Assembly (NCBI GenBank): GCA_003228175.2
Contig: QGNQ01000013.1
Coordinates: 1-42,849 of the forward strand
DNA: 42,849 nt
Origin: Chloroflexota bacterium
GTDB lineage: Bacteria; Chloroflexota; Dehalococcoidia; Bin125
Reading direction: 5' to 3'
Shown: positions 1 through 42,849 of the stretch, piece after piece
Numbering within the stretch: position 1 is the first letter of the stretch
Layout of the letters: the number at the start of each line of letters is the position of its first letter
Notes under the pieces: generated by a model
The model's input: only the letters and a program-made list of their open reading frames with translations
Told to the model about the DNA's origin: nothing
Databases searched by the model: none
Made by a program: the position numbers and the translations under genes

Positions 1-340
<340 letters not shown>

Positions 341-386
341 GCTCTTCGGCCTCAGCAGTGTGATGTTCCTCAGATGGTCGGGAATT

Positions 387-414
387 CCTCCGAAGCGGTT
401 CGCCGATTCGGAGG
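387..414 (+). other. Hairpin between 23S rRNA and tRNA-fMet
   Basis: CCTCCGAA (387-394) pairs with TTCGGAGG (407-414), and inside it CGG-TTCG-CCG forms a second 3-bp stem, so the whole is an 11-bp hairpin with one G/A mismatch and a TTCG tetraloop. No T-run follows, so it is more likely an rRNA processing or transcript-structure element than an intrinsic terminator. It occupies the place where a 5S gene would normally be expected; I see no 5S consensus in 341-449. Confidence 0.55.
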
Positions 415-449
415 GCCAACGCGGTCGCCACACACCATTCAGCCATCGG

Positions 450-524
<75 letters not shown>

Positions 525-533
525 AGCACTGAT

Positions 534-569
534 CGAGGGCCCCCCAGCAATGGGGGGCCCTCGTTGTTT
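534..569 (+). terminator. Rho-independent terminator after tRNA-fMet
   Basis: CGAGGGCCCCCC (534-545) and GGGGGGCCCTCG (552-563) form a perfect 12-bp stem with loop AGCAAT, followed by TTGTTT (564-569). It lies 9 bases after the tRNA and would end the rrn/tRNA transcript. It is the first of four tandem copies. Confidence 0.9.
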
Positions 570-690
570 CACGGAAGGGGGCCCCCCAGCAATGGGGGGC
601 CCTCGTTGTTTAACGGGAGGGGGGCCCCCAGCAATGGGGGCGACGTTGTTTAACGGGAGGGGGGCCCGCAGGAATGGGGGGCCCGTTGCT
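534..690 (+). repeat. Tandem array of four terminator-like hairpin units
   Basis: The AGCAAT-type loop recurs at 546, 588, 630 and 670 (last copy AGGAAT), giving spacings of 42, 42 and 40 bp. Units 1 to 3 carry an inverted C-run/G-run stem of 12, 9 and 6 bp followed by TTGTTT; unit 4 is degenerate. The linking text (TTGTTT-CACGG or TTGTTT-AACGGG) also repeats. The copies look like local duplications of the rrn terminator, losing stem length with distance from the tRNA. Confidence 0.85.
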
Positions 691-699
691 TCACGGGAA

Positions 700-1151
700 G
701 GGGTGGCTCGCCCCGTTCGTGGGGGAGGGCGTTGAGGTCGCTCAGTTCGAGGGCGGTCTCGATGCGCTCGAAGAAGACGTCGTGCAGGGCCGGGGCGCGG
801 GTCGACGATGACCAGCGACAGCCAGGCGGTGGCGAGGCGGACGTCGAGTCGACACGGATTAGAGGGGGAGTCGCGGACGCCGCCGGCGAGCAACGGCTGG
901 TGCTAGTGGGTGAGGAGCGCGGCCGTCAGGTGAGCTGCCAGTCGATCAGGACGGGGGCGCCGTTGGCCTGAAACATGACGTGGTCCAGACGGCAGTCGCC
1001 GTGGGGGAGCGCGGCGGGGTGGGTGAGACGCTGGAGCACGTGGTGGTCCGGTGCCAGACGGGCGCCCACCCGGCGCCAGCGAAGCGGGGCCTGGTGGGCC
1101 AAGGCGGCCTCGAAACTGGCGGCGGCGTGATGGATGTGCGCGGTCGGGCGG
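700..1151 (-). pseudogene. Decayed phosphotransferase (APH/EcKinase-type) remnant
   Basis: On the minus strand one frame reads HHAAASFEAALAHQ, then the kinase catalytic block LPHGDCRLDHVMF and the metal-binding block APVLIDWQLT, and meets TGA just after it. A second frame then carries LLAGGV and RLDVRLATAWLSLVIVD, which resembles the helical C-terminal lobe of these kinases. The first frame returns with DVFFERIETALELSDLNALP, a typical tail. The N-terminal lobe is missing: the fragment begins where the trkA-like gene ends. Several frame changes, an in-frame TAG and the missing N-terminus make this a pseudogene. Its 3' end runs into the terminator repeats. Confidence 0.7.
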
Positions 1152-1781
1152 TTAGAGGCCTTGGGCGAGGTCGGCGTCGGAGCCGGCGAAGACGAGGAGG
1201 TCGCTGGGTTGGATCAGTTGGGAGCGGACGGGGTTGAGTTGGACTTCGGGCCCGCGCACGACCATGAGGAGGCGGCGGGTGCCGACTTGGGGGATGTCGT
1301 CGAGGCGCTTGCCTTGGAGGGGTTCGGGCGGGGCGTAGACGCCGATGCCGTAGTCGGTGTTGAGGGTGAGGTAGTCCTGGGCGGTGCGGGCGAGGAGGAG
1401 GTGGGCGAGGCGCTCGCCGCCGTCGGCCTCGGGCTGGACGACGCGATGGACGCCGATAGAGCGGAGGATGGTGGCGTGGCGCTCGCTGCTGGATTTGGCG
1501 AAGACGACGCCGACTTCGAGCGAGATGAGGTTCATGGCACCGAGGACGCTGGCTTCGATTTGGGCGGTGGCGACGACGCCGATGTCCACGCCGGCGAGGC
1601 CGAGTTCGCGCAGGGCGTCGAGGTCGCTGATGTCGGCGGTGGCGGCACGGGAGACGTGGTCGGCCAGGAGTTGCACTTCGGCGGCGTTGTTGTCGATGGC
1701 GAGGACGTCGTGGCCGAGTTCGGCCAGGGTGAGGCAGAGTTGTCGGCCAAAGCGGCCAAGGCCCAGGACGGCGACCTGCAT
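1152..1781 (-). CDS. TrkA/KtrA-type K+ uptake regulatory protein
   Basis: A 209-residue cytoplasmic protein of RCK type. The N-terminal Rossmann fold starts with AVLGLGRFG (residues about 4-12), followed by the acidic end of strand 2 (AIDNN), which fits NAD(H)/nucleotide binding. A TrkA-C domain follows (about 130-209, with GVYAPPEPLQGKRL and LLVFAGSDADL). Length matches single-RCK KtrA/TrkA subunits, which gate a membrane TrkH/KtrB channel; no channel gene is present here. The ATG at 1781 has GGGAG 8 nt upstream, and a -10-like TACCGT lies just before that. It is transcribed away from the neighbouring tRNA-Glu gene and abuts a phosphotransferase remnant at its 3' end. Confidence 0.9.
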   Translation of the reverse strand: MQVAVLGLGRFGRQLCLTLAELGHDVLAIDNNAAEVQLLADHVSRAATADISDLDALRELGLAGVDIGVVATAQIEASVLGAMNLISLEVGVVFAKSSSERHATILRSIGVHRVVQPEADGGERLAHLLLARTAQDYLTLNTDYGIGVYAPPEPLQGKRLDDIPQVGTRRLLMVVRGPEVQLNPVRSQLIQPSDLLVFAGSDADLAQGL

Positions 1782-1904
1782 GGCGTTCTCCCGTGAGGAC
1801 GGTAGCGGATTGGGGGGGTGTGGGCGGGGCTGGCTGTGTTGGCTGGTGTGCGGTGGGCTGTGTCCGCGCGGGGGCGGGGCGGTAGGCTGGGGGCTGGACT
1901 GCGG

Positions 1905-1980
1905 GGCCCTATCGTCTAGAGGCCTAGGACGCCAGCCTTTCAAGCTGGTAGCACGGGTTCGAATCCCGTTGGGGCTACCA
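1905..1980 (+). tRNA. tRNA-Glu (TTC)
   Basis: A 76-nt cloverleaf with CCA encoded. The acceptor stem is GGCCCTA paired to TGGGGCT with G:T wobbles. The anticodon stem is CCAGC/GCTGG with loop CTTTCAA (anticodon TTC at 1939-1941), and the T arm is ACGGG-TTCGAAT-CCCGT. It stands alone, divergent from the trkA-like gene. Confidence 0.96.
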
Positions 1981-2075
1981 CCCCCCGCGTTGTCGCGCCG
2001 GATGCCACCGGTGCGCGCTCAGCAATCACCTCCGGGAACGACCGTTTGGCGTCGGGACGGACGCCTCTCGCGCCT

Positions 2076-2438
2076 ATGAGCTGGGACGCGGGAGTCAAGC
2101 GCGCCGTTCGGTATCTGCCCGTTATCGCGGCCGTGATTGGCGGCGGCGTCGTGGCGCTGACGACGGCGCCTGTCCTCGGGCGCTGCTCCCACTGCGGTTG
2201 GGGATTGCGCTGGGCTCGGCCCGTGAAGACTGAAGTGGCTTCGAGCGCGGAGACGGTGCGCTACCGCTGCTCCTGGCTGCCCTGGGAGCTGGTGGCGACC
2301 CGACTCAGGGCACCCCGCCGAGGACGAAGCCGCGGGATGCGCAGAGTGCGTGTGCCTCGACCTGAATGGTTTCGCCGGCCTTCGTTTTCGCGCCGGCGGC
2401 CCAGCTGTGGGCGCCGTTCGTGCTCGGGTGGGAACTGA
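2076..2438 (+). CDS. Possible small membrane protein with CxxC motif
   Basis: A 120-residue reading frame starts at ATG 2076. It has one plausible membrane helix (YLPVIAAVIGGGVVALTTA, residues about 13-31) and then CSHCGW (about 37-42), a possible zinc- or haem-type CxxC pair. The C-terminal third is arginine-rich and lies antisense to the 3' end of the collagen-like gene on the other strand, so it may not be real. There is no convincing ribosome binding site. I do not recognise the family. The first 80 residues look protein-like; the whole may be an accidental frame in GC-rich DNA. Confidence 0.3.
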   Translation: MSWDAGVKRAVRYLPVIAAVIGGGVVALTTAPVLGRCSHCGWGLRWARPVKTEVASSAETVRYRCSWLPWELVATRLRAPRRGRSRGMRRVRVPRPEWFRRPSFSRRRPSCGRRSCSGGN

Positions 2439-3200
2439 AGATGTGATCAACCGAGAGTGCGGGGCTTGCGGTCACCCCCCCCCCGCCGACGAGCACGGTG
2501 TTCGGCGGGCAGACCGCGATCGCTGAGATGAAATTATTCGTCCCGGTGCTGATCGCGGTGATTCGGACAACGTCCACCAGGGCCGTCGTGAGGAACACGC
2601 TCGCGATGTCGGCGTCTTCGCCCTGGCAGTCCAGGGCGTTGGCGGTGCCGTCGCCGGTGATGTCCTCATTGGGGTCGGGCAGCCCGTTGGCGTTCGAGTC
2701 CCAGCAGGCGCGGCCGGGGAGGCCGGGTTCCCCACGACAGTCGAGGGCGTCCGCGACGCCATCGCCGTTGCGGTCCTCCACCGCCGGGTCGAACACCCCA
2801 TCACCGTTGAGGTCCCAACAGGCCAGCCCGGCGGGGCCATCCGCGCCTTGCTGCGCCGCCCCAATCTGAGTCCACGGACCCGCTGCCCCCGCGCGGAGCC
2901 AGACGACGGCGCCCGGGTCGAGCACACCGAGGGAGTTGAGTAGGTCCGGCGCGCCGCGCGTCCAGGTCGCGGTAACCGAGCGCCAGCGCCAGACACTCAG
3001 CGCGTCGTTCAATGCGTCGTTGAGCGCCTGCTCGACCGGAAGGGCCTCGCCGTTGTAGACGACGTTGTTCCACTCCGCGTCGAGTTGCAACACCACGTCG
3101 GTCTGGGCGTGGGTGGTGGGGCCGCATTGGGCCAGAACATGACGCCGGCGAGCAGGGTCGCGGTGATACCGAGCAAGACGCTGAGCAGGTGAATACGCAT
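2305..3200 (-). pseudogene. Secreted collagen/EF-hand-like surface protein, frameshifted
   Basis: Translation should start at ATG 3200, which has GGAGGA 5 nt upstream, and gives a clear signal peptide (MRIHLLSVLLGITATLLAGV). The body lies in another frame: TDVVLQLDAEWNNVVYNG, a GADGPAGLACWD collagen-like stretch, and DxNGDGxxD calcium-loop repeats (DLNGDGVFDP, DRNGDGVADA, DITGDGTANA). The C-terminal domain contains AVCPPNTVLVGGG and ends near ALCASRGFVLGG. The two frames must join near 3105-3135, at a G/C-run (GGTGGTGGGGCC on the plus strand), by a one-base indel. That could be a real mutation, phase variation or an assembly error. The domain set is typical of secreted surface proteins. No partner genes are evident. 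Confidence 0.65.
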
Positions 3201-3235
3201 GTGATCCTCCGTTGGGCGAGAGTCTACCTGCGGCG

Positions 3236-3528
3236 CGGATCGTGGTTGCGCGCTGGGGGAACTCGGACGGCACGACGAGGAACTCGCTGCCTATGACCGC
3301 TGCCTGGAGTTGCGCCCCGACAGCCCCGACAGCCCCGACACGCACTACAACCGGGGGGGTGCGCTGGCGCAGCTTGGGCGGCGGGATGAGGCGTTCGCGG
3401 CGCTGGGGCGCGCGGTCGAACTTGGGTCGTCGGATGTCGCTCATGCGTGCGGGGACGCGGAGCTGGAGTCGCTGCGGGGGGATGCGCGGTTCGCGGCGCT
3501 GTTCGATTGCGATGCGGTGGAGTCGTAG
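3236..3528 (+). pseudogene. TPR-repeat protein, 3' fragment
   Basis: The frame reads ALGELGRHDEELAAYDRCLELRP, then a second repeat with NRGGALAQLGRRDEAFAALGRAVEL, and ends ...ARFAALFDCDAVES before TAG at 3526. These are two canonical 34-residue tetratricopeptide helix pairs plus a tail. No ATG/GTG with a ribosome binding site precedes them, and the frame runs back into the promoter side of the collagen-like gene. It therefore looks like the 3' remnant of a larger TPR gene whose 5' part was lost. A short protein from TTG 3310 cannot be excluded. Confidence 0.5.
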
Positions 3529-3659
3529 CCAGGCGGGGGCGGGGCGGGAGAGCGAGGCGGCGGGGCGATTCGCGGTGGGGTGGGCGGGCGCGATGGGGGT
3601 GGGGTCGGCTAGCCTGGTTGGGACGGGCGTAGTTCGGACGGGTGGGTGGGGCAGGCGTC

Positions 3660-4706
3660 ATGCGGGTGCACGGGGTGGAGTCGTACGAGGAGAAGCTGGG
3701 CGGACCCGGCCGGGGGTGGGGCGGGCTGACGCGTCGGCGCCTGCTGGGTGCGGGGATGGGGCTGGGGATGGGCATGGCGGGGGCGGGGCTGGTGGTGGCG
3801 CTGGGGCTGTGGGCGGGCGTTTTCAGCAACGGACCGAGCGCGAATGATAGGGACCAGTCGTATGTAGCGGGCTTCGCGGCCGGCGGGGATGCGGCGTTGG
3901 GGGTGCTGCGCGCGGAGCGAGCAGCGGAGGCGGCGGCGGAAGTCGTGGCGGCGGGGGACCCGGTGCAAGAGGCGCTGCGGCCGCAGACGGTGGCGGTGGA
4001 CGCGGCGCGGGATGGTCGGGCGGTGGTGTGCGACACGAGCCGGTGTGAGGATGTGGCGAGCGGGCTCTCGGTGCATGTGATCGCGCTGCAAGGCTGGTTC
4101 GATCCGAGCCGGTCGGGCCGGGTTGCGCCGGTGATCGCGCGGGGCCGGGAGGGGGCGTCGATCGGGGGCGTCAGCGAGGGGGCGGCGGAGGCGAATGAGG
4201 TGGCGCGGCTGTCGAGTTTTGCCTGGTGGGCGGAGGTGTCGGCACGGACGCAGACGGGGCCGGCAACGATCGATCCGGCGACGCCGGTGCAGATCAATGA
4301 CCGCTTGATCTGCGACGAGTTGGGCTGCACGGATATCGAGACGGGGGTGTCGGCGAGCCGCATCCGCATTCAAGGTTGGTTCAATCCAGGCACGAACGAG
4401 GCCCGGATCGGGCGGGGGGCCGAGGCGACGGATACGGCGTCAGTCGGGTTGGTCGGGTTGGGCGCGTCGGGCGGGGCCGACTTCATGGGGCCCGGCGGGG
4501 GCGCTTGGGATCAGGTGGGCGGGGATGCGCTGGCGCGCACGCTGGGGTACGCGTCGGCGGCGGAGATGAACGCGCCGCGGCCGTCGATTATCGGCCCGCC
4601 GGCGGGGGCGACACAGGCACGGGACGGAACGACCTACGGGGAGTACTGCGGCACGGCGAATTGTGCATCGGACGCGGCTGAGTCGGAAGCGGGCGCGTCG
4701 GGCTGA
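3660..4706 (+). CDS. Membrane-anchored protein with duplicated CX4C / GWF(D/N)P modules
   Basis: The predicted product has 348 residues. Residues about 21-50 hold TRRRLLGAGMG followed by a long hydrophobic stretch, so a Tat-like signal or N-terminal anchor places the rest outside the membrane. Two homologous modules follow. The first has VCDTSRCEDVASG and ALQGWFDP (about 120-160); the second has ICDELGCTDIETG and IQGWFNP (about 215-250). Each holds a CX4C pair and the GWF(D/N)P signature. A third CX4C (CGTANC) lies near the C-terminus, where disulfide bonds are plausible. I do not recognise the family. It stands alone; the cupin gene follows after a 132-bp gap containing short repeats. Confidence 0.75.
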   Translation: MRVHGVESYEEKLGGPGRGWGGLTRRRLLGAGMGLGMGMAGAGLVVALGLWAGVFSNGPSANDRDQSYVAGFAAGGDAALGVLRAERAAEAAAEVVAAGDPVQEALRPQTVAVDAARDGRAVVCDTSRCEDVASGLSVHVIALQGWFDPSRSGRVAPVIARGREGASIGGVSEGAAEANEVARLSSFAWWAEVSARTQTGPATIDPATPVQINDRLICDELGCTDIETGVSASRIRIQGWFNPGTNEARIGRGAEATDTASVGLVGLGASGGADFMGPGGGAWDQVGGDALARTLGYASAAEMNAPRPSIIGPPAGATQARDGTTYGEYCGTANCASDAAESEAGASG

Positions 4707-4744
4707 GCTCGCCTGCGCCGGCATCGAGGTGAGATAGCACACAT

Positions 4745-4822
4745 TGGCTGCCAACGGCAGCGCGCCAGAATGGGCTGCCAACGGCGGCGCGCCAGAATGG
4801 TTCGCCGACATGGCCGCCAGAA
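4745..4822 (+). repeat. Short tandem repeat (about 27 bp, two good copies plus one degenerate)
   Basis: GGCTGCCAACGGC followed by (A/G)GCGCGCCAGAA occurs at 4746-4770 and again at 4773-4797. A weaker third copy (TTCGCCGACATGGCCGCCAGAA) ends near 4822. The array lies just upstream of the cupin gene's ribosome binding site, inside its probable leader. Confidence 0.7.
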
Positions 4823-4838
4823 CGCGAGGAGGACGGCG

Positions 4839-5282
4839 ATGACTGCGATTCGCAAGGCAACGATCGTGCGGCCGGAGGATCGGGAGGCGGTCCCGACGGG
4901 GGCGGGCGGGGATATCTACGCGACTCTGGCCAGCGGCGCGGAGACGGACGCGGGGTACTTCCTGACGCATGCCATTGTGCCGCCGGGCGGGGGGCCACCG
5001 GCGCACGTACACACGCGCGAGGAGGAGGCGTTCTATTTAATCCGGGGGGAGCTGGTCTTTCTGGTGGGGGCGGAAGAGGTCCGGGTGGGGGCGGGGAGCT
5101 TCGTGAATGTGCCGAAGGGGTTGAAGCATCGCTTCCGGAACGACGGCGCGGTGGAGGCGGAGCTGCTGTTCTGGTTTGCGCCGGCGGGGATTGAGGGGCT
5201 GTTCCGCGAGTTGGGCGAGACGCCGGAGCGGATTGTGGAGATCGGCGAGAAGTACGGGACGTCGTACTTCTTCGAGGGCTAG
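4839..5282 (+). CDS. Cupin-domain protein
   Basis: A 147-residue single-domain cupin. Cupin motif 1 is PPGGGPPAHVHTREEEAFYLIRG (about 48-70), giving the metal ligands H-x-H...E, and motif 2 is NVPKGLKHRF (about 88-97), giving the last His. The family binds a divalent metal in a beta-barrel and includes quercetin-dioxygenase-like enzymes and non-enzymatic sensors; the substrate cannot be told from sequence. The ATG at 4839 is chosen over an upstream in-frame ATG (4770) because GAGGAGG lies 6 nt before it and the upstream stretch is repeat sequence. Neighbours do not suggest a pathway. Confidence 0.88.
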   Translation: MTAIRKATIVRPEDREAVPTGAGGDIYATLASGAETDAGYFLTHAIVPPGGGPPAHVHTREEEAFYLIRGELVFLVGAEEVRVGAGSFVNVPKGLKHRFRNDGAVEAELLFWFAPAGIEGLFRELGETPERIVEIGEKYGTSYFFEG

Positions 5283-5324
5283 GTCTTGGGGTGGCCGGTG
5301 GTGGTTGGACTACGGGCGAGTGCG

Positions 5325-6424
5325 TTAGGCGGCGGTGGCGCGCAGGAAGCCGTCGGCACGGTCCAGGACGCCGTCCGTGCCGCCGAACCCGATGAGGGCG
5401 GACGAGAGCGGCGCGCTGCCCCAGGCGGCGGGCAGCTCGCCAGCGGCGCCTTCGCCGACGCCGTCCGCGAGGCCGCGCGAGCGGGTGAAGGTGCGGGCGT
5501 GCATCACGAGCTCGGCGACGCCCGGGAGCACGAGGCCGCCGGCGCCCGCGTTGTCGCCGGCGGCCGCGGCCAATGCGACGGCGGGCGGGAGGGCCCAGCG
5601 GTCGGCGATGACGGCGCCGAGGGCGGCATCGGTGAAGCCGAAGACTTCCCGCTCGGCGACGCAGAGGGATTCGCCGCGCTCGCGGCGAGGGCGATGGCGC
5701 GGCGCAGGTCCTGCGGCGCGAGCTGATCGAGCGCCAGCAGGCCAATGTTGTGCAGCAGGCCGGCGGTGAAGGCTTCGTCGCCGGGGTCGCGGCGGGACTC
5801 GGCCAGGAGGCGCGTGAGGACGGCGATGGCGGCGGAGTGACGCCAGAAGATGCGCTCATCCAGGACGTTGCCTTCGCCCAGGGTCTCACGCAGGCAGGCG
5901 CCGAGGGCGGCGGACCGAACGGTCTCCAGGCCCAGCCGAATGACGGCGTCGCGCAGGTTGCGAACGCGCGCGAGAGACGGCTGAAACGCCGAGTTGGCGA
6001 GTCGCAGCATTTTGGCGGCCAGGACGGGATCCTGTTCCAGGATGCCGGTGAGGCGGTGGGAGGAGAAGCCGTCCTGATCCTCGATCGCGAGGAGGCGGGA
6101 GGCGGAATCGTTGAGGGGTTGGAGGTCGTGATCGACGACGCGCCGGAGGAAGATCTCGAGCGGGCTGGTGTGGGGATCGTCGCGGCGGGCAGCCGGTCCA
6201 GCGACCGCGGGGGGGTCGGTGGTCGGGGTGGCGAGGAGGGGGTTCTGGAGGCGCGCGACGGCGATCTGCAGCAGCCGACTGGCAAGCGGGTGGTTCGGGT
6301 GGAGCGCCATGGCGCCGCGGGCGTGCAGGCGCAGGGCGGGCCAATTTCGCTCCGCTGCGGCCGTCCGGGCGTGCGCCAACGAGAGCGACAGTGCGCGTCG
6401 GTTGGGTGTGATCTGTGGGTCCAC
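5325..6424 (-). pseudogene. HDOD-domain signalling protein, single-base frameshift
   Basis: From ATG 6424 the product begins with about 85 variable residues (ALRLHARGAMALHPNHPLAS resembles a TPR-like start). It continues into an HDOD domain: EIFLRRVVDHDLQPL, ILEQDPVLAAKMLRLANSAF, RVRNLRDAVIRLGLETV and EAFTAGLLHNIGLLALD. HDOD proteins are HD-related, usually non-catalytic signalling modules. After RRAIALAA (near 5682) the frame breaks. The rest of the domain continues in the next frame: ESLCVAEREVFGFTDAALGAVIADRW, then AGAGGLVLPGVAELVMHART, ending GFLRATAA at the TAA complementary to 5325-5327. One base is missing within CGCCGCGCTCGCGGCGAGG. The gene may be intact in the organism if this is an assembly error. 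Confidence 0.7.
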
Positions 6425-6602
6425 GGCGCGGCTCCCTGGCTATCGACCTAGCACGATCGTCGGCCGGACTGGGCCATTCGACCTCCGGAAGAGTCCTAGC
6501 GTCGGGTAGGACGAATCCCCATTGGCAACGGTCGTGGGATGTCGCCCGGGCGGCTAGTCTGTGGCCGCCAGCTGGCCCGCAGCGATGATGAGGAGCCGAC
6601 CG

Positions 6603-8054
6603 ATGACCTTTCGCACACCTGAGCAGTACTTGGAGTCCTTGCGCGACGGCCGCCGTGTTTACAGCGGCGGGGAGCTGATTGACGATCTGACGACGCACCC
6701 GCGAACGCGGGCGCGGGCGGCGAAGCAGGCGGACGCGTTCTCAGCCTTCCACGACGAGCGCCGGGAGATCTTCGTGCAGGAGGATCCGGAGACGGGCGAG
6801 GAGGTAGACCGCTTCATGGTTGCGCCGCGCAACGCGGAGGATCTGCTGGCGCGGGCACGGGCGATCGACTTCGGGATGCGCTACGGGGGGCCGTCGTTCG
6901 GGTCGGACGCGATCTTGTCGCTGCGCTGGGTGGCGCCGGAGCTGGCGAAACACAACCCGCAGTACTACGAGAACATTGAGACGGCGTTCCGCGAGGCGCG
7001 GCAGAACAACCACACGATGTCGATCGTGATGTCGGACACGAAGGGGGACCGCTCGCTGCACCCGTCGCAGCAGGGCGATCCGGATCTGTACGTGCGCAAG
7101 GTGGATGAGAACGCGGATGGGATCGTGATTCGGGGGATGAAGGCGCACATCACGGGCGCGGGCTTCGCCGATCAGTTGATCGTGCTGCCGACGAAACGGA
7201 TGCGGGACGACGAGCCGGAATACTCGATCGCGTGCATGGTGCCGCCGAATGCGCCGGGCGTGCGGATGGTGGAGCGCTGGGACTACGACGATGTGTCGCG
7301 GTTCGATCATCCGCTGGCGTATGAGGGGATCGGGGGGGAGTGCTTCGTGTGGTTCGACGATGTGTTCGTACCGCACAACCGGGTGTTTCAGAACGGGGAG
7401 AACGAGCTGGCGGGGCCGATCGCGTACGCGCTGGGGTTGTGGCAGCGCTACAGCGCGATGTGTTACAAGAAGCCGACGCTGGAGATTCTGGCGGGGGCGG
7501 CGGCGCTGGCGGCGGAGTATCTGGGGATTGAGAAGGCGGGGCACATCCAGGACAAGCTGTTCGAGTTCGCGATCACGGCGAGTTCGATCGATGCGTTCAT
7601 TCATGCGGCGGCGGTGTCGTGCGAGGTGCGCGACGGGGTGGCGATCCCGAACGAGACGATCACGAACGTGGGCAAGTACACGTTCGCCAGTAAGTACCAC
7701 GATCTGGTCAAGCATCTGTTGGACATCAGCGGCGCGATCGTTTCGACGGCGCCGATGGAGGCGGACTACCGGCACGAGGATCTGCACGGCGCGTTCGACA
7801 AGTACCTGGCGTCGGGACACGGGGACGACGGCCAGGAGCGGCTGCGGCTGTGGAATCTGATTCGCGACTTGGGAGCGGACGCCATGGGCGGGCACAAGGC
7901 GGTGCTGGCGCTGCACGCGGAGGGGTCGTTGTCGGCGCAGAAGATGATGACGATGCGCGGTTACGACTTTGAGAGCGCGAAGCAGTACGTGCGGGAGCTG
8001 GCGGGGATCACGCCGCCGCTGGGCAAGTACGCGCCGGTGCCGCCCGCGTTGTAG
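6603..8054 (+). CDS. HpaB-family FADH2-dependent monooxygenase (4-hydroxyphenylacetate 3-hydroxylase-like)
   Basis: A 483-residue protein with the full length and order of the HpaB/PvcC/AbfD family. It has the N-terminal helical region (RTPEQYLESLRDGRRVYSGG), a middle beta domain (MSIVMSDTKGDRS, GIVIRGMKAHITGAGFAD, EYSIACMVPPNAPG, WFDDVFVPHNRVF) and a C-terminal four-helix domain (LAAEYLGIEK, NVGKYTFASKYHDLVKHLLDISG). The family uses reduced flavin to hydroxylate phenols, or, in AbfD, FAD plus Fe-S to dehydrate 4-hydroxybutyryl-CoA. I do not see the AbfD cluster cysteines, so a monooxygenase is more likely. No flavin reductase gene is adjacent. The ATG has GAGGAG 7 nt upstream. Confidence 0.85.
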   Translation: MTFRTPEQYLESLRDGRRVYSGGELIDDLTTHPRTRARAAKQADAFSAFHDERREIFVQEDPETGEEVDRFMVAPRNAEDLLARARAIDFGMRYGGPSFGSDAILSLRWVAPELAKHNPQYYENIETAFREARQNNHTMSIVMSDTKGDRSLHPSQQGDPDLYVRKVDENADGIVIRGMKAHITGAGFADQLIVLPTKRMRDDEPEYSIACMVPPNAPGVRMVERWDYDDVSRFDHPLAYEGIGGECFVWFDDVFVPHNRVFQNGENELAGPIAYALGLWQRYSAMCYKKPTLEILAGAAALAAEYLGIEKAGHIQDKLFEFAITASSIDAFIHAAAVSCEVRDGVAIPNETITNVGKYTFASKYHDLVKHLLDISGAIVSTAPMEADYRHEDLHGAFDKYLASGHGDDGQERLRLWNLIRDLGADAMGGHKAVLALHAEGSLSAQKMMTMRGYDFESAKQYVRELAGITPPLGKYAPVPPAL

Positions 8055-8250
8055 GCGCTCCGCCCCAAGGAGGGCGAGGGGCGCGCGGGGCTGGGATTCG
8101 AGCGGATATGCTGCTCGCGGCTCAGGGTGAGCGCGCGGGAGCACGACCCCCAGTCTTCACGCCACCGCGGACCGGGCGTTGGGGCGGGCGAGCCATGAAA
8201 CGCGATTGATTCTCCGGCCGCTTGGCGCGGCCGGGTTAGGACCCTGCATC

Positions 8251-9168
8251 ATGGGCATCCCAGGTGCGCCTTGGCGCGCGCGCTGGTTGATGCTGACGCT
8301 CGCGGTGGTCGCGCTGGTGGCGGCTGCCTGCGGAGGAGATGACGCCGACGATCGGCCCACCTTGTTCATTGGTGGGATTCCGGATCAAGATGTCTCCACG
8401 CTGGAGCGCCAGTTCAACCTGCTCGCGGATTACCTCTCGGACGAGACCGGGCTGGAGGTGGAGTACCGGTCGTCGACGGACTATGCGGCGATCGTGACCG
8501 CATTCGCGCGCGACGATGTGCAAGTGGGCTGGTTCGGTGGGCTGACCGGGGTGCAGGCGCGTGAACGCGCGGACGCGGCGGTCGCGATCGCGCAGCGGCC
8601 ACGCGATGCGGCGTTCCACTCGGTGTTCATCGTGCGGGCGGCGTTGGCGGAGGAGGTGAGGTCGCTGGCGGACCTGCGCGACCGCTCCTTCACGTTCGGC
8701 AGCGAGAGCTCCACGTCCGGTCACCTGATGCCGCGCTTCTTCCTGGCCGAGGCGGGGATCGACGCCGATCAGGACATGGACGGGCTGCCCAACTTCTCGG
8801 GCTCGCACGATCGCACGTTGGCGCTGGTGGCGTCCGGCGCGTTCGACGCGGGGGCGCTGAATGAGGCGGTGTGGGATCGGGCGGTCGCGAACGGGGATGC
8901 CGATCCCAGCACGGTCGTGGCGTTCTTCCGCACGCCGCCGTACTTCGACTACCACTTTGTGGTGCAGGGCAATTTGGACGCGCGCTACGGGGCAGGCACG
9001 AGGGCGTCGATCGAGGGGGCGCTGCTGCGGCTGCGGCCGGCGCAGAGCTCGGAGGTGGCGGAGCTGTTGGAGATTTTCACGACGGACCGCTTCGTAGCGA
9101 CCGAGGACGCCAACTACGACGCGATCCGAGACGTGGCGCGGGGCCTCGGCATTCTGCAGGGGGAGTAG
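8251..9168 (+). CDS. phnD: Phosphonate/phosphite ABC transporter, substrate-binding lipoprotein (PhnD/PtxB type)
   Basis: A 305-residue periplasmic-binding protein with a lipoprotein signal: hydrophobic LMLTLAVVALVAAAC, acylated Cys at about 28, then GGDD. The body shows the PhnD fold: FIGGIPDQDVSTLERQF, LADYLSDETGLEVEYRSSTDYAAIV, VQVGWFGGLTG, and SFTFGSESSTSGHLMPRFFL, the anion-binding serine/threonine loop. Relatives bind phosphonates, phosphite or hypophosphite; sequence alone does not decide. It is first in a four-gene operon with ATPase and two permeases, separated by 3 bp or less or overlapping. A -10-like TATGCT lies near 8107. Confidence 0.9.
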   Translation: MGIPGAPWRARWLMLTLAVVALVAAACGGDDADDRPTLFIGGIPDQDVSTLERQFNLLADYLSDETGLEVEYRSSTDYAAIVTAFARDDVQVGWFGGLTGVQARERADAAVAIAQRPRDAAFHSVFIVRAALAEEVRSLADLRDRSFTFGSESSTSGHLMPRFFLAEAGIDADQDMDGLPNFSGSHDRTLALVASGAFDAGALNEAVWDRAVANGDADPSTVVAFFRTPPYFDYHFVVQGNLDARYGAGTRASIEGALLRLRPAQSSEVAELLEIFTTDRFVATEDANYDAIRDVARGLGILQGE

Positions 9169-9171
9169 CCG

Positions 9172-9990
9172 GTGCCAAGCTCGGCGTTCGAGCTGCGTGG
9201 GGCGGGGATGCGCTTCGGCGATGTGGAGGCGCTGGCGCCGCTGGACCTAACGGTGCAGGCCGGGCAGCGGGTGGCGGTGGTGGGGCCGAGCGGGGCGGGC
9301 AAGACGACGTTTCTGTACCTGATGGCGGGCATTCATGCGCCCACGTCCGGGACGGTGCGCGTGGGGGGGCTGAGCGTCCGGGAGTTGGCGGATGTGCGGC
9401 GTCGGGCGGCGGCGGTGGGGATCATGCACCAACAGTTCGATCTGGTGCCGAGCCTAGCAGTGGTGCACAACGTGCTGGCCGGGCGGCTGCGGGAGTGGAG
9501 CCTGTGGCGGTCGCTGCTGTCGCTCATCGTGCCGCAAGAGAGCGAGCGGGCGCGCGAGGCGCTGCGACGTGTTGGTATCGAAGACAAGATCTTCGAGCGA
9601 ACGGCGAATCTGTCGGGCGGGGAGCAGCAGCGGGTGGCGCTGGCGCGACTGCTGGTGCAGGCGCCGCGGGCGATCCTGGCCGATGAGCCGGTGTCGTCGC
9701 TGGACCCGACGCGGGCGGAGGCGATGGTGCGGCTGCTGGTGGAGGTGGCGGGAACGGATCGCACGCTGGTGGCGAGCATGCACGCGGTGCCGCTGGCGCT
9801 GCAGTACTTCGATCGCATTGTGGCGCTGCGCGACGGGGCGCTGCTGTTCGACCGGCCCAGCCGGGATGTCGCGCCGGCCGACTTGGAGGCGCTGTACGAG
9901 ATCGACGACGCTGGGCCGGCCGCATCCGACGGGCGCAGGCGGGATCGGGCGGGTGGGCAATCGATGGTCCGGCCGCCGGAGGCGCGTTAG
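9172..9990 (+). CDS. phnC: Phosphonate/phosphite ABC transporter ATP-binding protein
   Basis: A 272-residue ABC ATPase starting at GTG 9172, 3 nt after phnD. Walker A is GPSGAGKT (about 42-49), the Q-loop region is GIMHQQFDLVP, the signature is NLSGGEQQRVALAR, Walker B is AILADEPVSSLDP, and the H-switch is ASMHAVPLAL. The MHQQFDLV and DEPVSSLDP text matches PhnC-type ATPases best. It would energise the two PhnE-like permeases downstream. The last 25 residues are a low-complexity, arginine-rich tail. Confidence 0.92.
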   Translation: MPSSAFELRGAGMRFGDVEALAPLDLTVQAGQRVAVVGPSGAGKTTFLYLMAGIHAPTSGTVRVGGLSVRELADVRRRAAAVGIMHQQFDLVPSLAVVHNVLAGRLREWSLWRSLLSLIVPQESERAREALRRVGIEDKIFERTANLSGGEQQRVALARLLVQAPRAILADEPVSSLDPTRAEAMVRLLVEVAGTDRTLVASMHAVPLALQYFDRIVALRDGALLFDRPSRDVAPADLEALYEIDDAGPAASDGRRRDRAGGQSMVRPPEAR

Positions 9991-9992
9991 GG

Positions 9993-10868
9993 ATGGCGGG
10001 GCCGGCTCCATGGTCGCTGCCGACGCCTGGCAAGGGCGGAGCGCTGGCCAGCCTGCGCCGACGGCTGAACGGTCGTCACGCGCTGAGCGTGATCTTGATC
10101 GGCGCGGTGCTGTGGAGCGTGCTATCGGCGGATTGGACGAGCGGGCTGATCCACGGCGGCGGCTGGGCGGCACTGGGCGATCTGGTGTCTGGATTCGCGC
10201 AGCCGGACCTGTCGGGGGAGACGCTGGGGCAGGCGGCGAAGGCGGCCTGGATCACCGTGGTATACGCGGTGGCGGGCTTGTCGGTCGCGCTGATAATGGC
10301 GGTACCGCTGGCGCTGCTGGCCTCGGGGACGCTGGTGCGGCATCGCCGGGCGCGGCTGTGGGGCGTGAGCGTGAGTCGGACGGTCCTGAGCCTGCTGCGG
10401 GCCGTGCATGAGTTGGTCTGGGCGTGGTTGTTCGTCGCGGCGATTGGGCTCTCGCCGTTCGCGGCGATCTTCGCGCTGGCGATCCCGTACGCGGGCATCT
10501 TGGGCCGGATTTACGCCGACTTCCTGGTGGACGTGCCGGAGGCGCCGCTGCGGGCGTTGCGGACGGGCGGGGCGGGCGAGTCGGTGGTGCTGGTCTACGG
10601 ACGATTGCCCAGCGCGGTGGCGGACTTGGCGAGCTATACGTTCTACCGCTTCGAGTGCGGACTGCGGTCGGCGGCGATCATGGGCTTCGTGGGGCTGAGC
10701 GGGCTGGGCTTCCAGATCCAGCTGTCGCTGAATGACCTCAACTACGAACGCGCCGCCACCTTCTTGTTCGTGCTGTTTGGCCTGATCGCGCTGGTGGAGC
10801 TGTGGAGCACGCAGCTGCGCCGACGGCTGGTGCTGGGGGTGCATCGTGGGCAGGGGGTGACGTCGTGA
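9993..10868 (+). CDS. phnE: Phosphonate/phosphite ABC transporter permease 1
   Basis: A 291-residue inner-membrane protein with about six hydrophobic segments. It has the binding-protein-dependent permease loop (EAPLRALRTGGAGESVVLVYGRLP, an EAA-type motif near 190) and the ending GFVGLSGLGFQIQLSLNDLNYERAATFL typical of PhnE. Start is ATG, 2 nt after phnC. It overlaps the next permease by 4 bp (GTGA), so the two are translationally coupled and probably form a heterodimeric channel. Confidence 0.9.
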   Translation: MAGPAPWSLPTPGKGGALASLRRRLNGRHALSVILIGAVLWSVLSADWTSGLIHGGGWAALGDLVSGFAQPDLSGETLGQAAKAAWITVVYAVAGLSVALIMAVPLALLASGTLVRHRRARLWGVSVSRTVLSLLRAVHELVWAWLFVAAIGLSPFAAIFALAIPYAGILGRIYADFLVDVPEAPLRALRTGGAGESVVLVYGRLPSAVADLASYTFYRFECGLRSAAIMGFVGLSGLGFQIQLSLNDLNYERAATFLFVLFGLIALVELWSTQLRRRLVLGVHRGQGVTS

Positions 10869-11734
10869 AGGCGCTGCGGCCGGTGGGGATCGTTGGCGGC
10901 ACGCTGGTGCTGGCGGCGGGCCTGTTCGTGGCGTCGTGGGGCTACATCCTGATCGACGAGTGGCAGGCGGTCAGTGACCTGTTTCGTGTGGGGACGGTTG
11001 GCGACGGCTGGCGCTTCGTGCTGGAGCTGGCAGGGCTGCGCGACGGCCCGGCGACGCCGGCCTTCTTGGAGGCGGGACGCTGGGGCGATGCGCTGGCGTT
11101 GGCGTACGACACGCTGGTAATGAGCGTGCTGGCGATCACGATCGCGACGGTGGGGATGGCGCTGACGGCGCCGTTGGCGGTCCGGCCGCGGGGCGCCGTG
11201 CGGCCCAGCGGGGCCGGCAACACGTGGCGCGCGGCGGCGGCACCGGCTCTGCGCTGGGCGTCCTATCTGGTGATACGCACGATCTATGTCTTCGCGCGGG
11301 CGGTGCCGGAGTTGGTGTGGGCGTTGATCATCATTTTCGTCGTGCAACCGGGCATCGTGGCGGGGGCGATTGCGCTGGCGATACACAACTTCGGGATCGT
11401 GGGGAAGCTGTCGGCGGAGGTGGTGGAGGACTTGGATCCAGCACCGATGCGCGCATTGGCGTCGAGCGGGGCGGGGACGCGACAGCGGCTGCTGTACGGG
11501 GTGCTGCCACAGGCGGCGCCCAAGATGCTGACCTACGTGCTCTATCGCTGGGAGGTGATCATGCGCACGACGATCGTGGTGGGGTTCGTGGCGGCGAGCG
11601 GTCTGGGCCGGGAGTTCCGGCTGAGCATGAGCTTCTTCCAATTCACGGATGTGGCACTGATCCTGCTCGTCTACTTCCTGCTGGTCGGGGCCGGGGACAT
11701 GGCGAGCGCTGGGCTGCGCCGGCTGGCGCGGTAG
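10865..11734 (+). CDS. phnE: Phosphonate/phosphite ABC transporter permease 2
   Basis: A 289-residue second PhnE-type permease. It starts at GTG within the GTGA overlap with permease 1. An EAA-like loop (PAPMRALASSGAGTRQRLLYGVLPQA) and the PhnE tail (GFVAASGLGREFRLSMSFFQFTDVALILLVYF) are present, with about six membrane segments. Two separate PhnE genes, rather than one homodimeric permease, are common in phosphite and phosphonate systems of diverse bacteria. No C-P lyase, phosphonatase or phosphite dehydrogenase gene is in the window, so the substrate remains open. Confidence 0.9.
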   Translation: MKALRPVGIVGGTLVLAAGLFVASWGYILIDEWQAVSDLFRVGTVGDGWRFVLELAGLRDGPATPAFLEAGRWGDALALAYDTLVMSVLAITIATVGMALTAPLAVRPRGAVRPSGAGNTWRAAAAPALRWASYLVIRTIYVFARAVPELVWALIIIFVVQPGIVAGAIALAIHNFGIVGKLSAEVVEDLDPAPMRALASSGAGTRQRLLYGVLPQAAPKMLTYVLYRWEVIMRTTIVVGFVAASGLGREFRLSMSFFQFTDVALILLVYFLLVGAGDMASAGLRRLAR

Positions 11735-11969
11735 GGCGAGATTCGGCGGGGGTGGGGTGGAATGGGGGTGGGCGGATGCAGCCGGATGGCGGCCTGCACG
11801 GCGACGACCGGAATCAGGGATTCCCCAAGGGGGGCTGCGCCTATCCCCGATAGGGCCGTGCCGGGTCTCCCCGTACGTTCAGACAGAACCGATCGCACCG
11901 CCGGGGGCCGGACGCCGTCGTGCGGCTGATCGGCTGGGCCGGTCGCAAGCCGGCGCGGGGGAGAGGGCC

Positions 11970-13856
11970 GTGGTCGAGAACTCCGCACAACCGTCGCACT
12001 CACCGCAGGTGGATGTCTGCCCGTTCCTGGGACGCGAGTCTGAACAGGAAGACGGAGCGCCCGTCCCGATCAACGCCCGGGACGGCGCGGGGGATTTGCG
12101 TCCGTCGCCATCGTTCCGCTGCCTGGCGCTTTCCGAGGCGACTCGGATCGATGCGGGCCGGCAGCGCCGCCTGTGCTTGAATATGCGCCACGTTTCCTGC
12201 CGTCGCTACGGCGACGCGGAGAACGAGGAGGTCGTGACGGAGGCCGAACCGGCGGTGGGACTGACCTCCGCCGAACTGCTTCCCGACGATCCGGAGGACG
12301 AACAGGACGCGCGAATCCGGCGCATCCGACGTCGGTACGGGAACACCGGCAAGAATCCCGACGCGCCCCGCGCGCGGGTGACCGTTGCCGGGCAACCCGT
12401 CGATTTCACGCCGGTCGCGGACGCTGCCGAGGGCGGCGGAGTGGGCGGCGGAGTGGGCGGCAGTGGGACGTGGGAAAAGGCAGCCGAGGCCGCGGAGGCG
12501 CGGCCGACGCGTCGGGGTGACGCGGTGGGACGAATCCCTGCGCCGGGGCCGGACCGGCTGGGCGCGCTGTGGGATGAGCAGCAGAGCACATCGGACCCGG
12601 CGAACCTCCCCACCAGCGCGACTGCGAGCGTGCATGGGGACTCGTCCATGGAAGGTGCGAACGCGCCGGGAACGGCGGCGGCTTTGGAAACGGACTGGGA
12701 TGGGGCGGGGGAATCGGCGACGAGCGCCGATGGATGGCCCAACGAGGCGCCGAAGGATGACGCAGACGCCTGGGACGCGGGGGATGACGCGGGCATGGAA
12801 TCGCCGCGCGTGTTCGCGCAGCAGGCGGCGGCGCGGGTGGACGGGTCCGACCCCGAACACGATTTAGTGCGCGGGGAACGCAGTCCGTCGGAGCGTGAAG
12901 AGATCAAGCAGCCGGTCGGGGCGGTGGTGAGTGGTGCGCTGGGCGGCCTGGGCGCGGGAGACGGCGGCGACCGGCGCAGCCGCCTGATGGCGATCGCCGG
13001 CGTGGCGTTGATTGTGGTTGGCATCGTGACGGCCGTGCTGGCTGTGATGGTGGGTTTGGATGGCGCCGCGGACACGACCGTGCCGCTGGCCGCCGCGGAT
13101 GCAGAGCCGGACGGGGCTGCGTCAGGGGGCGTGTCTCCGGCGGTGGCCGACGCGGACGCGATCACCGATGCGCCGGTCGTGGTGGCGGTTGTCGCGGCGG
13201 AGGCGGAGACGGCAGCCGCTGAGGCGAGCGCGGAAACAACGGAGGCGGACGCCGGCGCAGAGGCGCCGGCACCAGCGAGCGATTCGGAAGAGACAGCGAC
13301 TGCGCCACCGCCAGTGGCAGCCGGTGAGGCGGAGGCGGAGGTGCCAGTTCCGAGTCGGACGGGATCAACGCCGAACACGGCGGCGACGCCGCCCGCTGGC
13401 TCGGGCGAGGCTCCTGAGTCCGAGAGCACGGCGTCGGAGCCGTCCGAGGATCCCGCGGCAGGCGCTGAGGGTGTTGCGGCGCCGCCGCCGGCGGAGAGCG
13501 AAGAGGCAGCGCCGGAGGAGGCGGAAGCAGCGGAGTCGGAGCCGGTTGACGATCCGGCGTCGACGATTGTGCTGCCGGAGACGGCCGCGCGCTACGGCGC
13601 GGTCTCCTTCTGGCCGCTGACGGAAACGTACAGCATCGCCGGCGGGGACACGATCGGCAGCGTGGCGGCGCAGTTCGACACCCACGCATACGCGATCATC
13701 TGCCTGAACCAGCAGTACTGGTCCTCATCGCAGCGCTTCTTCACGATGATCGGCGGGACGTCGCTGATTATCCCGGTGGGCTACCAGATCCCGGGCGACG
13801 CGCAGACGCAGTCCGACATCCTCAACGTGGGCTTCCTGCCGGGGCACTGCGGCTGA
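11970..13856 (+). CDS. Membrane-anchored LysM protein with N-terminal four-Cys domain
   Basis: A 628-residue protein if GTG 11970 (GGGGGAGAGGG just upstream) is the start; the frame is open further upstream but that stretch does not look coding. Residues 1-80 carry a four-Cys pattern, CPFLG (C17), FRCLAL (C51), RLCLN (C69) and VSCRRY (C77). I recall this as a cytoplasmic N-terminal motif of Chloroflexota LysM proteins, and it may bind metal. A long acidic, disordered region is followed by one membrane helix (about 339-361, AIAGVALIVVGIVTAVLAVMVG). Next comes an A/E/P-rich stalk of about 180 residues, then a C-terminal LysM-like domain (TYSIAGGDTIGSVAAQF... SLIIPVGYQIP). Function is unknown; a link between cell wall and cytoplasm is an inference. 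Confidence 0.78.
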   Translation: MVENSAQPSHSPQVDVCPFLGRESEQEDGAPVPINARDGAGDLRPSPSFRCLALSEATRIDAGRQRRLCLNMRHVSCRRYGDAENEEVVTEAEPAVGLTSAELLPDDPEDEQDARIRRIRRRYGNTGKNPDAPRARVTVAGQPVDFTPVADAAEGGGVGGGVGGSGTWEKAAEAAEARPTRRGDAVGRIPAPGPDRLGALWDEQQSTSDPANLPTSATASVHGDSSMEGANAPGTAAALETDWDGAGESATSADGWPNEAPKDDADAWDAGDDAGMESPRVFAQQAAARVDGSDPEHDLVRGERSPSEREEIKQPVGAVVSGALGGLGAGDGGDRRSRLMAIAGVALIVVGIVTAVLAVMVGLDGAADTTVPLAAADAEPDGAASGGVSPAVADADAITDAPVVVAVVAAEAETAAAEASAETTEADAGAEAPAPASDSEETATAPPPVAAGEAEAEVPVPSRTGSTPNTAATPPAGSGEAPESESTASEPSEDPAAGAEGVAAPPPAESEEAAPEEAEAAESEPVDDPASTIVLPETAARYGAVSFWPLTETYSIAGGDTIGSVAAQFDTHAYAIICLNQQYWSSSQRFFTMIGGTSLIIPVGYQIPGDAQTQSDILNVGFLPGHCG

Positions 13857-14046
13857 GGCTCGGCGAGCGCCGGGAGCCGGTCTGTGCGGGCAACTGCGGG
13901 CACACCTCCGGTCTGATGACGGGGCTATGCTGTCGGCGTCCGGCGGCGCGCCTGCATCCATCGATGCGGAGTGCGCCACACCTCATCCGTCTGACGACTG
14001 CCCGTAGCGACGCTCGTTCGTCGTGCGGCGCGAAAGGACCACCGCG

Positions 14047-14532
14047 ATGCCCATTGCTGAAGGAGCCTCTATCCCCGCCGACGCCTCCGGCATGACGTTC
14101 CAGGACGGGAAGCCGGCGCCGACGGCGCTGGCGGAATTGGTCGCCGGCAAGAGGGCGATTGTGTTTGGCATCCCGGGCGCGTTCACGGGGACGTGCACGA
14201 ATCAGCACCTGCCCAGCTTCGCGCAGAACCAGGAGGCGCTGTCGGCCAAGGGGATCGAGACCGTGATCTGCATGTCGATGAACGACATTTCGGTGCTGAG
14301 CGCGTGGAACGCGGCGCACGGCGCGGCGTCGATCACGATGTTCGCCGACGGCAACGGCGATGTGACGCGGGCGCTGGACCTCGGCGTCGATCTGAGCGTG
14401 GCGGGCATGGGTTTCCGCACGCGGCGCTTCGCGATGTTCGTGGAGAACGGCGTGGTGAAGGCGCTGAATGTGGAAGAGAAGCCGGGCATCTGCGAGATCA
14501 GCTCCGCGACGGGGATTCTGGAGCGCGTCTAG
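14047..14532 (+). CDS. Peroxiredoxin, Prx5-like (redoxin)
   Basis: A 161-residue thioredoxin-fold peroxidase. The peroxidatic motif is PGAFTGTCTNQHLPSF (Cys near 49), where the usual PGAFTPTC has Gly for Pro. ETVICMSMND and VLSAWN follow, as in type-5 peroxiredoxins. The motif R-x-RRFAMFVENGVVKALNVEE (FRTRRFAMF) forms the active-site Arg region. A further Cys near the C-terminus (PGICEISSATG) is a candidate resolving Cys. It would reduce H2O2 or alkyl hydroperoxides with thioredoxin or glutaredoxin-type donors. GAAAGGA precedes the ATG. A -10-like TATGCT lies at 13926, about 120 nt upstream. Confidence 0.9.
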   Translation: MPIAEGASIPADASGMTFQDGKPAPTALAELVAGKRAIVFGIPGAFTGTCTNQHLPSFAQNQEALSAKGIETVICMSMNDISVLSAWNAAHGAASITMFADGNGDVTRALDLGVDLSVAGMGFRTRRFAMFVENGVVKALNVEEKPGICEISSATGILERV

Positions 14533-14552
14533 CGCTGCCTGCGTGACGACCG

Positions 14553-15119
14553 GTGTCTGCCACGGGGGATCCAGCCAACCTGCGACCGGTGGTCGCCCCG
14601 GAGCTGTGCGCGCGGGACACGGCGGCAGTCTTTGGTCGCCTGCGGCCGCGAGACGCGGAGGCGGTCGCGGCGCGCCCGGGGACGATTCGCGCGCATAGCT
14701 ACGAGGGCGGCTGGTACAACAACGCGACCTTCGTGTTTCCGGTGGTCGCGTCGGTGGGGGCGCTGATCGCGTGGCTGGTGGTGGGGGGAACGGAGCTGCT
14801 GGGGATCAGCATTTTCTTTCTGGTCGTGGCGGGGGTGATGCTGCCGCTGGTGGGGCTGACCTGGCAGCGGACGCCGACGGTGATTGTGCTGGGGGCGGAG
14901 GAGATCGAGGCGCTGCACCAGGGCGAACCGCGAGGGGCGTTGGCGTGGCGCGATGTGAGCGCGGTGCGGCGCGTCGAGACGATGGGCAACGTGCGCTGGT
15001 ACGTGGTGGGGGGGGACGAGGAGCATCTGACGCTGGAGGGGGAGATCGCGGATCTGGCCTCGCTGCTGGCGGAGGCGCGGCGACTGGCGGGCCTGCCCGC
15101 CGCGGATGGGTCGGGCTGA
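14553..15119 (+). CDS. Two-helix membrane protein with PH-like C-terminal domain
   Basis: A 188-residue protein starting at GTG 14553, 20 nt after the peroxiredoxin gene and probably co-transcribed. Residues about 55-105 form two membrane helices (FVFPVVASVGALIAWLVVGG and LLGISIFFLVVAGVMLPLVGL) separated by a short turn. The remaining cytoplasmic part (TVIVLGAEEIEAL, ALAWRDVSAVRRVE, WYVVGG, ADLASLLAEARRL) has the strand-rich pattern ending in a helix seen in bacterial PH-like membrane proteins. Function unknown. Confidence 0.72.
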   Translation: MSATGDPANLRPVVAPELCARDTAAVFGRLRPRDAEAVAARPGTIRAHSYEGGWYNNATFVFPVVASVGALIAWLVVGGTELLGISIFFLVVAGVMLPLVGLTWQRTPTVIVLGAEEIEALHQGEPRGALAWRDVSAVRRVETMGNVRWYVVGGDEEHLTLEGEIADLASLLAEARRLAGLPAADGSG

Positions 15120-15238
15120 CGAGCCCGCACGGGCTGGCGGACACACATATGCTTGGCGGGACGCGGGGGCCAAACGCCGCCCCACCGTGATCGACTTGCC
15201 GCCTTGCGAGAGACCCCCTGTGGAGAATGGAGAGACGA

Positions 15239-15442
15239 ATGCCAGAGATTCAGATTCGGACGGACGGGCCGTACCTGCTGGACGCCAGCGGCCTGCAGCT
15301 GAGTGACGCGAATGGCAATGCGGTGGCGCTGCCGGAGGGCAGTAAGGTGGCGCTGTGCCGGTGTGGCCAGTCGGAGAACAAGCCGTTCTGCGATGGCGGG
15401 CACAAGGCGGCGGGCTTCAAGCACGGCCCTGCCGTTAGCTAG
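15239..15442 (+). CDS. CDGSH-type [2Fe-2S] protein
   Basis: A 67-residue protein. The CDGSH signature is ALCRCGQSENKPFCDGGHK: three Cys and one His (C-x-C-x2-S-x3-P-x-C-D-G-x-H) that bind a redox-active, acid-labile [2Fe-2S] cluster. The strand-rich N-terminal half (GPYLLDASGLQLSDANGN) is typical of single-domain bacterial members. GGAGAG lies 5 nt before the ATG. A strong terminator follows, so it is probably monocistronic. Its place after a peroxiredoxin gene hints at a redox role, but this is inference. Confidence 0.92.
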   Translation: MPEIQIRTDGPYLLDASGLQLSDANGNAVALPEGSKVALCRCGQSENKPFCDGGHKAAGFKHGPAVS

Positions 15443-15483
15443 ACGGGGCCCGCCTCGAGCGGACCGGCAGACGGACTGATCCG

Positions 15484-15515
15484 AACGACCGCCCGATGGG
15501 GCGGTCGTTCTTGTC
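15484..15515 (+). terminator. Rho-independent terminator after the CDGSH gene
   Basis: AACGACCGCCC (15484-15494) and GGGCGGTCGTT (15499-15509) form a perfect 11-bp stem with loop GATG, followed by CTTGTC. Confidence 0.88.
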
Positions 15516-15635
15516 GTGGGCGTCTTTGTCGTGGGCTGCTCTAGAATCGGGCCGATCCAGGGATGCTGTCGCGGCGGGGACGACCGGCACAACGAAACGG
15601 ACTGGGCGCCGTCGGCGCAGGGAAGGGGGCGAGTG

Positions 15636-17207
15636 ATGAGTGGGATTCTCGTGGGAGACATCCTGGAGCGAGCGGAAACGCTATACGGGGACCGGCCGGC
15701 GGTGGTGGATGGAGAGACGCGGTACACGTACGGGGAGGTGGGCCAGCGGATCCGACGCTTGGCGGGCGGGCTGCTGGGACTGGGGCTGCCGCCTGGGGCG
15801 CACATCGCGATCCTGGCGAACAACTCGCATCGGTATTTCGAGACGTACTTCGCCGCACACTACGCCGGCATGCCGCTTGCGCCGCTGAACATCCGGCTGT
15901 CGGCGGAGGAGCTGTCGTTCATCATGCGCGACGGGGAGATCCGGGCGCTGTTGGTGGGACCGGAGTACCTGGAGCTGCTGTCGCAGTTCCGGGAGGCGCT
16001 GCCAGAGCTGGCGCACGTGATCGTGCTGGATGCGGCCGCGCCAGAGGGCGACCGGACGTACGAATCGCTGATCACGGGTAGCGAACCCGTCGCGCAGCCA
16101 GCGCGCGAATGGGCCGAGGATGATCTGATCAATCTTTGCTACACGGGGGGGACGACGGGGCTCCCGAAGGGCGTGATGCTGAGCCAGCGCAACGTGGTGG
16201 CGAACGCGGAGCACGTCCAGATGACGTTCGGCTTCGATGAGGACGATGTGTGGATGCACGTCGCGCCGCTGTTTCACCTGGCCGACGCTTGGGCCTGCTT
16301 CGTGATGACGATGGTGGGGGCGAAGCAGGTCTACGTCCCCGGATTCAGCCCGGACGGATTCCTGGATGCGGTGCAGTCCGAGGGGGTGACGGCCACGATT
16401 CTGGTCCCGACGATGGTCAACTTCGTGGTCAACCATCCGCAAGTCGGGGAGTACGATGTGTCGTCGCTGCGGGTGATCATGTTCGGGGCGTCGCCAATGG
16501 CGGTGGACCGGATCCAGGCGGCGAAGGCGATCTTTGGGCCGATCCTGTGCCAGGCGTACGGGATGACGGAGACGGCGCCGCTGCTGACCGCCCAACGGTT
16601 GGAGTGGCTGGACTACGAGACACCGGCGGGGGTGGAGCGGCTGGCGTCGTGCGGGCGCGAGGTAATGGGGGTGCGGTTGCGGCTGGTGGATGCGGACGGG
16701 GGCGAGGTGCCGCGGGGCGGGGTGGGGGAAATCGTGGCGCGAGGGCCGAACGTGATGCAGGGCTATTGGAAGCGCCCGGAGGAGACGGCGGTCGCGCTGC
16801 GGGACGGGTGGATGCACACGGGGGACATCGCGCGGCTGGACGACGAGGGGTTCTACTTCATCGTCGATCGGGCGAAGGACATGATCATCAGCGGGGGCGA
16901 GAACATCTTCACGACGGAGGTGGAGAACGCGCTGTACGAGCACCCGGCGGTGCTGGAGGTGGCGGTGATCGGCGTTCCGAACGCGCAGTGGGGCGAGGCC
17001 GTCCACGCGGTCGTGGTGCTGCGGCCGGATCAGGAGGCGACGGAAGCGGACTTGATCGCGCATTGCCACGGCAAGATCGCGGGCTACAAGTGCCCCAAGT
17101 CGGTGGCCTTGTCGTCGGAGCCGCTGCCGAAGTCGGGGCCGGGGAAGATTCTGAAGACGGAGCTGCGCAAGCCGTTCTGGGAGGGGCAGGAGATCGGGGT
17201 GCACTGA
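15636..17207 (+). CDS. Long-chain/medium-chain acyl-CoA ligase (AMP-binding)
   Basis: A 523-residue ANL-superfamily adenylate-forming enzyme that activates a carboxylic acid as acyl-AMP and then as acyl-CoA. Core motifs are in order: P-loop CYTGGTTGLPKGVMLS (about 166-181), QAYGMTETAPLL (about 306-317), the GWMHTGDIARLDDEGFYFIVDR hinge (about 390-411), and KSGPGKILKTELRKPFW with the catalytic Lys near the C-terminus. The acid substrate cannot be read from sequence. The start ATG 15636 is preferred over upstream in-frame codons because of GGAAGGGGG just upstream. No beta-oxidation genes are adjacent. Confidence 0.92.
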   Translation: MSGILVGDILERAETLYGDRPAVVDGETRYTYGEVGQRIRRLAGGLLGLGLPPGAHIAILANNSHRYFETYFAAHYAGMPLAPLNIRLSAEELSFIMRDGEIRALLVGPEYLELLSQFREALPELAHVIVLDAAAPEGDRTYESLITGSEPVAQPAREWAEDDLINLCYTGGTTGLPKGVMLSQRNVVANAEHVQMTFGFDEDDVWMHVAPLFHLADAWACFVMTMVGAKQVYVPGFSPDGFLDAVQSEGVTATILVPTMVNFVVNHPQVGEYDVSSLRVIMFGASPMAVDRIQAAKAIFGPILCQAYGMTETAPLLTAQRLEWLDYETPAGVERLASCGREVMGVRLRLVDADGGEVPRGGVGEIVARGPNVMQGYWKRPEETAVALRDGWMHTGDIARLDDEGFYFIVDRAKDMIISGGENIFTTEVENALYEHPAVLEVAVIGVPNAQWGEAVHAVVVLRPDQEATEADLIAHCHGKIAGYKCPKSVALSSEPLPKSGPGKILKTELRKPFWEGQEIGVH

Positions 17208-17295
17208 GCCAATCCGCGTATGCGCCTTGGCGGTTGCGCGTATTCGCACTACGTTGGGCTGACTGGGTTGGCGGCCGGCGGGAGATCACGTCCGC

Positions 17296-18552
17296 ATGGA
17301 CCTTGTAGCAGGCGCTGGGGTAGCAGGCGCTGGGGTACCAGGCGCAGGGCTGGTGCTGAGCGACTGGCGGCACGACACGTTCCTGGGCATTGAGATGGAG
17401 CAGTTCGTCGGGCTGGGCGTGCTGATCGGCGTGGTGGTCGCGTGGCAGCTGATCGTGACGCGCGGGATCGCGCTGCTGATGCACCGGCGGATGCAGGAGA
17501 CGGACCGACGGGCGTTTTGGGATCGCGAGCGCCGACGGCTGAGCCTGCCGATTCTCTGGCTGGGCATCGCGGCGGTGATTCTGGTGGGCTTCCCGGTCTT
17601 GGATTTCGACCCGGATCTGGAGGACGTGGCGAAGACGATCGGCTCGCTGATCGGCGCGGCGGCGCTGGTTCTGCTGGGCTACCGCGGGATCGACATTTTC
17701 AGCGAGGTGCTGGCGGCGCGCGCGGCCGAGACCGAGACGAAGATGGACGACCAGTTGGTACCGGTGATCCGGACCAGCCTGCGCGTTGGCGTGACGGCGA
17801 TGGGCGGGTTGTTCATCCTCTCCAACCTGGACGTGAACGTGGCCTCGCTGATCGCCGGTGTAGGGCTGTTGGGGCTGGCCGTCGCGTTGGCCGCGCAAGA
17901 CACGGTGAAGAACTTCCTGGGCGGGCTGACGATCTTCGCGGATAAGCCGTTCCAGATCGGCGACTGGATCGTGATCGGGGGGGTCGAGGGGACGGTGGAG
18001 GAGGTGGGGCTGCGATCGACGCGGGTGCGCACGTTTCACAACTCGGTGGTGACGGTGCCGAACTACACGTTCACGGATAACAACGTGGACAACATGGGCG
18101 CGCGCGCCTGGCGTCGCTATTCGACGACGCTGGGGCTGTCGTATGCGACGACGCCGGAGCAGATGCAGGCCTTCGTGGAGGGGGTGCGGGCGATCATTCG
18201 GGCCAACCCGGGGATGCGCAAGGACTACTACATCGTGGAGTTCAAGGCGCTCGGGGCCTCGAGCATGGATGTGATGCTGTACTGCTTCATGTCGGCGGGG
18301 GACTGGAACGAGGAGATGCGCATCCGCCATGTGCTGAATCTGGACATCGTGCGGCTGGCGCAGCGGCTGCAGGTGCAGTTCGCCTTCCCCACGCAGACGG
18401 TGCATATCGACTCGGCGCCCGGCCAGCCTTTCCAGATGCCCGAGTCGCCGCCGCCGGATCAGCTGGCCGCGGCGATCAACGATTTCGGCCCCGACGGATC
18501 GGCCGGACAGCGCGCCGACCAACCGCTGACCTCTGGCTTCGACAATGGATAG
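17296..18552 (+). CDS. MscS-family mechanosensitive ion channel
   Basis: A 418-residue membrane protein. An extracellular start and three N-terminal helices (FVGLGVLIGVVVAWQLIV; LSLPILWLGIAAVILVGF; TIGSLIGAAALVLLGY) lead into the MscS core. Pore helix TM3 is SLIAGVGLLGLAVALAAQDTVKNFLGG (about 191-217), with the Gly/Ala pattern and Q-D-T-x-x-N turn typical of MscS. The beta domain follows (PFQIGDWIVIGGVEGTVEEVGLRSTRVRT...VTVPN), then the alpha/beta C-terminal domain. The first 15 residues are a VAGAG repeat encoded by a 15-bp DNA repeat, so translation may instead begin at ATG 17395. It would release solutes under osmotic downshock. Confidence 0.92.
   Translation: MDLVAGAGVAGAGVPGAGLVLSDWRHDTFLGIEMEQFVGLGVLIGVVVAWQLIVTRGIALLMHRRMQETDRRAFWDRERRRLSLPILWLGIAAVILVGFPVLDFDPDLEDVAKTIGSLIGAAALVLLGYRGIDIFSEVLAARAAETETKMDDQLVPVIRTSLRVGVTAMGGLFILSNLDVNVASLIAGVGLLGLAVALAAQDTVKNFLGGLTIFADKPFQIGDWIVIGGVEGTVEEVGLRSTRVRTFHNSVVTVPNYTFTDNNVDNMGARAWRRYSTTLGLSYATTPEQMQAFVEGVRAIIRANPGMRKDYYIVEFKALGASSMDVMLYCFMSAGDWNEEMRIRHVLNLDIVRLAQRLQVQFAFPTQTVHIDSAPGQPFQMPESPPPDQLAAAINDFGPDGSAGQRADQPLTSGFDNG
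17306..17350 (+). repeat. 15-bp tandem repeat at the MscS gene start
   Basis: TAGCAGGCGCTGGGG occurs twice (17306-17320, 17321-17335) and is followed by the variant TACCAGGCGCAGGGC (17336-17350). In frame it gives VAGAG-VAGAG-VPGAG. It is either a low-complexity N-terminus or a leader repeat if the true start is further downstream. Confidence 0.8.
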
Positions 18553-18690
18553 CGGCTTCGCAGGAGGATACCGGCGTCGCCGGGGGCGGAGGCGGCGGCC
18601 GTGAGATCGGGCTTGGGCGGGCACGTGCGGGCGGCGGCAGGGTTGCGCTAGGATCCGCTCGATCGCACTACGGACAGAGGGGCGGCAGCT

Positions 18691-19638
18691 ATGCGCGACT
18701 TCCCGATCGGCGTGCACTTGGGGTTCCGCGAAGCGAACGTGATGCTGGAACGCACACGGGTGGCGGACGCGGCCGGTCTGAACATGGTGTGGAGCACCGT
18801 GGGGGGCGCTGCGCCCGACCCGTTGGTCGTGTTTGGCCGGGCGGCGGGGGAGACGACGATTGGGTTTGGGACGAGCATTGTGCCGACGTATCCGCGGCAC
18901 CCGATTGTGATGGCGTCGCAAGCGCTGGCGCTGGAGCAGCTTGCGCCGGGGCGGCTGCGGTTGGGGATCGGCCCGAGCCACAAGGCGGTGATCGAGGGGA
19001 TGTTCGGGCTGGGCTTCGAGCGACCGCTGGCGCACTTGCGGGAATACGTCGGCATCCTGCGTGCGCTGCTGCACGAGGGGTCCGTGAAGGTGCAGGGCGA
19101 GCAGCTGAGCGCGCAGGCGCGGATCGATGCGCCGGCGCCGGTGCCGATTCTGGTGGCGGCGCTGCGACCGCGGGCCTACCGGCTGGCGGGGGAGCTGAGT
19201 GACGGCGCGATCTCTTGGATGTCGCCGCTGCCGTACCTGCGCGACCAGGCCGGACCGGCGATCGCGGCCGGCGCGAGGACGGGTGGGCGGGCGGCGCCGC
19301 CGCTGATCGCGCACGTGCCGGTGGTGGTGTCGGAGGATCGCGAGAGCGTGCGGGCGGCATTCGCGTCGGCGTTTGGGAACTACCAGCGGATGCCGTTCTA
19401 CGAGCAGATGATGCTGGAGGCAGGGCTGGAAGATGCCCGCGGGGACGTGCTCACCGAGACGATGGCGGACGCGTTGGTGATCTCCGGCGACGAGAACGCG
19501 GTGGCGGAGCGGGTGCAGGGGCTGCCCAGTTTCGGTGTCGGTGAGTTGCTGGCGGACATCGTGGATACGGGGGAGACGGGCGGGCGCGATCGGGCGCGGA
19601 CGCTGGAGTTGCTGGGGGCGCTGGCGAAGGACGGGTAG
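18691..19638 (+). CDS. Luciferase-like (LLM-class) F420-dependent oxidoreductase
   Basis: A 315-residue TIM-barrel protein of the bacterial luciferase-like monooxygenase superfamily. Typical blocks are FPIGVHLGFREANVMLERTRVADAAGLNMVWSTVGG (barrel start), GFGTSIVPTYPRHPIVMASQALALEQLAPGRLRLGIGPSH (flavin-proximal strand and loop) and VPILVAALRPRAYRLAGELSDGAISWMSP. This pattern favours F420 over FMN, but the substrate is unknown. A -10-like TAGGAT lies at 18649-18654, giving a leader of about 35 nt. It ends convergent with the small minus-strand gene, with a weak GGCGGC/GCCGCC hairpin (19656-19675) between them. Confidence 0.88.
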   Translation: MRDFPIGVHLGFREANVMLERTRVADAAGLNMVWSTVGGAAPDPLVVFGRAAGETTIGFGTSIVPTYPRHPIVMASQALALEQLAPGRLRLGIGPSHKAVIEGMFGLGFERPLAHLREYVGILRALLHEGSVKVQGEQLSAQARIDAPAPVPILVAALRPRAYRLAGELSDGAISWMSPLPYLRDQAGPAIAAGARTGGRAAPPLIAHVPVVVSEDRESVRAAFASAFGNYQRMPFYEQMMLEAGLEDARGDVLTETMADALVISGDENAVAERVQGLPSFGVGELLADIVDTGETGGRDRARTLELLGALAKDG

Positions 19639-19692
19639 CCCCAGCCCAATGACCCGGCGGCGTTCGCCAGCCGCCAGCCCAGCGGCGCGCGG

Positions 19693-19983
19693 TCAGGCCA
19701 GCTTGGCTCTCCCAGCCTGCATCTCGGCCGGGTTCATTACGGGCGTGAACTCCACCGAGGCGTTCATGTTCTGGAAGAGCGGCTCGCTGATTGCCGGGAT
19801 GTCGGACGGATCTGTGAGGTCAAAAAAGATCAGAGCGAACCGCCCGCCTTCGTCTGTACCGAGGTAAGCCGACTCGGGCTGCACCATCTCCATCACCTTC
19901 TGTAGTGCCGCCGGTCCGCTCCCGTCGGAGATCCCGGCGTTCCCGGCCTCGACGGGGATTCTGGCTCGCATCATCATTCGCAT
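19693..19983 (-). CDS. Small DUF3303-like ABM-type protein
   Basis: A 96-residue protein starting at ATG 19983, with GAAGGGA 6 nt upstream, so the longer frame upstream is not used. It has a ferredoxin-like dimeric alpha/beta-barrel pattern: MMMRARIPVEAGN strand, GSGPAALQKVMEMVQPES helix, AYLGTDEGGRFALIFFDLTDPSDIPAI, and FTPVMNPAEMQAG. Similar small proteins are common in high-GC bacteria and are unassigned. It is divergent from the HxlR-family gene, whose operators lie in the shared 110-bp gap, so it is a likely target of that regulator. Confidence 0.8.
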   Translation of the reverse strand: MRMMMRARIPVEAGNAGISDGSGPAALQKVMEMVQPESAYLGTDEGGRFALIFFDLTDPSDIPAISEPLFQNMNASVEFTPVMNPAEMQAGRAKLA

Positions 19984-20026
19984 GAGTTTTCCCTTCGGGT
20001 GGCGGGCTCCGGCCCGACTGTTCAGG

Positions 20027-20070
20027 ACTTGCAATTTGCAAGCTACACTGGGGACTTGATATTTGCAAGT
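20027..20070. promoter_or_regulatory. Pair of palindromic operators between DUF3303-like gene and HxlR regulator
   Basis: ACTTGCAATTTGCAAGC (20027-20043) contains the perfect palindrome CTTGCAA-T-TTGCAAG. ACTTGATATTTGCAAGT (20054-20070) is a second 17-bp copy with arms ACTTG...CAAGT. Their starts are 27 bp apart. Both lie in the divergent promoter region and are AT-rich compared with the surroundings. They are the probable binding sites of the adjacent winged-helix regulator. Confidence 0.75.
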
Positions 20071-20093
20071 ACCTATTCGACGATGGAGATGAG

Positions 20094-20744
20094 ATGACCG
20101 CAAAGCGCCGCTACCGGCTGCTCTGCCCGATCGCTCGAGCCCTCGACGCCATCGGCGATCGATGGGCGCTGCTGATCGTGCGTGACCTGCATGCCGGGCC
20201 GGCTCGGTTCCAGGACCTCGAAACCGGTCTCGGCATCGCCACCAACCTGTTGTCCACCCGGCTCGCCGAACTGACCAAAGCGGGGCTGATCGAGAAATCG
20301 ACCGACACGGGACGGAGCGGCTACCAGCTCACCGAGGTCGGCCGTCACACAGACAAGCTGCTCTGGGAACTCTCCCGCTTTGGGGGCCTACTCGACCCGG
20401 ACCCCGATCCTCGCGAACCCGGGAACCTACGAACGATCGCGCTGCCACTACGTCTGATGCTCGGAGCTGTGCCCGACCGCCCTCACCTGGTGGCCCGCTT
20501 ACTCGTGGACGACGACAGCTTCACCATCACTTCCAGCGCCGACGGAGTCGAAGTCGAATACGGAGAGACGGCCAGCCAACCGGACCTCGTGGTCCGCGCC
20601 GACTACGAAGGATTCCTCGATGCCGGTGAAGGGCGTATCTCACTCGACGAGTTCACCACCGACCACCTTGAGATCATCCACGGCGCCGCTCACGCTGACG
20701 CCTTCCTCACCCTGATGACCCGGGCGATGACCAACTCTGGGTAA
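20094..20744 (+). CDS. HxlR-family transcriptional regulator with SCP2-like C-terminal domain
   Basis: A 216-residue cytoplasmic DNA-binding protein. The HxlR winged helix occupies about 8-100: CPIARALDAIGDRWALLIVRDLHAGPARFQDLETGLGIATNLLSTRLAELTKAGLIEK, then the wing GYQLTEVGRHTDKLLWELSRFGG. The C-terminal half (SFTITSSADGVEVEYGETASQPDLVVRADYEGFLDAGEGRIS) looks like a sterol-carrier/SCP2-type ligand domain, as in several actinobacterial members. The start ATG has GGAGATGAG upstream. Codon use is less GC-rich in style than the neighbours, so recent acquisition together with the divergent DUF3303-like gene is possible. It probably binds the two palindromes upstream and regulates both genes. Confidence 0.88.
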   Translation: MTAKRRYRLLCPIARALDAIGDRWALLIVRDLHAGPARFQDLETGLGIATNLLSTRLAELTKAGLIEKSTDTGRSGYQLTEVGRHTDKLLWELSRFGGLLDPDPDPREPGNLRTIALPLRLMLGAVPDRPHLVARLLVDDDSFTITSSADGVEVEYGETASQPDLVVRADYEGFLDAGEGRISLDEFTTDHLEIIHGAAHADAFLTLMTRAMTNSG

Positions 20745-20948
20745 ATCCCCATTCGATGCGTGGCCGACGCACCGGGAATGGCAGCCGTCGTCTCTGGTCT
20801 GGGTGGGTCCGGCGGCGGCGAGCGGGCGGCAGGATGTACGTCACGCGGGCGTCCTCGGGCGCTGATGCGGTCCGGATCTCTGCCTGAGCGACGGTCGGGG
20901 CATCGGCAAATCGGCGTCCCGCGGGGAGCGCGGGGAGCGCGGGGGCCG
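20745..20948. other. Intergenic region without a gene
   Basis: I find no convincing protein or RNA gene here. It contains a short direct repeat (GCGGGGAGC / GCGGGGAGC near 20921-20938) just before the promoter-like TACACT of the next element. Short frames on either strand are arginine/proline-rich and not protein-like. Confidence 0.5.
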
Positions 20949-21127
20949 TACACTAGCCGGGCATCGGTCCTGCGACCGAGCCCGGAAGAGCGTTATGCCG
21001 GAACGAGCATATTGAGCGGCAGCCGCCCGGGCATAGATAATCACTGGACTTGCGAACCCACACGAGGATCCGTCTTGGGGACGGGCCTCGCATGGCCGGC
21101 GACCGCCGGCAGGAAGGACCGCCGCCC
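20949..21127 (+). promoter_or_regulatory. Promoter and structured 5' leader of the aldehyde ferredoxin oxidoreductase gene
   Basis: TACACT (20949-20954) matches the -10 used by other genes in the window. Hairpin 1 begins 2 nt after it: CCGGGC + TCGGTC (20957-20969, one bulged A) pairs with GACCGA + GCCCGG (20974-20985), 12 bp with loop CTGC. Hairpin 2: TATGCCGG (20994-21001) pairs with CCGGGCATA (21027-21035, one bulge). About 90 nt more lead to the GTG start, with AGGAAGGA upstream of it. A structured leader of about 165 nt before a pterin-cofactor enzyme could be a cis-regulatory RNA; which kind is not known. Confidence 0.45.
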
Positions 21128-22996
21128 GTGCCCGAAGAACTCGCCTTTAACGGCAAGATCCTGAATGTGAACCTCAGCAACGGAGAGGTCACGCCAGAGG
21201 ACATCCCGGAGCAGATGTACAAGGACTACCTGGGCGGCTACGGCCTGGGTGCACGCCTGCTGTTCGATCGGATCCCGCAAGGTGCGGATCCGATGGGTCC
21301 GGAGAACGTGCTGGGCCTGATGCCCGGTGTGATGACGGGCACGCCGATCTTCGGCAACCGCTTCCAGGCGGTGTGCAAGAGCCCGTCGACGGGCGGCTGG
21401 GGCGACGCCAACTGTGGCGGCGACTTTGGTCCCTATCTGAAGTTCGCGGGCTGGGACGGGATTCTGCTGTACGGGCAGTCGGACAAGCCGGTCTACATCT
21501 TGATCGATGACGACAAGGTGAGCGTGGAGGACGCGTCGGGCTACTGGGGCATGGACGCGATCAGCGCGGAGAAGAAGTTCAAGGACGAGTACGGCAAGAA
21601 GACGTCCGTGGCGCTAATTGGCCAATCGGGCGAGAACCTGTCGTACCTGTCGGGGATCTGCAACGAGCACGGCCGGCTGGCGGCGCGCTCCGGTGTGGGC
21701 GCGGTGATGGGCTCGAAGCGGGTCAAGGCCGTGGTGGTGAAGTCGACGCGGCAGATGATTCAGCAGCACGATAAAGAAGCGCGCGCGATGATGAAGGACT
21801 CGCTGGACAACTTCGCGGCCCCGCTGCGGGACTTCTTCCGCAGCTTCGGGACGACGGGCATCACGGCCGGCTCGGCGCACAGCGGCGACTCGCCGGTGCG
21901 CAACTGGGGCGGGGTGGGTGTCGAGGTCTTCACGGACGTGGCGGGCCTGCAGGGCCCCGTGGTGAACGAGAAGATGACGAAGCACTACGCGTGCTGGCAC
22001 TGCCCGCTGGCCTGCGGCGCGGAGAGTGTGGAGTCGACGAACCCGAAGTACCCGTACCCGAAGAACACGCATCGTCCCGAGTACGAGACGATGGGCGCGT
22101 TTGGGACGATGAACCTGATCAACGACCTGGACTTCCTGATTCACGCCAACCACGTGTGCAACGAGTACGGGCTGGACACGATTGGCGCGGGCGGGGCGAT
22201 TTCGTTCGCGATCGAGTGCTTTGAGAACGGGATCATTACGAAGGAAGACACGGACGGGCTGGAGCTGCGCTGGGGCGGCGACGACGCCGCGATGGACTTG
22301 CTGCACAAGATCGGCAAGCGTGAGGGCTTCGGCGATGTGCTGGCCGACGGCGTGAAGGTCGCGGCGGAGAAGATCGGCAACGGCAGCGAGGCCTACGCGA
22401 TCCACATCGGCGGGCAAGAACTGCCGATGCACGACCCGAAGCTGCAGCCGGAGTTCCACACGACCTACCGCCTGGACCCGACGCCCGCGCGCCACACCCA
22501 GTACGAGGGCAACAGCGTCTTTGGCGGGCCGGCGTACCCCAAGGCGCCGAAGGACTTCCAGGACTACGCCAACCGCGGCGAGCACCACAAGGGCGCCAGC
22601 GAGTACATGCACGTGGTGAATGCAACGGGCATGTGCCAGTTCATCATGATGGCGGCCCCGACGGAGCAGTTCCCGGAGTGGATCAACAAGGTCACGGGCT
22701 GGAACATGACCGGCGATGAGCTGCAGCAGGCCGGCGAGCGGATCGGCAACTTGCGGATGGCGTTTGAGGTGCGGGAAGGCAACAACCCGCTCGCCCGCCA
22801 GGTGCCCAGCCGCCTGACCGGCCAGGAGGGCCAGGCGCAGACGGTGGGCCCGCTGAAGGACGTGATCCTGGACACCGAAACGATGGAGACCGACTTCCTG
22901 GAGGCTTGCGGCTGGGACACGACCAACTGCACGCCGAGCCGCGCCAAGCTGGAGTCGTTGGGCCTGTCGGACGTGGCCGACGCGCTTAAGGTCTAG
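21128..22996 (+). CDS. aor: Tungsten-dependent aldehyde ferredoxin oxidoreductase (AOR family)
   Basis: A 622-residue cytoplasmic enzyme oxidising aldehydes to acids with ferredoxin, using tungsto-bispterin and a [4Fe-4S] cluster. N-domain blocks: NGKILNVNLSNGEVTPEDIP, DYLGGYGLGARLL, ENVLGLMPGVMTGTPIFGNRFQAVCKSPSTGGWGDANCGGDFGPYLKFAGWDGI. Cluster ligands are C289, C292 and C296 (CWHCPLAC) plus C503 (TGMCQF), matching P. furiosus AOR C288/C291/C295/C494. Pterin-binding GAGGAISFAIE and KREGFGDVLADGV are present. The GTG start at 21128 is chosen because AGGAAGGA precedes it; ATG codons further up (21050, 21091) lead into non-family sequence. It stands alone between a long leader and a terminator; no ferredoxin or pterin gene is adjacent. 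Confidence 0.95.
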   Translation: MPEELAFNGKILNVNLSNGEVTPEDIPEQMYKDYLGGYGLGARLLFDRIPQGADPMGPENVLGLMPGVMTGTPIFGNRFQAVCKSPSTGGWGDANCGGDFGPYLKFAGWDGILLYGQSDKPVYILIDDDKVSVEDASGYWGMDAISAEKKFKDEYGKKTSVALIGQSGENLSYLSGICNEHGRLAARSGVGAVMGSKRVKAVVVKSTRQMIQQHDKEARAMMKDSLDNFAAPLRDFFRSFGTTGITAGSAHSGDSPVRNWGGVGVEVFTDVAGLQGPVVNEKMTKHYACWHCPLACGAESVESTNPKYPYPKNTHRPEYETMGAFGTMNLINDLDFLIHANHVCNEYGLDTIGAGGAISFAIECFENGIITKEDTDGLELRWGGDDAAMDLLHKIGKREGFGDVLADGVKVAAEKIGNGSEAYAIHIGGQELPMHDPKLQPEFHTTYRLDPTPARHTQYEGNSVFGGPAYPKAPKDFQDYANRGEHHKGASEYMHVVNATGMCQFIMMAAPTEQFPEWINKVTGWNMTGDELQQAGERIGNLRMAFEVREGNNPLARQVPSRLTGQEGQAQTVGPLKDVILDTETMETDFLEACGWDTTNCTPSRAKLESLGLSDVADALKV

Positions 22997-23015
22997 CGCG
23001 GAATCGAGTCATTGC

Positions 23016-23049
23016 AGAGGGCGGGCCGCGGGGCCCGCCCTCTTGTGTG
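23016..23049 (+). terminator. Rho-independent terminator after the AOR gene
   Basis: AGAGGGCGGGCC (23016-23027) and GGCCCGCCCTCT (23032-23043) form a perfect 12-bp stem with loop GCGG, followed by TGTGTG. The T-run is weak, but the stem is very strong and well placed 20 nt after the stop. Confidence 0.82.
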
Positions 23050-23135
23050 CTCACGGGTGTTCAGGGGCGGGTGATGCCCGCCTTGTTGCGCGTTCCAGGC
23101 TCTGCGTCTGGAGGCAGGTGAAAAGGGGTTCAGCG

Positions 23136-24023
23136 ATGGTGTTGCAGGATCAGGTGGTGTTCGTGACGGGGGCGTCGCGGGGGTTCGGGGAGGCGGCGAC
23201 GCTGGAGTTGGTGCAGCGCGGGCATCGGGTGGTGGCGACGATGCGCAGTCCGGACCGCGATGGACCGGGGCTACTGGCGGCGGCCGGTGCGCAGGCCGAT
23301 CGGATCGCGGTGACGTCGTGCGACGTGACGGACAGCGCCAGCGTTGATGCGGCGGTGGCGTTCGGGATCGAGACCTACGGCGGCGTCGACGCGGTGTTCA
23401 ACAACGCCGGCTACGGGCTCTACGGGCCCGTGGAGGAGTTGCAGGACGCCGAGGTGCTGCGGCAACTGGATACGAACGTGGTGGGGCAGATCCGCGTCGT
23501 ACGGGCAGTTGCGCCGGGCATGCGCGACCGTGGCAGCGGCAAGATCATCAACGTCTCGTCGCTGGCGGGGCGAATCTCGGGGCCGATGCTGGGGCTGTAT
23601 GCGGCGTCGAAGCACGCCGTGGAGGCGATGTCGGAGGCGTTGCGATTGGAGATCGCTGGGGCGGGCGTGGAGGTGACGATCCTGGAGCCGGGCATGTACA
23701 CGTCGGACTGGCAGACGGGGTCGCTGGATGTGACGCAGGTGGTGCGGGAGGGCACGAGCCGGATGCAGGCGATCGTGGAGGAGACGCTGGACGCGTTCCG
23801 GGCGCGCGCGAAGACGCGGCCGGGATCGCGAGCGGTGGCGGTCGCGGTGGCGGACATCGTGGAGTTGGAGCAGCCGCTGCCGGTGCGCTGGCCGGTGGGC
23901 GAGGACACGCAGCAGATGCTGGCGCTGCGGGCGTCGGTGAGCGACGCGCAATGGGAGGAGACGATGAAGCAGAGCGATGGGTATCGCGGGGTGTTCGTGC
24001 GGGCGGTCGAGCAGGCGCGCTAG
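23136..24023 (+). CDS. Short-chain dehydrogenase/reductase (SDR)
   Basis: A 295-residue classical SDR. The cofactor motif TGASRGFG (about 11-18; TGxxxGxG) starts the Rossmann fold. NNAGYG (about 88-93), the catalytic Ser in INVSSLAGR and YAASK (YxxxK, about 154-158) are all present. An Arg after strand 2 (TMRSPDR) suggests NADP preference. The C-terminal extension (GTSRMQAIVEETLDAF to the end) fits the group of about 280-300 residues often annotated as oxidoreductase/SDR family of unknown substrate. It is convergent with the methyltransferase gene and shares the CTAG at their stop codons. Confidence 0.9.
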   Translation: MVLQDQVVFVTGASRGFGEAATLELVQRGHRVVATMRSPDRDGPGLLAAAGAQADRIAVTSCDVTDSASVDAAVAFGIETYGGVDAVFNNAGYGLYGPVEELQDAEVLRQLDTNVVGQIRVVRAVAPGMRDRGSGKIINVSSLAGRISGPMLGLYAASKHAVEAMSEALRLEIAGAGVEVTILEPGMYTSDWQTGSLDVTQVVREGTSRMQAIVEETLDAFRARAKTRPGSRAVAVAVADIVELEQPLPVRWPVGEDTQQMLALRASVSDAQWEETMKQSDGYRGVFVRAVEQAR

Positions 24024-24931
24024 TCGTCGACCGGATCTGCGCCGGGCGGGGTCCAGGTGACGAGACCGACGCGGCTTTGATGGGGGGCGCGGACGGCGTC
24101 CGGGTTGGCGCTGGATGGGTCCGGCAGCAGCGAGTCGCTCAGGGCGGCGCGGAGGCGGTCGGCTTTCCCGCCCTGAGGAGTTAGCCAGAGCCGCCGCATC
24201 GCGGCCGCTTCGGCGTTGGCGCGGGAGTCGAAGCGCCAGGTGTGGGTGGTAACGAGCTTCATCTCCGGCAGGGCGCCACGGGCGAGGAGGAGGCCCAGGA
24301 AATCGCGCAGTCCGGGCAGCTCTGCCTGCGGCTCGCCGTGCACGTCCGGCCAGAGCGAGGCGAAGGTGGCGATCGGGCCGGGGCTCATCAGGAGGGCGGC
24401 GCAGGTCCGCGAGGCGGACGCTTCCAGGGCGTCGAGGAAGGGCCCGATCTCGGCGATGTCGTAGCCGACATGGGAGATGAAGGCGACGTCGGCCGGGAAG
24501 CCGGCGGGGTCGGGCAGGGGGCCGACGGGTGGGGGCCAGCGTTCGTCGCGGAGGTCAGTGTTGGTGATCTTGAACTCGTTCGCGGTCTCGCTAAAGACGG
24601 CGCGCATGGCTTGGCTGGGCTCGATGGCGATCAGACGTCGCACGGCCCGCGCGAGGCCGAGGCTGTAGCGACCGCCGCCGGCGCCCACGTCGAGCCAGAC
24701 GTCCTGCGGACGGGCGATGCCGAGCAGCGCGTTGAGGGCGGGGTCGTCGGTGCGGGTGGGGTCGGCGCGGAAGACGTCGGCGACGGGGGCATAGAAGTCG
24801 TCGCGTTCGGACTCCTCGCGGACGCGGTTGGCCTGGGCGTTGTTGGCACGGACCCGGGCTGCCCATTCTGTTTGGGCCATCCGCGCGGCGGGGGTGGCGT
24901 CTGGGGTGGGCTGGAGCGCGCGATTGGTCAT
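24020..24931 (-). CDS. Class I SAM-dependent methyltransferase
   Basis: A 303-residue protein from ATG 24931. The SAM-binding motif I is VWLDVGAGGGRYSLGLA (about 79-95), followed by acidic motif II RLIAIEPSQAM (about 99-109) and motif IV region ADVAFISHVGYDIAEIG. The N-terminal helices (WAARVRANNAQANRVREES) and the C-terminal extension are not diagnostic, so the methyl acceptor is unknown. The stop overlaps the stop of the SDR gene by 4 bp. The start region is divergent from the first PAC2 gene, 70 bp away. Confidence 0.82.
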   Translation of the reverse strand: MTNRALQPTPDATPAARMAQTEWAARVRANNAQANRVREESERDDFYAPVADVFRADPTRTDDPALNALLGIARPQDVWLDVGAGGGRYSLGLARAVRRLIAIEPSQAMRAVFSETANEFKITNTDLRDERWPPPVGPLPDPAGFPADVAFISHVGYDIAEIGPFLDALEASASRTCAALLMSPGPIATFASLWPDVHGEPQAELPGLRDFLGLLLARGALPEMKLVTTHTWRFDSRANAEAAAMRRLWLTPQGGKADRLRAALSDSLLPDPSSANPDAVRAPHQSRVGLVTWTPPGADPVDD

Positions 24932-24989
24932 GCGCTCATGGGAGCATGCAGGCGGCCCGGGTCGCAACTGTCCGAACGAGGGGGCCCGC

Positions 24990-24995
24990 TACACT
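24990..24995 (+). promoter_or_regulatory. -10 element of an apparent leaderless promoter (first PAC2 gene)
   Basis: TACACT ends 6 nt before the ATG at 25002, so a start site at normal distance would coincide with the A of ATG. There is no Shine-Dalgarno sequence. No clear TTGACA-type -35 is seen. The same layout precedes the second PAC2 gene and the degenerate kinase gene. Confidence 0.6.
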
Positions 24996-25001
24996 GCCAC
25001 G

Positions 25002-25895
25002 ATGGCCGAGCACCCCGAGCTACAGTTCGAATCGCAACCGGCGCTGCGGCAGCCGCACCTGGTGGTGGCTTGGGCGGGCTGGAACGACGCGGGCGAGGCG
25101 GCGTCGACGGCGGCGCGCTATATGGCGGCGACGATGGACGCGGAGCCGTTCGCGAGCATTGACCCGGAGGAGTTCTACGACTTCACGGAGGCGCGTCCGC
25201 TGGCGCGCTATCGCGACGGCGAACGCGAGATCATGTGGCCGAGCACGGACTTCTACGCGGTGCCGCTGCCGACGCAGGACCATGACGCGATCCTGGCCGT
25301 GGGGATTGAGCCGAACTTCCGCTGGAAGCGCTACATGGGCGCGATGCAGCAGCTGATGACAACGATGGACGTGCGTCTGGTGGTGACGCTGGGCGCGGTG
25401 GCGTCCGGGGTGCCGCACACGCAGGCGGTGCGCATTAGCGGATCCGCGAATACACCGGCGCTGGCGGCACGTTTCGCGATGCACCCTTCGCGCTACGAGG
25501 GGCCAACGGGCATTGTGGGCGTCTTCCACGACGCCTGCCGGCGGGCGGACGTGAGCGGGGTGAGCCTGTGGGCGGCGGTGCCGCACTACCTGCCGGGGAT
25601 CGCGAACCCGCGCGGGGCGCGGGCGCTGCTGGAGCGCCTGGGGGAGATCAGCGGCCTGCCGGTGGACTTCGAGCGGCTGGGACGGCAGGAGCGCCGCTTC
25701 GACGAGCGGGTGCGCGCGGCGATGGAGGAGAGCAGCGAGCTCAGCGCCTACGTGCAGCAGCTGGAGGAGGCGGTGGAGGAGGAGGCGCCGGCGGCGGCCA
25801 AGCCGGCGGAGCTGCCCTCCGCGGAAGGGTTGATCGAGGATCTGGAGAAGTTCCTGCGTCGGAATCGCGACGACGAGGCGGAGGAGCGCCCATGA
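25002..25895 (+). CDS. PAC2-family protein (first copy)
   Basis: A 297-residue protein of the PAC2 (proteasome assembly chaperone 2-like) family, common in Actinobacteria and some other high-GC phyla. Diagnostic blocks: LVVAWAGWNDAGEAASTAARYM (about 21-42), FYDFTEARPLARY, EPNFRWKRYMGAMQQLMT, LGAVASGVPHTQAVRISGSA, YEGPTGIVGVFHDACRRADV, LWAAVPHYLPGIANPRGARALLERL, then an acidic tail. The bacterial function is not established; the fold suggests ligand or protein binding. The start is leaderless by its -10 spacing. The stop overlaps the next start (ATGA, 25892-25895), coupling it to the FTR-like selenoprotein gene. A paralogue with the same layout lies at 38043. Confidence 0.9.
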   Translation: MAEHPELQFESQPALRQPHLVVAWAGWNDAGEAASTAARYMAATMDAEPFASIDPEEFYDFTEARPLARYRDGEREIMWPSTDFYAVPLPTQDHDAILAVGIEPNFRWKRYMGAMQQLMTTMDVRLVVTLGAVASGVPHTQAVRISGSANTPALAARFAMHPSRYEGPTGIVGVFHDACRRADVSGVSLWAAVPHYLPGIANPRGARALLERLGEISGLPVDFERLGRQERRFDERVRAAMEESSELSAYVQQLEEAVEEEAPAAAKPAELPSAEGLIEDLEKFLRRNRDDEAEERP

Positions 25896-26482
25896 CGGAC
25901 GAAGTCCGACCCGAGAGGCCCATCGGGGAGGGGCCCGCTGCCGAGCCGACCGCCGCGCCGCCAGAGCTGAACGCGGTGGAAGAGGTCACCGCAGCGGACC
26001 GGATGGAGGCGTCGCAGAAGAACGTCGACAAGATGTGGAAGTTCGCGCGGAAGTTCGCGGACAAGAGCGGTTCGTTTCTGCACCCGCAGGAGGAGATCAC
26101 GGAGTTTCTGGTGATCGGCCTGGCGAAGCACATCGACGATTTGGGGAAGCCCCTCTGCCCCTGCAACTTCTACGACGACAAAGAGAAAGAGGTCGCGACC
26201 TCGAACTTCTGGATTTGTCCCTGCGAGGAGATGCAGAAGTGGAAGTACTGCCATTGACTGCTGTTCTGCGATGCGGAAGGTCTTCCCATCACCGAACATC
26301 TGCCCACTGACCACGAAGGCCGCGAGATCTACGGTCTGCGCCTGGACCCCGACTCCAGCAAGGGCCGCGCGATCGGCCGGCTGGAAGCGAAGCAGGGCCG
26401 GACGATTCAGAAGCGAGGCGGGAACTCGCAGAGTGGTGGCGCTGAGGCGGGCGGGGCTGAGGCGGGCGAAGTTGGCAGCTGA
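25892..26482 (+). CDS. Ferredoxin-thioredoxin reductase catalytic-chain homologue, predicted selenoprotein (Sec122)
   Basis: Predicted 196 residues with an in-frame TGA at codon 122 (26255-26257) read as selenocysteine. After a disordered first 35 residues, the FTR catalytic-chain core runs from about 40 to 150: MWKFARKFADKSG, PLCPCNFYDDKEKEVA, FWICPCEEMQKW, KYCH-U-LLFCDAEG. The motif is CPC-X17-CPC-X8-CH-U; the known family is CPC-X16-CPC-X8-CHC. By homology C89, C109, C111 and C120 bind the [4Fe-4S] cluster, and C91 and U122 are the active-site redox pair (C57/C87 in the cyanobacterial enzyme). The frame continues for 74 codons after TGA to TGA 26480. A SECIS-like hairpin follows the Sec codon. 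The last 20 residues are a GGAEAG repeat. Start ATG 25892 overlaps the PAC2 stop. Alternatives are a true stop, a pseudogene or a TGC-to-TGA error. No FTR variable chain or sel genes are present here. Confidence 0.85.
26270..26290 (+). promoter_or_regulatory. Bacterial SECIS-like hairpin
   Basis: Stem GATG/CATC (26270-26273 with 26287-26290), one unpaired C (26274), stem GGAA/TTCC (26275-26278 with 26283-26286), apical loop GGTC (26279-26282). The loop begins 21 nt after the TGA. E. coli fdhF has the same plan: lower stem, one bulged base on the 5' side, upper stem, GGUC loop, about 18 nt after UGA. It lies within the coding sequence, as bacterial SECIS elements do, and should bind SelB. Confidence 0.8.
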
Positions 26483-26590
26483 GCGGGAAGCGACGCGGTT
26501 GCTTGCCCAGGTCCGCGGGGGCCGCGTACCCTGTTCGGGTGCGCCTTGTCGACCGCAAGAGGCCGACTGCGAGGGACCAACGGAGAACTG

Positions 26591-26896
26591 ATGGCGAAAA
26601 AGAGTCAACTCGCTCGCGACAAGAAGCGTCGTGAGATGCACGCCAAGCACCAGGTCCAGCGCGCGGATCTGAAGGCGAAGCTGCGGGAGTCCTGGGACAA
26701 TCCGCAGGCCCGCTGGGAGATCCAGGTGGCGCTGCAGAAGCTGCCTCGGAACTCCAGCCCGTCGCGCCTGAAGAACCGCTGCGAAGTGACGGGGCGGTCG
26801 CGCGGGTACATGCGCAAGTTCGGTCTGTCGCGGATCACGTTCCGCGAGATGGCGTCGCAGGGCCTGCTGCCGGGGATTCGCAAGTCGTCTTGGTAG
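26591..26896 (+). CDS. rpsN: 30S ribosomal protein S14 (zinc-independent form)
   Basis: A 101-residue S14 of the long type: [14 protein letters not shown] at the start and [40 protein letters not shown] at the end. The CxxC...CxxC zinc ribbon of the short form is absent, so it is the C-minus form. It binds 16S rRNA in the 30S head. It lies outside a ribosomal operon, which often marks a paralogue made under zinc limitation; I see no obvious Zur-type palindrome upstream. GGAGAA precedes the ATG, and a -10-like TACCCT lies near 26527. Confidence 0.95.
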
Positions 26897-26947
26897 TTAC
26901 GGGCTGACCGTCGGGAGCGGGCGCAGGTGATCCTGGTCCGCAGCGGC

Positions 26948-26986
26948 GCAGGGTGATCCGAGTTCGCCGGTGTAATCACCCCCTGC
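26948..26986 (+). terminator. Possible terminator hairpin after rpsN
   Basis: GCAGGGTGAT (26948-26957) pairs with ATCACCCCCTGC (26975-26986), leaving two extra C residues, around a 17-nt loop. There is no clean T-run, but TATTTCG follows about 7 nt later. It may end the rpsN transcript. The rest of the 243-bp gap shows no gene. Confidence 0.5.
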
Positions 26987-27139
26987 GTCGCGGTATTTCG
27001 CACTACTCGTTACGTCAAGCTTTTCTGCCTCGAGGCGCTGCTCTACGATCAGCGTGTTTGGCTGGCCCATGCATCGACGTTAGCTGGGCTTAACAGATCG
27101 ACTGCCGGCAGGCGGGAGTCGATCCTGACGCGGCGTGCT

Positions 27140-28753
27140 ATGTCCTTGATCGCCGGCATTCCCCGCCCTCTTGGCCGCCACGGGTCGCGGGGATCGGCGT
27201 CCTTCGTCTGGATTCCGGCGCTGATTGTCGCGGCGGCGATGACGATCCCGCTGATCTACCTGCTGGTGCGCGCCGCCGACGCCGACGCGGACGCCTGGAA
27301 CAGCCTGCTACGCGACAGCACCTGGCGGCTGTTGGGCAACACGGTTCTGCTCGCGCTGAGTGTGACGGCCGCGTCGATCGCGATCGCGCTGCCGGTGGCC
27401 TGGCTGGTGGTGCGGACCGACCTGCCGCTGCGACGGGTCTGGATCGTGCTGGCGGTGCTGCCACTCGTCTTCCCGTCGTTCGTGGGGGCGCTGGCGTACC
27501 TGGCCGCGACGGGGCCTCGGGGAACGATCGCCAGCATCTTGGGCCCGCTGGGGGTTGATTCGGTGCCGCAGATTACGGGCTTCGAAGGGTCGTTTCTGGC
27601 GCTGACGCTGTTCAGCTACCCCTACCTCCTGCTGACGCTACTGGCCGGGATGCGCGGTATCGATCCGTCGATGGAGGAGGCGTCGCGGGCGCTGGGCAAG
27701 GGCGCCTGGCGGACGTTCTGGTGGGTGGTGGTGCCGCAGTTGCGGGTGCCGCTGGCGGCTGGGTCGTTGCTGGTGGCGCTGTATGTGGTGAGTGACTTTG
27801 GGGCGGTCTCGATCCTGCGCTTCGACACCTTCACGCGGGCGATTTTCGTGCAGATGCAGAGCAGCTTCGACCGGTCGGCGGCGGCGGTGCTGGGGCTGGA
27901 ACTGGTGGCGCTGGTGGGGGTGATCCTGGTGGTAGAGGCGGTCACGCGGTCCCGGGGTCGCTATTACGCGGGTGGGACATCGGCGGCGCGTCGGCCGCGA
28001 CGGGTGCGGCTGGGGCGGTGGCGCTGGGCAGCGCTGGGATTCCTGACGCTGCTGGCGCTGGCGGCGCTGGTGACGCCGATCGTGGCGCTGCTGGACTGGC
28101 TGATCCGGGGCCTGCAGAACGACGAGCCGTTGGGCGAGTTGTGGTCTGGCGCGTGGCATTCGCTGTCGGTGTCGCTGGTGGCGGCCGGGATCGCGGTGGC
28201 GGCGGCGTTGCCGGTGGCGATCGTGGCGGTGCGCAAGCGTGGGCCGGTGGCGGGGCTGATCGAGCGGGTGAGTTATGTGGGCTTCGCGCTGCCGGGCATC
28301 GTGGTGGCGCTGTCGATGGTGTTTTTCGCCTTGAACGTGGTGCCGGGGTTGTACCAGAGTTGGACGGTGCTGATCTTCGCGTATCTGGTGCTGTTCCTGC
28401 CGCAGTCGATCGGGCCGCTGCGGGCGTCGTTGGTGCGGGTGCGGCCCAGCATTGAGGAGGCGGCGAGCGGGCTGGGACGATCGCCGGGCTCCGTGCTGAC
28501 GACGATCACGCTGCCGCTGATCGTGCCGGGCGTCCTGAGCGGGTTCGCGCTGGTCTTCCTGACGACGATGAAGGAGCTCCCGGCGACGCTGCTGCTCGCG
28601 CCGACGGAGTTCGACACCTTGTCCACGCAGGTTTGGACGCATGCGGACGCATCGTTCTTCGCACGGGCGGCGGCGCCGGGTCTGCTGCTGATCGGCCTGG
28701 CGGCGATCCCGATGGCGCTAATCCTGCTCCGCGAGCGAGGCCTGCGTGACTGA
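27140..28753 (+). CDS. Fe3+-type ABC transporter permease (fused double permease, FbpB-like)
   Basis: A 537-residue inner-membrane protein made of two homologous permease halves with about 12 membrane segments. Each half has an EAA loop: EEASRALGKGAWRTFWWVVVPQLRVPL (about 178-204) and EEAASGLGRSPGSVLTTITLPLIVPG (about 437-462). This is the layout of FbpB/SfuB-type ferric iron permeases (and of putative thiamine permeases). The ATG at 27140 has no strong ribosome binding site. The ATPase gene overlaps its end by 8 bp. No binding-protein gene is in this operon. Confidence 0.9.
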   Translation: MSLIAGIPRPLGRHGSRGSASFVWIPALIVAAAMTIPLIYLLVRAADADADAWNSLLRDSTWRLLGNTVLLALSVTAASIAIALPVAWLVVRTDLPLRRVWIVLAVLPLVFPSFVGALAYLAATGPRGTIASILGPLGVDSVPQITGFEGSFLALTLFSYPYLLLTLLAGMRGIDPSMEEASRALGKGAWRTFWWVVVPQLRVPLAAGSLLVALYVVSDFGAVSILRFDTFTRAIFVQMQSSFDRSAAAVLGLELVALVGVILVVEAVTRSRGRYYAGGTSAARRPRRVRLGRWRWAALGFLTLLALAALVTPIVALLDWLIRGLQNDEPLGELWSGAWHSLSVSLVAAGIAVAAALPVAIVAVRKRGPVAGLIERVSYVGFALPGIVVALSMVFFALNVVPGLYQSWTVLIFAYLVLFLPQSIGPLRASLVRVRPSIEEAASGLGRSPGSVLTTITLPLIVPGVLSGFALVFLTTMKELPATLLLAPTEFDTLSTQVWTHADASFFARAAAPGLLLIGLAAIPMALILLRERGLRD

Positions 28754-29888
28754 GTCGTCCACTCCGGCGCTCGAATGCGCAGGCCTGCGGAAGTCGTTTG
28801 GCGACGTGCCGGCGGTCCACGACGTCTCGCTGGAGGTGCGCCCGGGCGAGTTGCTGGCCTTGCTGGGGCCAAGCGGCTGCGGCAAGACGACGACGCTGCG
28901 GTTGATCGCCGGTTTCGAGCGCGCGGACGCGGGCACGGTGCGGATCGGCGGGCGAACGGTCTTGGATGCGCGCAACTCGCTGCCGCCGGAGTCGCGGCGG
29001 GTGGGGATCGTGTTTCAGGATTACGCGCTGTTCCCGCACCTGAGCGTGGGGGCGAACGTGGCGTACGGCCTGGACAGGCCCGCTTCGCCACAGGGTGCCG
29101 GGGGTGCGGGGTCGCGGCTGGCGGGCATGGCGCATCGGTATCTGCCGCGCAGTCCCCGCGGAGGCGATCCGCGGGTGGCGGAGGCGCTGGCTCTCGTGTC
29201 GCTGGGGGGGCTGGCGGATCGCTACCCACACGAGCTGTCGGGGGGGGAGGCGCAGCGGGTGGCGCTGGCGCGCGCGCTTGCGCCGCGTCCGGAGCTGATT
29301 TTGCTGGATGAGCCGTTCTCGAACCTGGATTCGCGGCTGCGGGTGGCGGTGCGGGCGGAGGTGCGGGCGATCCTCAAGCGCGCGGGCGCGGCGGCGGTCT
29401 TCGTGACGCATGACCAGGAGGAGGCATTCAGCCTGGCGGACCGCGTAGCGGTGATGTGGGAGGGACGGGTGGCGCAGGTGGGGACGCCATCCGAGATCTA
29501 CCGGCGACCGGCGACGCGGGCGGTCGCGGCCTTCGTAGGCGATGCGGATTTTCTGCCTGGTGCAATAGAGAACGGGGTCGTGCGGACGGAGATTGGTCCG
29601 ATGCATCCGGCCGACGCCGCCGGGATGGATGGCCCGGTGGAGGTGATGCTGCGGCCGGAGGCGGTGCAGGTCCGCGAGCAGCCGCCGATCGATGCGGCGG
29701 ACGACTGGGTCTGGGGCGAGGTCAGCGCGCACGAGTACTACGGCCACGACCAGATGATCCGCGTGCGGCTGAGGAGTGGCGGGCAGGTACACGCGCGCTT
29801 GGGGCCGGAGGCGGCGCATGCCATGGGGGACCGGGTCTGGGTGCGGGCGCAGGGTCCGGTGGTGGTATTCGCGGCGGCGGACGACTAG
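28746..29888 (+). CDS. Fe3+-type ABC transporter ATP-binding protein (FbpC-like)
   Basis: A 380-residue ABC ATPase starting at GTG 28746 inside the permease gene. Walker A is GPSGCGKTT (about 38-46), the Q-loop is VFQDYALFPHL, the signature is ELSGGEAQRVALARAL, Walker B is LILLDEPFSNLD and the H-loop is VTHDQEEAFSLADR. A C-terminal regulatory TOBE-like region (about 290-380: VEVMLRPEAVQV, GEVSAHEYYGHDQMIRVRL) fits the CUT1/Fe3+ group. An insert of about 30 residues (QGAGGAGSRLAGMAHRYLPR) sits before the signature. It powers the double permease upstream; the substrate, probably Fe3+, is inferred from family resemblance. Confidence 0.92.
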   Translation: MTESSTPALECAGLRKSFGDVPAVHDVSLEVRPGELLALLGPSGCGKTTTLRLIAGFERADAGTVRIGGRTVLDARNSLPPESRRVGIVFQDYALFPHLSVGANVAYGLDRPASPQGAGGAGSRLAGMAHRYLPRSPRGGDPRVAEALALVSLGGLADRYPHELSGGEAQRVALARALAPRPELILLDEPFSNLDSRLRVAVRAEVRAILKRAGAAAVFVTHDQEEAFSLADRVAVMWEGRVAQVGTPSEIYRRPATRAVAAFVGDADFLPGAIENGVVRTEIGPMHPADAAGMDGPVEVMLRPEAVQVREQPPIDAADDWVWGEVSAHEYYGHDQMIRVRLRSGGQVHARLGPEAAHAMGDRVWVRAQGPVVVFAAADD

Positions 29889-29897
29889 CTAGTCGTC
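29880..29897. other. 18-bp perfect palindrome at convergent stop codons
   Basis: GACGACTAG followed by its exact reverse complement CTAGTCGTC. It encodes the last Asp-Asp-stop of the ABC ATPase on the plus strand and Asp-Asp-stop of the proline-rich gene on the minus strand, with no base between the two genes. There is no T-run. It could fold in either transcript, but is too compact (no loop) for a normal terminator. Confidence 0.7.
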
Positions 29898-30791
29898 GCG
29901 ATTGTCCAGCGGGAGCGGGACAGTGAGCGGGCCGGCAGCGCCAGTGGTCGCGGTGCGGTAGGCGCTGAGCGCCGTGATTACGAGTTGGCGATCGGGCAGG
30001 ATCTCACGCGAGGCGGCGGACGGCGCGGGGGCCGGGTCGGTGGGATCGGCCTGGTCGTTGGGGAGGATGATCTCATCCGGGGGAATGGGCGGCGGTGGCG
30101 GCGGCGGCGGTAGGGCCGACCCGTCCGGGGCGGGCGGGGCCGCCGGCGGCGGCGGTGGCAGGGGGGTGTCGGTGGGCACGGCGGGGCCATCTGTCGGCAC
30201 GACGCGTGGGGGCGCGACGAACGGCGCCGTGGGGGTTGCGTTGACGACGCCGTCCTGCGGAACGACGAACTTGCCACGGAACGCGCCGGGCGCGGTCGAG
30301 AAGATGTGCAAGGAGGCGTTGGCCGGTACGAATTGGCGGGCGTGGCGGATCATGCGCTGGATGCCCGGCGAGAGGCCGAGCGAGGCCAGCAGCCCGCCGG
30401 TGGCGGCCGGCGCCGGTGTACCAGTGGGGGCGGATGCGCCAGCACCGTCGAATCCGGAGTCTGGGGGCTCGGGCTCGCCGACGGGCTGGACGTTGGCGCC
30501 GCCGGAGGTGTCGCCGATCGGGGCGTCGCCCGCGGTTGGTGTGTCGGTCGGGATGGGGGGAGGCGGGGGAGGCGGTGGGAGTGGCGGGGCGCTGGGGTCG
30601 GCCTGCTGCGCGGTCAGGCCGTCGGCGGGCGCCTGTGCGACGTTGGCAGCCGCGAGTTGCTGCGGGAAGCCGTCGCCGCCCGGTGTCGCGACGGCGGGGG
30701 ATGCGGCTGCCTCCCCGGAGGGGGATGTCGATCGGGCGGGGGCGCTGGCCGCCACTAGTGATATCGCGGGCGCTTGTTGAATCGTGCTCAT
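29889..30791 (-). CDS. Proline-rich low-complexity protein of unknown function
   Basis: A 300-residue protein if ATG 30791 (MSTIQQAPAISLVAAS) is the start; the frame is open upstream, but that part looks like antisense noise. It contains two runs of eight prolines (residues about 73-80 and 242-249) and T/P/A-rich segments. A single ordered-looking block lies between them: GLLASLGLSPGIQRMIRHARQFVPANASLHIFSTAPGAFRGKFVVPQDG. No membrane helix is obvious; the start could be a weak signal. The C-terminus (REILPDRQLVITALSAYRTATTG) is again ordered. I do not recognise the family. Confidence 0.6.
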   Translation of the reverse strand: MSTIQQAPAISLVAASAPARSTSPSGEAAASPAVATPGGDGFPQQLAAANVAQAPADGLTAQQADPSAPPLPPPPPPPPIPTDTPTAGDAPIGDTSGGANVQPVGEPEPPDSGFDGAGASAPTGTPAPAATGGLLASLGLSPGIQRMIRHARQFVPANASLHIFSTAPGAFRGKFVVPQDGVVNATPTAPFVAPPRVVPTDGPAVPTDTPLPPPPPAAPPAPDGSALPPPPPPPPIPPDEIILPNDQADPTDPAPAPSAASREILPDRQLVITALSAYRTATTGAAGPLTVPLPLDNRDD

Positions 30792-31066
30792 TGTCCTCAG
30801 CGCGTTCGCCGCTCGTCGGGGCCGTTTGTTGGACCGCTCAGGCCGGCGAATGGTGCTGGCGCGTCTGAGCGGTCCTGATGCCTTGGCACCAACGCTACGG
30901 ATGCTGGGGAATCTCGCCCATTGGGGAACACCCTGCCCGCGGGCGACGCGACCCGGAGCCTGGAGGGCGCGGGGCCTGGGCGTACTCGGGCCTGGGCATG
31001 CGTGGGACAGGGCGCTGGCCGCATTGGGGCCGCTGAAGCAGCCGGGAATGTCTGCAGCGTGCGCTG
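30792..31066. other. Intergenic region without a clear gene
   Basis: This stretch separates two minus-strand genes. Frames on both strands are Ala/Arg/Gly-rich and lack ribosome binding sites or recognisable motifs. It probably holds the promoter of the proline-rich gene. Confidence 0.4.
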
Positions 31067-31987
31067 CTAGCGCGGGTCCGAGATGGGCCCGGCCAAGAGT
31101 CGCTCCAGGAGACGCGCCGTCTCCGGAGGGGAGGCGGGCTGGCCGGGGGCGCGCGAGCGATCCCAATCGAGGAAGGGGAGGATGCCGGCGTGGCGCCGAG
31201 CGCGGTTGAGGAAGGCGACATCAATGACGCCACCGGCCTGCTGGTAGGCCTCCGTGACGAGCCAGGCGAAGTTGGCTCCGTACTGCTCTGAGACGGCGGC
31301 GAGGTCCAAGGCGGGATCGGTGACCGCGAGGCGGTTCCAACCGAGGACGGCTTCCAGGCCGCGCGCCTCGTCATCGACCAGGAGGTGCTCGGGAGCCAGG
31401 TTGCCGTGGGTGGGCGCGGGCTGGAAGTCGCCGGCGCCATCGGTGCCCATGGCGTCGAGGAAGGCCTGCCACCAGCGGCGCAGGCGCGCGGCGCGGGTGA
31501 TGCCCAGCTGGGGACGCAAGGCGGTGGTGCTGCGGCGGCGCAGGCCGTCCAGCATGACGCGCCAGTCACGCGGGCCGATGGCGCCGAGGGCCTGGGCCCG
31601 CTGGGCAGGGTAGGCGTGGAGTTCGACAAGGAACTGGGCAAGCGTCTTGGCCAGTCGGGCCTCGCTGCGCTCGCTGATCAAGGCCGGCGCGAAGGCCGAG
31701 CCGGGCAGCCAGTGGGACTCGAATGCGCCACGGCTCGCGCTGGGTAAGGAGTGCGGCTGCGGTTGCGGGATGGCGGCGGAGAGATGCCCGCGCAGGTAGG
31801 GGAGGATCTGCACGCGGCGCTCGTGGGCGGCGAGGGCGGCGTCGTGCTTGGGCAGGTGCAGGACGCGCCCGGCGGCTGGGTCGTGGACGACGAGGGCATC
31901 GGGGCCATCGCGCAGGACGAGGGGCTCGCCGGTGAGGGAGAGGGCGTCGAGGGTGGGGAGGGGGGAGTCGTCGTGCCGAGCGGGCAT
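31067..31987 (-). CDS. Aminoglycoside-phosphotransferase-fold protein with degenerate active site (probable pseudokinase)
   Basis: A 306-residue protein of the APH/choline-kinase fold. The N-lobe resembles other members (LVLRDGPDALVVHDPAAGRVLHLPKHDAAL) and the C-lobe is helical (WQAFLDAMG, PALDLAAVSEQYGANFAWL). The catalytic loop that should read HGDxxxxN is H194-G-N-L-A-P-E-H201: the base Asp is Asn and the metal-binding Asn is His. The second metal site, usually (V/I)-(I/L)-D-(W/F), reads AVLGWNRLAVTDPALDLA, with Gly for the Asp. Both key residues are thus lost while the fold is kept. The start ATG 31987 is preferred over ATG 32008 because a -10 element overlaps the latter. Confidence 0.82.
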   Translation of the reverse strand: MPARHDDSPLPTLDALSLTGEPLVLRDGPDALVVHDPAAGRVLHLPKHDAALAAHERRVQILPYLRGHLSAAIPQPQPHSLPSASRGAFESHWLPGSAFAPALISERSEARLAKTLAQFLVELHAYPAQRAQALGAIGPRDWRVMLDGLRRRSTTALRPQLGITRAARLRRWWQAFLDAMGTDGAGDFQPAPTHGNLAPEHLLVDDEARGLEAVLGWNRLAVTDPALDLAAVSEQYGANFAWLVTEAYQQAGGVIDVAFLNRARRHAGILPFLDWDRSRAPGQPASPPETARLLERLLAGPISDPR

Positions 31988-31994
31988 AGGGGCA

Positions 31995-32000
31995 AGTGTA
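31995..32000 (-). promoter_or_regulatory. -10 element of an apparent leaderless promoter (degenerate kinase gene)
   Basis: On the minus strand TACACT is followed by TGCCCCT and then ATG (31987), a 7-nt gap that puts the transcription start at the start codon. No Shine-Dalgarno sequence is present. Confidence 0.55.
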
Positions 32001-32054
32001 TCGGCCACGGTTGGCGCGTCCCTGTGCGCAGGGCTACGCGCGGGGCGCCGGGGA

Positions 32055-33293
32055 TTAGGCGCCGGTGGCGAAGAGCGCCGTCTCCGTCCATTGAATCGGA
32101 TCGACGTCGACGCCCTGGACGATGACTTCCCAATGCAGGTGCGGTCCTGTGCTGACGCCGGTGGTGCCGACGAGCCCCAATGGATCGCCCGGGTTGAGGA
32201 GATCGCCGACCTGGGCCTGGATTTCGCTCATGTGCCAGTAGCCGCTGAAGACGCCGGCGCCGTGATCGAGGATGACGCCCAGGCCGTGCACGGGCAGTTC
32301 GGTGGCGAACACGACGCGGCCGCGGGCCGGGGCAACGATGAGCGATCCGGCGTCGGCGGAGATGTCGTGGCCGTGGTGCCAGTCGGAGGCGGGGCCGCCG
32401 TTGTAGGAGCGCAGCACGCCGTGAGCGCCTTCATGGACGCCAAAGACGGGCAGCCGCCAGGGGCCGGTCCAAAGCCGGGGGCCGCTGGCATCCGTGTACT
32501 GCTGAAAGCGAGTGGTGTTGTCGATGGCGACGAGCTCCGGGGCAAGCAGGGCGGCGGTTGCGGGGTCGAGCGTGATCTGCTCGATCTCGCCCAGCGTCTC
32601 TTGGACGAGGAGCTCGCCGAGGAAGGTGGTCTGGTAGACCTCGGCGCTGAACGTGTCGATGACGACGTTGTAGCGCCGCGCGGCGGCGACGGGGGTGATG
32701 GGCACGAAGCCGACCCAGCCGACGGCGTCCTCACGCACCATCTCGCCGGTATATCCGTCGATCGAGACGAAGACGCGGTCCGCATCAATATCGCCGGCGA
32801 GGATGACGAGCGTGGACTGGCCCTGCGCGACCGTCGCGGGCGTGACGATGACGCTCGGCGGGACGGGGGAGGGGGGCTCCTCCGCCTCGACGGTGACGGG
32901 CGGGTCCGCGCTCTCCCCGGAGTCCGCCCCGGCGGGGGAGGTGGCGGTGGCGTCGTCGGAGGAGCTATCGGCGTCGGCGGCGGTCGCCGGTGGATCGGGG
33001 TCCGCGCCCGCTGCCACATCGGGGTCGGCGGCGGCCGATACGCCAGCGGGAGCGTCGGCGGCCTGCTCGCCGGCGGCCTGGTCGGTCGAGGGGGGGGTAA
33101 CGACATCGTCCTGGCCGGCGGGCGTGGCGGCGGCGACGGCGGAGGGCGTCTGCGTGGCGGCAGGCGCGACAGCATCCTCGTGGAAGAGCAGGGCAGCGCC
33201 GACTGCCAAACCAACGGTCAGCAGGAGGCCGAACGCGAACAGGAGTCGGAGTCGCGATCGACGTTGTGACTGCACGTCGAACAGCGGTCGCAT
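32055..33293 (-). CDS. M23-family (LytM-type) metallopeptidase, membrane-anchored
   Basis: A 412-residue protein from ATG 33293 (ATG 33311 is an alternative). One N-terminal membrane helix follows a basic start (RRSRLRLLFAFGLLLTVGLAVGAALLF, about 11-37). An A/D/P-rich disordered linker of about 100 residues follows, then a beta domain (PSVIVTPATVAQGQSTLVILAG). The C-terminal lysostaphin-like zinc domain has HHGHDISADAGSLIVAPARGRVVFA (H-x3-D, about 301-325) and GPHLHWEV (HxH, about 383-390), the full ligand set with the catalytic His. It should cleave peptidoglycan cross-bridges or peptides outside the membrane. It lies alone, facing away from the sigma-factor gene. Confidence 0.9.
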   Translation of the reverse strand: MRPLFDVQSQRRSRLRLLFAFGLLLTVGLAVGAALLFHEDAVAPAATQTPSAVAAATPAGQDDVVTPPSTDQAAGEQAADAPAGVSAAADPDVAAGADPDPPATAADADSSSDDATATSPAGADSGESADPPVTVEAEEPPSPVPPSVIVTPATVAQGQSTLVILAGDIDADRVFVSIDGYTGEMVREDAVGWVGFVPITPVAAARRYNVVIDTFSAEVYQTTFLGELLVQETLGEIEQITLDPATAALLAPELVAIDNTTRFQQYTDASGPRLWTGPWRLPVFGVHEGAHGVLRSYNGGPASDWHHGHDISADAGSLIVAPARGRVVFATELPVHGLGVILDHGAGVFSGYWHMSEIQAQVGDLLNPGDPLGLVGTTGVSTGPHLHWEVIVQGVDVDPIQWTETALFATGA

Positions 33294-33482
33294 GGGTTGT
33301 CTCGCCGACACAATGCTCCGGGCCGCCCGCCGATCTCACTCTAGTCGGTGCGTGCGCGGCTGGCGAGCGTGGTTCGCGGGAGCGCGATGGGGGACGCATC
33401 CTGGGGCGCCTTGGCCCGGGCGATGATCAAGTTCGGGCCGGATTGCGTATCGCTTGTATGGAGTCCTTTGTGGTTGGTGCGG

Positions 33483-33670
33483 GCGTTGATCGCGCGAGCG
33501 TCGATCGTGCGGGCGTCGATCGTGCGGACTGGGGACCGGTCGCCGAGGGCTGGACGACGCAGCCTGTCGATGTGCCCGCCGCGAACCGACTCGCCCAGGG
33601 GCCCGTCGTTGCCCGACTTACCAAACTGCCGGTCGCTGCCCGACTTGCCAAACTGCCCGTCGCTGCCCGA
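33483..33670 (+). repeat. Two short tandem arrays upstream of the sigma-factor gene (periods 15 and 27 bp)
   Basis: GCGTCGATCGTGCGG repeats at 33498-33512 and 33513-33527, with a variant copy at 33483-33497. A 27-bp unit (GTCGCTGCCCGACTTGCCA plus AACTGCCC) repeats at 33605-33631 and 33632-33658, with a partial copy after it. Both periods are multiples of three, and the frame leading into the sigma-factor gene is open through them (VDRAG and VAARLAKLP repeats). They lie in the 467-bp gap between the M23 and sigma genes, where I see no other gene. Confidence 0.75.
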
Positions 33671-33760
33671 CGATCACCAGATGCTATTCGCTCTGACCGA
33701 ATCCAATTGCGTGCGGGCGCGCGGCCGCCCCCGCCATCCGTCGCCGGGGGGGCGCGCCGG

Positions 33761-34426
33761 ATGACGGCGCCGTCGGACACTGGGGACGACGGGCTGGAGG
33801 CGACGCAGCGCCTGCGGGAGGCCGCGCGCCAGGAAGCCTGGGTGCTGCTGCAGCGCGTCTCGAATGGCGACGATGAGGCGCTGCGGGAGATCTACCGCGC
33901 TCATCACCGTCTGGCATTCGCGCTGGCGATCCGGATGCTGGGCCGGGAGGACGCTGCCGAAGATGTAGTGCAGGAGGCGTTCTTGCGGGTCTGGCGGCAC
34001 GCGGGCCGCTTCGATCCGAACAAGGCGGGCTTTCCCACCTGGCTGGGCCGGATCGTGCGCAACCTCTGCGTCGATCAGCTGCGCCGCAAGACACCCCTGA
34101 GCCACGGCGACAGCGTGGGTGAGGTGGAGCAGTGGCTGGCGCCGGTGCCCTCGGTGGAAACGGGGGTGCTGAACCGCCTGATCGTGCGGGACGCGTTCCT
34201 GCAACTGCCGCGGGAGCAGAGCGAGGTGCTGGTGCTGTCGTACTTCCAGGGGCTGACCCATCGGGAGATTGCTCAGTCGCTGGCGATCCCGGAGGGGACC
34301 GTCAAGTCCCGGATGCGGCTGGGGCTGCGCAAGATGCGGGCCCACCTGGAGGAGACGCCCGACGAGGCGGGCGCGGGAGCAAGCGGGCGTCCGATTCCGC
34401 GCGTGCGAGGGGTTCAACCCCAATGA
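33761..34426 (+). CDS. ECF-type RNA polymerase sigma factor
   Basis: A 221-residue sigma-70 family protein of the extracytoplasmic-function group. Region 2 is ALREIYRAHHRLAFALAIRMLGREDAAEDVVQEAFLRVWRHAGRFDPNKAGFPTWLGRIVRNLCVDQLRR (about 45-115). Region 4 is LPREQSEVLVLSYFQGLTHREIAQSLAIPEGTVKSRMRLGLRKMR (about 148-193), with a clear helix-turn-helix. The ATG at 33761 is chosen because upstream codons lead only through DNA repeats. The stop overlaps the next start (ATGA), coupling it to its anti-sigma factor. Together they would control an envelope stress regulon; the lamin-tail lipoprotein gene downstream may be a target. Confidence 0.93.
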   Translation: MTAPSDTGDDGLEATQRLREAARQEAWVLLQRVSNGDDEALREIYRAHHRLAFALAIRMLGREDAAEDVVQEAFLRVWRHAGRFDPNKAGFPTWLGRIVRNLCVDQLRRKTPLSHGDSVGEVEQWLAPVPSVETGVLNRLIVRDAFLQLPREQSEVLVLSYFQGLTHREIAQSLAIPEGTVKSRMRLGLRKMRAHLEETPDEAGAGASGRPIPRVRGVQPQ

Positions 34427-35142
34427 CGATGAAGTTGAGCCGGGAAGAGGCGCGCGAGCTGTTTGGGGCGTATGCCCTGGGAACCCTGTCAGTGGAGGAA
34501 GCGACGGCGGTGCGCGAGACCGTGTTGGATTGGGCGGAGGGACGGGCGGAGCTGCAGGAGCTGATGGAGACGGGAGCGATGCTGGCCCTGGTGCCGGACG
34601 ACAGCGCGCATCCGTCGATGGCGCTGGAGGGGCGGATCATGGCAGCGGCGCGCACGCAGCCGAGCCGGGCCCAGGCCCGGGCACGGGCGCGCGCTTCGAT
34701 GGCCTGGTGGCGACGACACCTACCGCACACCTTGGCCGCAGGGTTCGCGGCGATCGCGATCGCGATTGGGGCGTTGTGGATCACTGAGGACGCACCGATC
34801 GCTGAAGGCCGTTGGCTGCCACTGGCGACGCAGGTGTCGGAGGAGCCAGGCGGCTGGGTCTATGTGACGGACTACGCGCGCGTGCCGGTGAGCTTGTTGT
34901 TCTGGCAGACGGAGCCGGCCCCAGCGGGGACGTCGTACCAGTTGTTCCGGATCCTGGAGGACGGCAGCACGGTGCCTGATGTGGTCTTCCAGCTCACGGC
35001 GGAGGGTGACGGCGTTGTGCAGATCGAGCGGCAGGCGGATGTGGCGCTGCGGGGCTTCGCGGTGGTCCTGATCGAAGGCGAGGAGCCACTGCGGGGGACG
35101 CCGGCGTCAGACGCGGTGGTGTTTAGCTTCCCAGCACGATAG
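34423..35142 (+). CDS. Anti-sigma factor (RskA/anti-sigma-K type)
   Basis: A 239-residue single-pass membrane protein. The N-terminal cytoplasmic anti-sigma helices (SREEARELFGAYALGTLSVEEATAVRETVLDWAEGRAELQEL) are followed by a basic hinge and one membrane helix (LPHTLAAGFAAIAIAIGALWIT, about 102-123). An extracytoplasmic RskA-like domain follows (GWVYVTDYARVPVSLLFWQTEPAPAGTSYQLFRI... GFAVVLIEGEEPLRGTPASDAVVFSFPAR). No zinc HxxxCxxC motif is present. It should hold the upstream ECF sigma factor inactive until a signal triggers release or proteolysis. The 4-bp overlap with the sigma gene supports the pairing. Confidence 0.9.
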   Translation: MTMKLSREEARELFGAYALGTLSVEEATAVRETVLDWAEGRAELQELMETGAMLALVPDDSAHPSMALEGRIMAAARTQPSRAQARARARASMAWWRRHLPHTLAAGFAAIAIAIGALWITEDAPIAEGRWLPLATQVSEEPGGWVYVTDYARVPVSLLFWQTEPAPAGTSYQLFRILEDGSTVPDVVFQLTAEGDGVVQIERQADVALRGFAVVLIEGEEPLRGTPASDAVVFSFPAR

Positions 35143-35300
35143 TCGTGGGGCGGTTGGCTGTGTCGTGCGCGAGGCAGGGCAACGCCGGGGCGGTGATCGC
35201 GGGTGTGGTCCGACGCCGGACGCCGCGCGTATACCCATGAGAGACAGAAATGAGCGACCCCGGGACCGTGTCGCGGGGTCGAGTGGGACGAGGAGCACTG

Positions 35301-36476
35301 ATGAGCGAGCAGAGCTGGACGCGGCTGCAGGGCCGCACGATCACGCGTCGGACGATGCTGAGGTGGAGCGCGCGCGCGGGCGTGGGCGTGGCGGGGATCG
35401 CGCTGGTGGGATGTGGCGACGACGACGATGACGACGTCGCGCCGACGGCGGCTGCGACCGAGCAGGCGGACGAGGAGCAGGCGCAGGCCGAGGAGGAGGA
35501 AGAGGAGGAGGAAGAAGAAGCGCCGCCCGCGCCGGCAGTGCCGGCGCCGCCTGTGGTGGTTGAGGCCGTGGCGCTGGGCGGGAACGACGGTGCGGTGGTG
35601 CTGCGCAATCGGTCGGACGCAGACGTGGACCTGAGCGGCTGGTTCATCTGCCAGTTCCCCAACTACTGGCCAATGCCGCCGCTGGTACTTTCGGCCGGCG
35701 CGGCCGTGACGGCGCACGTGGGGATGGGCGAGGGCACGGACACGGACTTGTTTGCCAACGGCGCCTACGGCCCGCTGGGCGAGACGGGCGAGATCGGGAT
35801 TTACTCGAGTGGGGCGTTTGATACGCCGGACGCGATGGTGACGTACATCTCGTGGGGGAACGGCGGCGAGCGCATCAGTGTGGCCGCGGCAGCCCGGCTG
35901 TGGAGCGGACCGAGCCTGCAGGCCGCGGCGGGGGACGCGCTGCTGCGCACGGGCGACGGCAACGATGCGGGCGCCTTCACGATTGAAGCCGGCGGCGCGG
36001 CAGCGTTTGCCAGCGCATCGTTCGAGCCGGAGGGGGTGGCGATCGTGGAGGTCGGCGTGGGCGGGGCGGACAGCTCAGTGGTCCTACAGAACTTCTCGGA
36101 TGCCCCGGTCAGCCTGGCGGGCTGGTTCCTGTGCAACGTGCCGGCGTATTGGCCGCTGCCGGCCGACGTGGAGCTTGCGCCGGGCGGGACGGTGTTTATT
36201 GAGTTCAACGCGGGCGGATCGGCCCCGATCAACGCCGGAGGCGGGTTGGGCGAGCTGACTGGAAGCGGCGCGGGCGAGATCGCGCTGTACAACGCGCCCG
36301 AGTTCGGCAGCAGCGACGCGATCGTGAGCTACGTCGGTTGGAACGGTGGGCGGGGTCGCAAGGACGAGGCGCAGGGGGCGGGGATCTGGGGCACGGAGGA
36401 CGTGGCCGCGTCGGACGGGAGCATCATCGTCTTCACGGGCGCGGGCGAGGGAGCCGCGGGCTACGAGGCCCGCTAG
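35301..36476 (+). CDS. Tat-exported lipoprotein with two lamin-tail domains
   Basis: A 391-residue protein starting at ATG 35301, with GAGGAG 7 nt upstream. The signal combines a twin-arginine motif (TRRTMLRWSARAG) with a lipobox (ALVGC, Cys near 35). A run of six Asp and then an acidic linker with ten consecutive Glu follow. Two lamin-tail (LTD) domains come next: VVVEAVALGGNDGAVVLRNRSDADVDLSGWFICQFPNYWPMP (from about 80) and VAIVEVGVGGADSSVVLQNFSDAPVSLAGWFLCNVPAYWPLP (from about 245), each with the conserved V-L-x-N-x-S/D...L-x-G-W core. LTDs are immunoglobulin-like beta modules found in many surface proteins. It lies 158 bp after the sigma/anti-sigma pair, in the same direction. Confidence 0.85.
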   Translation: MSEQSWTRLQGRTITRRTMLRWSARAGVGVAGIALVGCGDDDDDDVAPTAAATEQADEEQAQAEEEEEEEEEEAPPAPAVPAPPVVVEAVALGGNDGAVVLRNRSDADVDLSGWFICQFPNYWPMPPLVLSAGAAVTAHVGMGEGTDTDLFANGAYGPLGETGEIGIYSSGAFDTPDAMVTYISWGNGGERISVAAAARLWSGPSLQAAAGDALLRTGDGNDAGAFTIEAGGAAAFASASFEPEGVAIVEVGVGGADSSVVLQNFSDAPVSLAGWFLCNVPAYWPLPADVELAPGGTVFIEFNAGGSAPINAGGGLGELTGSGAGEIALYNAPEFGSSDAIVSYVGWNGGRGRKDEAQGAGIWGTEDVAASDGSIIVFTGAGEGAAGYEAR

Positions 36477-36655
36477 CGCCTAGGGCGGGATCAATCGAGT
36501 CGGGGCGGCGCGAGGCGAATTGTGCTTGCCCGCCCCGCGCGCGAGCCGGTGTGTATGCAGCGCGGGGTCCGGCTGGGGCGTCCGTTTCGATGTCTGAGGG
36601 CGGGGCCGGTGCATGGCGGAAGGCTGCGGCGAAGGTGCTAGCATCGGTCGCGATC

Positions 36656-36691
36656 GAGTCTGACGGCGAGTCTGACGGCGACTCTGACGGC
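36656..36691 (+). repeat. 12-bp tandem repeat, three copies
   Basis: GAGTCTGACGGC at 36656-36667 and 36668-36679, then GACTCTGACGGC at 36680-36691. It lies in the 268-bp gap before the HhH-GPD gene, where I see no gene; TAGCAT just before it (36639-36644) could be a -10 element. Confidence 0.8.
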
Positions 36692-36744
36692 ATTTCGGTA
36701 CGCAGCCTTTCCTTTGCGAAGGGCGCGAGTGGAAGGCGAGCAAC

Positions 36745-37269
36745 GTGGGTGACCCGAACAAGTACCTGGAGATCGCGCCGATCTTCAACAAGGGCGTGCC
36801 GGTGCCGCCATTCACGGACAACGATCGGGCCAATCGGCTGCTGGGTCGCGACTCGAACGCGTTGCTGATCGGATTGGTGCTGGACCAGCAGATCTCGATG
36901 GAGAAGGCGTTCGCGGGGCCGTACGAGCTGAAGCGTCGTCTGGGGCACTTCAACGTGCGCAAGATCGCGGCGATGCCGACGGACGACTTCTTGGCGGTGA
37001 TGCGGGAGTCGCCGGCGATCCATCGCTATCCCGGGAGCATGGGCAAGCGGGTGCAGGATGCGTGCCGAGTGGTGGTGGAGGAGTTCGGCGGCAAGGCGGA
37101 GAACATCTGGAAAGACCAGCCGGACGCGGCGGCGGTGATGAAGCGGATCGGGACGGTGCCGGGGATTGGTCCGACGAAGGAGAAGCTGGCGATGCTGATC
37201 CTGGGCCGGTACTACGGCCAGGAGATTGAGGGCTGGCGCGAGGCGGCTCCGATCATGGTGCCCGCCTAG
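36745..37269 (+). CDS. HhH-GPD-type DNA repair-like protein
   Basis: A 174-residue protein starting at GTG 36745, with GGAAGG 8 nt upstream. It matches the uncharacterised HhH-GPD family known mainly from Actinobacteria. The start is PNKYLEIAPIFNKG, LLIGLVLDQQISMEKAFAGPYELKRRLG corresponds to the first GPD helices, and a helix-hairpin-helix lies at GTVPGIGPTKEKLAMLIL (about 137-154). The catalytic Lys/Asp pair of Nth/AlkA and the C-terminal Fe-S cysteines are not visible, so glycosylase activity is doubtful. DNA binding is a reasonable expectation. A phosphatase gene follows after 23 bp. Confidence 0.85.
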   Translation: MGDPNKYLEIAPIFNKGVPVPPFTDNDRANRLLGRDSNALLIGLVLDQQISMEKAFAGPYELKRRLGHFNVRKIAAMPTDDFLAVMRESPAIHRYPGSMGKRVQDACRVVVEEFGGKAENIWKDQPDAAAVMKRIGTVPGIGPTKEKLAMLILGRYYGQEIEGWREAAPIMVPA

Positions 37270-37292
37270 GCGCGGGCAGTCGGGGGAGTTCA

Positions 37293-37967
37293 TTGCCGGT
37301 CGATCGAGCGTCTGTACGGCTGTTGCTGATCCGCCACGGGCAGGCGGGTGGCCCGGGCGTGGCCTACGGGTCGCAGGCGCCGCTGACCGAGCTAGGGCTG
37401 GTGCAGGCGTCGCACATTGCGACGGGGTTAGTGTCGCTGGGGGTGACGCGGATCGTGAGCAGCCCGTTCGTGCGGGCCCGCCAGACGGCGGAGGCGAGCG
37501 CCGGGCTGCTGAGGCAGCCGCTGGAGCTCGACGATCGGCTGGCGGAGTTTCAGATGGGCGATGAGGACGAGATCTCGATCCAGGAGATGATGGAGGAGCA
37601 GCGCTACCTGCGGCTGTGGCAGCCCCACCACAGCTTGAGCGAGCACGGCGAGACGCTGGCCGTCTTCCAGGAGCGCGTCTCGGCGACCCTGTCGGAGATC
37701 ACCCGAGCGCCCGGGGCGAGCGAGACGCTGACCCAAACCGTGGCCGTATTCACGCACGGGGGCACGATCGCGGCCGGGATGCGCTGGGCATACGGGCTGA
37801 CGCCGGAGGACAATTGGCACTCCGATGTGGAGATTCACAACGCGTCGATCACCGAGGTGGAGCACTGGCCGCTGGGGCGGCATCCGCAGGGCGCGCCACA
37901 CAGCACGGCGCTGCATCGCCTCAACGATGTGCGCCATCTGCCAGCCGCGCTGGTGACGGACTTCTGA
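37293..37967 (+). CDS. Histidine phosphatase family protein
   Basis: A 224-residue protein starting at TTG 37293, with GGGGGAG 5 nt upstream. The phosphohistidine motif LLIRHGQAGG (RHG, about 11-20), the second Arg in SSPFVRARQTAEA, the catalytic Glu region LAEFQMGDE and the second His in AVFTHGGTIAAG are all present, so it should be an active phosphatase or mutase. The insert (EISIQEMMEEQRYLRLWQPHHSLSEHGET) resembles actinobacterial histidine phosphatases. Substrate unknown. It probably forms an operon with the HhH-GPD gene. Confidence 0.9.
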   Translation: MPVDRASVRLLLIRHGQAGGPGVAYGSQAPLTELGLVQASHIATGLVSLGVTRIVSSPFVRARQTAEASAGLLRQPLELDDRLAEFQMGDEDEISIQEMMEEQRYLRLWQPHHSLSEHGETLAVFQERVSATLSEITRAPGASETLTQTVAVFTHGGTIAAGMRWAYGLTPEDNWHSDVEIHNASITEVEHWPLGRHPQGAPHSTALHRLNDVRHLPAALVTDF

Positions 37968-38030
37968 GCGCTGAGGTGGGTGTGCCGGTCGATCGGACGG
38001 CTGCCTCCCGGACGGGTCGGGGGGAGCGGC

Positions 38031-38036
38031 TATCCT
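38031..38036 (+). promoter_or_regulatory. -10 element of an apparent leaderless promoter (second PAC2 gene)
   Basis: TATCCT is followed by GCAGGC and ATG (38043): a 6-nt gap, placing the transcription start at the start codon. The layout is the same as for the first PAC2 gene. Confidence 0.6.
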
Positions 38037-38042
38037 GCAGGC

Positions 38043-38930
38043 ATGAGCGCGTTGACGTTCCACGACCGACCGGAGCTGCGGGACCCCGTGATGGTGCTGG
38101 CCTTCTTGGGTTGGAACGACGCGGCGGAGTCGGCGTCGGGTGTGATTCGCTATCTGCGGCGCAAGGCGCGCACGGAGCGCCTGGCCGAGATCGACCCGGA
38201 CGAGTTCTTTGTCTTCACTGAGGATCGCCCGCACGTGCGTCTGCGCGACAGCCGGACCCGGGAGATTCGCTGGCCGCTGACGGACTTCACGCCGGCCCGG
38301 TTCGAGGGCGCTGAGCGGGACTTCATCCTGGGGCTGGGCACGGAGCCACATCTGCGCTGGAAGGCGTTTTCGGCGCATGTGGCGGAGGTCGCGTTGGAGT
38401 TGGGGGTGTCGGAGATCATCACGGTCGGCGGGCTGCTGGCCGACACGCCGCACACGCGCCCGGTGCCGGTCAGCGGCAGCGCCCACCCCTTGGAACGGAT
38501 GCAGGAGCTGGGCTTCGAGCCTTCGTCGTACCAGGGCCCAACGGGGATCGTGGGCGCGATTGGCGATATGTGCCGCGAACAGGACATCGCCCATGTGGGC
38601 TTGTGGGCGAGTGTGCCGCATTACGTGAGCGGGGGGCAGAACCCGCGCGCGACGCAGGCGCTGCTGACGCAGCTGAACGAGATCTATGCGCTGGGCCTGG
38701 ACCTCTCAGACTTGGAGGGGCGCGCGCGTCGGTATGACGCGCAGGTAGCGGAGGCGCTGAAGGACAACTCGGAGATGCGCGAGTACGTGCAGAAGCTTGA
38801 GGCGTCGGCTGAGCCGTCGGACGAGGGCGCCGGCGCCGCGGCGGAGGCTACGCCGGAGCGGCTGAGCAGCACGGACGCGCTGAAGGAGATCGACCGCATG
38901 TTGCGCGGCGACGAGGAGGAGACCGCATGA
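38043..38930 (+). CDS. PAC2-family protein (second copy)
   Basis: A 295-residue paralogue of the product at 25002. Matching blocks: MVLAFLGWNDAAESASGVIRYL, FFVFTEDRPHVRL, EPHLRWKAFSAHVAEVALELG, ITVGGLLADTPHTRPVPVSGSA, YQGPTGIVGAIGDMCREQDI, LWASVPHYVSGGQNPRATQALLTQL, and an acidic tail ending in a helix (STDALKEIDRMLRGDEEE), as in the first copy. Function is not established in bacteria. It is co-translated with the metallo-beta-lactamase gene through an ATGA overlap. Confidence 0.9.
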   Translation: MSALTFHDRPELRDPVMVLAFLGWNDAAESASGVIRYLRRKARTERLAEIDPDEFFVFTEDRPHVRLRDSRTREIRWPLTDFTPARFEGAERDFILGLGTEPHLRWKAFSAHVAEVALELGVSEIITVGGLLADTPHTRPVPVSGSAHPLERMQELGFEPSSYQGPTGIVGAIGDMCREQDIAHVGLWASVPHYVSGGQNPRATQALLTQLNEIYALGLDLSDLEGRARRYDAQVAEALKDNSEMREYVQKLEASAEPSDEGAGAAAEATPERLSSTDALKEIDRMLRGDEEETA

Positions 38931-39760
38931 GTGACGAGGCCGGGTCCGCCCCGGAACCGCGGCAGCACGCGGCGTCGGCTGGCGAACCCGTGGTGACGGA
39001 GATTGAAGTGCGGGGGATGCTGGTGGGCGTCTTTCAGGAGAATTGCTGGGTGATTGGCAACCGGCGCACGCGGGAGGCGATCTGTATCGACCCGGGCGAG
39101 CAGGCGGACGACATCCTGCACATGGCCGACGAGATGGGCGTGACGATCAAGCTGATCGCGAATTCGCACGCACATTTGGACCACATCCTGGGGGTGCGCG
39201 GGATTCAGGCGAAGACAGGCGCGAAGTTCCTGCTGCATCGCGACGACTTGGAGCTGTCGCGCGCGGCGGTGGAGCACGCAAAGCGCTTCGGGATGGAGGC
39301 CGATCCGGTGCCGGAGCCGGACCACTTCGTGGAGGACGGTGAGCGAGTCGAGGTGGATGGCATCCAGCTACAGGCGATTCACACGCCGGGCCACACGGCC
39401 GGCAGCATGTGCTACTACAACGACGAGGTGCTGTTCAGCGGGGACACGCTGTTCCGAGGCAGTATTGGTCGCACGGACTTGCCGGGCGGCAGCTATGAGC
39501 AGGAGATGTCGAGCATTGTCGATCGGCTGCTGGCGCTGCCGGACACGACGGCGGTGCTCCCGGGACACATGCAGGAGACGACGATCGCGTTCGAGCGGGA
39601 GTCGAACCCGTTCATCCGCCAGGAGCTGATCCAGCGGGCGATGGACGCGGGCCGGGCCGGCGCTGGTTCGGAACCCGCACCGGACGCGTCGGACGATTCC
39701 GAGGAATCCAGCGACGACGGCTGGCAGGAACGCAAGTCAGGCCTGGTGATTCCGGAGTAG
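38927..39760 (+). CDS. Metallo-beta-lactamase-fold hydrolase (glyoxalase II-like)
   Basis: A 277-residue MBL-fold enzyme. The metal motif is NSHAHLDHILG (HxHxDH, about 82-92), followed by HTPGHTAGSMCYYN (third His, about 150-163), SGDTLFRGSIGRTD (bridging Asp) and VLPGHMQETTIAFE (final His). This is the glyoxalase II/YcbL-type arrangement; thioester hydrolysis is likely, but the substrate is unknown. The first 23 and last 45 residues are low-complexity (SDDSEESSDD). It starts inside the stop of the PAC2 gene. Confidence 0.9.
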   Translation: MSDEAGSAPEPRQHAASAGEPVVTEIEVRGMLVGVFQENCWVIGNRRTREAICIDPGEQADDILHMADEMGVTIKLIANSHAHLDHILGVRGIQAKTGAKFLLHRDDLELSRAAVEHAKRFGMEADPVPEPDHFVEDGERVEVDGIQLQAIHTPGHTAGSMCYYNDEVLFSGDTLFRGSIGRTDLPGGSYEQEMSSIVDRLLALPDTTAVLPGHMQETTIAFERESNPFIRQELIQRAMDAGRAGAGSEPAPDASDDSEESSDDGWQERKSGLVIPE

Positions 39761-39934
39761 GCGTCGGGAACGGGCGTTGCAGGAGCCATGGAGCCTGAGG
39801 GCGGAGGGCGCTAGCCTCTGCCGGTCGAGCCCGCGCCACTGTTTCGCGCGCGCGAGCGTTCGGCGCGCACGACGCGCGGCGCGCGTGGGCTTGAGTATTT
39901 CGCGCGCGAGACGCGCTGGTGGCGAAGGAGACGA

Positions 39935-40438
39935 ATGAGCGACGAAACCCCCCAAGCCGCGACCGATGAGTCGGACGAGGACGAGAGCATGATCACGCCC
40001 GCCATGGAGGCGGAGATCGGCATTCTGGGCGAGCCGGACACGATGACGATCAACCGCGAGCTGGTGCGCCGGATGGCGGAGGCGCTGGACGAGGACTCGG
40101 CGCTGTTGGCGGCACTGGAGGATGAGGAGGGGACGCCCGAGGTCCCGGGCTGGGCGCTTTTCACCTACTTCGGCCGGACGCGGCAGCGCCGGCTGCCGGA
40201 TGCGCCCAAGCGCGGTCTGATGGCGGCAGATGAGTTGACTCTGTTGGCGCCGATTCGTGTGGGCGACACCCTGACGGTGGTGTCGAAGATCGCGGGGATG
40301 AACGAGCGCATCGGGGGGCGGGTGGGGCACGCGCTGTTCGTGGACCACGAGTGGTCGTACACGAACCAGGACGATGTTGAGGTGGCGCGGACGCGTCGGA
40401 CGGTGACGTTCTTCAAGCAGAAGCACTCCGGGGAGTAG
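39935..40438 (+). CDS. MaoC-like/FAS1-type dehydratase N-terminal-domain protein (copy 1)
   Basis: A 167-residue hotdog-fold protein: [115 protein letters not shown]. This is the N-terminal-type hotdog of MaoC double-hotdog hydratases, normally non-catalytic and paired with a catalytic half. AAGGAGACGA precedes the ATG. It heads a run of four hotdog genes in one direction with gaps of 20 bp or less, so a heteromeric complex is likely. Confidence 0.82.
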   Translation: MSDETPQAATDESDEDESMITPAMEAEIGILGEPDTMTINRELVRRMAEALDEDSALLAALEDEEGTPEVPGWALFTYFGRTRQRRLPDAPKRGLMAADELTLLAPIRVGDTLTVVSKIAGMNERIGGRVGHALFVDHEWSYTNQDDVEVARTRRTVTFFKQKHSGE

Positions 40439-40443
40439 CGGCT

Positions 40444-40977
40444 GTGCGCGAGGAAACGGCCAGCGCCGCTGGGGCTTCGGTTGGGGACGAGGAGCGGGAC
40501 GAGCAGAGCCTGATCACGCCGGCGATGCAGGCGGCGATCGGCTCTGAGGGCGCGCCGTTCACGATTGATATCTCGGCGGAGCTGGTGCGTCGGTTGGCGG
40601 AGGCGCTGGAGGCGGATGCGCCGAACTTGCTGGCGGCGATCGAGCAGGCGGAGACGACGCCGGGCGTGCGAGGGGCGGAGGTGCCGCCCTGGGCGATCTT
40701 GACGCACTACGGGCGGCTGCGGCCGGAACCGGTGCCGGATGCCCCGGCGCGCGGCCTGCAGGCGGCGGACGAGTTCACGATCATGGGCCCGATCCACATC
40801 GGGGACCGGCTGACGATCGTGCCGCGCCTGGCCGACATCCAGGAGCGGATCGGCGGACGGGTGGGGCATGCGCTGTTCGTGCACCACGATTGGTCGTATA
40901 TCAACCAGCTGGGTGAGGTCGTCGCGCGGACGCGGCGAACACGAGCGCACTTCTTGGGCAAGCACTCCGGTGAGTGA
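40444..40977 (+). CDS. MaoC-like/FAS1-type dehydratase N-terminal-domain protein (copy 2)
   Basis: A 177-residue protein starting at GTG, 5 nt after copy 1. It repeats the same blocks: [112 protein letters not shown]. About half of the positions match copy 1, and the C-termini (K-H-S-G-E) are identical, so the pair arose by tandem duplication. Confidence 0.82.
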   Translation: MREETASAAGASVGDEERDEQSLITPAMQAAIGSEGAPFTIDISAELVRRLAEALEADAPNLLAAIEQAETTPGVRGAEVPPWAILTHYGRLRPEPVPDAPARGLQAADEFTIMGPIHIGDRLTIVPRLADIQERIGGRVGHALFVHHDWSYINQLGEVVARTRRTRAHFLGKHSGE

Positions 40978-40997
40978 TCCAATGTGGCAGTCGATCG

Positions 40998-41543
40998 ATG
41001 ACTGTGATGCCTGAAACGCCAACCACGAGCGCGAGTGCGGAAGAGGCCCGTGCGGATGAAGAGAGCCTGATCCCGCCGGAGTTGGCTGCGGCGGTGGGGA
41101 AAGAGATGGGCTCCAGCCAGGCCCGGGTGGATGCGGAGCTGGTGCGCAGGATGGCGTCGGCGTTCGACGTGGAGGACGCGGACCTGGAGGCGGCGCTGGC
41201 GACGAACGACACGGATTTCGATCTGCCCCCGTGGGCGATCTACTGCATCTCGAAGCCGAATCGCATCGAGACGCCGGGCATCGATCCGTGGACGACGTTG
41301 ATGGCGGCCGAGGAGCTGCAGATCAGCCGGCCGCTGCATTTGGGTGACCGCCTGCTGGTTGACCAACGCATCGCGGATCTGCAGGAGCGCATCGGCGGAC
41401 GGGTGGGGCATTCGCTGTTCATCAGCATCGAGTGGCGCTACCGGCTGCGGACGGGCCAGGCGAGCAACGAAGAGATCGGAGCGGAGGTAGCTCGGGTGCG
41501 ACACACCATGGTCCACTTTCGCGGACAGCACACAGGAGACTAG
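40998..41543 (+). CDS. MaoC-like/FAS1-type dehydratase N-terminal-domain protein (copy 3)
   Basis: A 181-residue third paralogue: [94 protein letters not shown], ending QHTGD. It is more diverged than copies 1 and 2 and has a short insert before the last strand ([11 protein letters not shown]). The start is uncertain: GTG 40974 overlaps the stop of copy 2, while ATG 40998 or ATG 41007 fit the length of the other copies better. Confidence 0.8.
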
Positions 41544-41545
41544 TC

Positions 41546-41968
41546 ATGCCGACCACGACCTACGACGCGATCAACGAAGGCGATGCGCTGCCGGAGCAGG
41601 AGCGGATGCCCTCACGCCTGAAGGTGCTGCAGTTCATTGGGGCCGGCTGGCTCTGGGGTCCGCAGTTCATCGATCCGGCGGCGGCGGAGAAGATGGGGTT
41701 GCCGGGACCGATCATCCCAGGCGCGGTGAAGCAGGCCTACTTCATGCAGTACGTGGACAACTGGCTGGGCAAGGATGGCTGGAAGCTGCGCCGCGTGCAG
41801 GTGTCGCACCGGCGGCCGGATGTGCAGGATGTGATGATGACGCTGACCGGCAGCGTGACGAAGAAGTATGAGGACGAGGGAGTGAAGCTGGTGGATGTGG
41901 AGCTGGAAATCCACAACGTGGAGGGCGAGCGGACGACGCGCGGGTCGGCGACGGTGGAGTTCGTGTAG
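41546..41968 (+). CDS. MaoC-like hotdog protein lacking the hydratase Asp/His dyad
   Basis: A 140-residue single hotdog protein, AGGAG 7 nt before its ATG and 2 nt after copy 3. It aligns with the catalytic-type MaoC half, best at [35 protein letters not shown]. However, where active R-hydratases have D-x4-H (as in D-F-N-P-I-H), this protein reads LWGPQF, so both catalytic residues appear missing. It should pair with one or more of the three preceding proteins. An acyl-CoA binding or altered catalytic role is possible. Confidence 0.8.
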
Positions 41969-42058
41969 GGCCTTAGTGTGAGGGCGGTTCGGTCTGCGCC
42001 CCTTCGGCAGGCTCAGGATTGACGGGGCGGTGGCGAGTCGGGTCTGGGGGCGCCGTTC

Positions 42059-42094
42059 GTTTCCTCGACTCGCTTTCGCTCGCTCGGGAGGAAC
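42059..42094. other. Inverted repeat between convergent genes
   Basis: GTTTCCTC (42059-42066) can pair with GAGGAAC (42088-42094) with one bulged T, around a loop containing CGACTCGCTTTCGCTCGCTCG, which is itself partly self-complementary. It lies in the 138-bp gap between the hotdog operon and the convergent TldD/PmbA gene, together with CCCTTCGGCAGGCTCAGGA upstream. It could be a bidirectional transcription-end structure or a dispersed intergenic repeat. Confidence 0.45.
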
Positions 42095-42106
42095 GGGACG
42101 AGGGGG

Positions 42107-42849
42107 CTAGGCGCCGCTGACGGTCAGTTTGGACATGCGCAGGGTGGGGGCGGCGGTGCTGCCGAACCACTGCAAGTCCAGGCCGACGGCGTCGATCGAG
42201 GCGAGCATGTCCAGGAGGTTGCCGGAGACGTTGATCTCGCTGACGGGCTCGGCCAGTTGGCCGTCGCGAATCCAGAGGCCGGCGGCGCCGCGTGAGAAAT
42301 CGCCGGTGGTGAGGTTGACGCCGAAGCCCATCAAGCTGGTGATGTAGAGCCCATTCTTGACGCCGCCGATGATCTCTTCCGGGGTGCGCCCACCGGGCTG
42401 CAGGATCAGGTTGCCGGTGCCGATGCCGGGCAGGCTGCCAACGTCACGCACGGCGGAGCCGGTGCTGGTGCGTCCGAGACGGCGCGCGTTGTAGGTGTCG
42501 AAGAGGAAGGTCTGGAAGACGCCGTCTTGGAGCAGGGTGTTGCGGCGCGTGGCGATGCCTTCGCCGTCGAAGGGGCGGGAGCCGAGACGACCGGGCAACC
42601 GGGCGTCGTCAACGATGGTGACGAGCGGCGAGGCGACGGTGTCGCCCTCATGGCCGGCCAGGAACGTGCTGCGGCGATACAACGCTTCGCCGTCGGCGGC
42701 GCCGGCGACGGTGCCCAGGAAGCCAGCGGCGATGCGGGGCTCCCAGACGACGGGAACCTCGGTAGTCTCGACCTTCTTTGCGCCGAGCTGGCGCAGGGCC
42801 CGGGCGGCGGCCTCGCGGCCGACGGCTGCGCCGTCTTGGAGGCGATGCA
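42107..42849 (-). CDS. TldD/PmbA (TldE) family metallopeptidase-associated protein, C-terminal part
   Basis: The frame runs off the right edge, so only about 247 C-terminal residues are visible. Recognisable blocks: GREAAARALRQLGAKKVETTEVPVVWEPRIAAGFLGT, ALYRRSTFLAGHEGDTVASPLVTIVDD, RPFDGEGIATRRNTLLQDGVFQTFLFDTYNARRLG, GTGNLILQPGGRTPEEIIGGVKNGLYITSLMGFGVNLTTGDFSRGAAGLWIRDG, and INVSGNLLDMLASIDAVG. The order and text fit the PmbA/TldE subunit better than TldD. TldD/TldE complexes degrade or mature peptides. The partner gene would be expected just beyond the window. Confidence 0.9.
   Translation of the reverse strand, partial: HRLQDGAAVGREAAARALRQLGAKKVETTEVPVVWEPRIAAGFLGTVAGAADGEALYRRSTFLAGHEGDTVASPLVTIVDDARLPGRLGSRPFDGEGIATRRNTLLQDGVFQTFLFDTYNARRLGRTSTGSAVRDVGSLPGIGTGNLILQPGGRTPEEIIGGVKNGLYITSLMGFGVNLTTGDFSRGAAGLWIRDGQLAEPVSEINVSGNLLDMLASIDAVGLDLQWFGSTAAPTLRMSKLTVSGA

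Follow-up and report, generated by a model that had tools for sequence, protein, structure and literature searches.

The window, a stretch of 42,849 nucleotides of DNA from a Chloroflexota bacterium, contains a gene (25892-26482, forward strand) that, judged from its sequence, very probably uses selenocysteine (Sec) in the active site of an iron-sulfur disulfide reductase. It is highly likely that the product is a selenoprotein of the ferredoxin-thioredoxin reductase (FTR) catalytic-chain type, with Sec at codon 122, a predicted [4Fe-4S] cluster and thioredoxin as its likely substrate.

The gene and its redox site

The features of the locus used in this analysis are as follows.

25002-25895, forward strand: PAC2-family gene, whose stop codon TGA shares bases with the FTR start (ATGA)
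25892-26482, forward strand: selenoprotein FTR catalytic-chain-like gene, 196 aa through the TGA
26156-26164, forward strand: CPC, residues 89-91 (Cys codons 26156-26158 and 26162-26164)
26216-26224, forward strand: CPC, residues 109-111
26249-26251, forward strand: Cys120, two residues ahead of Sec
26255-26257, forward strand: codon 122, a TGA within the frame and the predicted Sec codon of the second redox position
26267-26269, forward strand: Cys126, four residues past Sec
26270-26290, forward strand: SECIS hairpin with GGAA/UUCC stem, GGUC loop (26279-26282) and bulged base (26274)
26591-26896, forward strand: ribosomal protein S14 gene, downstream of the FTR gene

With the TGA read as Sec, the frame 25892-26479 was translated into 196 residues, followed by its own stop (TGA 26480-26482). 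The true start is uncertain, because the match in most relatives starts only at residue 25-28. The protein reads CPC (89-91), 17 residues, CPC (109-111), 8 residues, C120-H121-U122 and then LLFCDAEG. Every position of the CPC-x16/17-CPC-x8-CHC motif is kept, the last Cys as TGA, such that the CHC of FTR becomes CHU; the spacing between the CPC motifs was 16 residues, not 17, in 6/8 rows first aligned. In a profile search of the genome from which the window derives, PF02943 matched across the TGA (E 2.7e-21), and the read-through protein scored 81.4 bits against a curated cut-off of 22. FeThRed_B was the only Pfam domain. The frame, motif and TGA had been reported in an earlier, sequence-only reading, and were confirmed by the translation and the PF02943 match. 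That reading also held that the other motif cysteines were retained, and all five are indeed present in the read-through protein.

U122 was aligned with the last Cys of CHC in the solved FTR catalytic chains 7bzk, 1dj7 and 2puk in each of three alignments, which bears out the further claim that the TGA replaces the second redox-active Cys. We take the position of Sec122 to be that of Cys87 in FTR numbering. By the roles given in the FTR literature, Cys89 is presumably a cluster ligand and Cys91 the partner redox Cys; Cys109 and Cys111 are likewise taken as cluster ligands, and Cys120 as the fourth. A structure model built from 30 aligned rows was of moderate confidence (pLDDT 72). When this model was searched against the PDB with Foldseek, FTR catalytic chains ranked first (7bzk, E 9.7e-7); compared with 7bzk, the moderate-confidence model gave a TM of 0.73 by target length and an rmsd of 9.5 over 109 columns. 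These sequences suggest a plain exchange of Sec for Cys in an FTR-like reductase. The window's genome holds a second FTR-like gene (C6:63585-63824, 28 bits) with Cys and no internal stop.

The redox-site codon among relatives

Twenty genomes of the family, including that of the window, were searched. The FTR-like protein was found in all 20, with TGA at the site in each of the 18 whose match reaches it; the site is missing from two genomes with cut contigs, which stop ahead of it in G012 and start beyond it in G018. A wider homologue scan covered 84,980 species with one genome each; eight aligned family rows served as query, together with two peptide patterns. It returned 69 loci, 64 of them with Chloroflexota names, which places the window in this phylum, most probably in the class Dehalococcoidia. 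L181 and L183 do not show the site. Among the 67 readable named loci the codon was TGA in 58 and TGT or TGC in nine, a Sec share that is not unbiased, since Sec rows were the seed of the scan and two peptide patterns were applied. The alternation of Cys and Sec at residue 122, which the earlier reading had proposed to look for, is thus present. A plasmid collection was also searched and gave no match. The nine Cys loci were distributed as follows.

Chloroflexota: L115, L142, L156, L163
Hydrogenothermaceae: L176, L179
Mariprofundaceae: L178
Other bacteria: L180 (goat rumen), L182

One metagenome-assembled genome (SJ354) has a Cys copy (L156) plus a Sec copy (L175), and Sec and Cys copies of the enzyme also occur together in genome G488 (L230, L231).

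The Sec rows used below number 60: the window, the 58 TGA loci and L184. Residue 126 is Cys in 58/60 Sec rows and Val or Thr in 12/12 Cys rows, and rubredoxin-type Sec rows carry Val at the matching position. Cys126 was considered as a resolving Cys tied to Sec; the tree offers one independent pair, so that no conclusion is possible.

A tree of 72 rows of the window protein's branch was made by quick search, with six Cys rows as its root; a branch with SH-aLRT 94 separates the 60 Sec rows from the rest. A careful tree of 35 rows, among them 21 of the 60 Sec ones, was rooted on plant and cyanobacterial FTR. Here the Cys rows were outermost and two changes were counted, whereas 58% of the bootstrap trees had a single change; a single Sec clade was not rejected (p-AU 0.475). 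Both trees fit a single gain of Sec from Cys, without amounting to proof of it. At face value, a wide tree of 52 rows gives the opposite picture, with Cys rows nested inside Sec rows, but this tree has long branches and a midpoint root that is not usable. Taken with that root and those branches, it needs six changes at the last redox position and one at the first.

Other Sec designs were sought by a PF02943 search that was not seeded by the window's relatives. Over 400 genomes drawn from the phylum, 35 had PF02943 matches and 10 of these had a match with TGA. All ten TGA codons fell on a redox position; the motif is CHU in six, CYU in three, which are FTR-rubredoxin proteins (L209, L211, L212), and CPU in one (L213, genome G034). 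In the class, 191/393 genomes had PF02943 matches; among the 150 matches listed, 72 had one TGA, 11 had two, one had TAG and 66 had none. Nine of the 11 double-TGA rows among the matches listed were examined (L220-L226, L237, L239), and all nine read CPU and CIU. After the second TGA, all nine carry GAGTTTCTTCG, inside what by eye appears to be a hairpin. L220, the sole double-TGA row scanned with NF041072, scored 218 bits. Chloroflexota thus also hold predicted double-Sec, first-position-Sec and rubredoxin-fused Sec forms of FTR. The first-position form (L213, G034:C292) reads CPU and then CRC, has by eye a glutaredoxin-like tail, and scored 97 bits against NF041072, below the cut-off of 160. 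In the FTR-rubredoxin proteins L209, L211, L212, L227, L228 and L229 the TGA occupies the second redox position (CYU); L211 has a GGUC-loop hairpin after the TGA, with a weak z-score of -0.9.

SECIS element and decoding of the TGA

The TGA is separated from the SECIS loop by 21 nt. The 12-mer GGAAGGTCTTCC (GGAA-GGUC-UUCC) follows the TGA in 60/60 Sec rows and 0/9 Cys rows, and folds as a 4-bp stem capped by the GGUC loop, with a bulge and a lower stem beneath. The SECIS of E. coli fdhF likewise has a GGUC loop. In the lower stem, pair 18:34 is U-A in 51/60 and C-G in 6/60 Sec rows, and base 33 is able to pair with 19 or 20 in all 60.

Pairs were counted in 39/60 Sec rows, 32 of them distinct. 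Paired cells made up 93.8%. Covariation was 0.211 vs 0.089 in shuffled alignments and double-changed cells numbered 20 vs 8.0, with 0/500 shuffles as high for either measure. Sliding the hairpin by 1 to 3 columns gave a covariation of 0.059 at most, and an alternative bulge placement gave 0.088 vs 0.057 shuffled, a smaller excess than the main version. Two of the five structure measures were no better than shuffles (both-side pair changes, 249/500; further pair types, 192/500). The outermost pair, 16:36, is broken in 11/32 distinct rows, and the lower stem in the form drawn is missing from three rows whose codon there is ACG. Folding energy alone was a weak sign: the 48-nt stretch had an MFE of -14.4 kcal/mol (z -2.4) and the 27-nt stretch one of -8.1 kcal/mol (z -1.6).

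The strongest SECIS sign was synonymous constraint at the codon level. Third-base changes were counted along a tree of the 60 Sec rows for codons -45 to +29 relative to the Sec codon. They were absent at +6, +7, +8 and +9, alone among 71 degenerate codons (median 11), and these four invariant codons cover most of the SECIS hairpin. Limits for bacterial SECIS elements are given in the available part of PMC13188914: a loop of 3-9 nt with G in its first two positions, an upper stem of 4-16 bp, a spacing of 16-37 nt and MFE <= -7.5. The hairpin lies within all of these limits, with its GGUC loop, an upper stem of 4 bp, or 8 bp if the pairs beyond the bulge are included, and a spacing of 21 nt. A predicted SECIS element is therefore clear, and goes beyond what the earlier reading mentioned.

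That reading had also proposed a search for selA, selB, selC and selD. Three of the four were found in the window's own genome over their cut-offs: selA (C2:17037-18401, 545 bits), selB (C2:98156-99238, 319 bits) and selD (C8:27124-28056), which itself has an in-frame TGA, in the motif CGG-U-ASK. The fourth, selC, was found in part only. Contig C61 starts inside a tRNA-Sec (C61:1-85), which scored 40.5 bits vs a gathering score of 47, has by eye a TCA anticodon and is not called by ARAGORN. From the anticodon stem on it is near-identical to the tRNA-Sec of a genus relative. Its first 18 bases differ and by eye resemble the D arm of another tRNA; we tentatively take them for a contig-end artefact. 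The two matches over the tRNA-Sec gathering score in this genome are tRNA-Ser and tRNA-Gly by ARAGORN. Across the 20 family genomes, selA was over cut-off in 20, selB in 19 and selD in 18 (not G012 or G016), and a tRNA-Sec match at E <= 1e-8 was found in 17, the window's genome being among the three without. From the 17 genomes having one, seven whole loci were submitted to ARAGORN, and tRNA-SeC was called in 7/7. In G016, a family genome of 6 contigs, selA, selB, tRNA-Sec and the Sec-FTR are present, with no selD over cut-off.

These data bear on how the TGA is read. By the bacterial code the frame would end at the TGA, which could be a true stop, a sequencing error or the mark of a pseudogene. 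We give this almost no credence: the same TGA stands in 60 rows from many separate assemblies, which refutes a sequencing error, and the sequence past it is conserved, with synonymous constraint at four codons. It is also very improbable that a suppressor tRNA or an altered genetic code makes the UGA specify Cys, or some other amino acid, in place of Sec. The incomplete tRNA-Sec of the genome and the Cys found at the site in other relatives would agree with such decoding; however, TGA terminates both the upstream PAC2 frame and the FTR-like gene itself, SelA, SelB and SelD are present, and the SelB-type hairpin tracks the TGA (60/60 Sec rows vs 0/9 Cys rows). Insertion of Sec is the reading that we prefer, and the frame, homology, site, SECIS element, Sec machinery and alternation of Cys and Sec on which it is built can all be read directly from the DNA.

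Substrate, mechanism and known systems

The order PAC2-FTR-S14 is kept in near relatives (PAC2 in 18/69 and S14 in 16/69 loci); as pointers to the function of the FTR-like gene, these neighbours gave no hint. The window also holds an aldehyde ferredoxin oxidoreductase gene (21050-22993) and, after S14, ABC transporter permease and ATPase genes (27140-29885). Near relatives have similar ABC genes past S14, plus a solute-binding protein gene. Neighbour ORFs were also clustered all against all, with a noisy outcome owing to overlapping frames; one representative from each of nine clusters was run against Pfam and eight matched.

Thioredoxin is the likely substrate, as its gene adjoins the predicted Sec-FTR gene in 22/67 relatives. 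In these loci, all of them Sec, the other strand carries the thioredoxin motif FWAPWCGPC no more than 1.25 kb downstream. The motif is farther off in L128, L168 and L171, and the cut locus L183 has one. The neighbour in L132, the one representative scanned, matched PF00085 at 112 bits. None of the 9 Cys loci showed the motif, L142 holding only 325 bases on that side. The Sec reading could be right and the substrate still be something other than thioredoxin: a small disulfide, or a different protein, glutaredoxin-like or otherwise. FTR-domain enzymes joined to rubredoxin and glutaredoxin do exist (4tpu, 7pwe; L213), and the thioredoxin motif was absent from the window and from the examined flanks of the 18 nearest, PAC2-bearing loci. 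Against this stand the 22 loci with an adjoining motif, the closest solved structures, which are thioredoxin-reducing chains, and a WCGPC thioredoxin in the window's own genome (C5:13235). Another substrate is therefore unlikely, though much less so than the other decodings of the TGA.

It is possible that FTR is the main thioredoxin reducer in these organisms. No NADPH thioredoxin reductase was found over the curated cut-off in 20/20 family genomes, and none at 1e-10 in the window's genome, which is 84.7% complete, so that absences from it are weak. Proteins resembling the reductase scored 268-295 bits, below the cut-off of 343, in 12/20 family genomes.

For the preferred reading, in which thioredoxin is reduced by an FTR-type selenoprotein, we infer the cluster, mechanism, substrate and electron donor as follows. 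From the sequence, SelB and Sec-tRNA(Sec) would bind the hairpin 21 nt behind the UGA and insert Sec at codon 122. The predicted [4Fe-4S] cluster would be held by Cys89, Cys109, Cys111 and Cys120, and Cys91 and Sec122 are predicted to form a selenenylsulfide. By analogy with FTR, reduced ferredoxin would supply the cluster with one electron at a time, the selenenylsulfide would open and Cys91 would attack the substrate disulfide. Sec122 would rest at the cluster and then resolve the mixed disulfide. It is plausible, as the earlier reading proposed, that Sec would alter the cluster chemistry. A bolder proposal is that Sec entered the FTR redox pair of Chloroflexota several times, each with its own SECIS, giving Cys/Cys, Cys/Sec, Sec/Cys and Sec/Sec forms, that the Sec enzyme of the window's clade replaces NADPH thioredoxin reductase as main thioredoxin reducer, and that selenolate-cluster binding is part of the mechanism. 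We put this forward tentatively, as rather less than probable in its entirety.

The sequence-only reading knew of no described selenoprotein FTR; such proteins had in fact been predicted. In 2008, Zhang and Gladyshev predicted a Sec-FTR from two Global Ocean Sampling sequences, one with Sec at both redox positions, according to the available part of PMC2398784, and NCBIfam holds a double-Sec model, NF041072. In the available parts of PMC9312934 and PMC13188914 the family appears in review tables with the motif CxU, and the latter places it under NF041072. Ferredoxin is not mentioned in PMC12013277, nor in the available part of PMC1794560, where three selenoproteins are counted in Chloroflexi. 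No paper on a Chloroflexota Sec-FTR was found by title or abstract in literature largely outside subscription journals, and none on a Desulfotalea glutaredoxin/FTR fusion in the literature searched.

Like the window protein, the ocean Sec-FTR is described in the available part of PMC2398784 as an FTR catalytic subunit with Sec at a redox-active Cys and a predicted bacterial SECIS; the single-Sec ocean sequence in that part may belong to the window protein's clade. NF041072 (FtrB_double_U) is likewise an FTR-family selenoprotein, with a member (L220) in the same class, but the window protein has one Sec, with Cys91 at the first position, and scored 29.2 bits against a cut-off of 160. In the wide tree, with its long branches, the two types lie on different branches. 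The 4tpu-type FTR-rubredoxin reductases share the FTR domain, and some members in the class have TGA at the same site; they have a C-terminal rubredoxin-like part, whereas the window protein has only FeThRed_B by Pfam. The FTR catalytic chain of chloroplasts and cyanobacteria (7bzk, 1dj7, 2puk) has the same domain, Cys motif and fold as the window protein, with Cys in place of Sec. That chain works with a variable chain. FTR is the textbook case of a cluster that cleaves a disulfide in one-electron steps.

As far as was found, the previous evidence for Sec-FTR consists of two ocean sequences plus a single curated model for the double-Sec form. The window protein and its relatives add a predicted single-Sec FTR kept across a large clade, with close Cys homologues and unusually strong sequence evidence, that for the SECIS reaching down to the codon level. 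Standard gene calling would end Sec-FTRs one residue early, and others are therefore probably mis-annotated too. As the single-Sec clade has close Cys homologues, the Cys and Sec forms of one enzyme become directly comparable, and Sec, placed on the cluster side, would offer a natural way to probe the one-electron disulfide cleavage of FTR.
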